Shown here: in pieces, positions 1 through 53,981 of the stretch | Layout: each line of letters opens with the position of its first letter | Numbering within the stretch: position 1 is the first letter of the stretch | Assembly (NCBI GenBank): GCA_023246445.1 | Contig: JAHFIJ010000004.1 | Span: 1 to 53,981 of the forward strand | Source of the DNA: Candidatus Woesearchaeota archaeon | GTDB taxonomy: Archaea; Nanobdellota; Nanobdellia; SCGC-AAA011-G17; JACQNH01 | Length of the DNA: 53,981 nucleotides | Direction of reading: 5' to 3' | Program-made: the position numbers and the translations under genes | The notes under the pieces: generated by a model | The model's database searches: none | Told to the model about the DNA's origin: nothing | Seen by the model: the letters and a program-made list of their open reading frames with translations, nothing else

Positions 1-387
1 ATAAAGCCGGATTATCGAAACTCTTCCAACAAGATAAGATAGAACCTCTTTACTTAATATAATCTCAGAAGAAGATGTTAACCAGACTTTCCTTCCTTTA
101 TCCCCCAGATACTTTAACTTTCTGCCAGCATCACTAACATATTGCACCTCATCAAAAACAGACATTTCCTTGCCTTCAATATTCTGGATTTCAAATTTTT
201 TGATATCTTCTTCAAAAAGCCGCCTTACATCTGGATCATCAAACAACAGATACGCCGAATTCTTGGCTTTAATTTGCTCTTTTAGAAAAGTGGTTTTTCC
301 AGATTGTCTTGCTCCGACTAAAGCAAGGATATTATAGACTTTTGATATCTTTTCAAACTTTTCTTTTATTTCCCTTTCTACATACAT
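1..387 (-). CDS. AAA ATPase, DUF4143/AAA_14 type (3' end outside window)
   Basis: Reads on the minus strand from an ATG at 387 and is still open at base 1 (129 codons visible). Seen: Walker A GARQSGKTT at residues 25-33, Walker B MSVFDE at about 75-80, and a serine-rich sensor-like TSSSEII at about 104-110. This order matches the N-terminal P-loop part of the archaeal AAA_14 family, whose C-terminal DUF4143 domain would lie outside. The role of the family is unsettled (often linked to mobile or toxin-antitoxin-like loci). An archaeal TATA box 25 nt upstream makes the ATG at 387 a likely leaderless start. Confidence 0.8.
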   Translation of the reverse strand, partial: MYVEREIKEKFEKISKVYNILALVGARQSGKTTFLKEQIKAKNSAYLLFDDPDVRRLFEEDIKKFEIQNIEGKEMSVFDEVQYVSDAGRKLKYLGDKGRKVWLTSSSEIILSKEVLSYLVGRVSIIRLY

Positions 388-407
388 ATAATTTACAATA
401 AATCAGT

Positions 408-416
408 ATTTATAAA
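408..416 (-). promoter_or_regulatory. TATA box for the AAA ATPase gene
   Basis: On the minus strand this reads TTTATAAAT, centred 25 nt before the ATG at 387, the spacing expected of a leaderless archaeal transcript. Confidence 0.55.
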
Positions 417-420
417 CTTT

Positions 421-467
421 ACTAAAGTTAAAGTATAGCTAAAGTTTAGTATAACTAAAATTAGTTT
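421..467. repeat. Cluster of ACTAAAGT-like boxes
   Basis: Direct copies ACTAAAGT (421), GCTAAAGT (438) and ACTAAAAT (454) alternate with inverted copies AGTTTAGT (443) and ATTAGTTT (460), immediately upstream of the ATPase TATA box. The arrangement suggests an operator, but the region is AT-rich and no regulator is identified. Confidence 0.35.
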
Positions 468-476
468 GAATGGTAA

Positions 477-1394
477 TTAACTATATTTCTTATCTAAATA
501 AATTGTCACAGCTGGTATCTCTTCTAAATAAGCAAAATTATCTAATATTATAATTAAATCTCTTTGCACACTTCCTAAATTAGTTGGATCAATATTAGTC
601 ATTGTGCAGTCAACTATTCTTTTTCTATCTCTCAATACAACAGTTCCTTCTTCACAAACTATTGGGTAAGGTCCTTTTATAACAAAACTAACCTTTTCCC
701 TTCTTCTCTTTTCATAATCCCAGCAGCTTCCTAAATCATCAACTATATTTCCGCTTCCTGCATTTTCAATTGTAAATTTAAATCTCATTGACCCAAATGC
801 ATCTCCAGCCCTTACCTTAACAACCTCCTGGCTTAAAGAAGTAACCTGAACTCCGCTTGGGGGATTATCTCCTGCCTGTATATTTTCATTGGGTATCACT
901 TCTTGCCTGTCGCTTAAAATTATATTAGTTTGAACAACAACAGGAATATAATAACAATATTGGCCCGTTATCACTTTGCTTCTTCTGCTCGTTACTTCCC
1001 CTATATACCTCAATGGCCCAAGATCAATAATTCTTGTATCAATGTAGCCTGTTTGTTCATCAATAGGATCTAAAGATAAAGGGAATAATATCTCTTTTGC
1101 ACCAATAAAGAAATTAGGTATTATGGCATCTCCGGTCAATCTTAATCTTACAGTATTTGGCAATATTCTTTTTGTTCCTTTATTTGATAATTCCGCTTCA
1201 ACATCAATTAATTCGCCAGTTTCATAATACTCTTTTTCAGAAGAAACAGGTGCATCTTTAACAAATTTTGCCTCTAAAGCTGAGTTTCCTGTATATTTAT
1301 AAAATCCTCTTGAATCGCCGGTATTACTTGTAGTGCAAGAAATAATTAAAACTACTAAAATTGCTAGAAAAATTAATAACAGCCTCTTTTTCAT
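477..1394 (-). CDS. Secreted lipoprotein-like protein, 305 aa
   Basis: Not recognised as a named family. Residues 1-19 are a lysine-start hydrophobic signal ending in IISC, so Cys20 is a plausible lipidation site; the rest is predicted extracytoplasmic with beta-rich stretches and only three further cysteines. It is the last gene of a minus-strand operon (3329-4621, 2302-3336, 1428-2318, this gene) with overlaps or a 33-nt gap between members. The start has AGAGG directly upstream. The first operon gene carries a pilin-like signal, so this protein may belong to the surface apparatus encoded elsewhere in the window; that link is inference. Confidence 0.75.
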   Translation of the reverse strand: MKKRLLLIFLAILVVLIISCTTSNTGDSRGFYKYTGNSALEAKFVKDAPVSSEKEYYETGELIDVEAELSNKGTKRILPNTVRLRLTGDAIIPNFFIGAKEILFPLSLDPIDEQTGYIDTRIIDLGPLRYIGEVTSRRSKVITGQYCYYIPVVVQTNIILSDRQEVIPNENIQAGDNPPSGVQVTSLSQEVVKVRAGDAFGSMRFKFTIENAGSGNIVDDLGSCWDYEKRRREKVSFVIKGPYPIVCEEGTVVLRDRKRIVDCTMTNIDPTNLGSVQRDLIIILDNFAYLEEIPAVTIYLDKKYS

Positions 1395-1427
1395 ATCCTC
1401 TCTAAAAACAAAACACCTTTATAAATG

Positions 1428-2318
1428 TTATGGCTCGATTGCGAATTTAACGTCTTTCTTTAAACTATAATCATACTTCATCCAGAGATACCCATCAAAC
1501 TTCTTAACCCCATTTTCTAAATTCAAAGACCTGTCTAAATAAACCTTACAATAGGTTTCTCCTTCCCTTTCATTTTTCCATTTAATATTTTTATTATCAT
1601 CCTCATCTAAGCTTGCCCTACACTCTGAATCTTTAAGAAATGGGAAATTCTCAAAAGATATATCCAAATTCTCCACATCGCCCTTTTTAATATTAGTAAA
1701 AGAAATATAAAAAGTATAAGAGTTAGTTTCTTCAGTATTAATATCTGCAACAGAAATCTCATTTATCTTAAACTCGCTTCCAGGTATATTAGAGTCTACT
1801 AAACTCTTGCCTAAGCCACCGCATTTAATATCGTAATCATCCAAGCCCATAGTAATGCATCCACTAAATTTAGCTCTTGAATAACCTTGATAAGTAAGCT
1901 CACTCGACAAGCTTGCCATGGGAATAAAACTATCCACTTTAACATCAAAAGAGCTTATAAGGCTTTTTTTCCCTTCAATAGATTTCATAATCTCAGAAGA
2001 TGTAAATTTATTTTCCACCTTATTAATGACAGGGAGATATAAAGTTTGCAATAAAACAGGGTAACTGTCAGAAAAATCTGCTTTGCCGAAATCAATATTA
2101 AATTTTATTTTCCCGCTTTTAACCTTATCAGGAAATCTTGATTGTAGCTTGACATTTAATTCTGCATTTCTCCCGCTAAGAGTTAAATCAACTTGCTCTT
2201 TTTCAGCATCCCCTTTTATAAATTTTTTCTCAACATTCATTCTTAAAGAATCCAACGTAGAGCATGCACTAACTAATAGAATAATTAATAAAATAAAAAC
2301 TTTAATCAAGTTCACCAC
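1428..2318 (-). CDS. Secreted lipoprotein-like protein, 296 aa
   Basis: N-terminal hydrophobic segment ends in LVSAC, a good lipobox, so it is probably anchored through Cys19. The remaining residues look extracellular, with a few cysteines. No known domain recognised. The start codon is GTG (two GTGs in tandem at 2318 and 2315) and lies inside the end of the upstream gene, giving a 17-nt overlap that implies translational coupling. Its pairing with the next lipoprotein gene and with an anchored and a pilin-like protein upstream suggests a co-assembled envelope complex. Confidence 0.7.
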   Translation of the reverse strand: MVNLIKVFILLIILLVSACSTLDSLRMNVEKKFIKGDAEKEQVDLTLSGRNAELNVKLQSRFPDKVKSGKIKFNIDFGKADFSDSYPVLLQTLYLPVINKVENKFTSSEIMKSIEGKKSLISSFDVKVDSFIPMASLSSELTYQGYSRAKFSGCITMGLDDYDIKCGGLGKSLVDSNIPGSEFKINEISVADINTEETNSYTFYISFTNIKKGDVENLDISFENFPFLKDSECRASLDEDDNKNIKWKNEREGETYCKVYLDRSLNLENGVKKFDGYLWMKYDYSLKKDVKFAIEP

Positions 2319-3336
2319 CTTCTTTAGGTTTATCTTCTTTAGCCTTGGTTATACTAACAGAACTCGTCGTTTCCATAGTAAAATCATAACTAGCCTTTGC
2401 GATTACTCTGCTATAAATCTTTTCATCTTCAATGCTAAAAACACTAACAGGACAACTAAAGAATTTCTCATTATCTTTTATTTCCAAATCTTGAGTAAGG
2501 GGATTAAATCCATCACAATATATTGGAGCAACACCATTTGGAAATTCTATAATTAGATTTTTTAATAATATTCTTCCATCTCTCCAGTTATTCGACAAGT
2601 AAATATTAAAAAAATCAGTAGACCCCTCTAATAAAGGATCATTAGTTTTCCTACTCGAAGAAAATTGCATCTTAACTTTCAATGGCCCACCATCTTCAGT
2701 TATAATAGAAGATTTTAATTCTTCAATATCTTTTCTATCTAAATCATTAGATACTGTATAAAAATCTAAATAAAATTTGGATTCTTTAGAAAACTCTAAT
2801 TTCATCCCTAAATAAAGATCTGGATTCTTCAATTCTTTCAATTCTTCTAAGTTAGAATTTTTAATAATACAACTTTTAGGACGCTCATAAAAGTCTCCAG
2901 ACAAATGTAATTTAGTTTCATCCTTTTTCTTTTCAAATACCCCGCAAGTATACTTAATTTTACTAACGCCATATTTTTTTAAATCAAAATCATCCCCATA
3001 CTCAATATCAGCGCCAAAGATTAAATCTCTCCCAAACTCAATCTCTTTAGGCACATTATACAATTCCATAGCTAATTTCTTTTTAATCTCTTTTGTAGCC
3101 AAAGGCTCATTGCCCCATATATTTTTAATTGGAGAAATAAATTTATCTAATCTTCCTGACACAAAATCCCCGCCAAACTTCTGTATTCCACTAAAACCCC
3201 CCTTATTATAATATAAATACCCAACAGAAACTATAATAAAAATCAATACGAGTAATAATAAATAATTGCCTCCAGAACTCTCATTCCTAACTCTAATCTC
3301 TTTGGAATCTTCTTCATCATTTGCCATTTTATTCAA
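2302..3336 (-). CDS. Membrane-anchored extracytoplasmic protein, 344 aa
   Basis: A charged cytoplasmic N-terminus (about 22 residues) is followed by one membrane segment at about residues 24-42 (LLLLVLIFIIVSVGYLYY) and a large C-terminal domain with cysteine pairs. The C-terminal tail is Lys/Glu-rich. Not recognised as a known family. It overlaps the upstream pilin-like gene by 8 nt and the downstream lipoprotein by 17 nt, so all three are translated from one message. Confidence 0.75.
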   Translation of the reverse strand: MNKMANDEEDSKEIRVRNESSGGNYLLLLVLIFIIVSVGYLYYNKGGFSGIQKFGGDFVSGRLDKFISPIKNIWGNEPLATKEIKKKLAMELYNVPKEIEFGRDLIFGADIEYGDDFDLKKYGVSKIKYTCGVFEKKKDETKLHLSGDFYERPKSCIIKNSNLEELKELKNPDLYLGMKLEFSKESKFYLDFYTVSNDLDRKDIEELKSSIITEDGGPLKVKMQFSSSRKTNDPLLEGSTDFFNIYLSNNWRDGRILLKNLIIEFPNGVAPIYCDGFNPLTQDLEIKDNEKFFSCPVSVFSIEDEKIYSRVIAKASYDFTMETTSSVSITKAKEDKPKEGGELD

Positions 3337-4621
3337 TAACTATATCTAGTCTTTCAATTTCAAATGCTTCTCTTGGCACAATCTTAATAAAATTGCTTCC
3401 AACAACCATATACTCGCTTAAATCCAAAGTAATAAATGCATTATTTGTATTAAAATAAAGTTCAGCGCCATTAACATTAACAGAAGCCTCTTTCCTTAAG
3501 CCATCATTAACAGATAATACATGCAATAATAAATCCGCTCTTCCACTTGCTACATCCTCAAACTGTCTTCTTCCAATATCAAATCTGTATTTTGGAAAAT
3601 CAAAATTTCTCATATCTGCATTAAACTTCAAATCAGTTATATCATAGCCATTATCTCCACTGGGATTCAAAACAAAATCAATTTTATTTTCTCCTTCTCT
3701 TATTAAACTGCTGCTTATATCTAAGCTTGGTCTTCCGGCATCACAAAAAACTATATCATCATATAGGGTTTTGCCATTGAAATCAATCCTTAAGCTTCCT
3801 TGTCTTGTATTTATATTGCTGCAGGAAATAAAATAACTAACGAAAGCCCTTTTTATGTCAACAACCTCATCTTTGGTTAAAACAAACTTTCTATTACTTA
3901 TTAAATTTTCTTGAAAAAGTTCCATGGCCAAACTTAAGTCAATTAATTTAAAATAGCTTTTTGATAACCATTTGGATTTAGCACTGAAACTTAATTTATT
4001 ATTTTCTTTTAATAAGCTAATTGGTAAGTCTATAGGTAAATCATTTGCCTCAGCATTCCCGCTATAAATAATATTTTCATTTAATCTAATTTCTAAAATG
4101 CCATTCTTCTCTCCCGGGAAAAACACTAAAGAAATCTTTTTGACATCTTTTGGAGAATTAAAATTTAATGATTTTGCATCCCCGCCAAATAACCACGATT
4201 CAACATACAGGGATTTAGGTAAAGCAACATTTACTCTTTTAACCTGTGAAAATAAAGATATTGGATTTAAATCTGCACTAAATTTAAAATTTTGTATAGG
4301 CCTTACAATCCCAGGGCTTTCACTTAATAATAAATTTCCACCAATAACATTCCCGCTCCTTATACAGCCATCTCTACAGTTTCTAAAATCATCATTGCAT
4401 CTTATCTTGCAATCAAAAGTATCGCAATCATCTCTGCATCTGTCTAGGCTTATTTGGCAGTCATTTTCACAATCAGCACTTAATACATTTCTATCTTCCA
4501 AAACCTTATTCCTTTCCTCAGGTGGTATCAATAAAAGGTAAATAACCATCAATAGAGCCATAATAAAGATAAAAATAGATACCCCAACACCAAATTCTCC
4601 TGCACCTCTCTTACTTTTCAT
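3329..4621 (-). CDS. Pilin-like protein with Cys-rich linker, 430 aa
   Basis: Residues 1-5 give MKSKR followed by GAGE and a hydrophobic helix to about residue 32: a class III signal (cleavage after the Gly of KRG, Glu at +3). Next comes a Cys-rich stretch (about 51-90) built of Cx3C pairs (CENDC, CRDDC, CKIRC, CRDGC), resembling a twin-Cx3C helical hairpin, then about 330 residues of predicted beta sandwich with repeated segments. It heads the 477-4621 operon. Expected role: exported by the FlaI/FlaJ-type machine and processed by the peptidase at 6445-7302. Confidence 0.8.
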   Translation of the reverse strand: MKSKRGAGEFGVGVSIFIFIMALLMVIYLLLIPPEERNKVLEDRNVLSADCENDCQISLDRCRDDCDTFDCKIRCNDDFRNCRDGCIRSGNVIGGNLLLSESPGIVRPIQNFKFSADLNPISLFSQVKRVNVALPKSLYVESWLFGGDAKSLNFNSPKDVKKISLVFFPGEKNGILEIRLNENIIYSGNAEANDLPIDLPISLLKENNKLSFSAKSKWLSKSYFKLIDLSLAMELFQENLISNRKFVLTKDEVVDIKRAFVSYFISCSNINTRQGSLRIDFNGKTLYDDIVFCDAGRPSLDISSSLIREGENKIDFVLNPSGDNGYDITDLKFNADMRNFDFPKYRFDIGRRQFEDVASGRADLLLHVLSVNDGLRKEASVNVNGAELYFNTNNAFITLDLSEYMVVGSNFIKIVPREAFEIERLDIVIE

Positions 4622-4700
4622 CTAAAACAAATAACTTTATTAATATATAAAGTTTTCTTGAGTTTAGCAAGTAGTTAGATTCTTGCAAAAAGAGGCAAAA

Positions 4701-5336
4701 ATGGTTCAATTTCCAGTATGTTTCAATGATTCTTTATTATATCTGGCGATTATACTACGGTTTATTATCCAAAACCCATTCCAGATATTCTTCTTATTTG
4801 TCTTTGCTATATTAATGGCTAAAACTAAATTATTAAAATATATTCTAAGTTTAATAGTTATTTTACTGGCAGGCTTTACCAAGCTATTAATAGAATCAGC
4901 ATTAATATCAGCATTAATTGTAAAAATATTGCCTTATTTTGTTCTCGGTGGCTCATTATTTGCAGGCGCCTCAATAGCTACACAATTAAAAATAACATTA
5001 GCTCCGATAATGATCTTATCATCGTTTTTTATCATAATGGAAACTAAAATGCCTATGCAATTAATAACTGCCATAATTGCAGGTTTTCTTGCACCATTAT
5101 TTTTATTAGACTGGACATATGCTGTTATTTATTTGGTTATACAATTTTATATTATTTTATTTGCAAGCAAGGCAAGCAAATTTACAGCAATAACCATACC
5201 AATTATCTATATAGTTGTAATCTTGATTTTATTAACAGTTCCAACCCTAGGCTACTGCCATACATTATCAGAATTCTTAAAAGAACCAGCAGTTCAGAAC
5301 TTTATTGCCTCTCCTTTCAAATGGCCATTAATTTAA
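4701..5336 (+). CDS. Polytopic membrane protein, 211 aa
   Basis: About six hydrophobic segments fill the protein; no catalytic motif recognised. The ATG at 4701 is chosen because AGAGG lies 5 nt upstream; an in-frame TTG at 4683 is not a convincing start. The gene is convergent with the flavoprotein gene on the other strand and their 3' ends overlap by 20 nt. Confidence 0.7.
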   Translation: MVQFPVCFNDSLLYLAIILRFIIQNPFQIFFLFVFAILMAKTKLLKYILSLIVILLAGFTKLLIESALISALIVKILPYFVLGGSLFAGASIATQLKITLAPIMILSSFFIIMETKMPMQLITAIIAGFLAPLFLLDWTYAVIYLVIQFYIILFASKASKFTAITIPIIYIVVILILLTVPTLGYCHTLSEFLKEPAVQNFIASPFKWPLI

Positions 5337-6393
5337 GAAATTTCAAAAATCTAGGTTCTGTCAATAATAATTTAACTAAAAACTTAGATGGAAAATCCCT
5401 GTTATATTTTTGCATTAATTCCAGAACCTTTTCCTGCTTAAATAACCTCATTAAATACTCATAATCCCCATCTTTAAAGTAGCTCATCATCTGCCTTATT
5501 TTTAGACTAATCCATAGCTCTTTCCCTATTTTCTTTTTAACTTCTTTATCATAATTTCCTCCTTCTTTGATTACCTTAGCTAATATTTTGCCTGCATTTA
5601 ACCCATAGACAATCCCACCATGCGTGCTCCCTTTAACCAATCCTGCAGCATCCCCAATTAAATAAACATTCTTATAACTTAAAGGAGTATTAAAATTAAA
5701 TAAAGGAATCATCCCTGTTTGATTTTCTAATATTTTATTTATCTTAATAACTTTTAATAATTTTTTAAAAATTAAATTTAAATTTCCCTCCCCCACAATA
5801 CCAACTCTGGCAGAATTTTTATTCTCAGGCACGACCCAGCCAAATTCCCCATAACCAAGATAAATTTTATACACTTCATCTTCAAAATTACCTTTAACCC
5901 TGTATTGTATTGCAGTTTTATATTTCCTTCCATTCAGCATATTAAAAGAATTTCCAACTCTTGAATAAGGCCCGTCAGCACCAACCAAAATCTCATCTTC
6001 AATCACCCCTTTATTTGTATTACATTTAACCTTCTCATTTTCAATAGTAGCAGAATTTAATCTATGTTTAAATAAAATCTCAGCCCCAGCGCTTTCAGCC
6101 ATTTCACCTAAATATCTGTCAAATTTGCATCTATCCAGGATATAATCCCCCTTGCCAATATCCACCTCTACACTATCTCTGTTAAAATATACCTTCACTT
6201 TTTTGATTTTATTTACAATAATAGAAGAATCTAATTTCAAAACATCATTTATTGCCTCAGTCACGACACCAGTGCATTGGACAGGCTTGCCTATTGTAAA
6301 ATGCTCTTCTAATACCCTAACATTAAAGCCTTCCTTAGCCAGCAGATAAGCCAAATAACTGCCGCTTGGACCTGCTCCAGCAATTAATACCAT
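5317..6393 (-). CDS. Geranylgeranyl reductase family FAD-dependent oxidoreductase
   Basis: N-terminal Rossmann FAD motif GAGPSGSY at residues 6-13, the acidic end of the second strand (VLEEH) near residue 31, a CTGVV segment after KPVQ near residue 40, the GADGPYSRVG motif near residue 140, and the GDAAGLVKGSTHGG motif near residue 250. This is the architecture of the geranylgeranyl reductase family, which saturates isoprenoid chains of archaeal lipids. At 358 aa the length is typical. With CarS (22368-22919) it points to ether-lipid synthesis. The start ATG at 6393 sits directly before the FAD motif. Confidence 0.85.
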   Translation of the reverse strand: MVLIAGAGPSGSYLAYLLAKEGFNVRVLEEHFTIGKPVQCTGVVTEAINDVLKLDSSIIVNKIKKVKVYFNRDSVEVDIGKGDYILDRCKFDRYLGEMAESAGAEILFKHRLNSATIENEKVKCNTNKGVIEDEILVGADGPYSRVGNSFNMLNGRKYKTAIQYRVKGNFEDEVYKIYLGYGEFGWVVPENKNSARVGIVGEGNLNLIFKKLLKVIKINKILENQTGMIPLFNFNTPLSYKNVYLIGDAAGLVKGSTHGGIVYGLNAGKILAKVIKEGGNYDKEVKKKIGKELWISLKIRQMMSYFKDGDYEYLMRLFKQEKVLELMQKYNRDFPSKFLVKLLLTEPRFLKFLKLMAI

Positions 6394-6414
6394 CCCCTTA
6401 ACAACTTAAAAAAA

Positions 6415-6423
6415 TTTATAAAT
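6415..6423 (+). promoter_or_regulatory. TATA box for the prepilin peptidase gene
   Basis: TTTATAAAT centred at 6419, exactly 26 nt before the ATG at 6445. This favours that ATG over the one at 6427, which lies too close to the box. Confidence 0.55.
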
Positions 6424-6444
6424 CTAATGCATTATAGCTCTTTA

Positions 6445-7302
6445 ATGCTGGAAACACTATTATTCGCTTATGCCCTTTTAATCCTGTTATTATCCGCTTT
6501 TACAGATATTAAAAAAAGAGAGGTTTTAGACTCAGCAAGTTTAACTTTATTATTAATTTCAATTATCACAGTCATTTTATATTCACTGATTCAAAACAAT
6601 TATAATGTTCTTTTAACCGCCTTAAAATTCTTTATTTTGTTATTAATGTTTTCTCTGTTATTATACTATGCAAGGCAATGGGGTGGGGGGGACACAAAAT
6701 TATTAATCGCCCTGTCAATCCCCTTAACGTTTCCTATAATAAAATTTGATATCTTTTTAACATCACCAATAGACTTCTTAGTAAATCTTGCTATTGTTGG
6801 CTCTTTATATGGAACTTTTTTCGCACTAATAAAAATAATGAGACGTCCAAAAGAATTCATAAATAATCTTAAAGCTATATCTAAAGAACATAAATACTAT
6901 CTTTTTTTAGCTGTATTTTTCTCATTAATGATTTTTATAATGGCTAATCTGCAGGATATTAATCTAATAAAATCTCTTCTTTATTCTCTTTCAGTATTTT
7001 TGCTGTTAATACCAATATTGCATACAATTTTCAAATCCATAGAGTCTTTTTCAATGATAAAAACAATACCAATTAACAGATTAACGCCTGGAGACTGGAT
7101 TATAGATAAAAAAATAAAATCCAGATTTAAAATATCCTCTTTAGGGATAGACCAGGAGCAGATATCTTTATTAAAAAAGGCAAAAATAAAACTAATCCAA
7201 ATCAAAGAAGGAATTCCATTTGTCCCAACATTTTTATTAGCTTATGTAATAACAAATTTCTATGGTAATCTAATCTTTAATATTATTAGAGTGTTTATTT
7301 AA
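6445..7302 (+). CDS. Archaeal prepilin peptidase (A24, PibD/EppA/FlaK-like)
   Basis: Membrane aspartic protease that removes class III signal peptides from pilin-like precursors. The two catalytic aspartates are visible: SAFTDIKKREV (Asp21) and the GxGD box GGGDTK (Asp83), each at the cytoplasmic end of a membrane helix. About seven hydrophobic segments; a soluble region near residues 200-255 (containing PGDWIID) is typical of DPANN relatives. The ATG at 6445 fits a TATA box 26 nt away; an alternative ATG at 6427 adds six residues. The window holds about eleven candidate substrates with K/R-G junctions, so this is the processing enzyme of that system. Confidence 0.88.
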   Translation: MLETLLFAYALLILLLSAFTDIKKREVLDSASLTLLLISIITVILYSLIQNNYNVLLTALKFFILLLMFSLLLYYARQWGGGDTKLLIALSIPLTFPIIKFDIFLTSPIDFLVNLAIVGSLYGTFFALIKIMRRPKEFINNLKAISKEHKYYLFLAVFFSLMIFIMANLQDINLIKSLLYSLSVFLLLIPILHTIFKSIESFSMIKTIPINRLTPGDWIIDKKIKSRFKISSLGIDQEQISLLKKAKIKLIQIKEGIPFVPTFLLAYVITNFYGNLIFNIIRVFI

Positions 7303-7469
7303 TTTTTGTCTTACCATTATAGTTTCATGGAATATTACTGAATTATTATAGTTTACTATTTTTCTTTAAGCGTTTATAAATCGCACCTTACTATTTCTCT
7401 ATTAACTTATCGGTGGGTATGCGGGCTTAATTCAAAAGTTTTTTAAGGGCTAACCCCTTATAGGAATTT

Positions 7470-7601
7470 ATGGATACAGAACAACTTAAAAAAGATATAA
7501 ATGAGCTTATAGGGAAATTTAAGTCAAATAGAGACTTTTATACAAAACATTCAGAATCTACAACTGAAAACATGGATAAAAAAGAAGTTGCCTGCCCCTA
7601 A
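7470..7601 (+). pseudogene. N-terminal remnant of an Eco57I-type restriction-modification protein
   Basis: An ATG at 7470 opens a 43-codon frame whose middle reads LIGKFKSNRDFY, like the start of type IIG / Eco57I-class enzymes (usually a LI..(F/Y).SNR.FY helix followed by the nuclease region). The frame stops at 7599-7601, where the complete enzyme would continue for many hundreds of residues. A TATA-like TTTATAAAT lies at 7375-7383. Read as the truncated start of a lost restriction gene; assignment by remembered motif only. Confidence 0.4.
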
Positions 7602-7860
7602 GTTTGACTTTACCAGCTTCTTTACTGTAACGTTCCAAAGACCACCGACCCCCCAAAAGACCCCCCAAAAGCCAACCGAATTAGAACAGAAAATAATCGA
7701 TGTAATAAAGAAGAACAAGTCGATTACTAGAGAAGAGATAGCTAAGGAGCTCAATATTACTCCCGATACAGTTAAAGAATATCTTGAGAAACTGAAGAAG
7801 AAAGGATGGTTATTAAGAGTTGGTGGAAGAAAACAGGGTTCATGGGAAATTACAGAATAA
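7588..7860 (+). pseudogene. Winged-helix C-terminal remnant of an AlbA_2/RecG-like (Schlafen-AAA_4 type) regulator
   Basis: A 90-codon frame without an ATG at its front (it opens with TTG). It begins with FFTVTFQRP and a KTPQK linker, then a winged helix: EEIAKELNITPDTVKEYLEK and KKKGWLLRVG, ending GSWEITE. This is how the tail of the divergent AAA_4 / HATPase_c_4 transcriptional regulators looks; the several hundred preceding residues are absent. It is in a different frame from the remnant at 7470-7601. Could still be expressed as a small DNA-binding protein, but the missing start argues for a relic. Confidence 0.5.
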
Positions 7861-7862
7861 TT

Positions 7863-8024
7863 TTAAAGATAATCTTTCTTTTTATCTAAAGCACCCTTTT
7901 CTTTAAGGTATTCAACAAGTGCCCTCCTAACTAGATCAGAAGATTTAACTGCTTTTTTATGTGCTAATTTTTCATAATCATGCCACACAACAAAGCTACA
8001 GCAATGTTTATATACCTGTTTCAT
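7863..8024 (-). CDS. Small ribbon-helix-helix-like protein, 53 aa
   Basis: A 53-codon frame on the minus strand from an ATG at 8024. The C-terminal two thirds (YEKLAHKKAVKSSDLVRRAL followed by VEYLKEKG) has the helix-turn-helix pattern of CopG/Arc-type ribbon-helix-helix proteins, with an SSDLVRRAL second-helix start. The N-terminus contains a CC pair and is not obviously the usual strand. It is divergently arranged with the small membrane protein at 8036, only 11 nt apart, so one regulatory region would serve both. Could also be a decayed antitoxin. Confidence 0.45.
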   Translation of the reverse strand: MKQVYKHCCSFVVWHDYEKLAHKKAVKSSDLVRRALVEYLKEKGALDKKKDYL

Positions 8025-8035
8025 ATTCTGATCTT

Positions 8036-8245
8036 ATGAACTTCAAACCAAGAATCTTAAAAATAGTTTTATCCATACTGATAGGATTATTTATAGGGGT
8101 AATATATCAAAGTTTATTTCATGGTTTCGATTATTCGATGATTGGAATGAATCCATGGGTAAAATGGATGGATCTTCTAATTTATTCTATAATACCTGTG
8201 ATTGCAGTATATATTATTTGGAGTTTATTTGAAAAGAAAAAATAG
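8036..8245 (+). CDS. Small membrane protein, 69 aa
   Basis: The ATG at 8036 (MNFKPRILK) is chosen over upstream possibilities because the hydrophobic region starts right after it and the upstream extension is polar and unlikely. Two membrane segments, about residues 9-28 and 48-64, with a Lys-rich C-terminus. Not recognised. It shares a short intergenic region with the ribbon-helix-helix-like gene on the other strand. Confidence 0.45.
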   Translation: MNFKPRILKIVLSILIGLFIGVIYQSLFHGFDYSMIGMNPWVKWMDLLIYSIIPVIAVYIIWSLFEKKK

Positions 8246-8373
8246 AGCCATCCCTTACTAATTAAAATTTTCCGCCAGTCCACACATAATTTTTGAACTT
8301 TCTCAAAAAACTTTGTTTTCTTTGAACCCCGTCGCTTCGCTCCGAACCACGTTGCACTCTCAACTATTATTAT

Positions 8374-9015
8374 TTATGGTATTCTCTCACCAAATTTCAC
8401 ACCTTTAATCTTTTTAACAATTTTTACAGGCTTAATCTCTATTTTTTTAACTGCTTTTAATTTTTCACTGAAATCTTTTATCAATTTTTCAGATTCTTTC
8501 TCACTAATATCCATCTTTTCCCAATTTAAATTTATTTTATCGTTTTCGCTTCTTGGTATCACATGAACATAGCCATGAGCAACTTTCTGCCCTGCATTTG
8601 CCCCATCACCAACCAATATATTGATGCTATCCACTTTTAAAATATCCATTGCAGCCTGAGCAACTTTCTGCACAACTTCCATTATCTCTCTATAGTTTTT
8701 GGATCTAATAATAGAGCCCTCATGATCTAATGGTATTATTAACACGTGACCTTTACTAGCTGGATTAATATCAAATACAACCATTACCTTTTCATCTCTA
8801 TACAAAATACTGCTTTTTAATTTTCCATCTTTAATCAGGCAAAAAGGGCATTCATTCCCACCATATTGATGCTTCAAAGCCTCTACTTGTTCAGGAGTGC
8901 ATTTTTTCAGGAATTCATTAAATTTCTTATTTTGCTCTTCCCCTTTTAGTTTAGATATATCCTGCAATTCTTTCAATTGTTCAGGTGTAAATAGTTCATT
9001 AACCATAAAAAACAT
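8374..9015 (-). CDS. HIT-family protein with altered catalytic triad
   Basis: HIT proteins are nucleotide hydrolases or transferases. Seen: a helical N-terminal extension (1-55), a CPFC zinc knuckle at 56-59, the HIT core with GHVLIIPLDH (89-98), and the signature GQKVAHGYVHVIPR (142-155). The family motif is His-x-His-x-His; here it is His147-Gly-Tyr149-Val-His151, so the middle, nucleophilic histidine is a tyrosine. Activity is therefore doubtful or changed. A C-terminal Lys-rich extension (about 175-213) is also unusual. First gene downstream of aEF-1B in a minus-strand run; an alternative ATG lies three codons in. Confidence 0.85.
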   Translation of the reverse strand: MFFMVNELFTPEQLKELQDISKLKGEEQNKKFNEFLKKCTPEQVEALKHQYGGNECPFCLIKDGKLKSSILYRDEKVMVVFDINPASKGHVLIIPLDHEGSIIRSKNYREIMEVVQKVAQAAMDILKVDSINILVGDGANAGQKVAHGYVHVIPRSENDKINLNWEKMDISEKESEKLIKDFSEKLKAVKKIEIKPVKIVKKIKGVKFGERIP

Positions 9016-9036
9016 AAAATTGTAGAATATTTAAAA

Positions 9037-9312
9037 TTAACCCATTGCTCTGCTAACAGAAATAACACTACAGCTTTGTATTCCATCAATTTTACATATC
9101 TCTTCTTCTAATTTCTCAGTATCTCCTTTGCCCTCATCTAAGTTAAAAGTCATATTTAAAGCAATTAAGCCAAATGCAATAGGCTCTTTTTTCTCTTCTG
9201 TAATTATGCCTCCAAAATTAGTTATTTTCTTAATTATCTGGTTTTTTAAATCATCTAAATTCACGCCTACATCATCAGGCATTATTTTAAAAGTTATTAT
9301 TACCTTAGCCAT
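9037..9312 (-). CDS. Translation elongation factor aEF-1B (beta)
   Basis: At 91 aa it has the length of archaeal aEF-1B, the nucleotide exchange factor of aEF-1A. The sequence shows the characteristic MPDD start of strand one, the KKEPIAFGLIALNM core and the terminal strand ISVSRAMG. A GAGGT ribosome binding site lies 5 nt before the ATG. It follows the zinc-ribbon gene with an 8-nt gap, the usual archaeal gene pair, and precedes the HIT gene. Confidence 0.9.
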   Translation of the reverse strand: MAKVIITFKIMPDDVGVNLDDLKNQIIKKITNFGGIITEEKKEPIAFGLIALNMTFNLDEGKGDTEKLEEEICKIDGIQSCSVISVSRAMG

Positions 9313-9320
9313 TTAAAACC

Positions 9321-9488
9321 TCAATTAGGACCAGTAAAACCACATTCACATTTATATCTAGCACTTATTTCCCTGCAGTTTTTACATCTGGAAATCTTGA
9401 TTTTATCGCAAACAGGACAAGTAAAACTCACGGATCCAGGATCATTTACAATTTCCTTCTTGCATGAGATGCATACTGATCTTTCCAT
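9321..9488 (-). CDS. Zinc-finger protein, HVO_2753-like, 55 aa
   Basis: A 55-residue frame from ATG 9488 that is almost entirely zinc ligands: CISC, CPVC, CKNC and CECG form two zinc-ribbon sites. Small proteins of this kind (HVO_2753 type) are known to precede aEF-1B in archaea, and the gap to aEF-1B here is only 8 nt, so the identification is supported by both sequence and context. A TATA box on the minus strand at 9510-9519 stands about 26 nt upstream, indicating a leaderless start. Confidence 0.85.
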   Translation of the reverse strand: MERSVCISCKKEIVNDPGSVSFTCPVCDKIKISRCKNCREISARYKCECGFTGPN

Positions 9489-9520
9489 TATGTAGAAACA
9501 ATTTCAACCCTTTATAAAAG

Positions 9521-9530
9521 TTTTTAAATA
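9521..9530 (+). promoter_or_regulatory. TATA box for tRNA-Arg
   Basis: TTTTTAAATA centred about 27 nt before the first acceptor-stem base of the tRNA at 9553. Confidence 0.5.
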
Positions 9531-9552
9531 CTAATTTACAAACATATATTGT

Positions 9553-9662
9553 GCTCCTGTAGTATAGTCTGGATAGTATACAAGCTTGCGGAGCTTGTGA
9601 CCGAGGTTCAAAAAAGCCTTTCTTTTAGGAAAAGAAAAGCCCTGAAAGTCCTCGCAGGAGCG
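9553..9662 (+). tRNA. tRNA-Arg(GCG) with an intron in the T-loop
   Basis: Acceptor stem GCTCCTG (9553-9559) pairs perfectly with CAGGAGC (9655-9661), with G9662 as discriminator and no encoded CCA. D-arm 9562-9579 has GG at 9571-9572. Anticodon stem CAAGC/GCTTG (9581-9585, 9593-9597) closes loop TTGCGGA, so the anticodon is GCG at 9588-9590. T-stem CGAGG (9602-9606) pairs with CCTCG (9650-9654), but 43 nt instead of 7 lie between them. Removing 9613-9648 gives the canonical T-loop TTCAAAT and a 74-nt tRNA. The intron therefore sits at position 59/60, a known non-canonical archaeal site. Confidence 0.85.
9613..9648 (+). other. Predicted 36-nt tRNA intron (position 59/60)
   Basis: TTCA (9607-9610) pairs with TGAA (9643-9646) as the 4-bp central helix of a bulge-helix-bulge. 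The 3' bulge is exactly AGT (9647-9649) and the outer helix is the T-stem. The 5' side has five A's facing CC, so this half is relaxed. The intron body folds as a hairpin (TTTCTTTT at 9619-9626 with AAAAGAAA at 9630-9637). Predicted cuts are after 9612 and after 9648. Confidence 0.75.
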
Positions 9663-9725
9663 ATAAATTATAAGGCAACTCTCTTCAAACCTAAATCTTA
9701 AGAATAGTATCCTAACAAATAGTAT

Positions 9726-9944
9726 TTATTTAACCTTTATAATACCCACAGGACAATCCTTAGCTGCTTTAACAGATTCTTCAACTTCGCTTATATCTAT
9801 CTCTTTTACATAAGTATCTTTTTTCTTTTCAGAGTTTAATAATATAGCCTTGCCATCTTCTTTAGAAATCTTCCATAAATTAGAATGCTCTAAACAAGAG
9901 CAGCAGCCTATGCATTTATCACGATAATAAATAATTTTAGGCAT
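9726..9944 (-). CDS. Ferredoxin, single 4Fe-4S cluster, 72 aa
   Basis: Ligands are visible as CIGCCSC (Cys11, Cys14, Cys17) and a distal Cys-Pro (CPVG near residue 64), the pattern of a monocluster ferredoxin. An additional Cys15 lies within the motif. It follows the U32 gene with a 3-nt gap on the same strand, so the two are co-transcribed. It may supply electrons to, or share an iron-sulfur function with, the U32 protein; this partner assignment is inference. Confidence 0.88.
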   Translation of the reverse strand: MPKIIYYRDKCIGCCSCLEHSNLWKISKEDGKAILLNSEKKKDTYVKEIDISEVEESVKAAKDCPVGIIKVK

Positions 9945-9947
9945 CTT

Positions 9948-11198
9948 TTATTTCCTCTCTCTGATAACATACAATTTATCTTTCTTTCTTACTCTTTCTT
10001 TAATGAGTATAGAAATTTCATCACCCTTTTTAGCAATTATTACTGCCTTATCATCTACATATATGCTTTCAACATTGGACTCAATTACACCTGTTGTAGA
10101 TCCTGTAATTAAAATCTTATCACCCACTTTCAAAGAATCAGAAATTAAATCAAAAACAGCTATCTTAGATTTTTTAAAATAATTCTTAGCCTGCCCTATA
10201 AATGTTTTTTCTTCTTTGGCTTGAGACCCATAGCCCCCACTCCATTCTCCCAATTTCTTGCCTAAATAATAACCCCCCTGCCAAAATCCACGATTATAAA
10301 CAGCTTCTAATCTTTTATTCCATTCTTTAATTTTTTCTTTAGTATACTCTCCATTAAAATAACTATCAATTGCTTCCCTATAAACCCTAACAACTGTATA
10401 AACATAATCCTCTTTTCTAGCTCTCCCTTCAATTTTTAAAACAGAAACGCCAGATTCTAATATTTTATCCATGAAGCCTATTGTGCACAAGTCTTTAGGT
10501 GACATTATATATTTATTTTCTACCTTTAATTCATCTCCGGTTTCATCATCAATTAACTTATAACTTCTCCTACAATTTTGCAAACAAGCTCCTCTGTTAG
10601 CAGATGCATTATAAGTTGCTAAACTCATATAACACTTTCCGGAAACAGCAACGCAAAGTGCACCATGTATGAATATTTCAACCTTTACCAGTTCTCCACT
10701 CGGCCCTTTAATTTTTTGTTCATTAATCTCTTTACAAATATTTCTAATTTGCCCTAAATTTAATTCTCTGGCTAAAACAATCACATCAGCAAACTGACTA
10801 TAAAATTTTACAGCTTCAATATTAGATATATTGGTTTGTGTAGACATATTAACTACCAAATTTATAGATCTAGCATAATTTATGACAGCCATGTCGCATG
10901 CAATCACAGCACTTATTCTGGATTTTTTAGCACTATCACAAATTTTCTTCATTAAATTAAAATCATAATCATAAACAATAGTATTTAACGTTAAATAACT
11001 TTTAATTTTATTTTTCTTGCATATTGTTGCTATTTTTTTTAAATCCTCTAAAGTAAAATTATTCGCACTTCTTGATCTCATATTTAATTGTTCCACCCCA
11101 AAGTAAATAGAATCAGCTCCAGCCTTAATTGCAGCCATTAAAGATTCATAAGAACCTGCAGGCGCCATTAATTCTATCTGTGATCTTAAGCTTGCCAT
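9948..11198 (-). CDS. Peptidase U32 family protein, TrhP/YegQ-like
   Basis: Begins with the family's LMAPAGSYESLMAAI barrel start and carries the U32 signature EIFIHGALCVAVSGKCYMS near residue 175, with later cysteines CLQNC. The C-terminal part holds a small beta-barrel with GDKILITGS. U32 members of this length (416 aa) include the bacterial tRNA U34 hydroxylase TrhP; calling it a protease would be misleading. The directly downstream ferredoxin fits an iron-sulfur function. The exact substrate in archaea cannot be told from sequence. Confidence 0.85.
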   Translation of the reverse strand: MASLRSQIELMAPAGSYESLMAAIKAGADSIYFGVEQLNMRSRSANNFTLEDLKKIATICKKNKIKSYLTLNTIVYDYDFNLMKKICDSAKKSRISAVIACDMAVINYARSINLVVNMSTQTNISNIEAVKFYSQFADVIVLARELNLGQIRNICKEINEQKIKGPSGELVKVEIFIHGALCVAVSGKCYMSLATYNASANRGACLQNCRRSYKLIDDETGDELKVENKYIMSPKDLCTIGFMDKILESGVSVLKIEGRARKEDYVYTVVRVYREAIDSYFNGEYTKEKIKEWNKRLEAVYNRGFWQGGYYLGKKLGEWSGGYGSQAKEEKTFIGQAKNYFKKSKIAVFDLISDSLKVGDKILITGSTTGVIESNVESIYVDDKAVIIAKKGDEISILIKERVRKKDKLYVIRERK

Positions 11199-11253
11199 TA
11201 AAAAAAGGAATTCCGTAGATTTTTAAATTGTATGGTAAAAAAAGAAAAGAGGG

Positions 11254-13647
11254 TTAAACCTCCACATCTTTAATCCCTTCTCCCGTTACCTGAAACACGA
11301 TCTCGCCTTCAGGCATAGCTGGTGCGTCTACTAATTTAGCAACTCTTGTTCCCTTCTTACCCCTTCTTAAATATAACCTATAGGTTGAATTGCTAACAAC
11401 AAACCCATTTGCTATATAATTTGTCAAACCAGGGACACTAATATCATATAAGGACTCATTGTTTTCCATCACTTTAATATTCTTAACTTTTTCCCACCTT
11501 ACTTCCCCTGAAAGAAGTTTGCCAATAAATCCAGTTTTTCTCCTGTTTTCTTCATTCAATTCTACTCCTTTCAAAGCATTAAAGATTCCCCCCAAATTCC
11601 TTCTTGAAAGAAATTTACAATTAGATGGTATTTGCTGCATGACTTCAGAAAGCTTTAAACCACAATCTTCCACGAGATTTAATAGAGCTTCTCTGGAAAG
11701 AGGTATAATATCCCTATTAATCTTGTGTGTCTCATACTCTAACAACCACTCATTCATCAGATGACGCTTATCACTCGCTGTTACCCCAATTTCTCTTGCG
11801 AAATCCACAAAATCTCTTCCTTCAAATAATAAAACTTCAGCTTCTTGCCCATCCTTTTTACTTACAGTTCTTCTGGTTGACCTAACTTTAAATCTCAACA
11901 ACAACATTTGTATATAGTTCAACACTTGCCCATTTTTTTGGGTTATAACAACTCTCGGTTTGGTTTTTGCCACATATCCTTTTGCATCCACAAAACCAAG
12001 GATAAAAGCTCTCACAACTTCCTTAGGAGATTTAGATACCAACAAGAAAAGTTTTTCTATTATCTTACTAACAAGCTCACTGATTGCCAGACTATTGACA
12101 GAAAGTTGATAGCAATTTTTGTCATTAATTTTGCTTATATTTCCATCAATATTAAACAATTCCTTGTATAACATAGAGTAATGTTCAAGAACTTCTTTTC
12201 GTTGATCTCTATATTTTAAAGATCTTTCATCAATATTCCCACCCCCGAAATGATAACCCAACAACTGGGCAAATTTATCATCCAACATTTTAGGGGCAGT
12301 AATTAGTCCATATCTATTTGTTTCATAGTTTTCAACACACTGATTTACATTTCCTTCAACACTGTGCTGAACAAGACTTTCAACAACAACTTTATCAGTT
12401 GAGTATCCTTGATTCAAAAATCTCCTAAGTTCACCCTTGATAAATTCGCTGCCGCTTTCACTAACAGTAACTAATTCTTTCTGTTCAATTACTGGAAGTT
12501 CTTGTAGTTTACCTTCAATTTCAATTGTCTCTAAATGCATTAAATAATCTCCTGCCTTAAGTTCTTTAGCTTCAACATCTTCAACTTGGAAATTATTTAA
12601 TCTAAAAAATTTATGTTTTCCAGAAGCTTTAATCTTATTACTGGTTTCAATTTCATATATTTCTTTAATATCGTCTTTCTTGGAACCATAATCACAGTAA
12701 GAAAGATTAACCTGCATCTCTCCAAAGTTAACTCCAGGCATAACAATTGGGCCTTTTAATTCCCCTACAGGCAATATCGTTCCATCTCCTAATTGTAACA
12801 ATGTATCAGCAGTGACGCAAGCATGAGCCACTACATGACCCCCAATAGCCTCTGTAGGATCTCCAAAAAACACATCTGGTCTTGCCATTACCTGATTAGT
12901 TAAATAAATTGCTATATCATGCTGCATCGCCAACTTCAGTAAAGAATGCATATGTTTATTTAATTTCTGTTGTCTATCAGCTAATTGACCCCTCCCAACA
13001 AAATCGCTTCTAAAATGTCCTGTCAATGAATCCACAATTAATAGTTTAACATTTTTTCCTTGTCTTATCAAATCTTCAACCTTTTCAGCTAACAACATCT
13101 GATGATCTGAATTAAATGCTCTTACCCCGATTAAATTTCTCAATGCATTCATCCCATCAAGCCCCTTCGCTTCTGCTAATTGCTTAACAAATTCAGGTCT
13201 TAAAGTTCCTTCAGTATCAATATAAACAACCATCCCATCAGCTCCACCCTGATCTTTAGGCAGTTGAACATTAACTGATAATTGATGAGCCAAAGAAGTT
13301 TTACCTGAGCTAAAAGCCCCAAAAGCTTCTGTTATTGCTCCCGTCTCAACCCCCCCACCTAATAAACCGTCAAATGCCTTGCTCCCTGTAGAAATTTTAG
13401 TCACACTTTCTCTTTTTTTTAATAATTCTTCACCAGTCTCAAAACCCATTCCTGCTTTTTCTCTGGCAGTATTAATCATCTTTCTGGCAACAACTTCACC
13501 AACACCACAAGCCTCGACTAATTCCCCGGGACTCGCAACTGCAACAGAAATTAGATCGTGGAATCCACCTTCTTTTAATTTTTCAGCAGTTGCAGCACCA
13601 ACACCAGGTAAATCTGCAATAGTAAATTTCTTTTCTTCTTTGCTCAT
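11254..13647 (-). CDS. radA: DNA repair and recombination protein RadA, interrupted by an intein
   Basis: Archaeal strand-exchange recombinase. N-terminal helix-hairpin-helix domain (residues 1-60, with LPGVGAATAEKL), Walker A GAFSSGKT (110-117), Walker B LLIVDS (202-207), and the L2-region RPDVFFGDPTEAIGGH. After Ala276 the reading frame enters a 477-residue intein (277-753) and resumes with STYRLYLRRGKKG (754 on), giving an excised RadA of 320 residues, the normal size. The start overlaps the stop of the upstream 87-codon gene by 4 nt, so the two are translationally coupled. A functional protein requires splicing. Confidence 0.95.
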   Translation of the reverse strand: MSKEEKKFTIADLPGVGAATAEKLKEGGFHDLISVAVASPGELVEACGVGEVVARKMINTAREKAGMGFETGEELLKKRESVTKISTGSKAFDGLLGGGVETGAITEAFGAFSSGKTSLAHQLSVNVQLPKDQGGADGMVVYIDTEGTLRPEFVKQLAEAKGLDGMNALRNLIGVRAFNSDHQMLLAEKVEDLIRQGKNVKLLIVDSLTGHFRSDFVGRGQLADRQQKLNKHMHSLLKLAMQHDIAIYLTNQVMARPDVFFGDPTEAIGGHVVAHACVTADTLLQLGDGTILPVGELKGPIVMPGVNFGEMQVNLSYCDYGSKKDDIKEIYEIETSNKIKASGKHKFFRLNNFQVEDVEAKELKAGDYLMHLETIEIEGKLQELPVIEQKELVTVSESGSEFIKGELRRFLNQGYSTDKVVVESLVQHSVEGNVNQCVENYETNRYGLITAPKMLDDKFAQLLGYHFGGGNIDERSLKYRDQRKEVLEHYSMLYKELFNIDGNISKINDKNCYQLSVNSLAISELVSKIIEKLFLLVSKSPKEVVRAFILGFVDAKGYVAKTKPRVVITQKNGQVLNYIQMLLLRFKVRSTRRTVSKKDGQEAEVLLFEGRDFVDFAREIGVTASDKRHLMNEWLLEYETHKINRDIIPLSREALLNLVEDCGLKLSEVMQQIPSNCKFLSRRNLGGIFNALKGVELNEENRRKTGFIGKLLSGEVRWEKVKNIKVMENNESLYDISVPGLTNYIANGFVVSNSTYRLYLRRGKKGTRVAKLVDAPAMPEGEIVFQVTGEGIKDVEV
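11389..12819 (-). mobile_element. RadA intein with LAGLIDADG endonuclease domain (probably degenerate)
   Basis: Starts with Cys277 (CVTADTLLQLGDG, splicing block A), has a block B-like SGKH (342-345), and ends ANGFVVSN followed by Ser754. The central part shows two LAGLIDADG-type helices: LLGYHFGGG (462-470) and ILGFVDAKG (549-557). The position that carries the catalytic Asp or Glu holds Gly469 and Lys556 instead. The usual penultimate His is Ser752, and the block F His is Thr. Splicing must still work for RadA to be made, but homing is probably lost. Confidence 0.85.
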
Positions 13648-13907
13648 TCTTCACCACTCCCCTGCTCATGCTTTAAAAACAATTCTTCATGTGCCTTCTG
13701 TATAACTAATAATACCTTTTGTAAATCACCCTTTCTCAGATTTATTACTTCACTTCTCCAGATATTTTCTCCTTTTTTCATAAAACTCCTGCTCAAACTA
13801 ACAGTCTTAAACTCCACCTCACTCCCATTAACTGCCTTCTTATTACTCCATATCGCAGCTTCTATCCCACCACACCTAAACTTCTTTATTGGTATATTTC
13901 CTGCCAT
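13644..13907 (-). CDS. Small conserved protein upstream of radA, 87 aa
   Basis: Predicted as an antiparallel beta sheet followed by one helix (residues about 60-80, KVLLVIQKAHEELFL), with a KFRCGGIEAAIW opening strand and VSLSRSFMKKGENIWR strands. This order resembles single-strand DNA-binding PC4/YdbC-like folds and small proteins I associate with phage and archaeal recombination genes, but I cannot name the family firmly. It has a strong GGAGG before the ATG and overlaps radA by 4 nt, so a role with RadA on single-stranded DNA is plausible. Confidence 0.75.
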   Translation of the reverse strand: MAGNIPIKKFRCGGIEAAIWSNKKAVNGSEVEFKTVSLSRSFMKKGENIWRSEVINLRKGDLQKVLLVIQKAHEELFLKHEQGSGEE

Positions 13908-14334
13908 TTTATTTTCCTCCTTCCTTTTCGGCTTTTATTTCACTTCCTAAGAAGTCACTTTTCTTTCATAGAATTTCAACCTTTTCTTTTCATGGGTTTT
14001 ATTTTCTTCAAAAGAAAAGCTTTGCTATTCGCCTTTTTTTCAGATTGAGCCTTTTTCAAAGCCCATATTACTATAAATCAAACTTATATATAAATCTCAC
14101 GCACATCTAAAATATATGTTACAGTGCGATTAAATTCCTTAAAATTCTAATAATAGAAAGCCCATAAACCTAAAACACATTGCACAGTATGCGCAGGGTA
14201 ATTATTTAAAAAAGAGGTTTAGAAAAAGTGAAAATTGAGCTTAAGTTAGTATGTATTGCGCATAACTTACAGAAAATCTTGAGATTGAGAACAACTCAAA
14301 GCTACCAATAAGAAATTTTTATTATAAATCTTAT
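13908..14334. other. Intergenic region left of the cassette segment
   Basis: No gene seen. It holds the ribosome binding site and promoter region of the radA operon (minus strand) on its left, a TATA-like ATATATAAAT at 14085-14094 (plus), and, just left of the first cassette boundary, a short inverted repeat ATAAGA (14309-14314) / TCTTAT (14329-14334) that directly abuts the GTTAAGT at 14335. The last could be part of an attI or a decayed attC; it is too weak to call. Confidence 0.4.
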
Positions 14335-14396
14335 GTTAAGTCCAATCGAGGTCGGCTCGCACGATAGTTTCAATTGAACAAGAAATTTTCGGAAGA

Positions 14397-14405
14397 TTTA
14401 AATAA
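14397..14405 (+). promoter_or_regulatory. Archaeal TATA box inside cassette 1
   Basis: TTTAAATAA centred at 14401, exactly 26 nt before the ATG at 14427, so the cassette gene can be transcribed without an integron promoter. Confidence 0.5.
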
Positions 14406-14426
14406 ACCATTAATTCAATAATAAAT

Positions 14427-14681
14427 ATGAATTGGAAAGAATTTTTTCATCCAACAAGAAAGAATGTTATTTTTGCAATCATAATATTTGTTATAATTTC
14501 TTTTATACCAATTATTCCATCTTATTGCTCTTATTTCTGTCAAGGATGTCAGGGTGTTGAATATAGACCTCTAATTGCTTCCTGTAAATTTATTCCTACC
14601 ACCTATTTAATTATTTTAATAGAAATAATAGTATCTTATACACTTTCTTGTTGGCTTGTAAGATTGTTTAGGAAAAAATAG
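14427..14681 (+). CDS. Cassette-borne small membrane protein, 84 aa
   Basis: Not recognised. Two hydrophobic segments (about residues 13-32 and 56-76) flank a Cys-rich loop with YCSYFCQGCQG (about 33-43) and a further Cys near 54, suggesting a disulfide-stabilised or metal-binding extracellular loop. The ORF lies between the two cassette boundaries and is preceded by a TATA box at leaderless distance. Function unknown; as cassette cargo it may be a defence, stress or surface protein. Confidence 0.6.
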   Translation: MNWKEFFHPTRKNVIFAIIIFVIISFIPIIPSYCSYFCQGCQGVEYRPLIASCKFIPTTYLIILIEIIVSYTLSCWLVRLFRKK

Positions 14682-14753
14682 CTCGCCGACCTTGACTTCT
14701 CCGAATTTACTTCGTAAATTCTCGACTTTTTCTTTCAGAAAAAGGGACTTAAC
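14681..14753 (+). other. 3' non-coding end of cassette 1 with stacked TTC-loop hairpins
   Basis: GCTCGCCGACCTTGA (14682-14696) is the inverted partner of TCGAGGTCGGCTCGC (14346-14360). Between it and the attC arm lie two hairpins with TTC loops: GAATTTAC/GTAAATTC (14703-14721) and CTTTTTCT/AGAAAAAG (about 14726-14744). These could act as terminators or as branches of a folded attC strand. Confidence 0.45.
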
Positions 14754-14843
14754 AGCGCTTATACGGTTCCGCCTTCGCTCTACCGCTCGGCTCCACCCCA
14801 ATTTTTCCTTCGGAAAAACTGCGTATAAGCGCATATGTTAGGC
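14747..14843 (+). other. attC-like recombination site
   Basis: R'' box ACTTAAC (14747-14753, RYYYAAC), then GCGCTTATACG (14755-14765), a 56-nt loop region, then its perfect complement CGTATAAGCGC (14822-14832), and R' box GTTAGGC (14837-14843, GTTRRRY). Order, motif identities and 97-bp size fit integron attC sites. The loop contains a further hairpin TTTTTCC-TTC-GGAAAAA. The predicted crossover is between 14837 and 14838. Confidence 0.6.
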
Positions 14844-14851
14844 GACATATT

Positions 14852-14868
14852 ACTCGGGTGGCGGTTTC
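14852..14868 (+). repeat. Left inverted repeat around the nuclease ORF
   Basis: ACTCGGGTGGCGGTTTC matches the reverse complement of 15659-15675 with a single 1-base gap. Confidence 0.7.
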
Positions 14869-14896
14869 AGAAAGTTTTATTAAAGATAACAAATAA

Positions 14897-15658
14897 ATGG
14901 TTATTATGACTCAAAAATTAATTACGCTTAAGAAAAAGTATTACATTTATCTTGATAGAAAAGCACGTCATATAGCTCATAAGTTATCAAAGAAACAAGC
15001 AGTTACAAAACTACTATTAGATTACATAAAAGAACTTTACGAATCTGCAAAAGTAGCTAATTTGCAAAATAAGCGATTTGAGTCAGCCTATCATAATCCT
15101 ATCTCCTCTGAATTGGAGTTTCTTGTCGCAAGAGTTTTATATCACTATTCAAACTTCAAAAAAACTGATTGGAAAATATACCTAAGAAGGCAGGTTGGTA
15201 AAACTGCCCCTGATATTAGAATAGAATCTAATAACAAAACTCGTGCTATTATTGAAGTTAAAGCTAAAGCTGGGTGGATTCAACCTTTCTTTTCCAAAGA
15301 AAGATATGTTAAAGATATGAAAAAATTAAGAACTGGCGAAAGTGAATCTGACCCAGGAGATTTAATCCAGAAAGTAAAAAAGCAATTGGTAAAATACTAT
15401 AAAACATACAATGTTAAACCGGAACAAGTCTTTGTATTATTACCCTCATTAAAATCAGTGCATAGAAAAAAATCCACCCAGCAGATAAAAGATTATGAAC
15501 TCCAATTCAAAAAAAACTCAGGATTGCCACAAAAAAGTTTAATTCTTTTGTCAAATAATCCCTTGTTAGATTTAAGCTCGAAACCAAGCAGAAAACAATA
15601 TCAGGTAACGAATAACTTTGAAAAATTTGTAGAATTATTAAATAAATGTTCTAAATAA
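14897..15658 (+). CDS. PD-(D/E)XK nuclease-like protein, 253 aa
   Basis: Contains the restriction-endonuclease-like core: APDIRIE (Pro105-Asp106) followed 13 residues later by the strand IIEVKAK (Glu120, Lys122), the classical PD...(E)xK arrangement. The first about 50 residues are Lys-rich and helical (ribbon-helix-helix-like segment RKARHIAHKLSKKQAVTKLL). It lies right after the attC-like site and is bracketed by a 17-bp inverted repeat, so it is the cargo of a second cassette-like unit. Likely a DNA-degrading defence or restriction enzyme. An ATG three codons downstream (14906) has better TATA spacing. Confidence 0.65.
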   Translation: MVIMTQKLITLKKKYYIYLDRKARHIAHKLSKKQAVTKLLLDYIKELYESAKVANLQNKRFESAYHNPISSELEFLVARVLYHYSNFKKTDWKIYLRRQVGKTAPDIRIESNNKTRAIIEVKAKAGWIQPFFSKERYVKDMKKLRTGESESDPGDLIQKVKKQLVKYYKTYNVKPEQVFVLLPSLKSVHRKKSTQQIKDYELQFKKNSGLPQKSLILLSNNPLLDLSSKPSRKQYQVTNNFEKFVELLNKCSK

Positions 15659-15675
15659 GAAACCGCCACCCTGAG
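15659..15675 (-). repeat. Right inverted repeat around the nuclease ORF
   Basis: GAAACCGCCACCCTGAGT (15659-15676) starts at the penultimate base of the nuclease stop codon region and is the inverted partner of 14852-14868. Confidence 0.7.
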
Positions 15676-15880
15676 TCATACGCCTTCGCCACTTCGTGGC
15701 TCGGGGGACTGCCGAATTCTGAATTACGCATAACAGCGCAGGCTGTCCCATAATTATTTTTGCCCACTCACCAGATGCCTTGTTTTGCCTTTTGGCACAA
15801 CCTTTTTTGTAAGATTAACAATCGAGCGATGTTGCCAGTATACATTTTTTGTAATTGCTGGACAGGCTGAGCGATTATTT
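15676..15880 (+). other. Non-coding end of cassette 2 with a possible degenerate attC
   Basis: Holds a perfect TTC-loop hairpin GCCAC-TTC-GTGGC (15688-15700). Then GCATAAC (15728-15734), AGCGC and AGGCTGTCC (15740-15748), whose imperfect complement GGACAGGCTGAGCG lies at 15860-15873, about 110 nt away. The left half has the TAACAGCGC string of the attC at 14747. The right half ends GATTATT where GTTRRRY is expected, so this would be a decayed or terminal attC. No gene seen. Confidence 0.35.
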
Positions 15881-15959
15881 TTAGTTTTCCTGTGAGAAAT
15901 CCCTAAATTCTTTAACAATAACTTCAAATAATCTCACTATTGTTTCCTCATACTTTCCT

Positions 15960-16079
15960 CTAATTCCTTTTCCTTTTTCCGATTTCCGATTTCCGATTGA
16001 AGTAATTCCACGACATCATTCCCAGAGGGATTATAATAGCCCATATTATTATGTCCGCTATTTCTCCAGCTGTTAACAT
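15960..16079 (-). CDS. Small membrane ORF with a 7-bp repeat, 39 aa (possibly frameshifted from 63 aa)
   Basis: ATG at 16079 with AAGGAG 12 nt upstream; the first about 25 residues form one membrane segment (EIADIIIWAIIIPLGMMSW). The frame then crosses three tandem copies of a 7-bp unit (15976-15996) and stops at 15960. If one copy is removed, the frame continues to a stop at 15881 and gives a sensible 63-residue protein ending in a helix KYEETIVRLFEVIVKEF. Either a sequencing or replication slip or a switchable gene. Confidence 0.4.
   Translation of the reverse strand: MLTAGEIADIIIWAIIIPLGMMSWNYFNRKSEIGKRKRN
15976..15996. repeat. Three tandem copies of a 7-bp unit
   Basis: TTTCCGA three times in a row; the unit length is not a multiple of three, so copy number changes the frame of the overlapping minus-strand ORF. 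Confidence 0.8.
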
Positions 16080-16129
16080 TTCTATCGTTTGCTCCTTGAT
16101 GTTGTAACCCTAAATTTATTTAAAAACCT

Positions 16130-17143
16130 TTAAGAAACCTTAACCTCAATCTCTTTAATTAAAATAGTAGGATTAACCTCTTGAACACCATTGATTATAA
16201 ATTCTTTCCTCCCAAACATCTCATTCTTCTGAACCTTCCCTATGAGCGCAAATTGTTTCCCATTAACATCATTTTTAATGGATTCAAAAGCACTAAAATT
16301 ATCTTTCAATAATTTAACCTCATCAGTATTCTTTCCCAACAACCTACCAACATTATCTCTAAAACAAGTTGCCTTTATATTATCTGTGCCATCATCGAAA
16401 TAAAAATTTAATATAGGAACCAATTCTCCCTTGACAAATCCATGCGTATTGCAAAAGCTTTTGCCCTCTTTAATCTCAACTTTTTTAGCACAATTACCGC
16501 AAGACTCATAAAACCTAGGCTCAAACACCTGCACTATAGTTCCTGAAATTTTAACGTTTATATCATTATCCATTAACTCTATAATTTTTTTATTTAATAC
16601 ATTGCTAACCTCTTGTTCCACTACATTATCAAATTTTACATTTTTAGGATTTAAATCCAATTTAGCCCCTCTCCCCAAATGAACTTCTTTTCTCCCATTA
16701 TTCTGCCTTATCATACCACCACTAACATGTAAAATCGATCCGCTCGGCATTGAACCATTGCTTATACCATCAATTAGGGTCTCATCCCACACAACAACCC
16801 TAATAGCCTGCGTATCATCCCCTGTAATTAAATTTGCAACCTTTCCCTCTCTTCCATTTTTATTATAAGATCTTATAGCATCTATCTTTAATAATTTACA
16901 ATTAAAAGCAATATTCCTCATTCCCTCTCTTAATTCCTCAATCTTAAAATCCTTTCCGCTATAATCCTCAAAAACACTTACACCCAGCTCATTAGCAATT
17001 ATATGTAAAGCGCCATGTTTGCTGATTAAATCAGACAATTTAGCCAGTTTCTCACTTACCTTAGAATTAATCTCTCCTTCATTTAAGCCCTTCTCTTTTT
17101 TTATCTTTTCCACAATTTGTTCGTATGTTAGCTGCGAAATCAT
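16130..17143 (-). CDS. Replication protein A (single-strand DNA-binding)
   Basis: Archaeal RPA of 337 aa with repeated OB-fold domains: one around residues 70-150 (NCKLLKIDAIRSYNKNG and IRVVVWDE), another around 195-300 with an inserted zinc finger (Cys215, Cys218, Cys231, His234: CGNC...CNTHG). It coats single-stranded DNA in replication and repair. The N-terminal helical part (1-60) is typical. It stands alone on its strand between the cassette segment and the pilin operon. Confidence 0.85.
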   Translation of the reverse strand: MISQLTYEQIVEKIKKEKGLNEGEINSKVSEKLAKLSDLISKHGALHIIANELGVSVFEDYSGKDFKIEELREGMRNIAFNCKLLKIDAIRSYNKNGREGKVANLITGDDTQAIRVVVWDETLIDGISNGSMPSGSILHVSGGMIRQNNGRKEVHLGRGAKLDLNPKNVKFDNVVEQEVSNVLNKKIIELMDNDINVKISGTIVQVFEPRFYESCGNCAKKVEIKEGKSFCNTHGFVKGELVPILNFYFDDGTDNIKATCFRDNVGRLLGKNTDEVKLLKDNFSAFESIKNDVNGKQFALIGKVQKNEMFGRKEFIINGVQEVNPTILIKEIEVKVS

Positions 17144-17234
17144 TTTAGGATTTTTATAAACTCTATTTTATTTAAAAACATTATTGTTCTCTAGTTATAC
17201 GCCCACCCAAAAGTAAATAAATTTAGTTACTATT

Positions 17235-17972
17235 CTACTTTTCAACTGCAAAATTTACTTCAAGAGTTTTAATTTCCCCTTTATAAAAGAATTTCTTGCC
17301 AGTATCTATTGTAACAAAAAGATACTTACCAAAATCCCTCGTAACTATCTTAAACCCATACCCCTTAAGACAGTCTATCAAATTAATATTAGATTTGAGA
17401 TTACAGCTATCAATCTTATCCCAAACATCTGTAATTAGCCTAAAATCTTTAATTTCAATCTTAAATCTCGGCTTTATAATATTCCACTCAACATTCTTAT
17501 CTTGTTTTATGCTAAATTTAACATCCTTTTTCTTCTCTCCAGCAATAAAAGAGTCTGAAACACCTATCTCATCATCAGTAAACTCAGCATATTTAAAATC
17601 ATTAACTAATTCATTGAAACTTCTCATAAACTCTATCTTTAATTGTCTTTTTAAGTCAGGCCTGCAAACGTCTAAAGCCAAAACAGCTAAATTATCAATA
17701 AAACAATTGCTTGGGATCTCATTAGATTTGCTCCATCCTGCCTTTTCCCCCAATCTTAATAAGCTTCTTTTAAATGCTTCATTTCCAAAATACTCAAGAT
17801 TAAATTTCATCTCATCTCCCTCTTGGTATAATTGTATTAATTTTGCTTCATTGCTTCCATAATAAGCCCCGCTCATCGTATCCTTTGCAACAATACCATA
17901 TTCCATTAAAATATAAACTGCTATTAAAAATCCAGTTACAGCAATTGTCATTAGCCATCCCTTCTTATTCAT
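17235..17972 (-). CDS. Pilin-like protein, 245 aa
   Basis: Starts MNKKGWLM followed by a hydrophobic stretch to about residue 26: a class III-like KKG junction. The exposed part is about 215 residues with a few cysteines and strand-forming segments near the end (DFGKYLFVTIDTG). No known domain. Last gene of a minus-strand operon of seven pilin-like genes (17235-21544); it overlaps the previous stop by 8 nt. Unlike most others it lacks Glu at +3, so its processing is less certain. Confidence 0.75.
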   Translation of the reverse strand: MNKKGWLMTIAVTGFLIAVYILMEYGIVAKDTMSGAYYGSNEAKLIQLYQEGDEMKFNLEYFGNEAFKRSLLRLGEKAGWSKSNEIPSNCFIDNLAVLALDVCRPDLKRQLKIEFMRSFNELVNDFKYAEFTDDEIGVSDSFIAGEKKKDVKFSIKQDKNVEWNIIKPRFKIEIKDFRLITDVWDKIDSCNLKSNINLIDCLKGYGFKIVTRDFGKYLFVTIDTGKKFFYKGEIKTLEVNFAVEK

Positions 17973-18696
17973 TTCTTTCCCTCAACCCCAAACCGCAGGA
18001 CTCAATAATCACTTCTACTTGCCCATCATAATTTTCGCTTTTAATAACCCCTCTGCCAAATGTTTTATAAAAATAAGGATTATCGCTGTATTCACCTTCT
18101 AAACAATCTTTTTTAAAAATAGTATCATCCTCAAGAGCATCTTTCTTGGAATTTAAAACATAAACATTAATTGTAGGTTCTGCATTAGAGCTATAAGGCG
18201 TATTCCTTGTTGGTTGATTCATAATTCTTATAGAAAAAGTTTTATCCCCTTTATATAAACGATAAAATAATCTATATCTTGGTGTTAAATCAAAAAATTT
18301 CCCACTGGAAAGATAATCTTGGGTTATAAATCTCCTCGAATTCATAATCTTCCAACTAATATCTCTAAAATCATCTTGAAAATTGCCTTTATATAAAAGA
18401 GCCATAATATATAAAAAATCAATTACTTTACTATCTCTGTTTAATCCTAACTCGCTTAATCTGCCTAAACCCTCATTCCCTAAATCTATATTTCCTAATC
18501 CGGTATTTAAAAAAATCAGTAAATCATTTTTAACATCCAGAGAATATATATCTTCCATTCCATGATCTATACCCCCACTTAAATAACCACTAGCCAATAT
18601 TAAGAATATAATCCCGACTATTGACAATAAAAAAGCTAATAATAAATCCCCAAATATATCCTCTGTCTGCCCTTTTCTATCAATTATAAGTCCCAT
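17965..18696 (-). CDS. Pilin-like protein, 243 aa
   Basis: Signal DRKG followed by QTED and a hydrophobic helix at about residues 16-38: class III cleavage after Gly9 with Glu at +3. The ectodomain has two cysteines near the C-terminus (DCLEG, SCGLG). Overlaps the downstream gene by 8 nt and the upstream one by 17 nt. Not recognised beyond the signal. Confidence 0.8.
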   Translation of the reverse strand: MGLIIDRKGQTEDIFGDLLLAFLLSIVGIIFLILASGYLSGGIDHGMEDIYSLDVKNDLLIFLNTGLGNIDLGNEGLGRLSELGLNRDSKVIDFLYIMALLYKGNFQDDFRDISWKIMNSRRFITQDYLSSGKFFDLTPRYRLFYRLYKGDKTFSIRIMNQPTRNTPYSSNAEPTINVYVLNSKKDALEDDTIFKKDCLEGEYSDNPYFYKTFGRGVIKSENYDGQVEVIIESCGLGLRERNE

Positions 18697-19123
18697 ATTC
18701 TAATCTCATCTCCATTGGCTTTAACCCATTATCCTCAACAAAAACTAAAGCGCTGTCAGTTCTGGTTTTATATCCGCCAACCTGATTGCTTATCCAATCT
18801 TTAAACAATTTACCATCCACAAATAAGCCAGCTCTTATATATCTCTTTAATTCCTTAGTGCACTTTTCTAAATTTTCAGATTTAAATTTCCCAATATCTA
18901 TTACTGGAGTCTCATATTTATCAGAAGCAAAGCAGTTAGTGCTGTGTGTTAATGTATATTTAATTGCACTTCCCTCTATAAAATCCTTAGTCTTGAAAGA
19001 TTCCTCTTTAATTGAATTTAAAACCACAATAAAAGCCACAAATAAAAGTGTTAAAAAGACCAAAGCCATAAATATATACAGCACTTTTCTGCCAAAATCA
19101 TAATCTCCCTTCTTATTTATCAT
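18680..19123 (-). CDS. Pilin-like protein, 147 aa
   Basis: Start set at the ATG at 19123 (MINKKGDYDFG) because GAGGAG lies 4 nt upstream (19128-19133); the frame is open further up to a TTG at 19168 but that has no binding site. Class III junction KKG followed by a charged patch and a hydrophobic helix (VLYIFMALVFLTLLFVAFIV). Small ectodomain with two cysteines. Overlaps the upstream gene by 11 nt. Confidence 0.75.
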   Translation of the reverse strand: MINKKGDYDFGRKVLYIFMALVFLTLLFVAFIVVLNSIKEESFKTKDFIEGSAIKYTLTHSTNCFASDKYETPVIDIGKFKSENLEKCTKELKRYIRAGLFVDGKLFKDWISNQVGGYKTRTDSALVFVEDNGLKPMEMRLEYGTYN

Positions 19124-19475
19124 CAATCTCCTCTTCATAAATATTAAAAACATTATTTTTTCTCTCAACTATAATAAGTTTATTTCCATTAAGATTATCA
19201 AAAATCCCAGCCTTAGTTTTTTTAATATCTAAATTATCTTCTGTTAAATAAACACCACTATTAACAGAATAAACTATTCCTGAATCACTATCTATATTTT
19301 TAACAAGATTACTGCCTAGTTTTAATTGTTGAGACAAAGACAAAGCATATCCTTTGCTTCCGGCACCATAATATTGATTCAAAGCAAACATCATCATTGC
19401 AAAAAAGAAAATCCCCCCTATAACCTGAAACAGATTCATGGTTTCCAGAACAGTTGCATCGCCTTTTTTATTCAT
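19113..19475 (-). CDS. Pilin-like protein, 120 aa
   Basis: Start set at ATG 19475 (MNKKGDATVLETMNLF) by the strong GAGGAG at 19483-19488; the in-frame TTG five codons earlier forms part of that binding site. Class III junction KKG followed by a hydrophobic helix containing GGIFFFAMMMFAL. The ectodomain is short (about 85 residues), closer in size to a classical major pilin than its neighbours. Confidence 0.75.
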   Translation of the reverse strand: MNKKGDATVLETMNLFQVIGGIFFFAMMMFALNQYYGAGSKGYALSLSQQLKLGSNLVKNIDSDSGIVYSVNSGVYLTEDNLDIKKTKAGIFDNLNGNKLIIVERKNNVFNIYEEEIDDK

Positions 19476-19482
19476 AAATTTT

Positions 19483-19488
19483 CTCCTC
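19483..19488 (-). promoter_or_regulatory. Ribosome binding site GAGGAG deciding the 19475 start
   Basis: GAGGAG on the minus strand, 7 nt before the ATG at 19475; it rules out the upstream TTG as the start. Confidence 0.6.
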
Positions 19489-20932
19489 AATTAATTGTTG
19501 TTACATCGCTTTCAGATTCTTTAAAGTCTTTCTCATATAAACAAACCTTGTTGTCTTGTTTTATCCTAAACGATAATTCATTACCCTGCAGCAGATTTTT
19601 ACTTCGTTCTGCCAGATTTAAAACTCTCTTCATGACAGAATTATCAGTATTCTTATTATCCATCTCTAAAAACCCACCTAATCCTAATTCCCTTTTATAC
19701 TCCTCAGTAAAAGGATCTATTGTAATAGAGTAAACCCCTGGTCTTTTAGCAGGATCATTTGTAGATGGTATCCCTCTAAAATCTTCAACAATATCTTTGG
19801 ATTGCACCTCTTCGATATCAATATCCCTCATAGTTATTAATAATCTGTCAAATTGTTTTCCATTAAAACAAGGTGAAACTCTTTCATCCTTGGCAAGCTC
19901 AACAAACCTGTAATCTGTTAAAATATTATCCACAAATGTAAAAACTGTTAATAACATTTGCATTCCTTTATCAGAAATAAAAAATACAATCCCTAATTTA
20001 TTCTCTATATCTAAATTATCTAAATCATCTCTTAATAAAAAATCTACAAATTCCTTATCCTGATACGGTATTGATATTGCAACATACCTTATAAAAGATT
20101 TTGATTCTTTATCTGCATTTATCTCTATTCTTTTAAAAAGGTTATCAATTATTATTCCATCCACACCACTGCTTGTATCATCAATAGAACGAATTAATTC
20201 TGCATAAAGAGAATTTAAAATTTCAAGGTTTAAAGAAGGTTTTTCTCCAAACCCAATTGATATTAAGTTCAATTTAGGATAAAATTTAATTCTTGTATTT
20301 ATCAAATCAGAATATTCGTCAAAAGAATTTTCTCTTACTTCAAAACCAAGATTCAGCTTAAACCAAGGGCTTGGGCTTCCTTCTATTAAAAAAGAGCCAC
20401 CCATTCCAAACGGGCAGTCCATTCCATTTGTAGGATACTTTGCCCAGGAATTATATTGTGGATCAATAGCGCAATGTGTCAAAATATTTTTATCATAAGA
20501 GATGCAATTGCTCGAGCCGCACTCAAAAACAAAAAAAGGCGATTTCCCAAGCAGCCCAATATCATTTATAAAACCCTCAAAATCTTTCGCCCCTAAATAC
20601 CCACAAGAACAAACACAGCTTTTATCCTTGCATTCATCATTCTCGGGTTTTAAGACAAGAGATTGCGCATTTGCATGAAAAGGTAATATTTTAAGTGCAT
20701 ATTTATCATCCTTGCCAAAAACAGCAATCGGTTTTTTAAATCCGCAGCTAAAACTAATCTCTTTCTCAGCATCATTAACCGCCCTATTAATTCCTTCAGT
20801 TAACAAACCAAAACAATCCTTCTCAATAAAAAATAGTTTAGCAAAATAGATTGCTACAGACATAAACAATATGAATAATATAATGCCTGCTAAGAAACTT
20901 TCACTTTGCCCTCTTTTAAAAAATTTTACCAT
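19487..20932 (-). CDS. Large pilin-like protein, 481 aa
   Basis: KRG followed by QSES and a hydrophobic helix (about residues 11-31): class III signal with Glu at +3. The ectodomain is about 445 residues, far larger than a filament subunit, and Cys-rich in one place (CKDKSCVCSCG near residue 103 on). Such size suggests a tip protein, adhesin or scaffold rather than a filament body subunit. Central member of the pilin-like operon; its stop codon overlaps the ribosome binding site of the next gene. Confidence 0.8.
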   Translation of the reverse strand: MVKFFKRGQSESFLAGIILFILFMSVAIYFAKLFFIEKDCFGLLTEGINRAVNDAEKEISFSCGFKKPIAVFGKDDKYALKILPFHANAQSLVLKPENDECKDKSCVCSCGYLGAKDFEGFINDIGLLGKSPFFVFECGSSNCISYDKNILTHCAIDPQYNSWAKYPTNGMDCPFGMGGSFLIEGSPSPWFKLNLGFEVRENSFDEYSDLINTRIKFYPKLNLISIGFGEKPSLNLEILNSLYAELIRSIDDTSSGVDGIIIDNLFKRIEINADKESKSFIRYVAISIPYQDKEFVDFLLRDDLDNLDIENKLGIVFFISDKGMQMLLTVFTFVDNILTDYRFVELAKDERVSPCFNGKQFDRLLITMRDIDIEEVQSKDIVEDFRGIPSTNDPAKRPGVYSITIDPFTEEYKRELGLGGFLEMDNKNTDNSVMKRVLNLAERSKNLLQGNELSFRIKQDNKVCLYEKDFKESESDVTTIN

Positions 20933-20948
20933 AATAATTCTATTCGCT

Positions 20949-21119
20949 TTATTTAACTGATTTCCACATATTCATAATACTATCCCAAAACGTATTTATA
21001 GAGGATCCAAACTTCCCGGAAGCACTGTAAATAATCATTAAAACAATTATTAACACAACTAAAGCAATTATCCCCAATACTATAAACCTTATCTCCAAAT
21101 CACCTTTTTTATTAATCAT
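20949..21119 (-). CDS. Minimal pilin-like protein, 56 aa
   Basis: An ATG at 21119 opens MINKKGDLEIRF followed by one hydrophobic helix (IVLGIIALVVLIIVLMIIY) and a 25-residue tail ending KSVK. It has the class III junction KKG with Glu at +3 but almost no ectodomain. It lies in the operon between the 126- and 481-residue pilin-like genes, in the same orientation, so it is probably a genuine minor subunit that standard gene length cut-offs would miss. Confidence 0.75.
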   Translation of the reverse strand: MINKKGDLEIRFIVLGIIALVVLIIVLMIIYSASGKFGSSINTFWDSIMNMWKSVK

Positions 21120-21163
21120 AAGAATTTATCAAAGAATTAACTATATAAATATTTTGTGTGCAC

Positions 21164-21544
21164 CTATCCCGTTGGGCATGTTATCTTATCGCATTTAACA
21201 CCTAGATCAATACCATTAACATCTTTTACATTTATCTTAAATTTTCTTTCAGAACAAGTATAGAACTTATCATTTTCATCTTCTTTTCCATCTTTATTAA
21301 CATCTATCCAATTATAAGTTTTGCAAAAACTAGCCTCATTCCCTAGACTACAATAAGTCTCACATTGACTTCTCCATAGATTCAATTGCTGCTGTGGTAT
21401 TTGAACAGTTTGAGGCACTCCACCCACCAATCTCTCAGCCCCACCAGTAAAGAACACCAAAGCAATAACTAAAACAACTAAACCTATAGCTGCAATTATT
21501 ATAAAATTCAGTGAAAGTTCAGCCCCTTTTTTATTAACATTCAT
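21164..21544 (-). CDS. Pilin-like protein, 126 aa
   Basis: MNVNKKG followed by AELSLNF and a hydrophobic helix (IIIAAIGLVVLVIALVFF): class III signal with Glu at +2. The ectodomain of about 95 residues has six cysteines and a DVNKDGKEDEND loop resembling a calcium-binding EF-hand/dockerin loop. First gene of the 17235-21544 operon and the most pilin-like in size, so it is a candidate major subunit. Confidence 0.8.
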   Translation of the reverse strand: MNVNKKGAELSLNFIIIAAIGLVVLVIALVFFTGGAERLVGGVPQTVQIPQQQLNLWRSQCETYCSLGNEASFCKTYNWIDVNKDGKEDENDKFYTCSERKFKINVKDVNGIDLGVKCDKITCPTG

Positions 21545-21594
21545 AAAAATTCAATACTAGTTACCTATTTAAATATTTCGAATCTATTAATTGT

Positions 21595-22371
21595 ATGAAT
21601 AAAATCAATCTAACGCCACCAAACATAAAAGAGCTATCAAAAAAAGGATTTAAATGCCTGGACTTGCATATGCACTCAAATTTTTCAGACGGCTCCACAA
21701 CTCCTGAAGCAATAGTCAAAATAGCAGAAGAAAAAAACCTAATAGTTTCTATAACAGATCATAACGAAATAGAAGGCGTAAAAAAAGCAATAAACATTAA
21801 TAAAAACATTGTAATCCCCGGAATTGAATTAACCTCTAGAAACGCAAAAGATATACTAGTTTATTTTTACAACTTAAAAGACTTGGAAGATTTCTACAAT
21901 AAATATATTAAAAACAATAAAATTCACCCAAGAGCGGGCTTTGACTTAAAATGTTTAAAACTATCAATGAAATCTATATTAAACTGCCTAAAAAACTATA
22001 ACTGTTTAAAAGTCATACCCCACCCATTTGCTTTAAAGCCGAAAACAAACTACAGATATTTCAAAAAAAGACCAAATCTCTTAAAAGAAATGGATGTTAT
22101 TGAAGTATTGCAGTGCATGCAGACAAGGAAAAAAACTATAAAATCAATAGGTTGGGCAGAATCAATAAACAAGCCGATGCTGGGGGGATCAGATTCTCAC
22201 ACATCAGCAACTATAGGCTCGGTTATTACTCTGGTTAAAGCAAACAACATAAAACAAATATTAGATCAGATAAAAAAAGATAAAACAACTATTTATGGCT
22301 TGGAACTTCCATTCTATAAAAAATTGCAAATATATTTAAAGTTGATTTTCAGAAACATTAACCTAACATGA
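21595..22371 (+). CDS. PHP-domain phosphoesterase
   Basis: Metal-binding motifs of the PHP superfamily are in order: DLHMHSNFSDGS (about residues 23-34), SITDHNE (about 57-63), the Glu of GIELTSR (about 81), a His in VIPHPF (about 140) and GSDSH near residue 200. Length 258 aa suits stand-alone PHP phosphatases. Its stop overlaps the start of carS by 4 nt. Substrate not predictable; co-transcription with lipid synthesis is the only contextual hint. Confidence 0.85.
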   Translation: MNKINLTPPNIKELSKKGFKCLDLHMHSNFSDGSTTPEAIVKIAEEKNLIVSITDHNEIEGVKKAININKNIVIPGIELTSRNAKDILVYFYNLKDLEDFYNKYIKNNKIHPRAGFDLKCLKLSMKSILNCLKNYNCLKVIPHPFALKPKTNYRYFKKRPNLLKEMDVIEVLQCMQTRKKTIKSIGWAESINKPMLGGSDSHTSATIGSVITLVKANNIKQILDQIKKDKTTIYGLELPFYKKLQIYLKLIFRNINLT

Positions 22372-22919
22372 TACTTGAACTAATATTAAAAGCAATATAC
22401 TTTTTTCTTCCAGCCTATTTCTCTAATATGACGCCGCCAGTTATAGTTAACATTCCATTTATAAAAAAATTTAACTTTCCTTTAGATTTTAAGAAAATTT
22501 TATTCAAAAAAAGAATTTTTGGGGATAATAAAACCATAATAGGCTCAATCTCAGGCATCATAGCCTCTTTAATTATATTCCAGATTCAAAAATATTTATT
22601 TAATTTTAATTTCTTTCAAAATATTTCAATCATAAACTACAATGAATTATCTCTATTATTTCCTTTTTTGCTGGGTTTTGGAACAGTTTTAGGCGACATA
22701 ATAAAAAGCTTCATCAAAAGAAGATTAAATATACTTCCAGGCGCTTCATTTCCGATAGCAGACCAATTAGATTTTGTTATCTTCGCTTTATTGCTCTCTT
22801 CATTAATCTACATCCCTTCAATCAATATTATCCTTGTATTGATTATAATCACTCCAATCTTATGTTTAATAATTAATTTTATAGCATTTAAATTAAAACT
22901 AAAAAAAGTTTGGTATTAA
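22368..22919 (+). CDS. carS: CDP-archaeol synthase (CarS)
   Basis: Membrane enzyme that transfers CMP from CTP to unsaturated archaeol, a step in archaeal phospholipid synthesis. The sequence shows the family features: YFSNMTPPV near residue 17, KRIFGDNKTIIG near 48, GFGTVLGDIIKSFIKRR near 100 and the P-(G/I)-ADQLDF motif near 122, within about five membrane segments. At 183 aa it has the family's length. Overlaps the PHP gene by 4 nt. Confidence 0.88.
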   Translation: MILELILKAIYFFLPAYFSNMTPPVIVNIPFIKKFNFPLDFKKILFKKRIFGDNKTIIGSISGIIASLIIFQIQKYLFNFNFFQNISIINYNELSLLFPFLLGFGTVLGDIIKSFIKRRLNILPGASFPIADQLDFVIFALLLSSLIYIPSINIILVLIIITPILCLIINFIAFKLKLKKVWY

Positions 22920-22924
22920 ATCCG

Positions 22925-23722
22925 CTAATCTTGTAATGGTGGGGAAAAACGATATCTTTCTCCTACTTTTACATCCAGACCAATACCCCCAGACGAACTT
23001 TCAGTTGTAAGTTTTCTACTTAAGTCATAACTACTAAATCCTAATTGCCCCTTACTTGAATAATAAATATAAGGTAATGGAGTAATCCTACCTAAAAGAG
23101 ATTTCTCAGAAAGAACCAATAATAATTCATTCTCTGCTTTCCAGATAAAAGGAGCATATCCCCAAAGTGAAAACCATGCGCCTTCATATTTTTTCCCATA
23201 CACTAACCACATATATTCCTGTTCGTGAAATTTTAAATTATTACTGCTCAAACCAAAATATCCTGTGCTAATCGCAGTATTGGACTGAATAAAAATCTTC
23301 TTTATTATCTTAGAGCTTTCATCATTTAAACCAACATAAACCCCAGGGTTATTTCCATTAACACTGCTAATAATAATATTTGATACGCCTAATTTTGACA
23401 ATTCCTTAAGCTCTATGGATTTTGGTTTATCAGGATTTTCAACAATGGATTTAACACCTAAAACAATCTCATCAAAAGCCTTTTCAGCATCTAATTTTTT
23501 TTCTTCGGTGACTTTTTTAACCCCAAAAACAGTTTCAAAGGGTTTAACAAGTTGGTCAGTAGTGTCTTTTAATTCCTTTTTACTTTCTTCAAAGAATTTT
23601 CCGGAATGCGGATTATAATTATATAATAGTAAAGCAACCACGATAATCACACCTAATACCATAACAGGTGTAATTATAGCCCCCCACTCAGTTTCTGATC
23701 CTTTTTTAGATTTAATAAGCAT
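22925..23722 (-). CDS. Pilin-like protein, 265 aa
   Basis: SKKG followed by SETEWGAI and a hydrophobic helix to about residue 34: class III signal. The next about 50 residues are helical and Lys/Glu-rich (probable stalk), then a globular beta domain without cysteines but with aromatic residues (YMWLVYGKKYEGAWFSLWGY). Last gene of the FlaI/FlaJ operon, after the 55-aa pilin-like gene (1-nt gap). Its 3' end faces carS. Confidence 0.78.
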   Translation of the reverse strand: MLIKSKKGSETEWGAIITPVMVLGVIIVVALLLYNYNPHSGKFFEESKKELKDTTDQLVKPFETVFGVKKVTEEKKLDAEKAFDEIVLGVKSIVENPDKPKSIELKELSKLGVSNIIISSVNGNNPGVYVGLNDESSKIIKKIFIQSNTAISTGYFGLSSNNLKFHEQEYMWLVYGKKYEGAWFSLWGYAPFIWKAENELLLVLSEKSLLGRITPLPYIYYSSKGQLGFSSYDLSRKLTTESSSGGIGLDVKVGERYRFSPPLQD

Positions 23723-23723
23723 T

Positions 23724-23891
23724 TTAACTCCAAAAACCCCCTTTAAATAATTCTTTTAAATAATCTAGTATTCCTGTTTTAATATCAGAAGAAAATAAAG
23801 CAAATAATACTATTGCCAACAAAGCCAGTATCAAAGCAGCTACATATTCCCACGCAATTGACCCTTTTTTTATTTTAAGCATTCTTAACAT
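23724..23891 (-). CDS. Minimal pilin-like protein, 55 aa
   Basis: Start set at ATG 23891 (MLRMLKIKKGSIAW) because GGGAG lies 6 nt upstream (23898-23902). The class III junction KKG is followed by SIAWE and one hydrophobic helix (VAALILALLAIVLFALF) and a short amphipathic tail. Overlaps the end of the upstream 263-codon gene by 17 nt. This is the second minimal pilin-like protein of the window. Confidence 0.7.
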   Translation of the reverse strand: MLRMLKIKKGSIAWEYVAALILALLAIVLFALFSSDIKTGILDYLKELFKGGFWS

Positions 23892-24666
23892 TTTTTTCTC
23901 CCACTCCAACAAAAGAAGATAACATACTCGGTTGTATATAACCCTTTTTCCCATTATAAGAAGCATCATTACTCAAGATTAACCCATCAGGATTATCTAT
24001 AGTAGCTCCATCATAAAATCTAATGTAATACATACAACTTCTCATCTTGCACTCAACACTCTCTTTATCAAAAACAAAATCTTGAATAAGCATTCTTTCA
24101 TCAACTCTTAATTTATTTCCAAACATCCCTGTAGCTTCAACATATTCAATTAAACTAATGCCTGGAAACTTCTTATTATCAAACAAAATATCCATAGGCT
24201 TATTTAATGCTACGAATAACTTTCTTACGTCTATACTATCTCCTTTATCTAAATCAATATTAAAATTAAAACAAGTATTGTAAGTATTAACAGTTATTCC
24301 CCAGCTCTTCACTAAATCAGGATAAGTAATTGTCCCAAGCATGTCCCAGCATCTTCCCATTAATTTAACAATTCCAAGTATTACCTCCTCTTCATTGCCT
24401 TTTAAAGAAACAAACTGGCTGGAACAGGCTAAAGGCGGTGTTGCAGGCAATGCAGAAGGTTTATTAAATATATCGATAGGAACCCGAAAAGCCTCAATCA
24501 AAAGAGCATTGCCTCTGGCGCTAATTGAACAGGCAAAATCCTTTCCATATGGTTCAAAATAAGATTTTTTAATGCTAATCAAGATAACAGCACTTACTAT
24601 CAAAAACAAAACAATAAGCATAATAACAGCTATTATCCCAATTTCCCAGCTGCCCTTACGTAACAT
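23875..24666 (-). CDS. Pilin-like protein, 263 aa
   Basis: MLRKG followed by SWEIGIIAVIMLIVLF: class III signal with Glu at +3 and a hydrophobic helix to about residue 32. The ectodomain has six cysteines (CSIS, CSSQ, CWD, CFN, CKM, CMYY), suggesting disulfides. It follows the 32-codon ORF with an 11-nt overlap, in the operon below FlaJ. Confidence 0.8.
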   Translation of the reverse strand: MLRKGSWEIGIIAVIMLIVLFLIVSAVILISIKKSYFEPYGKDFACSISARGNALLIEAFRVPIDIFNKPSALPATPPLACSSQFVSLKGNEEEVILGIVKLMGRCWDMLGTITYPDLVKSWGITVNTYNTCFNFNIDLDKGDSIDVRKLFVALNKPMDILFDNKKFPGISLIEYVEATGMFGNKLRVDERMLIQDFVFDKESVECKMRSCMYYIRFYDGATIDNPDGLILSNDASYNGKKGYIQPSMLSSFVGVGEKNVKNA

Positions 24667-24754
24667 AAGATCTCAACCCCCAAATAGCTAAAAATATAAT
24701 TAATCCAAGCACTAAACATAAAATAAATATTACAATTGATTCTGTCTCTTCCAT
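24656..24754 (-). CDS. Tiny membrane ORF, 32 aa
   Basis: ATG at 24754 is the base right after the FlaJ stop; the frame reads a short acidic head (MEETES) and one hydrophobic helix (VIFILCLVLGLIIFLAIWGL) and stops 11 nt inside the next gene. The tight packing, with no space wasted and overlaps on both sides, supports a real translated microprotein. No family recognised; evidence is position and hydrophobicity only. Confidence 0.45.
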   Translation of the reverse strand: MEETESIVIFILCLVLGLIIFLAIWGLRSYVT

Positions 24755-26848
24755 TTATCCTCCCGGATTTGTCCCGGCAATTACACTCGCTAATAAATTA
24801 AATGTTAAAGTTACAACGCCAGTAATTATAAAATAAGTTAAAACCGCCCTATATAAATTTTTTCCAGTAACAAATAATTGGCTTACCTTATCCATCCCAT
24901 TCTCAATCCCATTGCTTAATATACTTAATATAATTGTTACTTCCACAACATATAATCCTACGATTAATTGAAAATAGAAAGGCGGGATTAATTTTTCTAC
25001 AGGAAATAAATCAGGGATATTATAAAATCCGCCCTCTTGCCCGCTTAAATTTACAAATTGTTTTGCCAATAAGCCAAGAATTGTTGTTATCATTGTCCCT
25101 ATTCCAACTACTACACCCCCGATAACAGGAGTCAAAAAACTAATTTGCCCCTTCATACTGCTTATTACATCTGCTAATAAATCTTTTAATCTTTCAATTA
25201 CCAAATGCACTTGTCTAAAATAATTTGAAATGCTGACTAAACTTTGTGCAACTACACTTCCGCCCTTTCTTCCAGCCTCTAGCATAACCTTCATGCTGGT
25301 CTCAATTAAAGGAGAATTAAAATACTTGATAGCTCCATTCTCTTCATCAAATATAGCCCTCTCCAGACTCATCCCAAATCTTTCTAAATTACTACTTACA
25401 ATACTAAAAAAAGATCCGCTGGCAGTTCCTTTTAGGCTCTCAGAAACTCTCCTAAATGCACTCTCTACAGGAACACCATCTCCAACCCTATTCCCTAATT
25501 GAAACAAGCTGCCGGAAAATTCAATCTCTAATTTTTTTATTTCATCAAAATTTTTAACCAAAACCGAACTTCTTTTCTTGCAGTAAGCCCCATATCCAAA
25601 TGCTAACCCTAATGGAATTAATAAGCTAAATAACACAGCACCAATTCCAAACGGACCAAATTTCCCACCTTCTCCATCTCTATAATCAAAAAATCCGCCA
25701 ATATCTGCATTTCCTATTCTAAGGGGGATATCAAAATCAGGCATTACTAAATGAACAATTAAAGGTGCAAATCCTATTAACAGCATTAAAATCCCTAATA
25801 CCGCACCTATTACCTTAGCTTCAGATATAATCTTTGGATCTTCAAAATATTTTATCTTTCCACCAAAGCCACTCGGTCTGTTTGTTAACAAATTAATCCC
25901 GTAGATATAAACAAAAACTGGTAAAATTATATTATAAATAAAGCCTAAAACATACCACTTAACGCCCAAAAATGATCCCAATAAAGGCAATATTATTAAT
26001 CCAAGGATAGGTAAAACAACCCCTAACATATGTAAATTAGTAACTGGATTTTTTAAATTCTGCGCATAGTGCAGCATGTTTTCATAACTTCCTTCCAGCA
26101 TCACATTTAATGCCTTGTCTAAAACTTCAACCCTTTTTTGCTCATTTGTTTCATACAAGCTCCCGGCAATTAATTGCATACTCTCAACAAATTCTATATT
26201 TTTATCCTTCCACTTTTCTAAATATAAATCAACAGCCTCTTTCAGGTTGCTGTAAACCCCAGTCTCAACATCCCAGTAAACCTTTCTCAAATCTAAGGAC
26301 AAAGCACCGCCAACATGATCTCCTGCAAATTTTATTGCTCTTTCAAAATTAGATGTGTGCCTCATATACATAACCACATACAAAACACACAATACCATCC
26401 TGTCGCTAACTTCGATCCTAAAATTATTTGCTATTCTTAATGGATATTTCCCAACAGGCTTAATCAAAATTACTCCAGAAATCATAATTAGCAAAATCAA
26501 AAAGTAAAAAGATATTCCGGGTAATTCAATACCAAACAAACCAGTTAATCCAAATCTTAAAGCAAATAAAAATACTCCGATTAAAATAACAAGCACTGCA
26601 AAGCCAACACCAAAACTAGCAGCCTCTCGGGGTGTTATTAATAAATGCGCAAAATCAATAGCCTTCTGCACTCTAACTTCTGTTTCAGCATCCAGCTTAA
26701 CACCAAAATATTTTGAAAAAAACTTGCATGCCTTTTCATAAAAATTTAACCCTCTACCCAAAACTTCTTCTCTAAAAACCAGATAATCTCTACTAAAAAT
26801 ACTATCTTCCTCTTCTAAATTATATTTCCCTAATACATCATTTATCAT
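24755..26848 (-). CDS. FlaJ/TadC-like membrane platform protein
   Basis: Inner-membrane core of archaellum and type IV pilus-like machines. At 697 aa it carries two T2SSF-type domains: one around residues 160-260 (RHTSNFERAIKFAGDHVGG) and one around 440-560 (FEIKKLEIEFSGSLFQLGNRVGDGVPVE-like region), each followed by membrane segments, about nine in all. It lies 12 nt downstream of the FlaI gene, the standard pairing, and heads a run of pilin-like genes. Confidence 0.85.
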   Translation of the reverse strand: MINDVLGKYNLEEEDSIFSRDYLVFREEVLGRGLNFYEKACKFFSKYFGVKLDAETEVRVQKAIDFAHLLITPREAASFGVGFAVLVILIGVFLFALRFGLTGLFGIELPGISFYFLILLIMISGVILIKPVGKYPLRIANNFRIEVSDRMVLCVLYVVMYMRHTSNFERAIKFAGDHVGGALSLDLRKVYWDVETGVYSNLKEAVDLYLEKWKDKNIEFVESMQLIAGSLYETNEQKRVEVLDKALNVMLEGSYENMLHYAQNLKNPVTNLHMLGVVLPILGLIILPLLGSFLGVKWYVLGFIYNIILPVFVYIYGINLLTNRPSGFGGKIKYFEDPKIISEAKVIGAVLGILMLLIGFAPLIVHLVMPDFDIPLRIGNADIGGFFDYRDGEGGKFGPFGIGAVLFSLLIPLGLAFGYGAYCKKRSSVLVKNFDEIKKLEIEFSGSLFQLGNRVGDGVPVESAFRRVSESLKGTASGSFFSIVSSNLERFGMSLERAIFDEENGAIKYFNSPLIETSMKVMLEAGRKGGSVVAQSLVSISNYFRQVHLVIERLKDLLADVISSMKGQISFLTPVIGGVVVGIGTMITTILGLLAKQFVNLSGQEGGFYNIPDLFPVEKLIPPFYFQLIVGLYVVEVTIILSILSNGIENGMDKVSQLFVTGKNLYRAVLTYFIITGVVTLTFNLLASVIAGTNPGG

Positions 26849-26860
26849 TATAGCCTCTTT

Positions 26861-29119
26861 TTATCTCTTTAATTTATTAATATTACTTTTTAGCCAATCC
26901 TCCCACTCTTCGTAAATCCTTTTGCTGTCTAAAATGCCAGTTTCATTTTTCACATTTTCTGAGGATATATGAAACATATCATTTGATTTAATAACAAAAT
27001 CCGCTTCTAATATTTCAGGCTTGGAATATTTAATAGAATAATCCAATAAAGTTTGTTTAACCTTAGCTCTTAATAATATATTTTCCCACACAGCCCCCCA
27101 GTTGCCTGCCCATTCTTTAACATTACTAGCAATTGCTTTTAAAATTTCACTTTCACCATTTTTTAAATCATCAGTAATCTCTAATTGATCGGTCTTAGGA
27201 TTATATTTCATTAAGTCCATAAACCCCCCCTCTTTTAATGGATCTTCTTCCCAATGTTTTCTTACTTCAGTTATCTGCAAAACTCTTCTGTTGTAACTCA
27301 AGCCATCAGGGCTTCTTACAGGATTAGATAAAACAATCAGATCAGTTGCTTTAAAGCTGGTTTTAGGAACCCCTAGATCATTTACAACTCTGTCATAAAC
27401 CCCATAAGGACTTTCACCATGAATAGTTCCGGCAACCACATTCGCCAAAGCTCCTACCCTCATAGCCTCATAAAGTGCACGAGCTTCCTGGGACCTCACT
27501 TCTCCTACAATCAAAGCACTATCCCCCATTCTTAAGCTTGTTCTTATTCCTTCATCAGCAGTTACCTCTGTCCCACCACTAGCCAAAGCACTTCTTACCT
27601 TTAACGGTTGAACATTATAACCTAATTTTCTAAAAGCTTCCATTGGTAATTCCAAAGTGTCTTCTACTGAAATAATTCTAATCCTCCTCATTATTTCTGT
27701 AATCATAGATCCTAAAAGAGACGTTTTTCCACTTGATCTCGTCCCGCAAAAAATTATGCTTCTATTCCCATGAATAATAAAACTCAACAAGCCAGCAGCC
27801 ATACTATTCAGCATCTTGCCCTTCATAAATAAAGGAAAAGTCCACGGTTTATCTCTATGTCTTCTAAAAGCATACGCAAGTCCATAAGGATTTAATGGAT
27901 TCGTAACTATTGCAACTCTCGCTCTTGCATTTGGTAATTGTAATTCAGTATCTAAAATAGGATTCGCCTCATCTAATGCTCTCCCGCTTAAAATTCTAAA
28001 CTTTGTTGCCCATCCCTGCGCATCCTCTATGCTCGGGTAAATATTAGTATAGCAAGGCCCATAATCCTGATGAACAATATAAATTGGACTCCCACCAACA
28101 GGGGCATTTAAAGTTATATCCTGGATCTTATCATCGCTTAATAAAATTTCAATCAGTCCAAACCCAACCGTATATCTCACTAAAATTAAAGCCAGCTCAT
28201 CTACTCTACCGACATCAAAGTCTAATTCTCTCTGCGTAACTAATTCTGTCAATAAATCCCTGCAAATATTAAAAAAAGTATTCCTCACCCTTTCAGGATC
28301 TAAAAAATCTTCTTCTCTTGGCTGATGTTCTCTTATAATCCCCCTTGCCATTTCTAGTATATTATATTCTTCTTCACTTAATTTAAATTCAGGGGGGTTT
28401 AGATGATAAAGAAACTTTATTTCACCCGGGATTCTGTAAATCCCCACATCACCTCCACCTATAGAATAAATATCCAGTTGTTCCGCATTCAAAGGTGGTT
28501 GTGCTTGTAATTGGGAAAACATAAAATCAGGCGTAACCGCCGCCCTAAATACTGACCTGTAAATGCTTCTATCCCCTAATTCATATCCCTCTATCTCTTC
28601 TCTTATAGCATTAATCAAGCCAGTATTGCTTAATAGTCCGTATAAATGATCTAAAAACTCAGAAAAATTTTTCTCATGTAAATTTTCATTCTTTTTTAAT
28701 CTTATTCTGCTTTCCCTTCTCAATCTTTTTACTTCAACAAAAGCGCTTATTGGATCACTTTTTAACAAACCATAAACAAGGTTTTGTAAATTCTTTAATC
28801 TATCCCCTAAATAATTAGCACAGTTAGGATCTAATACCAACCCCCATATTTTCCTTTGTTTTGTTAAAGCATTATAGATATTTGCTATCTCCACTAACAA
28901 TTGTGTTTGATGATAATTATAACTGTAATTTTTGTTTAAATAAAAATTAATCCTTTTGACGCTGGGAAACTCAATTAATCTTTCTATAGTCAGCATCATA
29001 CTAACTGGATCTTCTTCTAAACTTGGGCTGATCTTAGCCATACTGCAGTCTATCTTTAAGATATCCTCTTCTCCCTCCCTTACAACTAAAAATGCCTCTT
29101 TTTGAACACCATTACTCAT
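26861..29119 (-). CDS. FlaI/TadA-like secretion ATPase
   Basis: Hexameric motor ATPase of archaellum and type IV pilus-like systems. Seen: Walker A GTRSSGKT (459-466), an Asp box (IRIISVEDTLEL, about 480-491), Walker B with the second acidic residue (SALIVGEVR, 534-542) and the His box AGTIHGES (about 563-570). At 752 aa it is some 200 residues longer than typical FlaI; the extra part is N-terminal (1-200) and probably lineage-specific. Followed by the FlaJ-type gene. Confidence 0.88.
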   Translation of the reverse strand: MSNGVQKEAFLVVREGEEDILKIDCSMAKISPSLEEDPVSMMLTIERLIEFPSVKRINFYLNKNYSYNYHQTQLLVEIANIYNALTKQRKIWGLVLDPNCANYLGDRLKNLQNLVYGLLKSDPISAFVEVKRLRRESRIRLKKNENLHEKNFSEFLDHLYGLLSNTGLINAIREEIEGYELGDRSIYRSVFRAAVTPDFMFSQLQAQPPLNAEQLDIYSIGGGDVGIYRIPGEIKFLYHLNPPEFKLSEEEYNILEMARGIIREHQPREEDFLDPERVRNTFFNICRDLLTELVTQRELDFDVGRVDELALILVRYTVGFGLIEILLSDDKIQDITLNAPVGGSPIYIVHQDYGPCYTNIYPSIEDAQGWATKFRILSGRALDEANPILDTELQLPNARARVAIVTNPLNPYGLAYAFRRHRDKPWTFPLFMKGKMLNSMAAGLLSFIIHGNRSIIFCGTRSSGKTSLLGSMITEIMRRIRIISVEDTLELPMEAFRKLGYNVQPLKVRSALASGGTEVTADEGIRTSLRMGDSALIVGEVRSQEARALYEAMRVGALANVVAGTIHGESPYGVYDRVVNDLGVPKTSFKATDLIVLSNPVRSPDGLSYNRRVLQITEVRKHWEEDPLKEGGFMDLMKYNPKTDQLEITDDLKNGESEILKAIASNVKEWAGNWGAVWENILLRAKVKQTLLDYSIKYSKPEILEADFVIKSNDMFHISSENVKNETGILDSKRIYEEWEDWLKSNINKLKR

Positions 29120-29228
29120 CTTAAGCCTCTTTTATTCTATCCTTTTTTTATTAGATATATTCATAAAAACCTTTTTAAATAACATAATCCACTATTAAAT
29201 AGTTTTCGATTATAAAAAAGGAGTAAAA

Positions 29229-29606
29229 ATGCCATTTCAGGAACAGTCTAACGAAGCAGAATATTTCTTAGCAACAGCCGGAACCAGATTATCACTCCTT
29301 GAAAATAAATATAATATGATCAGTGAAAAGTTGCTCATTATAAACCAGAATATGATTGCAGAATATAAAAAAACCGTATTTGAAATAGGCTCTTTCGCCA
29401 AAGAAATCAAAGATTTAAAGATCCAGATAAGCGCATTAAAAGAATCTATATCTATAATTTCAAGAGAGTTGTCGCTTTTTGCAAGAAAAGAATCAATAAT
29501 AGAATTAGAAAAGTATATTAACCTCTGGCACCCACTAAGTTTTACAACAGAGGAAGACGTTAAAAAGATTATAAGAGAAGAATTAAAAACAAGAGGTAAG
29601 AAATAA
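29229..29606 (+). CDS. Coiled-coil protein, 125 aa
   Basis: Almost entirely helical with heptad-like spacing (about residues 15-95), ending in a short EDVKKIIREEL helix. No family recognised. Preceded by GGAG 7 nt before the ATG. It is divergent from the FlaI gene across a 109-nt promoter region and is followed after 0 nt by a second coiled-coil gene. By position it could be a cytoplasmic accessory factor of the pilus motor, in the place taken by FlaC/D/E in archaellum loci; this is inference. Confidence 0.7.
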   Translation: MPFQEQSNEAEYFLATAGTRLSLLENKYNMISEKLLIINQNMIAEYKKTVFEIGSFAKEIKDLKIQISALKESISIISRELSLFARKESIIELEKYINLWHPLSFTTEEDVKKIIREELKTRGKK

Positions 29607-30191
29607 ATGCTATCATCACTGGAAATTGCTGTTGACCTACAAAATAAAGGCTTGGATGAAGAAAAAATAGTATCAGAGCTAACTTCTAAAGGTTTTTCAA
29701 AAGAAGAAATCTCTCAAGCCTTAACCCAGGCTAATGTAAAATCCCAGGTAGAAGATCTTCCAGAAGCACCTGCACCATCACTAGAACAGCCGCAGCAGGA
29801 ATTTCATGAGCAGCAAGTTCAAACACCTGTAACACAACAATATGAAAATTATACTTCCACCACACAGCAACAAATTGAAGAAATCGCAGAAGAAATAATC
29901 CAGGAAAAATGGGAAAGATTTTTAGAAAACTTTGGTGACTTGCCAATCTGGAAAGAAAAAGTAGAAACAGATATCTTATCACTAAAACAGGAGATTGTAA
30001 GATTGCATGATAGAATGAATGGTGTAGAAAGGGCTCTAGCAGGTAAAGTTCAGGAATATACAGATTCAATTACAGATGTAACAGCTGAAATAAAAGCATT
30101 ATCAAAATTATTAAAGCAAATATTGCAGCCATTAACCTCAAACGTTAAAGAATTGCAAAGAATTACAGAAAAATTCAAAAGTAAAGAATAA
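29607..30191 (+). CDS. UBA-like/coiled-coil protein, 194 aa
   Basis: Starts with a small helical domain (LEIAVDLQNKGLDEEKIVSE and GFSKEEISQAL, residues 4-40) of UBA-like pattern, then a Gln/Pro-rich linker (about 50-85), then a long coiled coil (about 88-190). Starts directly after the previous stop, with GAGGT upstream. Together with its neighbour it looks like a two-protein coiled-coil complex near the FlaI ATPase. No catalytic motif seen. Confidence 0.72.
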   Translation: MLSSLEIAVDLQNKGLDEEKIVSELTSKGFSKEEISQALTQANVKSQVEDLPEAPAPSLEQPQQEFHEQQVQTPVTQQYENYTSTTQQQIEEIAEEIIQEKWERFLENFGDLPIWKEKVETDILSLKQEIVRLHDRMNGVERALAGKVQEYTDSITDVTAEIKALSKLLKQILQPLTSNVKELQRITEKFKSKE

Positions 30192-30220
30192 AGATCTTAA
30201 AATAAAATCTGTTTTACTTA

Positions 30221-30751
30221 TTAAGAATGCTCAACTACTAAATATCTTATTGCAAAAGCAATTATAGACAATATTAATAATCCACCTAAAACCTTTGGAT
30301 GAAACACTACCCTTCCGGCAGAAGCAACCACACTATCTTGAACCTCACTAGTAGAAGTCAATCCTCTAATCTGCTCCCCATAAACTGCAGTTCCAGCATA
30401 AATTAAAAATAAAATAAAAACAACTATAATAAACCAGTATAAAGCCGGATCCTTAAATGCATTAACAATAGAATCTGATTTTACACCTACAAACATAAAT
30501 AAGATTACAATAGTGATTACAACAAATATAAAAAAAGTAAAAGCAGGAGTTACAATTTTAATTAATTCTCTTGCAGCAGGCGATATTACAATTAAAAAAG
30601 CAAACATAGTTGCAGCAACTGCATTTATAGCGTTATTATCTCCTAAAATTTTCGTTTTAGTCAATAAAGCATAAGCCAATACAAACATTAATATTACTAA
30701 AAACAAATTACTAAAATCACTTAAAAATCCTAATTGTATAGGGGATGCCAT
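30221..30751 (-). CDS. Four-helix membrane protein, paralogue C, 176 aa
   Basis: About five hydrophobic segments. The N-terminal half reads like the two preceding genes: an ALLTKTKILG loop after helix one, then a helix with AVAATMFAFLIV. Not recognised by name. It directly follows paralogue B (1-nt spacing). Probably a membrane component of the pilus-like locus. Confidence 0.75.
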   Translation of the reverse strand: MASPIQLGFLSDFSNLFLVILMFVLAYALLTKTKILGDNNAINAVAATMFAFLIVISPAARELIKIVTPAFTFFIFVVITIVILFMFVGVKSDSIVNAFKDPALYWFIIVVFILFLIYAGTAVYGEQIRGLTSTSEVQDSVVASAGRVVFHPKVLGGLLILSIIAFAIRYLVVEHS

Positions 30752-31303
30752 TTATGGATTTTCCCCATGACCACTTTGTTGCCCAAAACTTCCGGGATCA
30801 GCCTTTCCATAAAACATAGCTATTAAAACCACAATTAATAATACTGCCAATAAGACTATAGCAGAAATGTCTGCTGCGCTCAATCCTTCCAAAAAATTCA
30901 GGCCTAAACCTCTGTAACCCGGCAAAGATGTAAATACACTTCCAAACACAGCCAGTATAGATAACACCACAATAATATAAAAAGGAACATTAGTCCATAC
31001 AGCCCTTCCACCAACAATCCCGATTAATATCATAAACCCCATTAAAATTATTAAATAAATCCCTACTTTAGGTAAAAACTGATTTACTATTCCAACAAAA
31101 ACCTGGCTTCTTACAAACAAAAAAGCAAATACTAGTGCAATAAGAGGATTAATTGATTTGGATCTACCGCCAAAAATTTGAACTCTTTCCAATACCCCCC
31201 AAACAATTACAAATACTAAAATTAAAGGAATAATTACATTATATAACCCAACACCCTCTAATATATTTAAAGCATCTAGTAAAACATTTTGTTGATAAGC
31301 CAT
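30752..31303 (-). CDS. Four-helix membrane protein, paralogue B, 183 aa
   Basis: Same pattern as its neighbours: an amphipathic N-terminal helix, VIIPLILVFVIVWGVLERVQ, IFGG loop, then NPLIALVFAFLFV and two more helices; C-terminal Gly/Gln tail. The stop abuts the next gene and the start overlaps the preceding stop by one base, implying coupled translation. Function unknown. Confidence 0.75.
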   Translation of the reverse strand: MAYQQNVLLDALNILEGVGLYNVIIPLILVFVIVWGVLERVQIFGGRSKSINPLIALVFAFLFVRSQVFVGIVNQFLPKVGIYLIILMGFMILIGIVGGRAVWTNVPFYIIVVLSILAVFGSVFTSLPGYRGLGLNFLEGLSAADISAIVLLAVLLIVVLIAMFYGKADPGSFGQQSGHGENP

Positions 31304-31857
31304 TATCCTCCCTCCTTCTTTTTTCCAGGCTCACGAACTATCAGCCATATTATTATAGCAACCACAATTAATAAAGCTATGCTTGTTACAACAGGCCTGT
31401 CATAATTCCTATAAAAAAACTCTAAAACATTATTTAACGCCCCAAAAGAACTCAAAAATATTCCAATTAAAACCAGGATTACAATTCCTATTAGCCATTT
31501 GGACAAAACAGGTAATTTCTCAAACATATTAAACTCCTTCTCGCCGCTCCAGAACATTCCAACAGCCACCAAAACAGCCAGAATAACAATCATTAACATA
31601 ACAACATTAGGTAATGAAGTCTGTAAAGCCCCAACTATACTCTTGGCAGAAACTACTAATAAAGCTATAACAAAAGCCACCATTGCATTGATGTTCTTCT
31701 TGGGATATTCCTTATCGTCAATCTTCTGTGTTCCGAAGATCTTAGTCTTTTCTAATAAAGCATACACTACTGTAAACACTAATAAAAAAGGTAATAACAC
31801 ACTAAAAAAGCCAAACCTTTCTAAAAATCTTATTGCCTCATCTAAAGGAGTCGTCAT
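31303..31857 (-). CDS. Four-helix membrane protein, paralogue A, 184 aa
   Basis: First of the triplet: FFSVLLPFLLVFTVVYALLE then KTKIFG, an inserted charged loop, NAMVAFVIALLVV, two more helices and a Lys-rich tail. The shared VYALLEKTKIFG pattern in all three proteins shows they arose by tandem duplication. Located between the FlaI locus and the PRC-barrel gene. Confidence 0.75.
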   Translation of the reverse strand: MTTPLDEAIRFLERFGFFSVLLPFLLVFTVVYALLEKTKIFGTQKIDDKEYPKKNINAMVAFVIALLVVSAKSIVGALQTSLPNVVMLMIVILAVLVAVGMFWSGEKEFNMFEKLPVLSKWLIGIVILVLIGIFLSSFGALNNVLEFFYRNYDRPVVTSIALLIVVAIIIWLIVREPGKKKEGG

Positions 31858-31880
31858 TTATTCTTTTTCACCTCTTCTAA

Positions 31881-32165
31881 CTAACCTTCCTCATTATTTC
31901 CTTCTTTCTCTTCATAAGTCGGGATTGCTGCCTTGCTGATTATTACTATATCCCCCATAGATCTTACAAACTGGTGAGGAACAATAACACCCTTAGCACC
32001 ACCCAAAATCTTATCCAAAAAGGAATTTTTAGTCGCCTTAACCTTCCATCCAAACACCTTATTTAAAGTTAAAACCCCATCATCCACATCTCCGAAATAT
32101 TCCCCGTTTTCAGTAAATACTTTCATTTCATAAGCATCTGATATCTTTTTTATTTTCAAAGCCAT
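31881..32165 (-). CDS. PRC-barrel domain protein, 94 aa
   Basis: Small beta-barrel protein: KKISDAYEMKVFTENGEYFGDV is the typical first half, followed by a longer insert and VPHQFVRSMGDIVIIS as the closing half. Start set at ATG 32165 because GGGAGG lies 8 nt upstream (32174-32179); upstream in-frame GTG and TTG overlap that site. PRC-barrels in archaea often act in RNA or division-related complexes; a specific role cannot be assigned. Confidence 0.75.
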   Translation of the reverse strand: MALKIKKISDAYEMKVFTENGEYFGDVDDGVLTLNKVFGWKVKATKNSFLDKILGGAKGVIVPHQFVRSMGDIVIISKAAIPTYEEKEGNNEEG

Positions 32166-32173
32166 TCTCAACA

Positions 32174-32179
32174 CCTCCC
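32174..32179 (-). promoter_or_regulatory. Ribosome binding site GGGAGG of the PRC-barrel gene
   Basis: GGGAGG on the minus strand 8 nt before the ATG at 32165; decides the start. Confidence 0.6.
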
Positions 32180-32230
32180 AAGAGTAATCAATAACAACAT
32201 ATTTAAACTATTTAAAGATTTCCTTATTCT

Positions 32231-32899
32231 ATGATTCATTATAAAAACATAATAATTATAGGAACTTCCCATATATCACCTGATTCAGTTAAAGAGGTTA
32301 ATAGTATTATTTCAAAAGAATTACCTGATTTAATTGCCTTGGAGCTGGATCCATTAAGATTTAAAACATTAGTCTCTAACATAAAACACAAGCTCAATTT
32401 ATTAGACATTTTTAAACTAGGTCTAAAAGGCTTTCTTATCAATTTAGTTGGTGCATGGGTAGAAAAGAAATTAGGTAAACTTGTCAACACAAAACCAGGA
32501 GATGAAATGAAAGAAGCAATAATCTTAGCTAAAATACATAAAATAAAGATTGCTTTAATAGACCAGGATATTAGAATAACCCTAAAAAAACTATCAAAAA
32601 GAATAACCTGGAAAGAAAAATTTAACTTATTAAAAGAAATCATTAAATCATTATTTAAAAGGGAAAAACTGTCATTTGATATATCTAAAGTTCCATCTGA
32701 AAGGGTTATTGGGGATTTAACAAAGAAATTAAAGAAAAGCTACCCTTCCATATACTTAACTTTGATAGAAGAAAGGAATTATATATTAGCAAAAAATTTA
32801 TATAACCTAATGTTTAATAATAAAAAGATAATTGCGATTATAGGCGCAGGTCACGAAAAAAGCGTTTTAGATATAATAAAAAAAGAGGAAGTTAAATGA
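32231..32899 (+). CDS. TraB/GumN family protein, 222 aa
   Basis: Begins with the family's GTSHISPDSVKEV motif, followed by the conserved acidic pair (IALELDPLRF, about residue 38) and a later GAGHEKSV near the C-terminus, the usual three TraB motifs. TraB proteins are Tiki/EreA-like putative metallohydrolases, with membrane-associated roles proposed. Overlaps the following M50 gene by 4 nt, so a joint function at the membrane, such as protease control, is plausible. Confidence 0.85.
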   Translation: MIHYKNIIIIGTSHISPDSVKEVNSIISKELPDLIALELDPLRFKTLVSNIKHKLNLLDIFKLGLKGFLINLVGAWVEKKLGKLVNTKPGDEMKEAIILAKIHKIKIALIDQDIRITLKKLSKRITWKEKFNLLKEIIKSLFKREKLSFDISKVPSERVIGDLTKKLKKSYPSIYLTLIEERNYILAKNLYNLMFNNKKIIAIIGAGHEKSVLDIIKKEEVK

Positions 32900-33642
32900 A
32901 AATAATCAATGCTGAAAATTTAAAAAAAATATTTTTGTTTGCTTTAATCCTGGCCATAATTTTTGGTTACAATGATAGATCAGAAAAATTTATTTTGTTT
33001 AATTGGTTGATAAACTTTCTTTTAATCTATTTAATCTGTTTAATATCTTCCTTTATACATGAATTAGGGCATTTATTCTCAGCTTACTTGCAGGGCTGTT
33101 CCTTAAATCTAAAACTAATATCACTAAAAAGATATCATCCTGCTACTTCATCTTACTTTAAAATACCATTAAAGCTTGGTGCTATTTTCCCCTTACTAAT
33201 TACTATATTTTCAAATGGGTTATTCTACTTCCCATCCATCAGCACTTACGATGTTAAAGAGGAAAAACACTTAAGACTAGGAAAAAAATTTCCAAGATTG
33301 TCTGAATGGGAACTGGCAAAAATATCAGTTGCGGGCCCTTTAGCTTCTATATTATTAGCAGTAATTTTTAAATTCTTTAATTTTTCTTTTATTTCAGTTT
33401 CACCAGTTATAATTAATCAATGGATTGCACTAATCAATATCCTGCCAATTCCATTATTTGACGGCTATAAAGTATTTATCTATTCCAGGCTTTTATTTTT
33501 TTCTTCAATTAGTTTCATAGTAATCTTGTCTTTTACCTTAAATATGTTAAACACTGCTCCAATTACTGCCTTGATTATATCAATAATATTCGCCTTAATC
33601 CTTCAATTTCTTTATATGTTAGCTCCAAATATTAAAAAATAA
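32896..33642 (+). CDS. M50-type intramembrane metalloprotease (site-2 protease family)
   Basis: Zinc motif HELGH in the helix FIHELGHLFSAY (about residue 56), the family's VAGPLASILLA segment (about 150), and the third ligand motif INILPIPLFDGYK (about 185). Around six membrane segments in 248 aa. Family members cut transmembrane proteins. Overlaps TraB gene by 4 nt. Confidence 0.85.
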   Translation: MKIINAENLKKIFLFALILAIIFGYNDRSEKFILFNWLINFLLIYLICLISSFIHELGHLFSAYLQGCSLNLKLISLKRYHPATSSYFKIPLKLGAIFPLLITIFSNGLFYFPSISTYDVKEEKHLRLGKKFPRLSEWELAKISVAGPLASILLAVIFKFFNFSFISVSPVIINQWIALINILPIPLFDGYKVFIYSRLLFFSSISFIVILSFTLNMLNTAPITALIISIIFALILQFLYMLAPNIKK

Positions 33643-33909
33643 TTAAACTAAAAAACTGAAAAATCCTTTTTGTAGTAACCACATAACAAATATCCAAATC
33701 CATATATCATGTAATCCATAAATCACTAAAAACATTATTATCGCAGTTATTATATCTATCCAGCTTGCAAATCCCTTAATAAAAATAATGCTTTTAATTA
33801 ACAAATAAATAGCAAAGATTACAGTTATCTCTTTAAAAAATCCAAAATAGCTCAAACCAAAAAAGATTCCGCTTAAAATATCCAGTAATCCTAAAATCCA
33901 CAATATCAT
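33643..33909 (-). CDS. Small polytopic membrane protein, 88 aa
   Basis: Three or four hydrophobic segments with almost no polar loops; residues 6-30 read GLLDILSGIFFGLSYFG, a pattern seen in short uncharacterised archaeal membrane proteins. Starts with ATG 3909-type position at the right end and is convergent with the M50 gene, their stops one base apart. No function assigned. Confidence 0.65.
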   Translation of the reverse strand: MILWILGLLDILSGIFFGLSYFGFFKEITVIFAIYLLIKSIIFIKGFASWIDIITAIIMFLVIYGLHDIWIWIFVMWLLQKGFFSFLV

Positions 33910-34001
33910 AAAGTTTATTTAAAGAAAGCCTTTTTAAAACTTGGTGGGTAGAGATTACTCACTGTCAAACAAGAAATATTCCTAAATTTAACTAATCTCA
34001 C

Positions 34002-34697
34002 TTAACTATATTCCAATCTACATTTACTACTACACCCATCACCATTGTTAGTATTGCCATCATCACATTTTTCTCCAAGTTGTAGTAACCCATCCCCACA
34101 TTTATCCAATTTACATTTAATATTACACCTATCATTATTCATAAGATTGCCATCATCACATTCTTCTCCTAATTCAGATTGTGTTATCCAATCCCCACAA
34201 TATTCCCTCACACAGATACTACTACACCCATCACCATTGTTAGTATTGCCATCATCACATTCTTCTACTTCATGTTGTATTGCTCCATCCCCACACTTAT
34301 TAAATTTAAATTTACAGTGTGTTGATGCTGTTTTCTTAGCTAAGCTCTCCAAGTTATCCCAACATATTCTTGCGGATTCCGGGCGTGGCTTACATTTTGT
34401 AAGTGCACTATAGGCCGCTTTTGGTGTTTTTTCACGAAGTGCATTCTTAAGGCAACCAGTTGTCTTTGTATCCCCCTTAGACCCACACGCTGAACTTACA
34501 AAACGCACATACATATCGTATAAAGTCTGATCATAACAAAATTGTATTATCTCTCCTTCATTATAATTCGGAATACCCTTATCCTTAACTGTTGCAAACC
34601 CTGTTAAATCTTCAATACCCTTATTCACTAAAATTACAGCTAAAACTACAATTATAAAACCTAAAAACAAATACTTTTCCACACCCTCTTTTTTCAT
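34002..34697 (-). CDS. Secreted protein with three DUF4215-type Cys-rich repeats, 231 aa
   Basis: N-terminal anchor (residues 9-27) followed by DLTGFATV, a start common to DPANN surface proteins. After a helical, Cys-bearing middle come three repeats of CGDG-x-Q-x-E-x-CDDGN-x2-NGDGC-x2-C type (about residues 136-168, 170-202, 200-231); the middle copy has NNDRC in place of NGDGC. Such repeats (Myxococcus Cys-rich repeat) are found in surface proteins and probably bind calcium. The outer two copies share 45 identical DNA bases, so they duplicated recently or are kept homogeneous. Confidence 0.82.
   Translation of the reverse strand: MKKEGVEKYLFLGFIIVVLAVILVNKGIEDLTGFATVKDKGIPNYNEGEIIQFCYDQTLYDMYVRFVSSACGSKGDTKTTGCLKNALREKTPKAAYSALTKCKPRPESARICWDNLESLAKKTASTHCKFKFNKCGDGAIQHEVEECDDGNTNNGDGCSSICVREYCGDWITQSELGEECDDGNLMNNDRCNIKCKLDKCGDGLLQLGEKCDDGNTNNGDGCSSKCRLEYS
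34025..34069. repeat. 45-bp direct repeat, copy 1
   Basis: Identical to 34217-34261; encodes the DDGN-x2-NGDGC part of the third Cys-rich repeat of the minus-strand gene. Confidence 0.85.
34217..34261. repeat. 45-bp direct repeat, copy 2
   Basis: Identical to 34025-34069; encodes the same part of the first Cys-rich repeat. Confidence 0.85.
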
Positions 34698-34758
34698 AAT
34701 TTACACCAAAGATTACTATAATAAATACCTATTTAAAGATTTCTTTATTTCTATAATT

Positions 34759-36270
34759 ATGTTTCAAATAAAAAACTTTCAACCGAGACCTTATCAGGTA
34801 AATATTTCAAATCAGGCTATTAATTTTAACACCTTAGTTGTCCTCCCAACAGGAACAGGTAAAACTAAAATAGCAATCTTAACAGCGATAAACAGACTAA
34901 ATAATATTCAAAATTCCAAAGTCTTAATTTGCGCTCCTACAAAACCACTAAGTTCTCAAATTCATAAAGAATTCATAGATTTCACAGATATCCCGGAGCA
35001 AAGAATTTCCTTATTAACAGGTTCTCTAAAACCAGATAAAAGAAAACAATTATGGGATTTATCTTTTGTTATAATAGCAACCCCCCAAACAATTTTAAAA
35101 GATATCCAAAACAACAAAATCTCATTAAATAATCTTTCATTATTAGTCTTAGATGAATGCCACAGGTCAAGAGACAATTACGCAACCACAATATTAGCAG
35201 ATAACCTAACAAAAACCCAGGTAGATTATAAGATCTTGGCATTAACCGCCTCACCAGGATCTTCAAAAGAAAGAATAGAGCAAATCTGCAAAAATCTTTT
35301 TATAGAAAAAATTGAAATTAGAACAGATGACGACGAGGATATAAAGGAATTTTTGCAAAAGAAAGATGTTCAATGGATTAATGTTCACTTGCCTTTGGAA
35401 TATAAAGAAATCCATAACATCTTAAACCAACTATATAAAGAAAAATTAAGTTCTTTGCATAACTTCGGATTAACAAAACCGATCTCAATCATAAACAAAA
35501 AAGATCTTTTATCACTCCAATTTGTATTAAGAAAACAAATTCCTCAAAATAAAGCGGCTTTCTGGGGCATCTCAATCCTGTCACAGTGCATAAAACTAAA
35601 CCACATGTTAGAACTTCTGGAAACGCAGGGTTTAATTCCATTAAAAACATTTATAGAAAAATTAAAAACAGAAACTACCAAATCCTCAAAAGCAATCTTA
35701 TCCTCAACAAAAATCCAAAAAATAGAAATAGACATAAACACCTTGCAGCTAAAAGGAGTAAAACACCCAAAAATATCTAAATTAAAAGAATTAATCAATG
35801 AAGAAATAGCTAAAGATAAAAACGCAAAGATTATTGTTTTCGCTAATTTCAGAGATACAGTAAAAGAAATAACAGACGAATTAAATATTTCAGATATTAA
35901 AGCAGAAAGGTTTGTAGGCCAGGCAAACAAGTCTTATAAGGGATTAAAGCAATCGGAGCAGGTAGAAATCCTAAGGAATTTTAACGAATCTAAATTCCAG
36001 GTATTAGTAGCCTCAAGCGTAGCCGAAGAAGGCATTGACATTTCAGAGGTCAGAGCAGTTATCTTCTTCGAAGCAGTTCCATCAGAGTTAAGAAGAGTTC
36101 AAAGAATGGGAAGAACAGCAAGAACTCAGCCAGGAAAAGTTATATTTTTATTAACTAAAGACACAAGAGATGAAGCATACTACTGGTCCGCTTTAAGAAA
36201 AGAAAGAAAAATGAAAACCACATTGTTATCAATCCAGAAAGAAATAGAAAAACAAGCTAAATTAAAATGA
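34759..36270 (+). CDS. Hef-type helicase (SF2, FANCM/XPF-like), stand-alone
   Basis: Superfamily 2 helicase acting on stalled forks. Motifs in order: Q-like RPYQ (12-15), Walker A LPTGTGKTKIA (about 30-40), motif II DECH (about 133-136), motif III TASPGS (about 160), an insert domain (200-330), and motifs V and VI (SVAEEGIDI, about 418; QRMGRTAR, about 450). At 503 aa it equals the helicase half of euryarchaeal Hef. The nuclease half is encoded by the next gene, overlapping by 4 nt. Confidence 0.9.
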   Translation: MFQIKNFQPRPYQVNISNQAINFNTLVVLPTGTGKTKIAILTAINRLNNIQNSKVLICAPTKPLSSQIHKEFIDFTDIPEQRISLLTGSLKPDKRKQLWDLSFVIIATPQTILKDIQNNKISLNNLSLLVLDECHRSRDNYATTILADNLTKTQVDYKILALTASPGSSKERIEQICKNLFIEKIEIRTDDDEDIKEFLQKKDVQWINVHLPLEYKEIHNILNQLYKEKLSSLHNFGLTKPISIINKKDLLSLQFVLRKQIPQNKAAFWGISILSQCIKLNHMLELLETQGLIPLKTFIEKLKTETTKSSKAILSSTKIQKIEIDINTLQLKGVKHPKISKLKELINEEIAKDKNAKIIVFANFRDTVKEITDELNISDIKAERFVGQANKSYKGLKQSEQVEILRNFNESKFQVLVASSVAEEGIDISEVRAVIFFEAVPSELRRVQRMGRTARTQPGKVIFLLTKDTRDEAYYWSALRKERKMKTTLLSIQKEIEKQAKLK

Positions 36271-36923
36271 TAATCCTAGACCAAAGAGAAAGAAATTCAG
36301 GGATAGAAAAGGAATTAGCTAAAAGAAGCATGGACTTTGAAATAAAAAATTTAATATCTGCAGATTATATTCTTCAAACTTCAACTAATGATTCAAAACA
36401 GGTTACTATTGGAATTGAAAGAAAAACAAAATCAGATTTTCTAAATTCAATAATTGATAAGAGATTATTCCAGCAATTATTGGCCTTGAAAGAAAACTTT
36501 AAATTTTCTCTTTTGATATTGGAAGGAAAAGAAAATATTTTTTCATTAAGGAATATCCACCCAAATGCAATTAGAGGTGCCTTGCTATCCATAGTTCTAG
36601 ACTATAACATCCCGATTATAGAAACAAGAAATATCTCAGACACGGCAGCTTTTTTAGAAACTCTATCAAAAAGGCTTGAACATCCAATAAAAAATATTTC
36701 CTTGCAGCAAAAAAGAAAAGATTTATCATTAAAAGAGCAGCAGGAATTTTTCATTTCTTCATTGCCCTATATCGGCCCAAAAACATCCAAAGAAATACTA
36801 AAAAACTTTAAAACCATTAAATCCTTGATAAACGCAACAGAAAAGGAATTAATAGAAGTAGACAAGATTGGAAAAAAGAAGGCTAAGGAATTAATGAAAC
36901 TATTTAATGAAGAATATAAATAA
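36267..36923 (+). CDS. XPF/ERCC4-type structure-specific nuclease (Hef nuclease half)
   Basis: Starts MIILDQRERNSGIEKEL, then the catalytic motif IGIERKTKSDFLNSI (ERKxxxD, about residues 48-56), and ends with a tandem helix-hairpin-helix domain (LPYIGPKTSKEIL and DKIGKKKAKELM, about 165-213). It cuts branched DNA such as flaps and forks. The start overlaps the helicase stop by 4 nt, so the two are co-translated and probably work together, as the fused protein does elsewhere. Confidence 0.92.
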   Translation: MIILDQRERNSGIEKELAKRSMDFEIKNLISADYILQTSTNDSKQVTIGIERKTKSDFLNSIIDKRLFQQLLALKENFKFSLLILEGKENIFSLRNIHPNAIRGALLSIVLDYNIPIIETRNISDTAAFLETLSKRLEHPIKNISLQQKRKDLSLKEQQEFFISSLPYIGPKTSKEILKNFKTIKSLINATEKELIEVDKIGKKKAKELMKLFNEEYK

Positions 36924-36924
36924 A

Positions 36925-37239
36925 TTATTCTGTCCCACATCCACCAATGCATTCAGTATATAACTTATTGCAAATTTTTGTTTTCTTATTTGCTTGATTA
37001 TCACAATTTAGTCTTTTCAATATCTGCCACCATTCTAAATCTCCACTGCAAAGATCATTTTCAGCATTCACAAAACCAACACATTTATCATGTGCACTAG
37101 AGCATCTTATTCTGCAGTCATATCTTTCATCTAAAGGATCAGATACTACAACATCACCATTGTAATGATAATCAACAAATTGCATAAGGATAAATACAAA
37201 AGCAGCAAGCAAAACACCAAAGAAAATATATTTTGACAT
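36925..37239 (-). CDS. Anchored Cys-rich secreted protein, 104 aa
   Basis: One N-terminal membrane segment (residues 4-22), then an acidic stretch and a short domain with eight cysteines, including CRIRC, CIGGC and single cysteines between them. The Cx3C spacing recalls the Cys-rich part of the pilin-like protein at 3329-4621. Not a named family. Convergent with the nuclease gene, with stops 1 nt apart. Confidence 0.65.
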   Translation of the reverse strand: MSKYIFFGVLLAAFVFILMQFVDYHYNGDVVVSDPLDERYDCRIRCSSAHDKCVGFVNAENDLCSGDLEWWQILKRLNCDNQANKKTKICNKLYTECIGGCGTE

Positions 37240-37318
37240 ACCTCCTTAATGATTTTACATTTTAAATAATTTTTGGTATTCAATTTGCCTTGTAATCCCA
37301 CGTAATTAGGCCTCATTT

Positions 37319-37852
37319 TTAATTTGCCTTAAACTCCCTAATTAGTCTATATTTCGGTCCATCTTTGCTCAATTGGCTTTCAAATAAATAAAAAGCATTA
37401 ACATTAATTTTCATCTCCTCTACCTTAAATCTTTTTATAATCTCTAAAAATTTATTTTTATCTTTTAAGGATTTTATTCTTCCTATTGTAATATGTGTGC
37501 TAAAACTTTCATCCGTCTCAAACATCTCTTTTAATTCACTTTCAATCTTAAACTGTAATTCTAAAACATCATTTACAGGTGAAACATCAGCGAATAATAC
37601 TCTCGGTCTTGATAAGTCAAAAACACCCAAACATTTCAAACTAAATTCAAAGGCATTAAATTTAACATTATTTAATAATCCAGCTACTTTCTCAGTATCT
37701 TCAACATAACCCAAGAATTTTAAAGTTAAATGTAAATTCTTTTTAGCAACCCACTTAATTTTTGCATCCAACTCTAGTTCCTTTGATAAATTAAACAAAT
37801 AATCCTTAACCTCCTCATTCATTTCTATTGCAGCAAATAATCTGTGTTTCAT
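37319..37852 (-). CDS. thpR: RNA 2',3'-cyclic phosphodiesterase (2'-5' RNA ligase, ThpR)
   Basis: Two HxT motifs of the 2H phosphoesterase superfamily: LHLTLKFLG (about residues 41-49) and THITIGRI (about 121-128). Length 177 aa is typical. It opens 2',3'-cyclic phosphates and may act in tRNA intron processing, which is notable since the window contains a spliced tRNA; this connection is inference. The start overlaps the stop of the arginase-family gene by 4 nt. Confidence 0.88.
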   Translation of the reverse strand: MKHRLFAAIEMNEEVKDYLFNLSKELELDAKIKWVAKKNLHLTLKFLGYVEDTEKVAGLLNNVKFNAFEFSLKCLGVFDLSRPRVLFADVSPVNDVLELQFKIESELKEMFETDESFSTHITIGRIKSLKDKNKFLEIIKRFKVEEMKINVNAFYLFESQLSKDGPKYRLIREFKAN

Positions 37853-38562
37853 TTAAAATCCCCTTTTAGAAATATTTTAATGATTTCAACTGCTAATTTA
37901 ACAGTTTTATTTTCAATATCTAACTTAGGATTAACTTCCACTAAATCTACTCTTTTAATATTTTTAAATCTGCTTAACTCTTTAATAATTTTTAGAAATA
38001 ATTCTTTTCTTATTCCTTTTTTAACTTTACAACCGGTTCCAGGAGCATCTCGAGCATCAACAACATCAATATCTAAACTTAAATAAACATTCTTAAATCT
38101 ATTCACAAAATTAATTATTTCTAAATTATTCAATAAATCCTCACATTTAATAATTTCCATATTCTTCAAAAATTCAACCTCAGTTTTATCTACATCTCTA
38201 ACCCCTATTAACAAAACATTTTCTTTCTTAATAATTTTTTCTTGAATTAATTTTCTAAGCCAGTCTTCATGAGTTGCTGTTTTAAATGGCTCACAGCAGT
38301 CAGCATGTGCGTCAAATATTATTAAGCCAAAAGTTTTATGTTTTCTTTTAAATCCTTTTACTAAAGAGTAGCTTATGCTATGATCCCCACCAATAAATAC
38401 TTTGCCTTTTAAATCTTCAATTTGTTCTAAAGACTTATCACAATTAAAATTATTAATTTTAGGAAACTCAATCTTTAATTTCTTGCCAATTTCAACACAT
38501 CCTTCACTACATCCTTTATTCCTGTTTAAACATCCGCCTTCATATTTAACACCTACAATCAT
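37849..38562 (-). CDS. Arginase/agmatinase family ureohydrolase
   Basis: Binuclear manganese motifs: GGDHSIS (about residue 58), DAHADC (about 84-89), and SLDIDVVDA (about 158-166). The family normally has Asp-Pro in the last motif (DxDxxDP); here it is Asp-Ala-Arg, but the metal ligands are intact. Shorter (237 aa) than most agmatinases. Could act on agmatine (polyamine route) or a related guanidino compound. Confidence 0.82.
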   Translation of the reverse strand: MIVGVKYEGGCLNRNKGCSEGCVEIGKKLKIEFPKINNFNCDKSLEQIEDLKGKVFIGGDHSISYSLVKGFKRKHKTFGLIIFDAHADCCEPFKTATHEDWLRKLIQEKIIKKENVLLIGVRDVDKTEVEFLKNMEIIKCEDLLNNLEIINFVNRFKNVYLSLDIDVVDARDAPGTGCKVKKGIRKELFLKIIKELSRFKNIKRVDLVEVNPKLDIENKTVKLAVEIIKIFLKGDFK

Positions 38563-38611
38563 CAGGATTACAATTTAGAAGAATTTTTAAATTTACCTGA
38601 TACTCATATCA

Positions 38612-38956
38612 ATGCAAGACAAACATCTTTTCTTAATTGCTTTAATCTTATCAGTTATAGGCTTATTATTTTTACTATTTATACCATTAAATGAATCAAA
38701 ACTAATAACAATAAAAGAAATAAACAAATTACCCTTAGATTCAAATGTAAAAATCCGTGGCGTAATTAATAATATCTACAAAACAGACAAAATTCTAACA
38801 TTTAATTTAACAGACCCTACAGACACAATTAAAATAACTTTGTTCAACCCAAAAGATATAAATTTAAATAAAAATTCTAATATAGAAGTTTCAGGCATAG
38901 TAAAAACTTACAATAACAACCTAGAAATTCACGCCAATACCATCAAAAAGCTTTAA
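38612..38956 (+). CDS. Membrane-anchored OB-fold protein, 114 aa
   Basis: One N-terminal membrane segment (residues 6-24), then an OB-fold-like domain (NVKIRGVINNIYKTDKILTF and IEVSGIVKTYNNNLEIH), similar to the DUF4539/tRNA-anti-like small nucleic acid-binding folds. Its function is unknown; it could bind nucleic acid or oligosaccharide at the membrane. Divergent from the arginase gene. Confidence 0.68.
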   Translation: MQDKHLFLIALILSVIGLLFLLFIPLNESKLITIKEINKLPLDSNVKIRGVINNIYKTDKILTFNLTDPTDTIKITLFNPKDINLNKNSNIEVSGIVKTYNNNLEIHANTIKKL

Positions 38957-39052
38957 AATTTCTGAAAACTTTAATAAGATTTACAATTCCAACCTTAATA
39001 TTTATAATTATTTAATGACAGATTATTTATCTATCTTAATTAATTTAATTTA

Positions 39053-40240
39053 ATGATAGAAAAATTAATATCTTTATTTTTAGGTATTTTAGCTGGTTTA
39101 ATTACTGGAATCTTGCCATCTTTGCATGTAAACTTAGCCACTTTAATTTCAATAGAGTTATTCCAGGATATCACTTCAATAGACTTATTTATATATATAA
39201 TTGCATTATCTGTTTCGAGTGCTTTTTTCAACACAATACCATTAACATTTTTCTCTATTCCAGACTCACCAGAAACTTTAATATCTTTTAATCCCTTAAT
39301 AAAATTCTTTTCAAAAGGCAAATCCTACGAAGCCTTTTTACTAACTATTATTGGTTCTTTATCATCAACACTCCTATTAATCCTAGTATCCCCCTTATTA
39401 ATCTTAATTTATCCAATTATATTTAAATTCATTAAGCCTTCTACATCACTTCTTTTAATAGGAATCTCTATCTTTATGATAAAAAAAGAAAATAATTCTA
39501 AGTTATGGGCTATAATTACTTTTTTACTTTCAGGCATCTTAGGAATCTTAACTCTAACAAACCAAAACCTAAAAGAGCCATTATTACCATTATTGTCCGG
39601 CTTATTTGCTATTCCCTCTATTTTAATTAATATGAAAAACAAAACAAATAAAGTTAACCAACAAATTACTCAACCAAATATAACAAAATTTAATATTCTA
39701 AAAACAGTCCCCCTATCATTATTAATCTCTTTTTTCTCAACATTTTTGCCAGCCATTGGTCCCTCACAATCAGCAGTCTTAATCTCAGCAATAACTAAAT
39801 TTTCCCCGCAGGAATCTCTGATCTTAACTGGCTCATTAACTACTTTTAACATGTTGCTTTCAATAATCTCTTTATATTCAATTCACAAAGCAAGGAATGG
39901 TTCTATTGAATCCTTAAATAAAATTTCAGATAAGTTTACTTTTGAAAATTTAATTACTGCTTTAATAGTTACTTTAATAGTTTCCTCAATCACAACTTTA
40001 ATTGCGATTTTATTAGCAAAGAAATTTATTAAATATTCAGACAAAATAAAAATAGAAAAGTTAAATATTTTCTTTTTAATCTTCACTTTTTTATTAATCT
40101 TTATCTTCTCAAATTTCAGTGGTTTATTAATCTCAATAATAGCCACTTCAATAGGATTTATACCTATTTTAAAAGGAATAAACAGAAATCATTTAATGGC
40201 CTGCATAATCCTTCCTGTAATCTTTTACACTTTAAACTAA
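39053..40240 (+). CDS. DUF112/TctA-like membrane protein
   Basis: A polytopic membrane protein with about eleven hydrophobic segments in two similar halves. The first half begins GILAGLITGILPSLHVNLA, the second KTVPLSLLISFFSTFLPAIGPSQSA; these GxLPGLHxN- and PGxGPS-type loops mark the archaeal DUF112/TctA family of putative organic-acid transporters. At 395 aa it is a single-component relative lacking the periplasmic partner. Overlaps the 3' end of the opposite VIT1 gene by 9 nt. Confidence 0.8.
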   Translation: MIEKLISLFLGILAGLITGILPSLHVNLATLISIELFQDITSIDLFIYIIALSVSSAFFNTIPLTFFSIPDSPETLISFNPLIKFFSKGKSYEAFLLTIIGSLSSTLLLILVSPLLILIYPIIFKFIKPSTSLLLIGISIFMIKKENNSKLWAIITFLLSGILGILTLTNQNLKEPLLPLLSGLFAIPSILINMKNKTNKVNQQITQPNITKFNILKTVPLSLLISFFSTFLPAIGPSQSAVLISAITKFSPQESLILTGSLTTFNMLLSIISLYSIHKARNGSIESLNKISDKFTFENLITALIVTLIVSSITTLIAILLAKKFIKYSDKIKIEKLNIFFLIFTFLLIFIFSNFSGLLISIIATSIGFIPILKGINRNHLMACIILPVIFYTLN

Positions 40241-40771
40241 CCGCAACAAATTACCAGCTATATAGCCTAACAAAGCAGCACCTGCACCGAATAATAAAAT
40301 CCTAAAGCCGGATCTTATCCAGTTCTTTGAATTAGATAATCTTCCAGTTAATACTCCTGCACTAAATAAAACCACTAAACTTAATATCAAAGAAGTAATA
40401 ATTGCCTCATTTAACTTTAAATTTAAAATTGGTAAAAATGGGATTATTGGAATTACACCGCCGATCAAAGTGGCTATAAAAACTGTGATCATATCAAAAA
40501 TAAGAGTAAACTTTAAACTATTATTTTTTCTTTTGTTCTTTAAATATTCCTCTAGAACTTTGCCGCTTGTATAAGCTACAGCACCCATAGAGAATGCTTC
40601 AGCAACAGCACTTGAAAAGCCGGCAATTAAAACAAATTTTACATTAGCAGTCGCAACAGCAACCCCTAAGATTACACCTATTATGTCTACAACACCATCT
40701 TGCCCACCCAAGATTAAATCTCTTAAAGCGATGCCTTCATACTTTCTAACTTCTTTACTAAAACCCTTCAT
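40232..40771 (-). CDS. VIT1/CCC1 family transporter
   Basis: Four to five membrane segments. The N-terminal part reads ALRDLILGGQDGVVDIIGVILG, the conserved GxxDGxV start of VIT1/CCC1 iron and manganese transporters, and helix two has AGFSSAVAEAFSMGAVAYTS with the conserved Ser/Ala/Met-Gly residues. Metal-binding cytoplasmic loop is short. Probably exports or stores Fe2+ or Mn2+. Confidence 0.82.
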   Translation of the reverse strand: MKGFSKEVRKYEGIALRDLILGGQDGVVDIIGVILGVAVATANVKFVLIAGFSSAVAEAFSMGAVAYTSGKVLEEYLKNKRKNNSLKFTLIFDMITVFIATLIGGVIPIIPFLPILNLKLNEAIITSLILSLVVLFSAGVLTGRLSNSKNWIRSGFRILLFGAGAALLGYIAGNLLRLV

Positions 40772-40814
40772 GACAATTTAAAGGAAAACTTAATTTATAT
40801 TTGTTTCTAAATAT

Positions 40815-43800
40815 TCATTTAAACCATTTCCCCAAACCAACCTGTTTATCAATGGATTTTCCAAAAACACTTTCAATCCTCATTTTAGTTAATTCAATGG
40901 TTTGTTTTAAATAAGGTGTTACTTTATATTTTTCAATTAAGCTTAAGCTAGGTTCTAAATACTTCACAACACTGCCTTCAGCAACGGTAAACAACAATCT
41001 TCCGTTACATTTGGTGCATCTTCCCTGTAAAGGGGGTCTTCTAAACTTTTCATTACAAGCCACGCATCTAAATTGCTGTGTGCTAAATTTTCTTAAATTC
41101 CCCTTTATGTCTCTTATAAAATGCCTCTCTAACACCAATCGGGCTACATCATCCTCATCCACACTTCTGATAATCCTGGCTAAATCCATTTGCCCATATA
41201 CCTTCTCTTCCATTGTAGGTAATAATTTATAAGCGCTACATAAATTTCCAAAGTTTATATTAGTAGTATCATGTGTAAAGCCATAGCCCTGATATTGCTT
41301 CTCATTTCCTAAAAAAAATCCAACCTTATCAATCTTAACCTCCCAAGGATATTTAAAGTTCTGGGCAGCCTCATAAAATTCTAATGGATATTTAAATGCA
41401 ATATCCATATCAAATACCATATCATCAACTTCATTGGGTATAATTCTTGTGCTTAAAACTAAAGGTTCATCCTGTTTTCCCCCCCTGTGTTCGGGTAAAT
41501 AAGCATTTGAAAAATTTAATAATCCATCCATCAATAACATTACACAAGCTTCATCACCATCTAAATCTCTTCTCATAATACTATGGAATAAAGGATGTGC
41601 AATTAACCCCTGACAATCACTAAAACCCAAAATTCTTCCGACAATGCCTGCAGAAGTATGAGGGCTCAAGCCAATTATTAAATGCCCTATTAAATCATCT
41701 TTGTTTTTAAAATTATAAAAAGTTTCTTCCTTGTATAAATATTTTAAGGAATCATCTATAAAATTCCCAACTCTAAATAAAATTTCATCTGCCCCCTCAT
41801 CTTTGCTTCCTAAACACCTTGGCAAAATTATATCCTGTGCCTTAATCTCAATTATCTGCTCTTTGCTTAAAATTTCCTGCCCATGAATATCTTTTATATA
41901 TCCTAGTTGTTTTAATTTCTCTAAGCTTGTTCCAATCTCTTTCGGCTTAAAATGAGTTATTCCTAATTCAGTCATATCAAATCTTGTTGTCCCATCTCTA
42001 TTGACATAAACTCTATTTTTAGCCCTTAATACTCCCTTCAATATTGGCTCAACCATATGATCCTTGTTACTTGTCCCTCTTACACCCTTAACAAGTGGGG
42101 GTATAGCCTCTATAGAATTATAATCTTTAACTGCACAACCCCACAGGGATTTTATATCTATGCTTTTTAATCTACTCCCCTTACATTCTCCGTGTTTTTT
42201 ACATTTAGAATTTTCAACAACAGCCTTGCACTCCTTACAGTAATATTGTTTTTCAGTCTCATTACCACACCTCTCACATATTCCATAAATAGTTTCCATA
42301 TTACACTTTTTACAGTAGTATATTGGAAATTCAGATGTTATCTTTCCCTTCTCTAAAGCACTCTGAAAACTTCTTAATCTACCGCCTTCATCCCCAACAG
42401 AAAATAAAATATGTGGTGTAGTTGCTAATTTTCTCATTTTTCCCTTCTCAGGTCTTCCCATTCTTGCACCTATGAAAGTCCCGCATTTATCCCTTATTTC
42501 AATCTCAGAAACAGAATTTACGATCTCAATTATTTTGTCTTTTTTAGCGCAAACCTCTCTTAGTGTGTCCTCATCTAATTCCTGGCTATAAAATCCCAAG
42601 CTAATTGCAAAAGCCTTGGCAGAATCTCCTTCAATAACAACATATTCATTTCCAACTTGTATATGTTGCACCCCTAATAATTCCAAAACCCTTTTGCTTT
42701 TAACTTCTGAATATAAAGGAAAAATTATTTTATTTTTCTCAATACTGGCCGTAATTAACCAATCAATCAACAAGGAAAACATTTCTTTTGTAATTGTATT
42801 CCAATAATAAGTAAATTTAGGATGTAATGGCACATTTAATCTCTTGCTTATCTCTAAAGCCTGATCAAAATTTATTAAATAATCAGTAGCAGATCTAAAA
42901 AATCCTTCATCCAAACCAAAATCCTCAATTTTAAAATTATTATTTTTAATTGACTTTTCTACCTCTAAGCTATACCACTCCTCATTATATCCGCAGGGCA
43001 CCAAAATATGCGCTCTGTTTAAAAAATCACCATAATTAATTAATATATCCCCTAAATACAAAATCTCTTCCACCTCATTAACAATTTTCTTGGCTGATTC
43101 TAGATTATTAACATATAAGACATTTCCATTTTTTAATTTTACAATAGGCCCATCAATTTTATCACAAGTTACAATTGAAGTAGCCTTTCCAGGTCTCTCC
43201 ATTTTCAACTGGCAGCCAATCCCAATAAAATTCTTCAATAATATTGTGGTAACTGGGTGTATTGCTGTGCTGCTAAAACCTGAATTTCTGCATCTCCCGT
43301 ATCTCAATCTAAAGCTACCAGATCTTGAAGGATATCCTAAAACAGGTCTTCCGGCAACTAAATCTTTAATATAATTATAATCTGGTTTAATTAAATCACC
43401 CCCAACAGCCTTATCCTTAGCCCTTATTCTCTTTTGTATATCAATAAACTCACTCAGAAAACCCCAATGCTCAAGCCCTAAATCCTTACCCCATTGAGAT
43501 ATCTTTTTCCAAACCTTAGATGCTTTTTGGCATATTCCCTCGCAAACAACTAAACAAGGGCCGTTTCTTAAGTTATTGGTTTTAATTCTTCCTAAATCCT
43601 TATAATTACTTACCTCAAATTTTTCACTTGGATCTCCGTCTACTTGTATTGGTAAATTTTTAAGCATGAATAAATATTCTTCCTCACTTGGAAAATATTG
43701 TAAGTTAGTTACTCTCTCATGATAATCTAAAATTTCTGTAAATCCTCTTTTTAATTCCTCTTCTCTTATATCATACGCTTCATAGCCCATTTTCTTTCTT

Positions 43801-44318
43801 ATATAATCTGCTATAATTAAGCTAACAGAAGCAGCAGTTCCGCCTGCACTTCTTATGGGTCCAGAATAATAAACACAAAAATACTCTTTCCCGTCATTTC
43901 TCTTTTTCAGCTCTAATTTTGTAAACCCTTCTAAAGGGCTTGCAACAACACCATTAGTAATATAGGCTATTCCAACCCTTATACCTATCTCCATAGCCTC
44001 TAATTTTGTATTAAACTTGCAAAACTTCTCTTCTGCAATTTCAACAGAGATTATTAACGCAACTCTCCAGTCCTGGCTTCCATATTGTTTTTCCAGCTCA
44101 TAAATCCTGTCAATAATTTTAGTTTCTTTGATTTCTGGCTTCAAAACAGATATCAACCCCACTATTCTTTCAGCCATGTTTTTAGCCGATACAATATCTA
44201 CTCGCTTAATAGTATCATATCCCTTACTTCTGGCCTTATTAGCAACTAAAAAAGATTTTTTTAATTCTAAATCTAAACTTTCAAAATATTTCTCCATTTC
44301 TAAACTCATCTGCGCCAT
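40815..44318 (-). CDS. polC: DNA polymerase D large subunit (DP2)
   Basis: Catalytic subunit of the archaeal replicative polymerase D. At 1167 aa it is uninterrupted by inteins. The active-site motif MRRDLDGDEACVMLLMDGLL is visible near residue 920; zinc-binding motifs (CKKCNMETIYGICERCGNE, about 675, and CVACNEKFRR..CTKCNG, about 1095) are present. The last residues QVGLGKWF form a PIP-box for PCNA. It lies in a DP2-DP1-Cdc6 group on one strand. Start could also be the ATG four codons in. Confidence 0.93.
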   Translation of the reverse strand: MAQMSLEMEKYFESLDLELKKSFLVANKARSKGYDTIKRVDIVSAKNMAERIVGLISVLKPEIKETKIIDRIYELEKQYGSQDWRVALIISVEIAEEKFCKFNTKLEAMEIGIRVGIAYITNGVVASPLEGFTKLELKKRNDGKEYFCVYYSGPIRSAGGTAASVSLIIADYIRKKMGYEAYDIREEELKRGFTEILDYHERVTNLQYFPSEEEYLFMLKNLPIQVDGDPSEKFEVSNYKDLGRIKTNNLRNGPCLVVCEGICQKASKVWKKISQWGKDLGLEHWGFLSEFIDIQKRIRAKDKAVGGDLIKPDYNYIKDLVAGRPVLGYPSRSGSFRLRYGRCRNSGFSSTAIHPVTTILLKNFIGIGCQLKMERPGKATSIVTCDKIDGPIVKLKNGNVLYVNNLESAKKIVNEVEEILYLGDILINYGDFLNRAHILVPCGYNEEWYSLEVEKSIKNNNFKIEDFGLDEGFFRSATDYLINFDQALEISKRLNVPLHPKFTYYWNTITKEMFSLLIDWLITASIEKNKIIFPLYSEVKSKRVLELLGVQHIQVGNEYVVIEGDSAKAFAISLGFYSQELDEDTLREVCAKKDKIIEIVNSVSEIEIRDKCGTFIGARMGRPEKGKMRKLATTPHILFSVGDEGGRLRSFQSALEKGKITSEFPIYYCKKCNMETIYGICERCGNETEKQYYCKECKAVVENSKCKKHGECKGSRLKSIDIKSLWGCAVKDYNSIEAIPPLVKGVRGTSNKDHMVEPILKGVLRAKNRVYVNRDGTTRFDMTELGITHFKPKEIGTSLEKLKQLGYIKDIHGQEILSKEQIIEIKAQDIILPRCLGSKDEGADEILFRVGNFIDDSLKYLYKEETFYNFKNKDDLIGHLIIGLSPHTSAGIVGRILGFSDCQGLIAHPLFHSIMRRDLDGDEACVMLLMDGLLNFSNAYLPEHRGGKQDEPLVLSTRIIPNEVDDMVFDMDIAFKYPLEFYEAAQNFKYPWEVKIDKVGFFLGNEKQYQGYGFTHDTTNINFGNLCSAYKLLPTMEEKVYGQMDLARIIRSVDEDDVARLVLERHFIRDIKGNLRKFSTQQFRCVACNEKFRRPPLQGRCTKCNGRLLFTVAEGSVVKYLEPSLSLIEKYKVTPYLKQTIELTKMRIESVFGKSIDKQVGLGKWFK

Positions 44319-44399
44319 AATAGAAATAATGGTTTTAAACTTATAAAGACATAGTTACTGGAAAATTTATATTCAACAAACAATCATTTTCCTGATAGT

Positions 44400-45848
44400 T
44401 CAATCACAAAATTTCATAACTTTTATCTCTCTTGTTCCTAAATTAATTAAAGGAACTCTGCCAGGCTCAGGATGATGCCCTACTCTCTCCTGGAATATAG
44501 TTTTGCCTTGCCAGCAGCTACTGCATAAAGTTGTAATATTCCTATAATTCCCTACACTCATCTTATGTAAGTGGCCAGAAACAAAAAAATCAGGTATATC
44601 CTTTATAATTAATGGATCTTCCTTGATATCTGGTATATACAACGTGCTTGAATGACTCGGAGCCAAATGTCTCTTCTGTAATAAAAATTTCATTACTAAA
44701 TCTGCCCGGTCATACCCACCATTTAGTCTTATAGTTTCTACATTAGAGATATAATAATCATAACTATAACCGTGATACATTAAAACATTAAAGCCTGAAA
44801 ATTTATTTTTTTTATGTATATTAATAAAAGAAGGATTAGTTACCATCTGAATATTTTTAATCTCATATAAACTCTTGGCATAATCCTTATCTAATAATGG
44901 CTGTGGTTCACTTAATCTCAAAGCATCGTGATTCCCACCGCAAACTACCATAGTAATATCTTTTCTTATTTCTCCTAAATATCTTGCACACTCCTCGTAT
45001 TGTTTCTCAACATCCATAATTTCAAGCTCGTGATCTTGTTCAGGATATATCCCTACGCCATCTATTAAATCACCTACAACAAATAAATATTTTATCTTTG
45101 AAGCCATTTCAACACTTTCTCTATTCCCTAAATTGCCATTAATCCAGTTTATAAAATTCTTAAAAGGCCCAGGTAAAAACATTTTACTTCCCACATGTAA
45201 ATCAGAAATAAAAGCTGCATAAATATCATCCCCACATTTTTTAAACTCGTTGCTTATAGGGATATCAGGAAAAAATAGGTCATTACAAAATACAAAATTC
45301 CCACTATTTACTCCTTTCACACCAATTACCTCATCAAACACTACATCCTGTGCCCTCTTAAATAACTCTTGTTTGTTCTTCCCAACAATTACAATAACTT
45401 GTCCTGTTGTATCTTCTAAAGTTATCAAAATATTCCCATTTTTACTAAGCCTTTTATCAACTACAATACCAATAAAACTAACTTCACTATCTTGTCTCCC
45501 AATAAATCTCCTTATACTTATATTATTCTGTAATTCACTTCTGCCTTTCAATATTTCACTTAAAGAATTATATCTATTTTTAAAGTAAGCTGTAAAATCA
45601 TCAACATCTCTTTTTTTCATATGTCCTGAATAACTTTTTATAATACCCACAGGAAACTCGGCATCTGTTAAATCATCAGCTCTGGTTGTTGAGAGTATAT
45701 TAGAATTCAATAGTTTGTTTATTAATTCCTCATCTATTATAGTCACACCCTTTGGTATTTTCTCAAAAATAGTTTCTACTAAATTAGTCTTATTCATCAA
45801 TCCAGGGCTTATTAAATACCCTTTTTTCAAAATCTCTCTTATGTCCAT
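44400..45848 (-). CDS. polB: DNA polymerase D small subunit (DP1)
   Basis: Proofreading subunit with an Mre11-like phosphoesterase domain: DLHVGSKMF, VGDLIDGVG, CGGNHDALR, YHGYSYDYY and VSGHLHKM in order through the C-terminal half, after an OB-fold region (about residues 130-190, GIVVDKRLSKNGNILITLED). 482 aa is normal. It follows Cdc6 with a 31-nt gap and precedes DP2; the order Cdc6-DP1-DP2 beside the origin is known from Pyrococcus. Confidence 0.92.
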   Translation of the reverse strand: MDIREILKKGYLISPGLMNKTNLVETIFEKIPKGVTIIDEELINKLLNSNILSTTRADDLTDAEFPVGIIKSYSGHMKKRDVDDFTAYFKNRYNSLSEILKGRSELQNNISIRRFIGRQDSEVSFIGIVVDKRLSKNGNILITLEDTTGQVIVIVGKNKQELFKRAQDVVFDEVIGVKGVNSGNFVFCNDLFFPDIPISNEFKKCGDDIYAAFISDLHVGSKMFLPGPFKNFINWINGNLGNRESVEMASKIKYLFVVGDLIDGVGIYPEQDHELEIMDVEKQYEECARYLGEIRKDITMVVCGGNHDALRLSEPQPLLDKDYAKSLYEIKNIQMVTNPSFINIHKKNKFSGFNVLMYHGYSYDYYISNVETIRLNGGYDRADLVMKFLLQKRHLAPSHSSTLYIPDIKEDPLIIKDIPDFFVSGHLHKMSVGNYRNITTLCSSCWQGKTIFQERVGHHPEPGRVPLINLGTREIKVMKFCD

Positions 45849-45879
45849 TTTACTATTCTCTTAATTTTTTATGAAGAAA

Positions 45880-47097
45880 TTATAAGTTTAAACCCTCTTT
45901 CAAACAATTAAAAATCTTGGGTATATTTATAGCAGGCACAGCTAAACATATCTCTCTTGTTCTCCCCCCTCTTCCTTTGCTTATAACCTTAGCATTAATT
46001 ATACCCAACATATCCAGTTCAGCAATAATATCGCTTACTCTTCTTTGTGTTAATGGCTTCACAAAACAGCTTTTACAATTCTCTTTATACTTTTCATAAA
46101 TTTCCCCGGTTCTTACTCGTCCTGTTTTCCCCTCTGATTCTAAAATTGAATATAAAGTTATCTTAAATTGTTTTGGTTGTGTTGTTATTATATCTAATAT
46201 CTTATCCTTCTCAATCTTAGCTTCAGCCATGTCTATATGTTTAGTTGCTATTTTTGTCTCATTCTTTCTTTCTGCTATCTCACCGGCAACTCTCAATAAT
46301 TCCAAAGCCCTTCTAGCATCCCCATGTTCTCTGGCAGCATAAGCAGCACATTTCTCTATAACACCTTCATCTACCACCTTCTCTCTAAAAGCCATTTTAG
46401 CTCTTTCTCTTAAAATTTCCTGTAATTGGATTGCATCATAAGGTGGAAAAACAAATTCCTCCTCACTTAAACTACTTTTAACTCTTGGATCCAAACTATC
46501 TGTAAACACTAAATCATTACTTATACCTATAAAAGCTATTTGACTTTCTTTCAATTCAGAATTTAATCTTGTTAAATTATATAATATTTCATCCCCTGTC
46601 TTACGAACTAATTGATCAATTTCATCTAAAACAATAAGTAACAAAGTTTTAGTTTGCTCTATTTCTCTGATAAATATTTTATAAACTTCATCTGTTGGTA
46701 ACCCTGTAGCAGGCACCTCTACACCTAATTCCCTACATAATTGAGATATTAATCTATATTCTGTATCTGCAACTCTTTTTAATTTACAATTCAAATAAAA
46801 AACTTTTATCGGTAAATTATTTTTCTTGGCTATTATTGATATTTTATTTATAGTATAAATTGCAACTAAACTTTTCCCAGTTCCTGTTTTTCCAAATAAA
46901 AATAAATTAGATGGTTTCTCCATTCTTAAAGAAGGGGCTAATACTTCAGCTATTTGATTTATTTGTTCTTCTCTATGTAATATTATTTCAGGTGTATAAT
47001 TAGATTGTAATATTTTTTTATTAATAAATAATGGTTCTTTTTTTAAATATCCTTCAAAAAAACTTTCTAATTTATTCTCATAATTTTTATCATCCAT
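45880..47097 (-). CDS. cdc6: Orc1/Cdc6 replication initiator
   Basis: AAA+ initiator that binds origin recognition boxes. Walker A FGKTGTGKS (about residues 68-76), Walker B LLIVLDEID (about 155-163), sensor-1 IGISNDL (about 196-202), and a C-terminal winged helix with RVSDIIAELDMLGIINAK (about 360-378). It is transcribed away from the AT-rich region that carries two ORB-like boxes, with its ATG only 3 nt from that region. The closeness of initiator and boxes makes this the likely chromosome origin. Confidence 0.92.
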   Translation of the reverse strand: MDDKNYENKLESFFEGYLKKEPLFINKKILQSNYTPEIILHREEQINQIAEVLAPSLRMEKPSNLFLFGKTGTGKSLVAIYTINKISIIAKKNNLPIKVFYLNCKLKRVADTEYRLISQLCRELGVEVPATGLPTDEVYKIFIREIEQTKTLLLIVLDEIDQLVRKTGDEILYNLTRLNSELKESQIAFIGISNDLVFTDSLDPRVKSSLSEEEFVFPPYDAIQLQEILRERAKMAFREKVVDEGVIEKCAAYAAREHGDARRALELLRVAGEIAERKNETKIATKHIDMAEAKIEKDKILDIITTQPKQFKITLYSILESEGKTGRVRTGEIYEKYKENCKSCFVKPLTQRRVSDIIAELDMLGIINAKVISKGRGGRTREICLAVPAINIPKIFNCLKEGLNL

Positions 47098-47135
47098 TTA
47101 ATTATAAATATTCAACTTATATTTAAAGATTTATA

Positions 47136-47162
47136 CTCCAACACCTCTATTTCCTATAGAAC
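47136..47162 (-). promoter_or_regulatory. ORB-like origin recognition box 1
   Basis: On the minus strand it contains ATAGGAAATAGAGGTGTTGG, close to the TCCAnnGGAAA...GGGG form of archaeal ORBs and to box 2. It points towards cdc6. Confidence 0.6.
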
Positions 47163-47466
47163 TTTAATAAATAAAAAAATTTATTTTATAATATGATAAT
47201 TTCCTGTCTAAAAACAAAAAAATAATATAAAATTTATAATATATAAAATCAAATATAAATAATATAGAATAGAAATTAATATAAATAAATAATTAACAAT
47301 TAAATAAATAATAATTCTTTATTCTATCTTTAAAACCTATATATGTATATTTTACAATAGAATATTAACTATAAAAATTAAAAAATATATTAATTTATTA
47401 TTATTAAATCAAACAAAAACAACACAAATAACCAATAAAACATCTTTATAACTTAATAAACTAAAC

Positions 47467-47492
47467 CTCCAGAGGAAATTAAGGGGTGTGGG
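47467..47492 (+). promoter_or_regulatory. ORB-like origin recognition box 2
   Basis: CTCCAGAGGAAATTAAGGGG followed by TGTGGG: dyad TCCAGAGGA plus G-string, the archaeal ORB layout. Inverted relative to box 1, its G-string pointing away from the AT-rich core. Confidence 0.7.
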
Positions 47493-47570
47493 TAATATTT
47501 ATATAAGAAATAAACCTTTATTTTTATTCAATTTTTATTACTATTTCTACATAACTTTCGAATGACAAAC

Positions 47571-47579
47571 TTTATAAAT
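47571..47579 (+). promoter_or_regulatory. TATA box for the PRC-barrel gene at 47610
   Basis: TTTATAAAT 35 nt (centre) before the ATG at 47610; it supports that start rather than the ATG at 47562, which would be upstream of the promoter. Confidence 0.5.
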
Positions 47580-47609
47580 ATCCTTATTAACAACAAACAA
47601 GAATTAAAA

Positions 47610-47873
47610 ATGGTAGAAGAAGAAAGAAAATATTCTAAACAATTATTTGGTAAAATAGTAGTAACAAAATCAGGTAAAAAGTTTGGTGAAGTCTTGAATT
47701 TAACCTTTGAAACAAGAACAGGGGAATTAATGCATATAATTCTTAAAAACCCCACTACCTACACCACTTCTTTAGATTTGGAAAAAGACTCAAAAGGTAA
47801 TTTTATGATACCATTTTCAGCAGTCTTAGCAGTAGGTGATTTTGTAGTTGTATCTGAAGAAGATATAATCTAA
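47610..47873 (+). CDS. PRC-barrel domain protein, 87 aa
   Basis: Compact PRC-barrel: KQLFGKIVVTKSGKKFGEV then VLNLTFETRTGELMHIIL, and a closing FMIPFSAVLAVGDFVVVSE. The start at 47610 is fixed by the TATA box at 47571-47579. In other archaea small PRC-barrel proteins (CdpB type) work in cell division; this gene lies next to the origin, but the sequence alone does not show that role. Followed by LonB after 58 nt. Confidence 0.8.
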   Translation: MVEEERKYSKQLFGKIVVTKSGKKFGEVLNLTFETRTGELMHIILKNPTTYTTSLDLEKDSKGNFMIPFSAVLAVGDFVVVSEEDII

Positions 47874-47931
47874 TTAAAAATGAATTTAAATAGATAATTT
47901 TATTAAACCTTTCTATTATATATATTTAAAA

Positions 47932-49809
47932 ATGCAAAAATATAATGTTAATTTTAAAACAACAGTAGAAATCAAAGTTCCTGAAAGTCTGGTAGATCAA
48001 ATTATAGGTCAGGACGAAGCAGTTAACATAATTAAAAAAGCATCTACACAAAGAAGAAACGTCTTATTAATAGGTTCTCCAGGAACAGGAAAATCCCTTT
48101 TAGGTCAAGCCCTAGCTAAATTATTAGGGAAAGAAAAGTTAATAGATGTTCTGTCTTATCCAAATCTACAGGATGAAAATGTTCCATTAATTAAATTTGT
48201 TCAGAAAGGTAAAGGTAGGGATATTATTGCAAAAGCAAGGATTCAAGCAACAACCTCATTCAAGAATCAATCAACAATCATAATTATTATTGCCATTATT
48301 ACTTCTATAATCCCTTATTGGCTATGGAAATCAGGTAATATTTCAGATATAATCTATGCATCATCAATGATAACTTCTATAATCTTCATTATTGGCTTAA
48401 TTTTATTTTTGAATCTGGGAAAAAGAATGAAAATGAATTCAATTGTTATTCCTAAATTATTGCTTGACAACAAAGAAAATAATAATGCGCCTTATATAGA
48501 CGCCAGCGGTGCGCATGCAGGTGCTTTACTTGGTGATGTTTTGCACGATCCTCTCCAGTCTGGGGGTTTAGGAACTCCAGCACATGAAAGGTTAATACCT
48601 GGTTGTATTCATAGATCAAACGGTGGTGTTTTGTATATAGATGAGGTAGGAACACTAGACCCACATTCACAACAAGAATTGTTAACTGCAATGCAGGAAA
48701 AGAAATATCCAATTACAGGGCAATCAGAAAGATCTTCAGGGAGTATGGTCCGCTCAGAGCCTCTCCCCTGTGACTTTATATTGGTAGCTGCAGGCAACTA
48801 TCATACTATTGAAAAAATGCATCCAGCTTTAAGATCTAGAATAAGGGGTTATGGTTATGAAGTTTATGTTAACGATACAATGCCAGATACTCCTGAAAAT
48901 AGATTTAAAATCGCTCAATTTGTAGCACAAGAAGTAAACAAAGATAAAAAAATTCCACATTTTACAAAAGAAGCTGTTGAAGTTATAATAAACGAAGCAA
49001 GAAAAAGAGCAGGCATAGCTGGAAAACTAACATTAAGGTTAAGAGAGTTAGGTGGATTAGTAAGAGCAGCAGGCGACTTAGCTTCTGAACAGAGTTTTAA
49101 ATATGTTCTCCCCACACATGTAAATAAAGCAAAATTTTTAGCTAGAACCTTAGAGCAGCAAATAGCAGATAAATATATAGAAAACAAAAAGAAATATGAA
49201 GTTATTAAAATAGAAGGCAAGCTTATAGGTAGAGTAAATGGTTTGGCAGTTTTAGGTTCAGAAAATCATTTCTCAGGAATTGTTCTGCCTATAGAATCAG
49301 AAGTAACACCGGGTGGAAAAAAATCAGAAATCGTAGCAACAGGTCAATTGGGTAAAATTGCAAAAGAAGCTATTAAAAATGTTTCAGCAATAATCTTAAA
49401 GCATTTTGGTGAAGATGTAAAAGAAAAATATGATATTTTTACACAGTTTTTATACACTCAATCCTCAGGTGTTGAAGGAGACTCAGCCTCAATAGCTGTA
49501 GCTACGTCTATAATATCAGCATTAACAAAAGTCCCAGTAAGGCAGGATTTTGCAATGACGGGCTCTTTATCAGTTCGTGGTGATGTTTTAGCTGTTGGGG
49601 GGGTAACTCAAAAAATAGAAGCTGCAATAGAAACAGGAATTAAAAATGTAATAATCCCAAAAACAAATTTCCAGGATGTTATGTTATCAAAAGAGCAATT
49701 AAAATTAATTAGTATCCATCAGGTTTCAACAATAGAAGAAGTTCTTAAATTAGCTTTAGAGTGGAAGGGAAAAGAAGACCTATACAGAAAATTCACAAAA
49801 AAGGTGTGA
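47932..49809 (+). CDS. lonB: Archaeal Lon protease (LonB)
   Basis: Membrane-bound ATP-dependent protease of 625 aa. Walker A GSPGTGKS (48-55), two membrane segments inserted in the AAA domain (about 113-132 and 141-161), Walker B VLYIDE (233-238), and the C-terminal serine protease domain with catalytic dyad Ser518 (EGDSAS) and Lys561 (GGVTQK). The membrane insertion is the hallmark of archaeal LonB. Expressed in the same direction as the PRC-barrel gene. Confidence 0.95.
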
Positions 49810-49845
49810 ACTACTCAGCCCTAATGACTATTTTAATCAACAAAA

Positions 49846-50109
49846 TTAATATCCCATCTTTTTATATTTTTGATGTATCTCTTTACTCATCCCCCACCTT
49901 CTTTTAATCTTCCCGCTTCTGCCATTTTCTAAACATTTAACTAAACTCTTCTTCCCTAAATCTTTTAACAAATCCAAAACAAATTCATCATCTCTTATCA
50001 TTATCTCCCCCAATTCATTAGTAAAATACATTTTTGGGTAATTCTGGTATAAAATACCTAAAATCTCTCTTTGTAATAACTCTTTCTTATTCTCACTTAT
50101 TTTTGACAT
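49846..50109 (-). CDS. Winged-helix-like DNA-binding protein, 87 aa
   Basis: Predicted helices with the pattern LLQREILGILYQNYPKMYFT, ELGEIMIRDDEFVLDLLKDLG and a Lys/Arg-rich wing (GRSGKIKRRWGMS): a small winged helix. No family name. Stands alone between lonB (3' end 36 nt away, convergent) and argS (divergent, 54 nt away), so it may autoregulate or control argS. Confidence 0.7.
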   Translation of the reverse strand: MSKISENKKELLQREILGILYQNYPKMYFTNELGEIMIRDDEFVLDLLKDLGKKSLVKCLENGRSGKIKRRWGMSKEIHQKYKKMGY

Positions 50110-50163
50110 TTTTTAATCTCTTAATCACAAATATTTAAATATTACTTAATTTTATCTTAAAGA

Positions 50164-51849
50164 ATGGAGTTCAAAGAAGAAATAGTCAAATTACTATCAA
50201 AAGAATTAAATCTAAAAGAACAAGAAATCAAGGATCTACTAGAAACACCACCAGATCCAAAACTAGGAGACATTTCTTTACCATGTTTTAAACTCTCAAA
50301 TACCCTAAAAAAAGACCCTAAAGTAATAGCTTTGGAATTAAAATCCAAACTAAAGATTAATAAAGATTCTATAAAAGAAACAAAAGTAATAGGCTCTTAC
50401 TTAAATTTCTACTTTAATAATGAAAAATTCATATCTTCAACATTAACTAAAATCTTGAGGGAAAAGGGAAGATACGGCTTTAAACCAAAGAATAAAGAAA
50501 AGATAGTAATTGAATTCCCCTCACCAAATACAAATAAACCCCTGCATTTAGGTCATCTAAGAAATATGTCCTTAGGAGAATCAGTCTCAAGACTTTTAGA
50601 ATCTCAAGGTAATACTGTTTTTAGAGTTAATTTAAACAACGATAGAGGTGTTCACATCTGCAAATCAATGATCGCTTATAAAAAATGGGGTTCAAACAGA
50701 TTACCAGACAAAAAACCAGATCATTTTGTAGGTGATTTTTATGTAATGTTCTCTAAAAAAGAATCACCGGATTTAGAATTAGAAGCTCAGGAAATGTTAA
50801 GAAAATGGGAAAAAGGTGATAAAGAGACACTAAACCTATGGAAAAAAATGAACTCTTGGACTTTACAAGGCTTTAATGAAACCTATAAAAGATTCGGTTC
50901 TAAATTTGATAAAACTTACTATGAAAGTAAGATCTACAAGAAAGGTAAAGTCTTAATCTTAGAAGGGTTCAAAAAAGGTCTATTTCAAAAAGATGAAAAA
51001 GGGGCAATTATAATAGACTTAATAGGCCTTGGAAAAAAGGTTTTGCTAAGGGGGGACGGAACCTCAATCTATATTACTCAGGATTTATACCTTGCCAAAC
51101 TGAAATATGAAGACTTCAAATTTAATAAATCAATCATAATCTCAGCCTCAGAACAAAATTATCATTTTAAGGTATTGTTTAAACTCATAGAAACTTTAAA
51201 ATTTCCCTTTGCTGGCTCCTGTTTTCATTTAAGTTATGGTATGGTTCTTTTGCCGGAAGGAAGAATGAAATCGAGAGAAGGCACAGTTATAGACGCAGAT
51301 GATTTAATTGATGAACTATCAGAAATGGCAAAGAAAGAGATAATTTTAAGACAAAAAGCAACCAAAAATGTGGGAGCAATAGCAGAGAAAATCGCATTAG
51401 CCTCTCTAAAATGCTATTTATTAAAGTTTACAGCCCACATAGACATAGTGTTCAATCCCAAAGAATCAATATCTTTTGAAGGTGAAACAGGACCATATTT
51501 ATTATATTCCTTAGTAAGAGCAAATAAAATATTAGAAAAATTAACCCCCTCACTAAATAAAATAAATTTTAATCTGTTAATCACACAACAAGAAATTTCA
51601 TTAATAAAAAGTTTAGCGGAATTTCTAGGAATAATAGAAAAATCTTCAAAATCTTTATCACCACATATTTTAGTGGATTACCTTTTTAAATTAGCGTCGG
51701 CTTTTAATTTATTCTATGAAAATTGTCAGGTTATTAATGCAGAAAATAAAGATCTAAAATTAGCAAGGGCTTCTATAGTGAAAGCGTATAATATAGTTTT
51801 GAACTCAAGCCTGTCTCTTTTAGGTATAGATATAGTTAAAGAAATGTAA
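50164..51849 (+). CDS. argS: Arginyl-tRNA synthetase
   Basis: Class I aminoacyl-tRNA synthetase charging tRNA-Arg, one of which is at 9553-9662. An N-terminal additional domain (1-105) precedes the HIGH motif HLGH (128-131, after PSPNTNKPL); a KMSK-equivalent GRMKSREGT lies near residue 365; a DALR-type anticodon-binding domain (about 425-561) contains YLLYSLVRANKIL. 561 aa is in the normal range. Starts on ATG shortly after a Lys/Thr-rich spacer with TATA-like ATTTAAATA at 50132-50140. Confidence 0.93.
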   Translation: MEFKEEIVKLLSKELNLKEQEIKDLLETPPDPKLGDISLPCFKLSNTLKKDPKVIALELKSKLKINKDSIKETKVIGSYLNFYFNNEKFISSTLTKILREKGRYGFKPKNKEKIVIEFPSPNTNKPLHLGHLRNMSLGESVSRLLESQGNTVFRVNLNNDRGVHICKSMIAYKKWGSNRLPDKKPDHFVGDFYVMFSKKESPDLELEAQEMLRKWEKGDKETLNLWKKMNSWTLQGFNETYKRFGSKFDKTYYESKIYKKGKVLILEGFKKGLFQKDEKGAIIIDLIGLGKKVLLRGDGTSIYITQDLYLAKLKYEDFKFNKSIIISASEQNYHFKVLFKLIETLKFPFAGSCFHLSYGMVLLPEGRMKSREGTVIDADDLIDELSEMAKKEIILRQKATKNVGAIAEKIALASLKCYLLKFTAHIDIVFNPKESISFEGETGPYLLYSLVRANKILEKLTPSLNKINFNLLITQQEISLIKSLAEFLGIIEKSSKSLSPHILVDYLFKLASAFNLFYENCQVINAENKDLKLARASIVKAYNIVLNSSLSLLGIDIVKEM

Positions 51850-51973
51850 TTCCTTATACCGAATAAAGCTTCTAAAAACAGTTTATCAGCTGTAAAACAC
51901 ATTAATTTTCTAAAACAAACATTTAAAAACAGTTGATTACAACACTAAAGAAACAAACTCGTGAGGTGTCAAA

Positions 51974-52408
51974 ATGGCAATAGTAGGATTTTACTTTGAT
52001 AAAATTAATGTTGAAAGATTAGAGCCTCTTAAAGGACAGATTAGTATTAAGAATGATATTAAGTTAAAAAATGTAGAAAAAGATACAATCTCTTTATCAA
52101 AAGAGAATAAATCCGAAGTAATATTAATTAGATTTGAATTTTCCACTACATACGAGCCAAAAATAGGTTTTTTAAATATTCTTGGTCACGTTTCTTATCT
52201 TGTAAACGAAAAAGAAGCTAAAGAAATCTTAAATGGCTGGAAAAAAGACAAGAAATTACCCTCAGATATGACTATTAAAGTCCTGAATTTTATATTTTCC
52301 AAAGCTACAATTATGGCTTTAAAAATGACAGAAGAAGTAGGCCTACCGCCGCAAATTCAATTGCCTTCTCTAAAGCCAAAAACAGACGTTAGCGGATACA
52401 TTGGCTAA
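51974..52408 (+). CDS. Conserved protein of unknown function, 144 aa
   Basis: Begins MAIVGFYFDKINVERLEPLKG and continues as alternating strands with KVEK-like turns, ending in a long helix (about 105-125) and a Pro-rich tail. The strand-then-helix order is reminiscent of the SecB-like fold, but I do not recognise a signature and offer this only as a possibility. A GAGGTG ribosome binding site lies 6 nt before the ATG (51962-51967). Confidence 0.7.
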   Translation: MAIVGFYFDKINVERLEPLKGQISIKNDIKLKNVEKDTISLSKENKSEVILIRFEFSTTYEPKIGFLNILGHVSYLVNEKEAKEILNGWKKDKKLPSDMTIKVLNFIFSKATIMALKMTEEVGLPPQIQLPSLKPKTDVSGYIG

Positions 52409-52466
52409 ATCCATTGCCATTTCTTTTATTTTTTGTTAACCCCATTCTTCTTTCTTTAAAAACTTC

Positions 52467-52516
52467 TAAACAACAAACAACAATACTAAACAATCATAAA
52501 CAATGATAAACAATGA
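52467..52516 (+). repeat. Upstream 10-bp repeat array (5 units)
   Basis: Head-to-tail 10-bp units of TAAACAATGA type: TAAACAACAA, ACAACAATAC, TAAACAATCA, TAAACAATGA, TAAACAATGA. They end 55 nt before the ATG of the winged-helix gene. Confidence 0.75.
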
Positions 52517-52544
52517 TAAACGAACAACAATCATTTTAAACTAA

Positions 52545-52565
52545 AAACACCCTCTTGAACGAGAG
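52545..52565 (+). other. Small hairpin over the ribosome binding site
   Basis: CCTCTTGAACGAGAGG (52551-52566) folds with CCTCT pairing AGAGG. AGAGG lies 6 nt before the ATG at 52572, so the hairpin could hide the binding site. Confidence 0.4.
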
Positions 52566-52571
52566 GTTAAA

Positions 52572-53624
52572 ATGGTTGAAATAGACTCAGTTTTCAAAGA
52601 AAACGTCAAAATATCTTTTAAAAAGGCAAAAGAGCATAACATAACTATAGAAAAAGGTATAAATAAGCTAAAATCTGAGTTAAAAGATAAATCAGAAGAT
52701 TTAAACTTAATAAAAACCAGTTTAAATGAACTTAAAGCCTTTTTTACAGAAAATAAAGAATATTTCAACTTATTTAAATTTTCCACTGGAAATAAAGGGG
52801 TTCTAAACAACGATAAACAACAACAAACAACAACCAACAACAATAAACAATGCCCAACAATGATAAACAATGATAAACAACAACCAACAGAAACTACAAA
52901 CAATTTTTTCTTAAAACATAAATTTTCTGACAATTTTTCAGAGCGCATAAAAGAAAAAGTCTCTCTCTCAGAAAAAGAAAACCAACTAAATCTTTCTACA
53001 CTTCCAGAAAAGTCCTATGAATCCCTCACTTCCTTAAATGAAGAAGATTTCACAGATGAGCAATCCATAAAAGAAACTCTCACTTCTGAGAATTTACTCA
53101 AAAATTCCAAAGATTCTTCTTTTATATCTGAACAAACCCCTTCTTCTAATAAAATAGACGAGCCAATAGTGGACTTTTCTCTAGAAACTCAGGAATCCCA
53201 GGAGCAAACTCTCACTTCTCTAAATTTAGATAAAAAACCACAAATTTACTCACCAAAAACTACCACAAATACAAATAAAACCCTCACTTCTTTACTTTCG
53301 GGGTTAAAAGAAGAGCTTACTAAAACCCTCACTTCATTAACGGACAGGGAGATATCTACTCTTTTAGCTATTTATGATATTGAGTCAGAAGGGTTAGATG
53401 TTTCTTACTCTCACTTAGCTCAAAAGCTTAAACTTTCTGAAAATACAATTCGTGTAATAATCATGTCTCTCTTAAATAAAAACGCTCCAGTAACTAAAGA
53501 AAGATATTTTAATAGGAAAGTTTTTCTCTCTCTAAACAAAGAATTTAAAGAGCTTAACCTTTTACAAAAATTACTCGTTATAAGAAACTCTAACAAAGAT
53601 CAAAAAACTCTATTTGATCTTTAG
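52572..53624 (+). CDS. Coiled-coil/winged-helix DNA-binding protein, 350 aa, with internal DNA repeat array
   Basis: Three parts: a helical Lys-rich N-terminus (1-75), a low-complexity Asn/Gln/Thr/Ser-rich middle (78-260) and a winged helix at 262-325 (ISTLLAIYDIE, LDVSYSHLAQKLKLSENTIR, VIIMSLLNKNAPVTKERYF). The middle contains an encoded 10-bp repeat array and five copies of a Leu-Thr-Ser motif. It resembles small DPANN transcription or replication regulators but no family is recognised. Repeats in front of and inside the gene match, suggesting that the protein or a partner binds them. Confidence 0.75.
   Translation: MVEIDSVFKENVKISFKKAKEHNITIEKGINKLKSELKDKSEDLNLIKTSLNELKAFFTENKEYFNLFKFSTGNKGVLNNDKQQQTTTNNNKQCPTMINNDKQQPTETTNNFFLKHKFSDNFSERIKEKVSLSEKENQLNLSTLPEKSYESLTSLNEEDFTDEQSIKETLTSENLLKNSKDSSFISEQTPSSNKIDEPIVDFSLETQESQEQTLTSLNLDKKPQIYSPKTTTNTNKTLTSLLSGLKEELTKTLTSLTDREISTLLAIYDIESEGLDVSYSHLAQKLKLSENTIRVIIMSLLNKNAPVTKERYFNRKVFLSLNKEFKELNLLQKLLVIRNSNKDQKTLFDL
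52804..52893 (+). repeat. Intragenic 10-bp repeat array (9 units)
   Basis: Nine consecutive 10-bp units of consensus YMAACAAYRA, including TAAACAATGA, the same unit as in the upstream array. The unit length is not a multiple of three, so the encoded protein repeats only every ten residues (NNDKQQQ, NNNKQCP, NNDKQQP). The last unit is degenerate. Confidence 0.8.
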
Positions 53625-53670
53625 TCTTTAACACAATTTTTTCTAAAAACATAAAAAAGTGCGTGATAAA

Positions 53671-53800
53671 TAGTTAACTTAACGTTAACTTAATTAACTT
53701 AACCGTTAATTAACGGTTAATTAACCATCGTCTATAAGTTCAATAAAAGTCATTTATAGCCAAAAAACACATACTTAACTATCACTTAACCGTTAATTAA
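53671..53800. repeat. Cluster of TTAAC/GTTAA palindromes
   Basis: Contains TTAACGTTAA (53679-53688), a perfect 22-bp palindrome with TTAACCG arms (53699-53720), another GGTTAATTAACC, and a third copy TTAACCGTTAATTAA (53786-53800). They lie between the winged-helix gene and the TATA box of the next gene: an operator-like or binding-site cluster in a gene-free stretch (53625-53852). Confidence 0.6.
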
Positions 53801-53852
53801 CCCTCAAATTCTATATAAAAATCTTTAAATATACCAACACTCTCTAAATTAC

Positions 53853-53981
53853 ATGTTTTTTTGGAGAAAAAAGAGGGAAATAGAATTTAATTATAAGTGG
53901 CAGCTACTTCAGTATGCCTTAAAAAATTCCTTTCCAAATGTAAAAGGGGATATAGATAGCTTAGTTTCAACACAAATTTCA
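53853..53981 (+). CDS. Unidentified gene, 5' part only
   Basis: ATG at 53853 opens 43 codons to the window edge: a basic head (MFFWRKKREIEF) and an aromatic helix (YKWQLLQYALKN). Not recognised. A TATA-like CTTTAAATA at 53823-53831 is about 26 nt upstream, so a leaderless start is likely. The palindrome cluster upstream may control it. Confidence 0.5.
   Translation, partial: MFFWRKKREIEFNYKWQLLQYALKNSFPNVKGDIDSLVSTQIS

Follow-up and report, generated by a model that had tools for sequence, protein, structure and literature searches.

An integron-type gene cassette with an attC-like site in a woesearchaeal chromosome and its probable relation to Xer-linked cassette arrays

The Candidatus Woesearchaeota contig analysed here (53,981 nt in full, referred to as the window) contains an insert between a radA gene and an 87-aa gene on its left and an RPA-like gene on its right, and this insert carries the cassette features listed in Table 1. 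The RadA gene itself is split by a LAGLIDADG intein (window 11254–13647). A genome of the same genus (G001) has the same gene order, with 50 bp between the matching blocks rather than the 1,982 bp of the window (14156–16137), and the cassettes are therefore an insertion either gained here or lost in the relative. The insert also includes ~140 bp before the cassettes and ~350 bp after them, so that its outer edges do not lie at GTT. A ~110-bp intergenic sequence (window 14080–14190) recurs in the genome at L071 2340–2220 (minus strand), in both instances just before a cassette locus. An assembly or binning artefact, with the site on a bacterial contig or in a chimera, could be suspected since the genomes are fragmented MAG-like assemblies with many sites at contig ends; this is very improbable, as the site has archaeal genes (RadA, RPA) on both sides, the relative has the same neighbourhood without the insert, and the site family is common to many genomes.

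Table 1. Cassette-related features of the window (coordinates are those of the window).
Feature	Coordinates	Strand	Remarks
5′ junction	14308..14334	.	weak inverted repeat ATAAGA...TCTTAT; right half similar to C11 attI-like site (ATAATCTTATGTT)
Cassette 1	14335..14836	+	GTTRRRY start to base preceding next GTT; ends complementary; absent in same-genus relative
Cassette 1 start, R′-type core GTTAAGT	14335..14341	+	
Cassette 1 inner inverted arm, 5′ copy TCGAGGTCGGC	14346..14356	+	arm placed as in the majority of 100 cassettes
84-aa membrane-like ORF in cassette 1	14427..14681	+	no Pfam family
Cassette 1 inner inverted arm, 3′ copy GCCGACCTTGA	14685..14695	+	one mismatch
attC-like site	14747..14843	+	R″ 14747–14753, L″ 14755–14765, L′ 14822–14832, R′ 14837–14843
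Probable cassette 2	14837..15734	+	starts GTTAGGCGACATATTACTCGG
Cassette 2 inner arm, 5′ copy	14852..14868	+	includes GGGTGGCGGTTTC
253-aa ORF of cassette 2	14897..15658	+	weak sub-threshold resemblance to NO VEIN C-terminal nuclease-like domain
Cassette 2 inner arm, 3′ copy GAAACCGCCACCC...	15659..15676	+	
Possible degraded second attC	15728..15883	+	GCATAAC + AGCGCAGGCTGTCC ... GGACAGGCTGAGCG; by eye

The attC-like site combines an R″/R′ core (ACTTAAC and GTTAGGC) with an L″/L′ stem of 11 perfect base pairs, and these elements, together with GTTAAGT at 14335, are found exactly where a sequence-only reading of the window had placed them. The GTTRRRY motif alone was rejected as evidence because it occurs at chance level (103 times in the window vs 110 expected). 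In a blind scan of the 887-kb genome, however, the stem at this site is the longest among all R″/R′ pairs no more than 180 nt apart, and the maximum in five shuffled genomes is 8 bp as against 11. The combination of R″, stem and R′ at 14747–14843 is not a product of chance.

Two covariance models were used, the first of which was built from six sites of this genome with a hand-placed structure; RNAalifold returned no structure for the initial unedited alignment, owing to a core that was out of register. The second model was built from 39 sites, all of them from other genomes, and matches the window site at 64.1 bits (E=5.5e-12, such E-values being rough), although it is not wholly independent since the first model, window site included, selected its 39 seeds. 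A hit to an attC model had been proposed as a check on the site, and this hit was obtained; the further sites looked for at the same locus were not, as the match is the only one that the second model gives in the window. Among 59 sites from this and related genomes the AAC and GTT ends are nearly invariant, both partners vary in 10 of the 11 stem pairs, and 94% of stem cells are paired, compared with 27–40% when the partners are slid. Rfam gives no match, and the attC-like model does not recognise the class 1 attCs of R388 and is thus lineage-specific.

The first model finds 15 attC-like sites in this genome, and arrays are present in many DPANN genomes, such that the window is not the single example it had been taken for. 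The same blind scan revealed a tandem pair on contig C30 (88 of 89 nt identical, 1.3 kb apart, and so, with no integrase, within the CALIN definition of two or more attC in 4 kb). Sites occur in 26 of the 103 genomes of the order and, across the phylum, in 87 of 279 genomes sampled, with 16 in G021 arranged as two same-strand arrays; such arrays are also seen on C30 and in G025, the window itself having one clear site only. When named genomes were scanned for the pattern, 99 stretches came up, most of them in Woese-, Pace-, Aenigm- and Nanohalarchaeota but some in Patescibacteria too, and no attC-core match was found in viral contigs. A second type of hairpin (GGATAAA.. stems with GTTAGGCGACA or GTTATGCGAAA) lies near array starts, oriented inversely to the array, in L022 (2946–3060), L114 and L111.

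The first nine bases of cassette 1 (14335–14343; GTTAAGTCC) are complementary to 14745–14753 (GGACTTAAC) at its far end, and its inner inverted arm is 11 bases long with one mismatch, that of cassette 2 being 13 bases and perfect. The start of cassette 2 has 21 bp in common with contig C27 (15703–15723), where the cassette site is followed by an MNT-HEPN type toxin-antitoxin pair (L038 15889–17063). The possible degraded attC at the end of cassette 2 is not matched by the second covariance model, and the window thus has one clear site and one possible degraded site to set against the two or more of a CALIN. We conclude that it contains one complete and one probably decayed integron-type cassette.

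The complementarity between cassette start and far end, already pointed out for cassette 1 alone, holds across 100 cassettes delimited by successive sites (a few loci being the same record counted twice): 3.32 of the four variable bases match between R′ and R″ of the same cassette, vs 2.02 in shuffled pairings (maximum 2.28 in 2000). The inner inverted arms of these cassettes have a mean length of 11.8 nt, vs 7.2 nt in shuffled pairings, and are typically 13–17 nt long, beginning ~11 bases after the G. The two arms can pair only when the cassette is a free circle or when the pairing spans its entire length, so the arms may help the attC of the circle to fold. The genes carried are small accessory ones (APH, GNAT, GmrSD, methyltransferase). 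Cassette genes of L093 and L094 point either way, in contrast to those of most bacterial arrays, and have their own leader regions of ~60–100 bp.

Hairpins with T-rich loops do occur between genes, and a terminator is the reading that had been put forward as capable of overturning the attC interpretation, to which a MITE-like repeat may be added. An intrinsic terminator is defined by a hairpin and T-run without further constraint, which does not describe these sites: the stem covaries between fixed AAC and GTT ends, the distant ends pair cassette by cassette, and the sites form same-strand arrays. The conserved ends and end pairing already contradict this explanation, which we reject as scarcely credible. 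That an archaeal chromosome carries an integron-type cassette and attC-like site, as originally proposed, is instead borne out by the attC anatomy, the covariation, the end pairing within each cassette, the related arrays, the archaeal flanking genes and the empty site in the same genus.

An IntI-type tyrosine recombinase had been anticipated near 14335–14843, but no recombinase gene or relic was found beside the window cassette locus. No IntI scored above the TIGR02249 cut-off in any of the 103 genomes of the order, in a search that gives 507 bits for R388 IntI1 as a positive control; the TIGR02249 matches in this genome were rejected as IntI, since they fall below the cut-off and skip the IntI-specific region. 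The recombinase linked to the sites is of the XerA type. Nine divergent pairs of a XerA-like gene and an array are present in the order, one on C11 of this genome (G000) and eight in relatives (G001 C7, G044 C87, G060 C21, G070 C26, G095 C22, G097 C12, G025 C15 and G047 C18), and the only other recombinase/attC pair within 10 kb, on G024 C1, is not divergent. Among further named DPANN and CPR contigs with both elements, all 16 have a divergent upstream site, and five of these are from CPR. A divergent recombinase with an intervening attI-like region is thus found on C11 and at about 24 other loci, and not at the window locus.

Full-length array-linked recombinases fall in one clade in 22 of 23 cases, the sole exception being L172. 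Six copies that have a contig end cutting off their upstream side also belong to this clade, which contains no other Xer protein (SH-aLRT 92; careful tree split 91/99); the five CPR recombinases form a subclade within it. The array-linked proteins are Xer-type catalytic proteins, none of which has the roughly 43-residue IntI insertion (87–91 residues in the region of the IntI-specific domain vs 133 in IntI1), and the best PDB match is P. abyssi XerA (4A8E).

By inspection, the first cassette usually begins with GTTRRRY just upstream of the recombinase gene. A dif-like palindrome before the first cassette is significant in 13 of 21 cases, examples being 13-6-13 in L183 and 11-6-11 in L194. An exact first-cassette start is present in 18 of 24, within the range of a shuffled R″ control (mean 13, maximum 19); this test does not discriminate because GTTATAT-like starts are common, and the position of attI therefore rests on inspection. 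In the window, the palindrome of the 5′ junction is not significant on its own, and the 5′ flank has ATCTTATGTT in common with the C11 site. On C12 (L023 11270–11400) a truncated 5′ end of the C11 recombinase gene and its attI-like region precede a cassette.

All the evidence on the cassette system is comparative. We propose that the cassettes are acted on by a tyrosine recombinase of the Xer family, whose gene stands beside an attI-like site on C11 and in relatives. This enzyme would cut the attC-like hairpin at G^TT in one folded strand, and the cassettes, released as circles, would be inserted beside attI or into secondary sites like the window locus. The clade Xer protein itself most likely carries out the recombination, presumably on a single folded strand, and the window cassette would have arrived by this route. 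We assign a probability of roughly 0.8 to an Xer-driven integron system as the explanation of the window cassettes, with cassette 1 as a stray cassette. Counting against it are, in the window, the lack of a recombinase at the locus, the single clear attC and the non-significant palindrome of the 5′ flank, and elsewhere the non-divergent pair on G024 C1, the position of L172 outside the clade and an exact-start count within the control range.

Alternatively, these could be ordinary orphan cassettes (a CALIN or single attC) moved in trans by the classical IntI of other organisms, the Xer genes being dif recombinases that are coincidentally nearby. Bacterial IntI1 is functional on archaeal attCs, and most archaeal arrays have no IntI (Ghaly 2022, PMC9668308), and the absence of a recombinase at the window locus fits as well, but we consider this unlikely given that the 103 genomes of the order contain no IntI, that nearly all members of one Xer clade are linked to, and divergent from, an array, and that the attI-like junctions abut the Xer gene. 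On the Xer-driven reading, the window itself is an ordinary member of the Xer-linked integron variant.

This Xer-linked variant resembles IntI integrons in the attC order R″-L″-L′-R′, the G^TTRRRY boundaries, the same-strand arrays, the divergent integrase gene and the small accessory genes, and differs from them in a recombinase that has no IntI-specific insertion and groups with archaeal XerA, in lineage-specific attCs, in cassettes with inner inverted arms and in an attI that is often dif-like. The window and C30 sites, with no integrase nearby, are CALIN-like (attC clusters without an integrase), whereas on C11 of this genome an array is linked to a recombinase gene and the window has only one complete attC. 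Archaeal XerA/dif (P. abyssi XerA) shares the recombinase sequence family and the palindrome seen in many attI-like regions, yet the recombinase here goes with cassette arrays and folding sites of 90 nt, not with a single chromosomal dif. In bacterial plasmids, pdif modules are gene modules flanked by short, double-strand Xer sites; the modules here are likewise possibly moved by an Xer recombinase, but their sites are covarying hairpins of 80–160 nt with integron core sites.

Archaeal integrons were reported in 2022, with attC arrays in Nanoarchaeota and arrays without IntI dominant (Ghaly et al. 2022, PMC9668308). A search of the open literature, with few subscription papers and preprints among it, turned up no description of arrays linked to Xer genes and none of CPR integrons. 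Cassette capture is considered to require IntI, the folded attC strand being handled by the additional domain of that enzyme. It seems fairly probable that DPANN and CPR have in common a separate integron lineage, with an Xer-type integrase lacking the IntI domain, a dif-like attI and cassettes with private inverted arms, which would explain the apparent lack of an integrase in most archaeal attC arrays. If the Xer-linked system is real, DPANN archaea and CPR bacteria would have in common a novel type of machinery for capturing cassettes; should a plain Xer-type enzyme perform the capture in both, integrons would have a second or ancestral form, and these two great groups of reduced-genome symbionts would have a common route for swapping accessory and defence genes.
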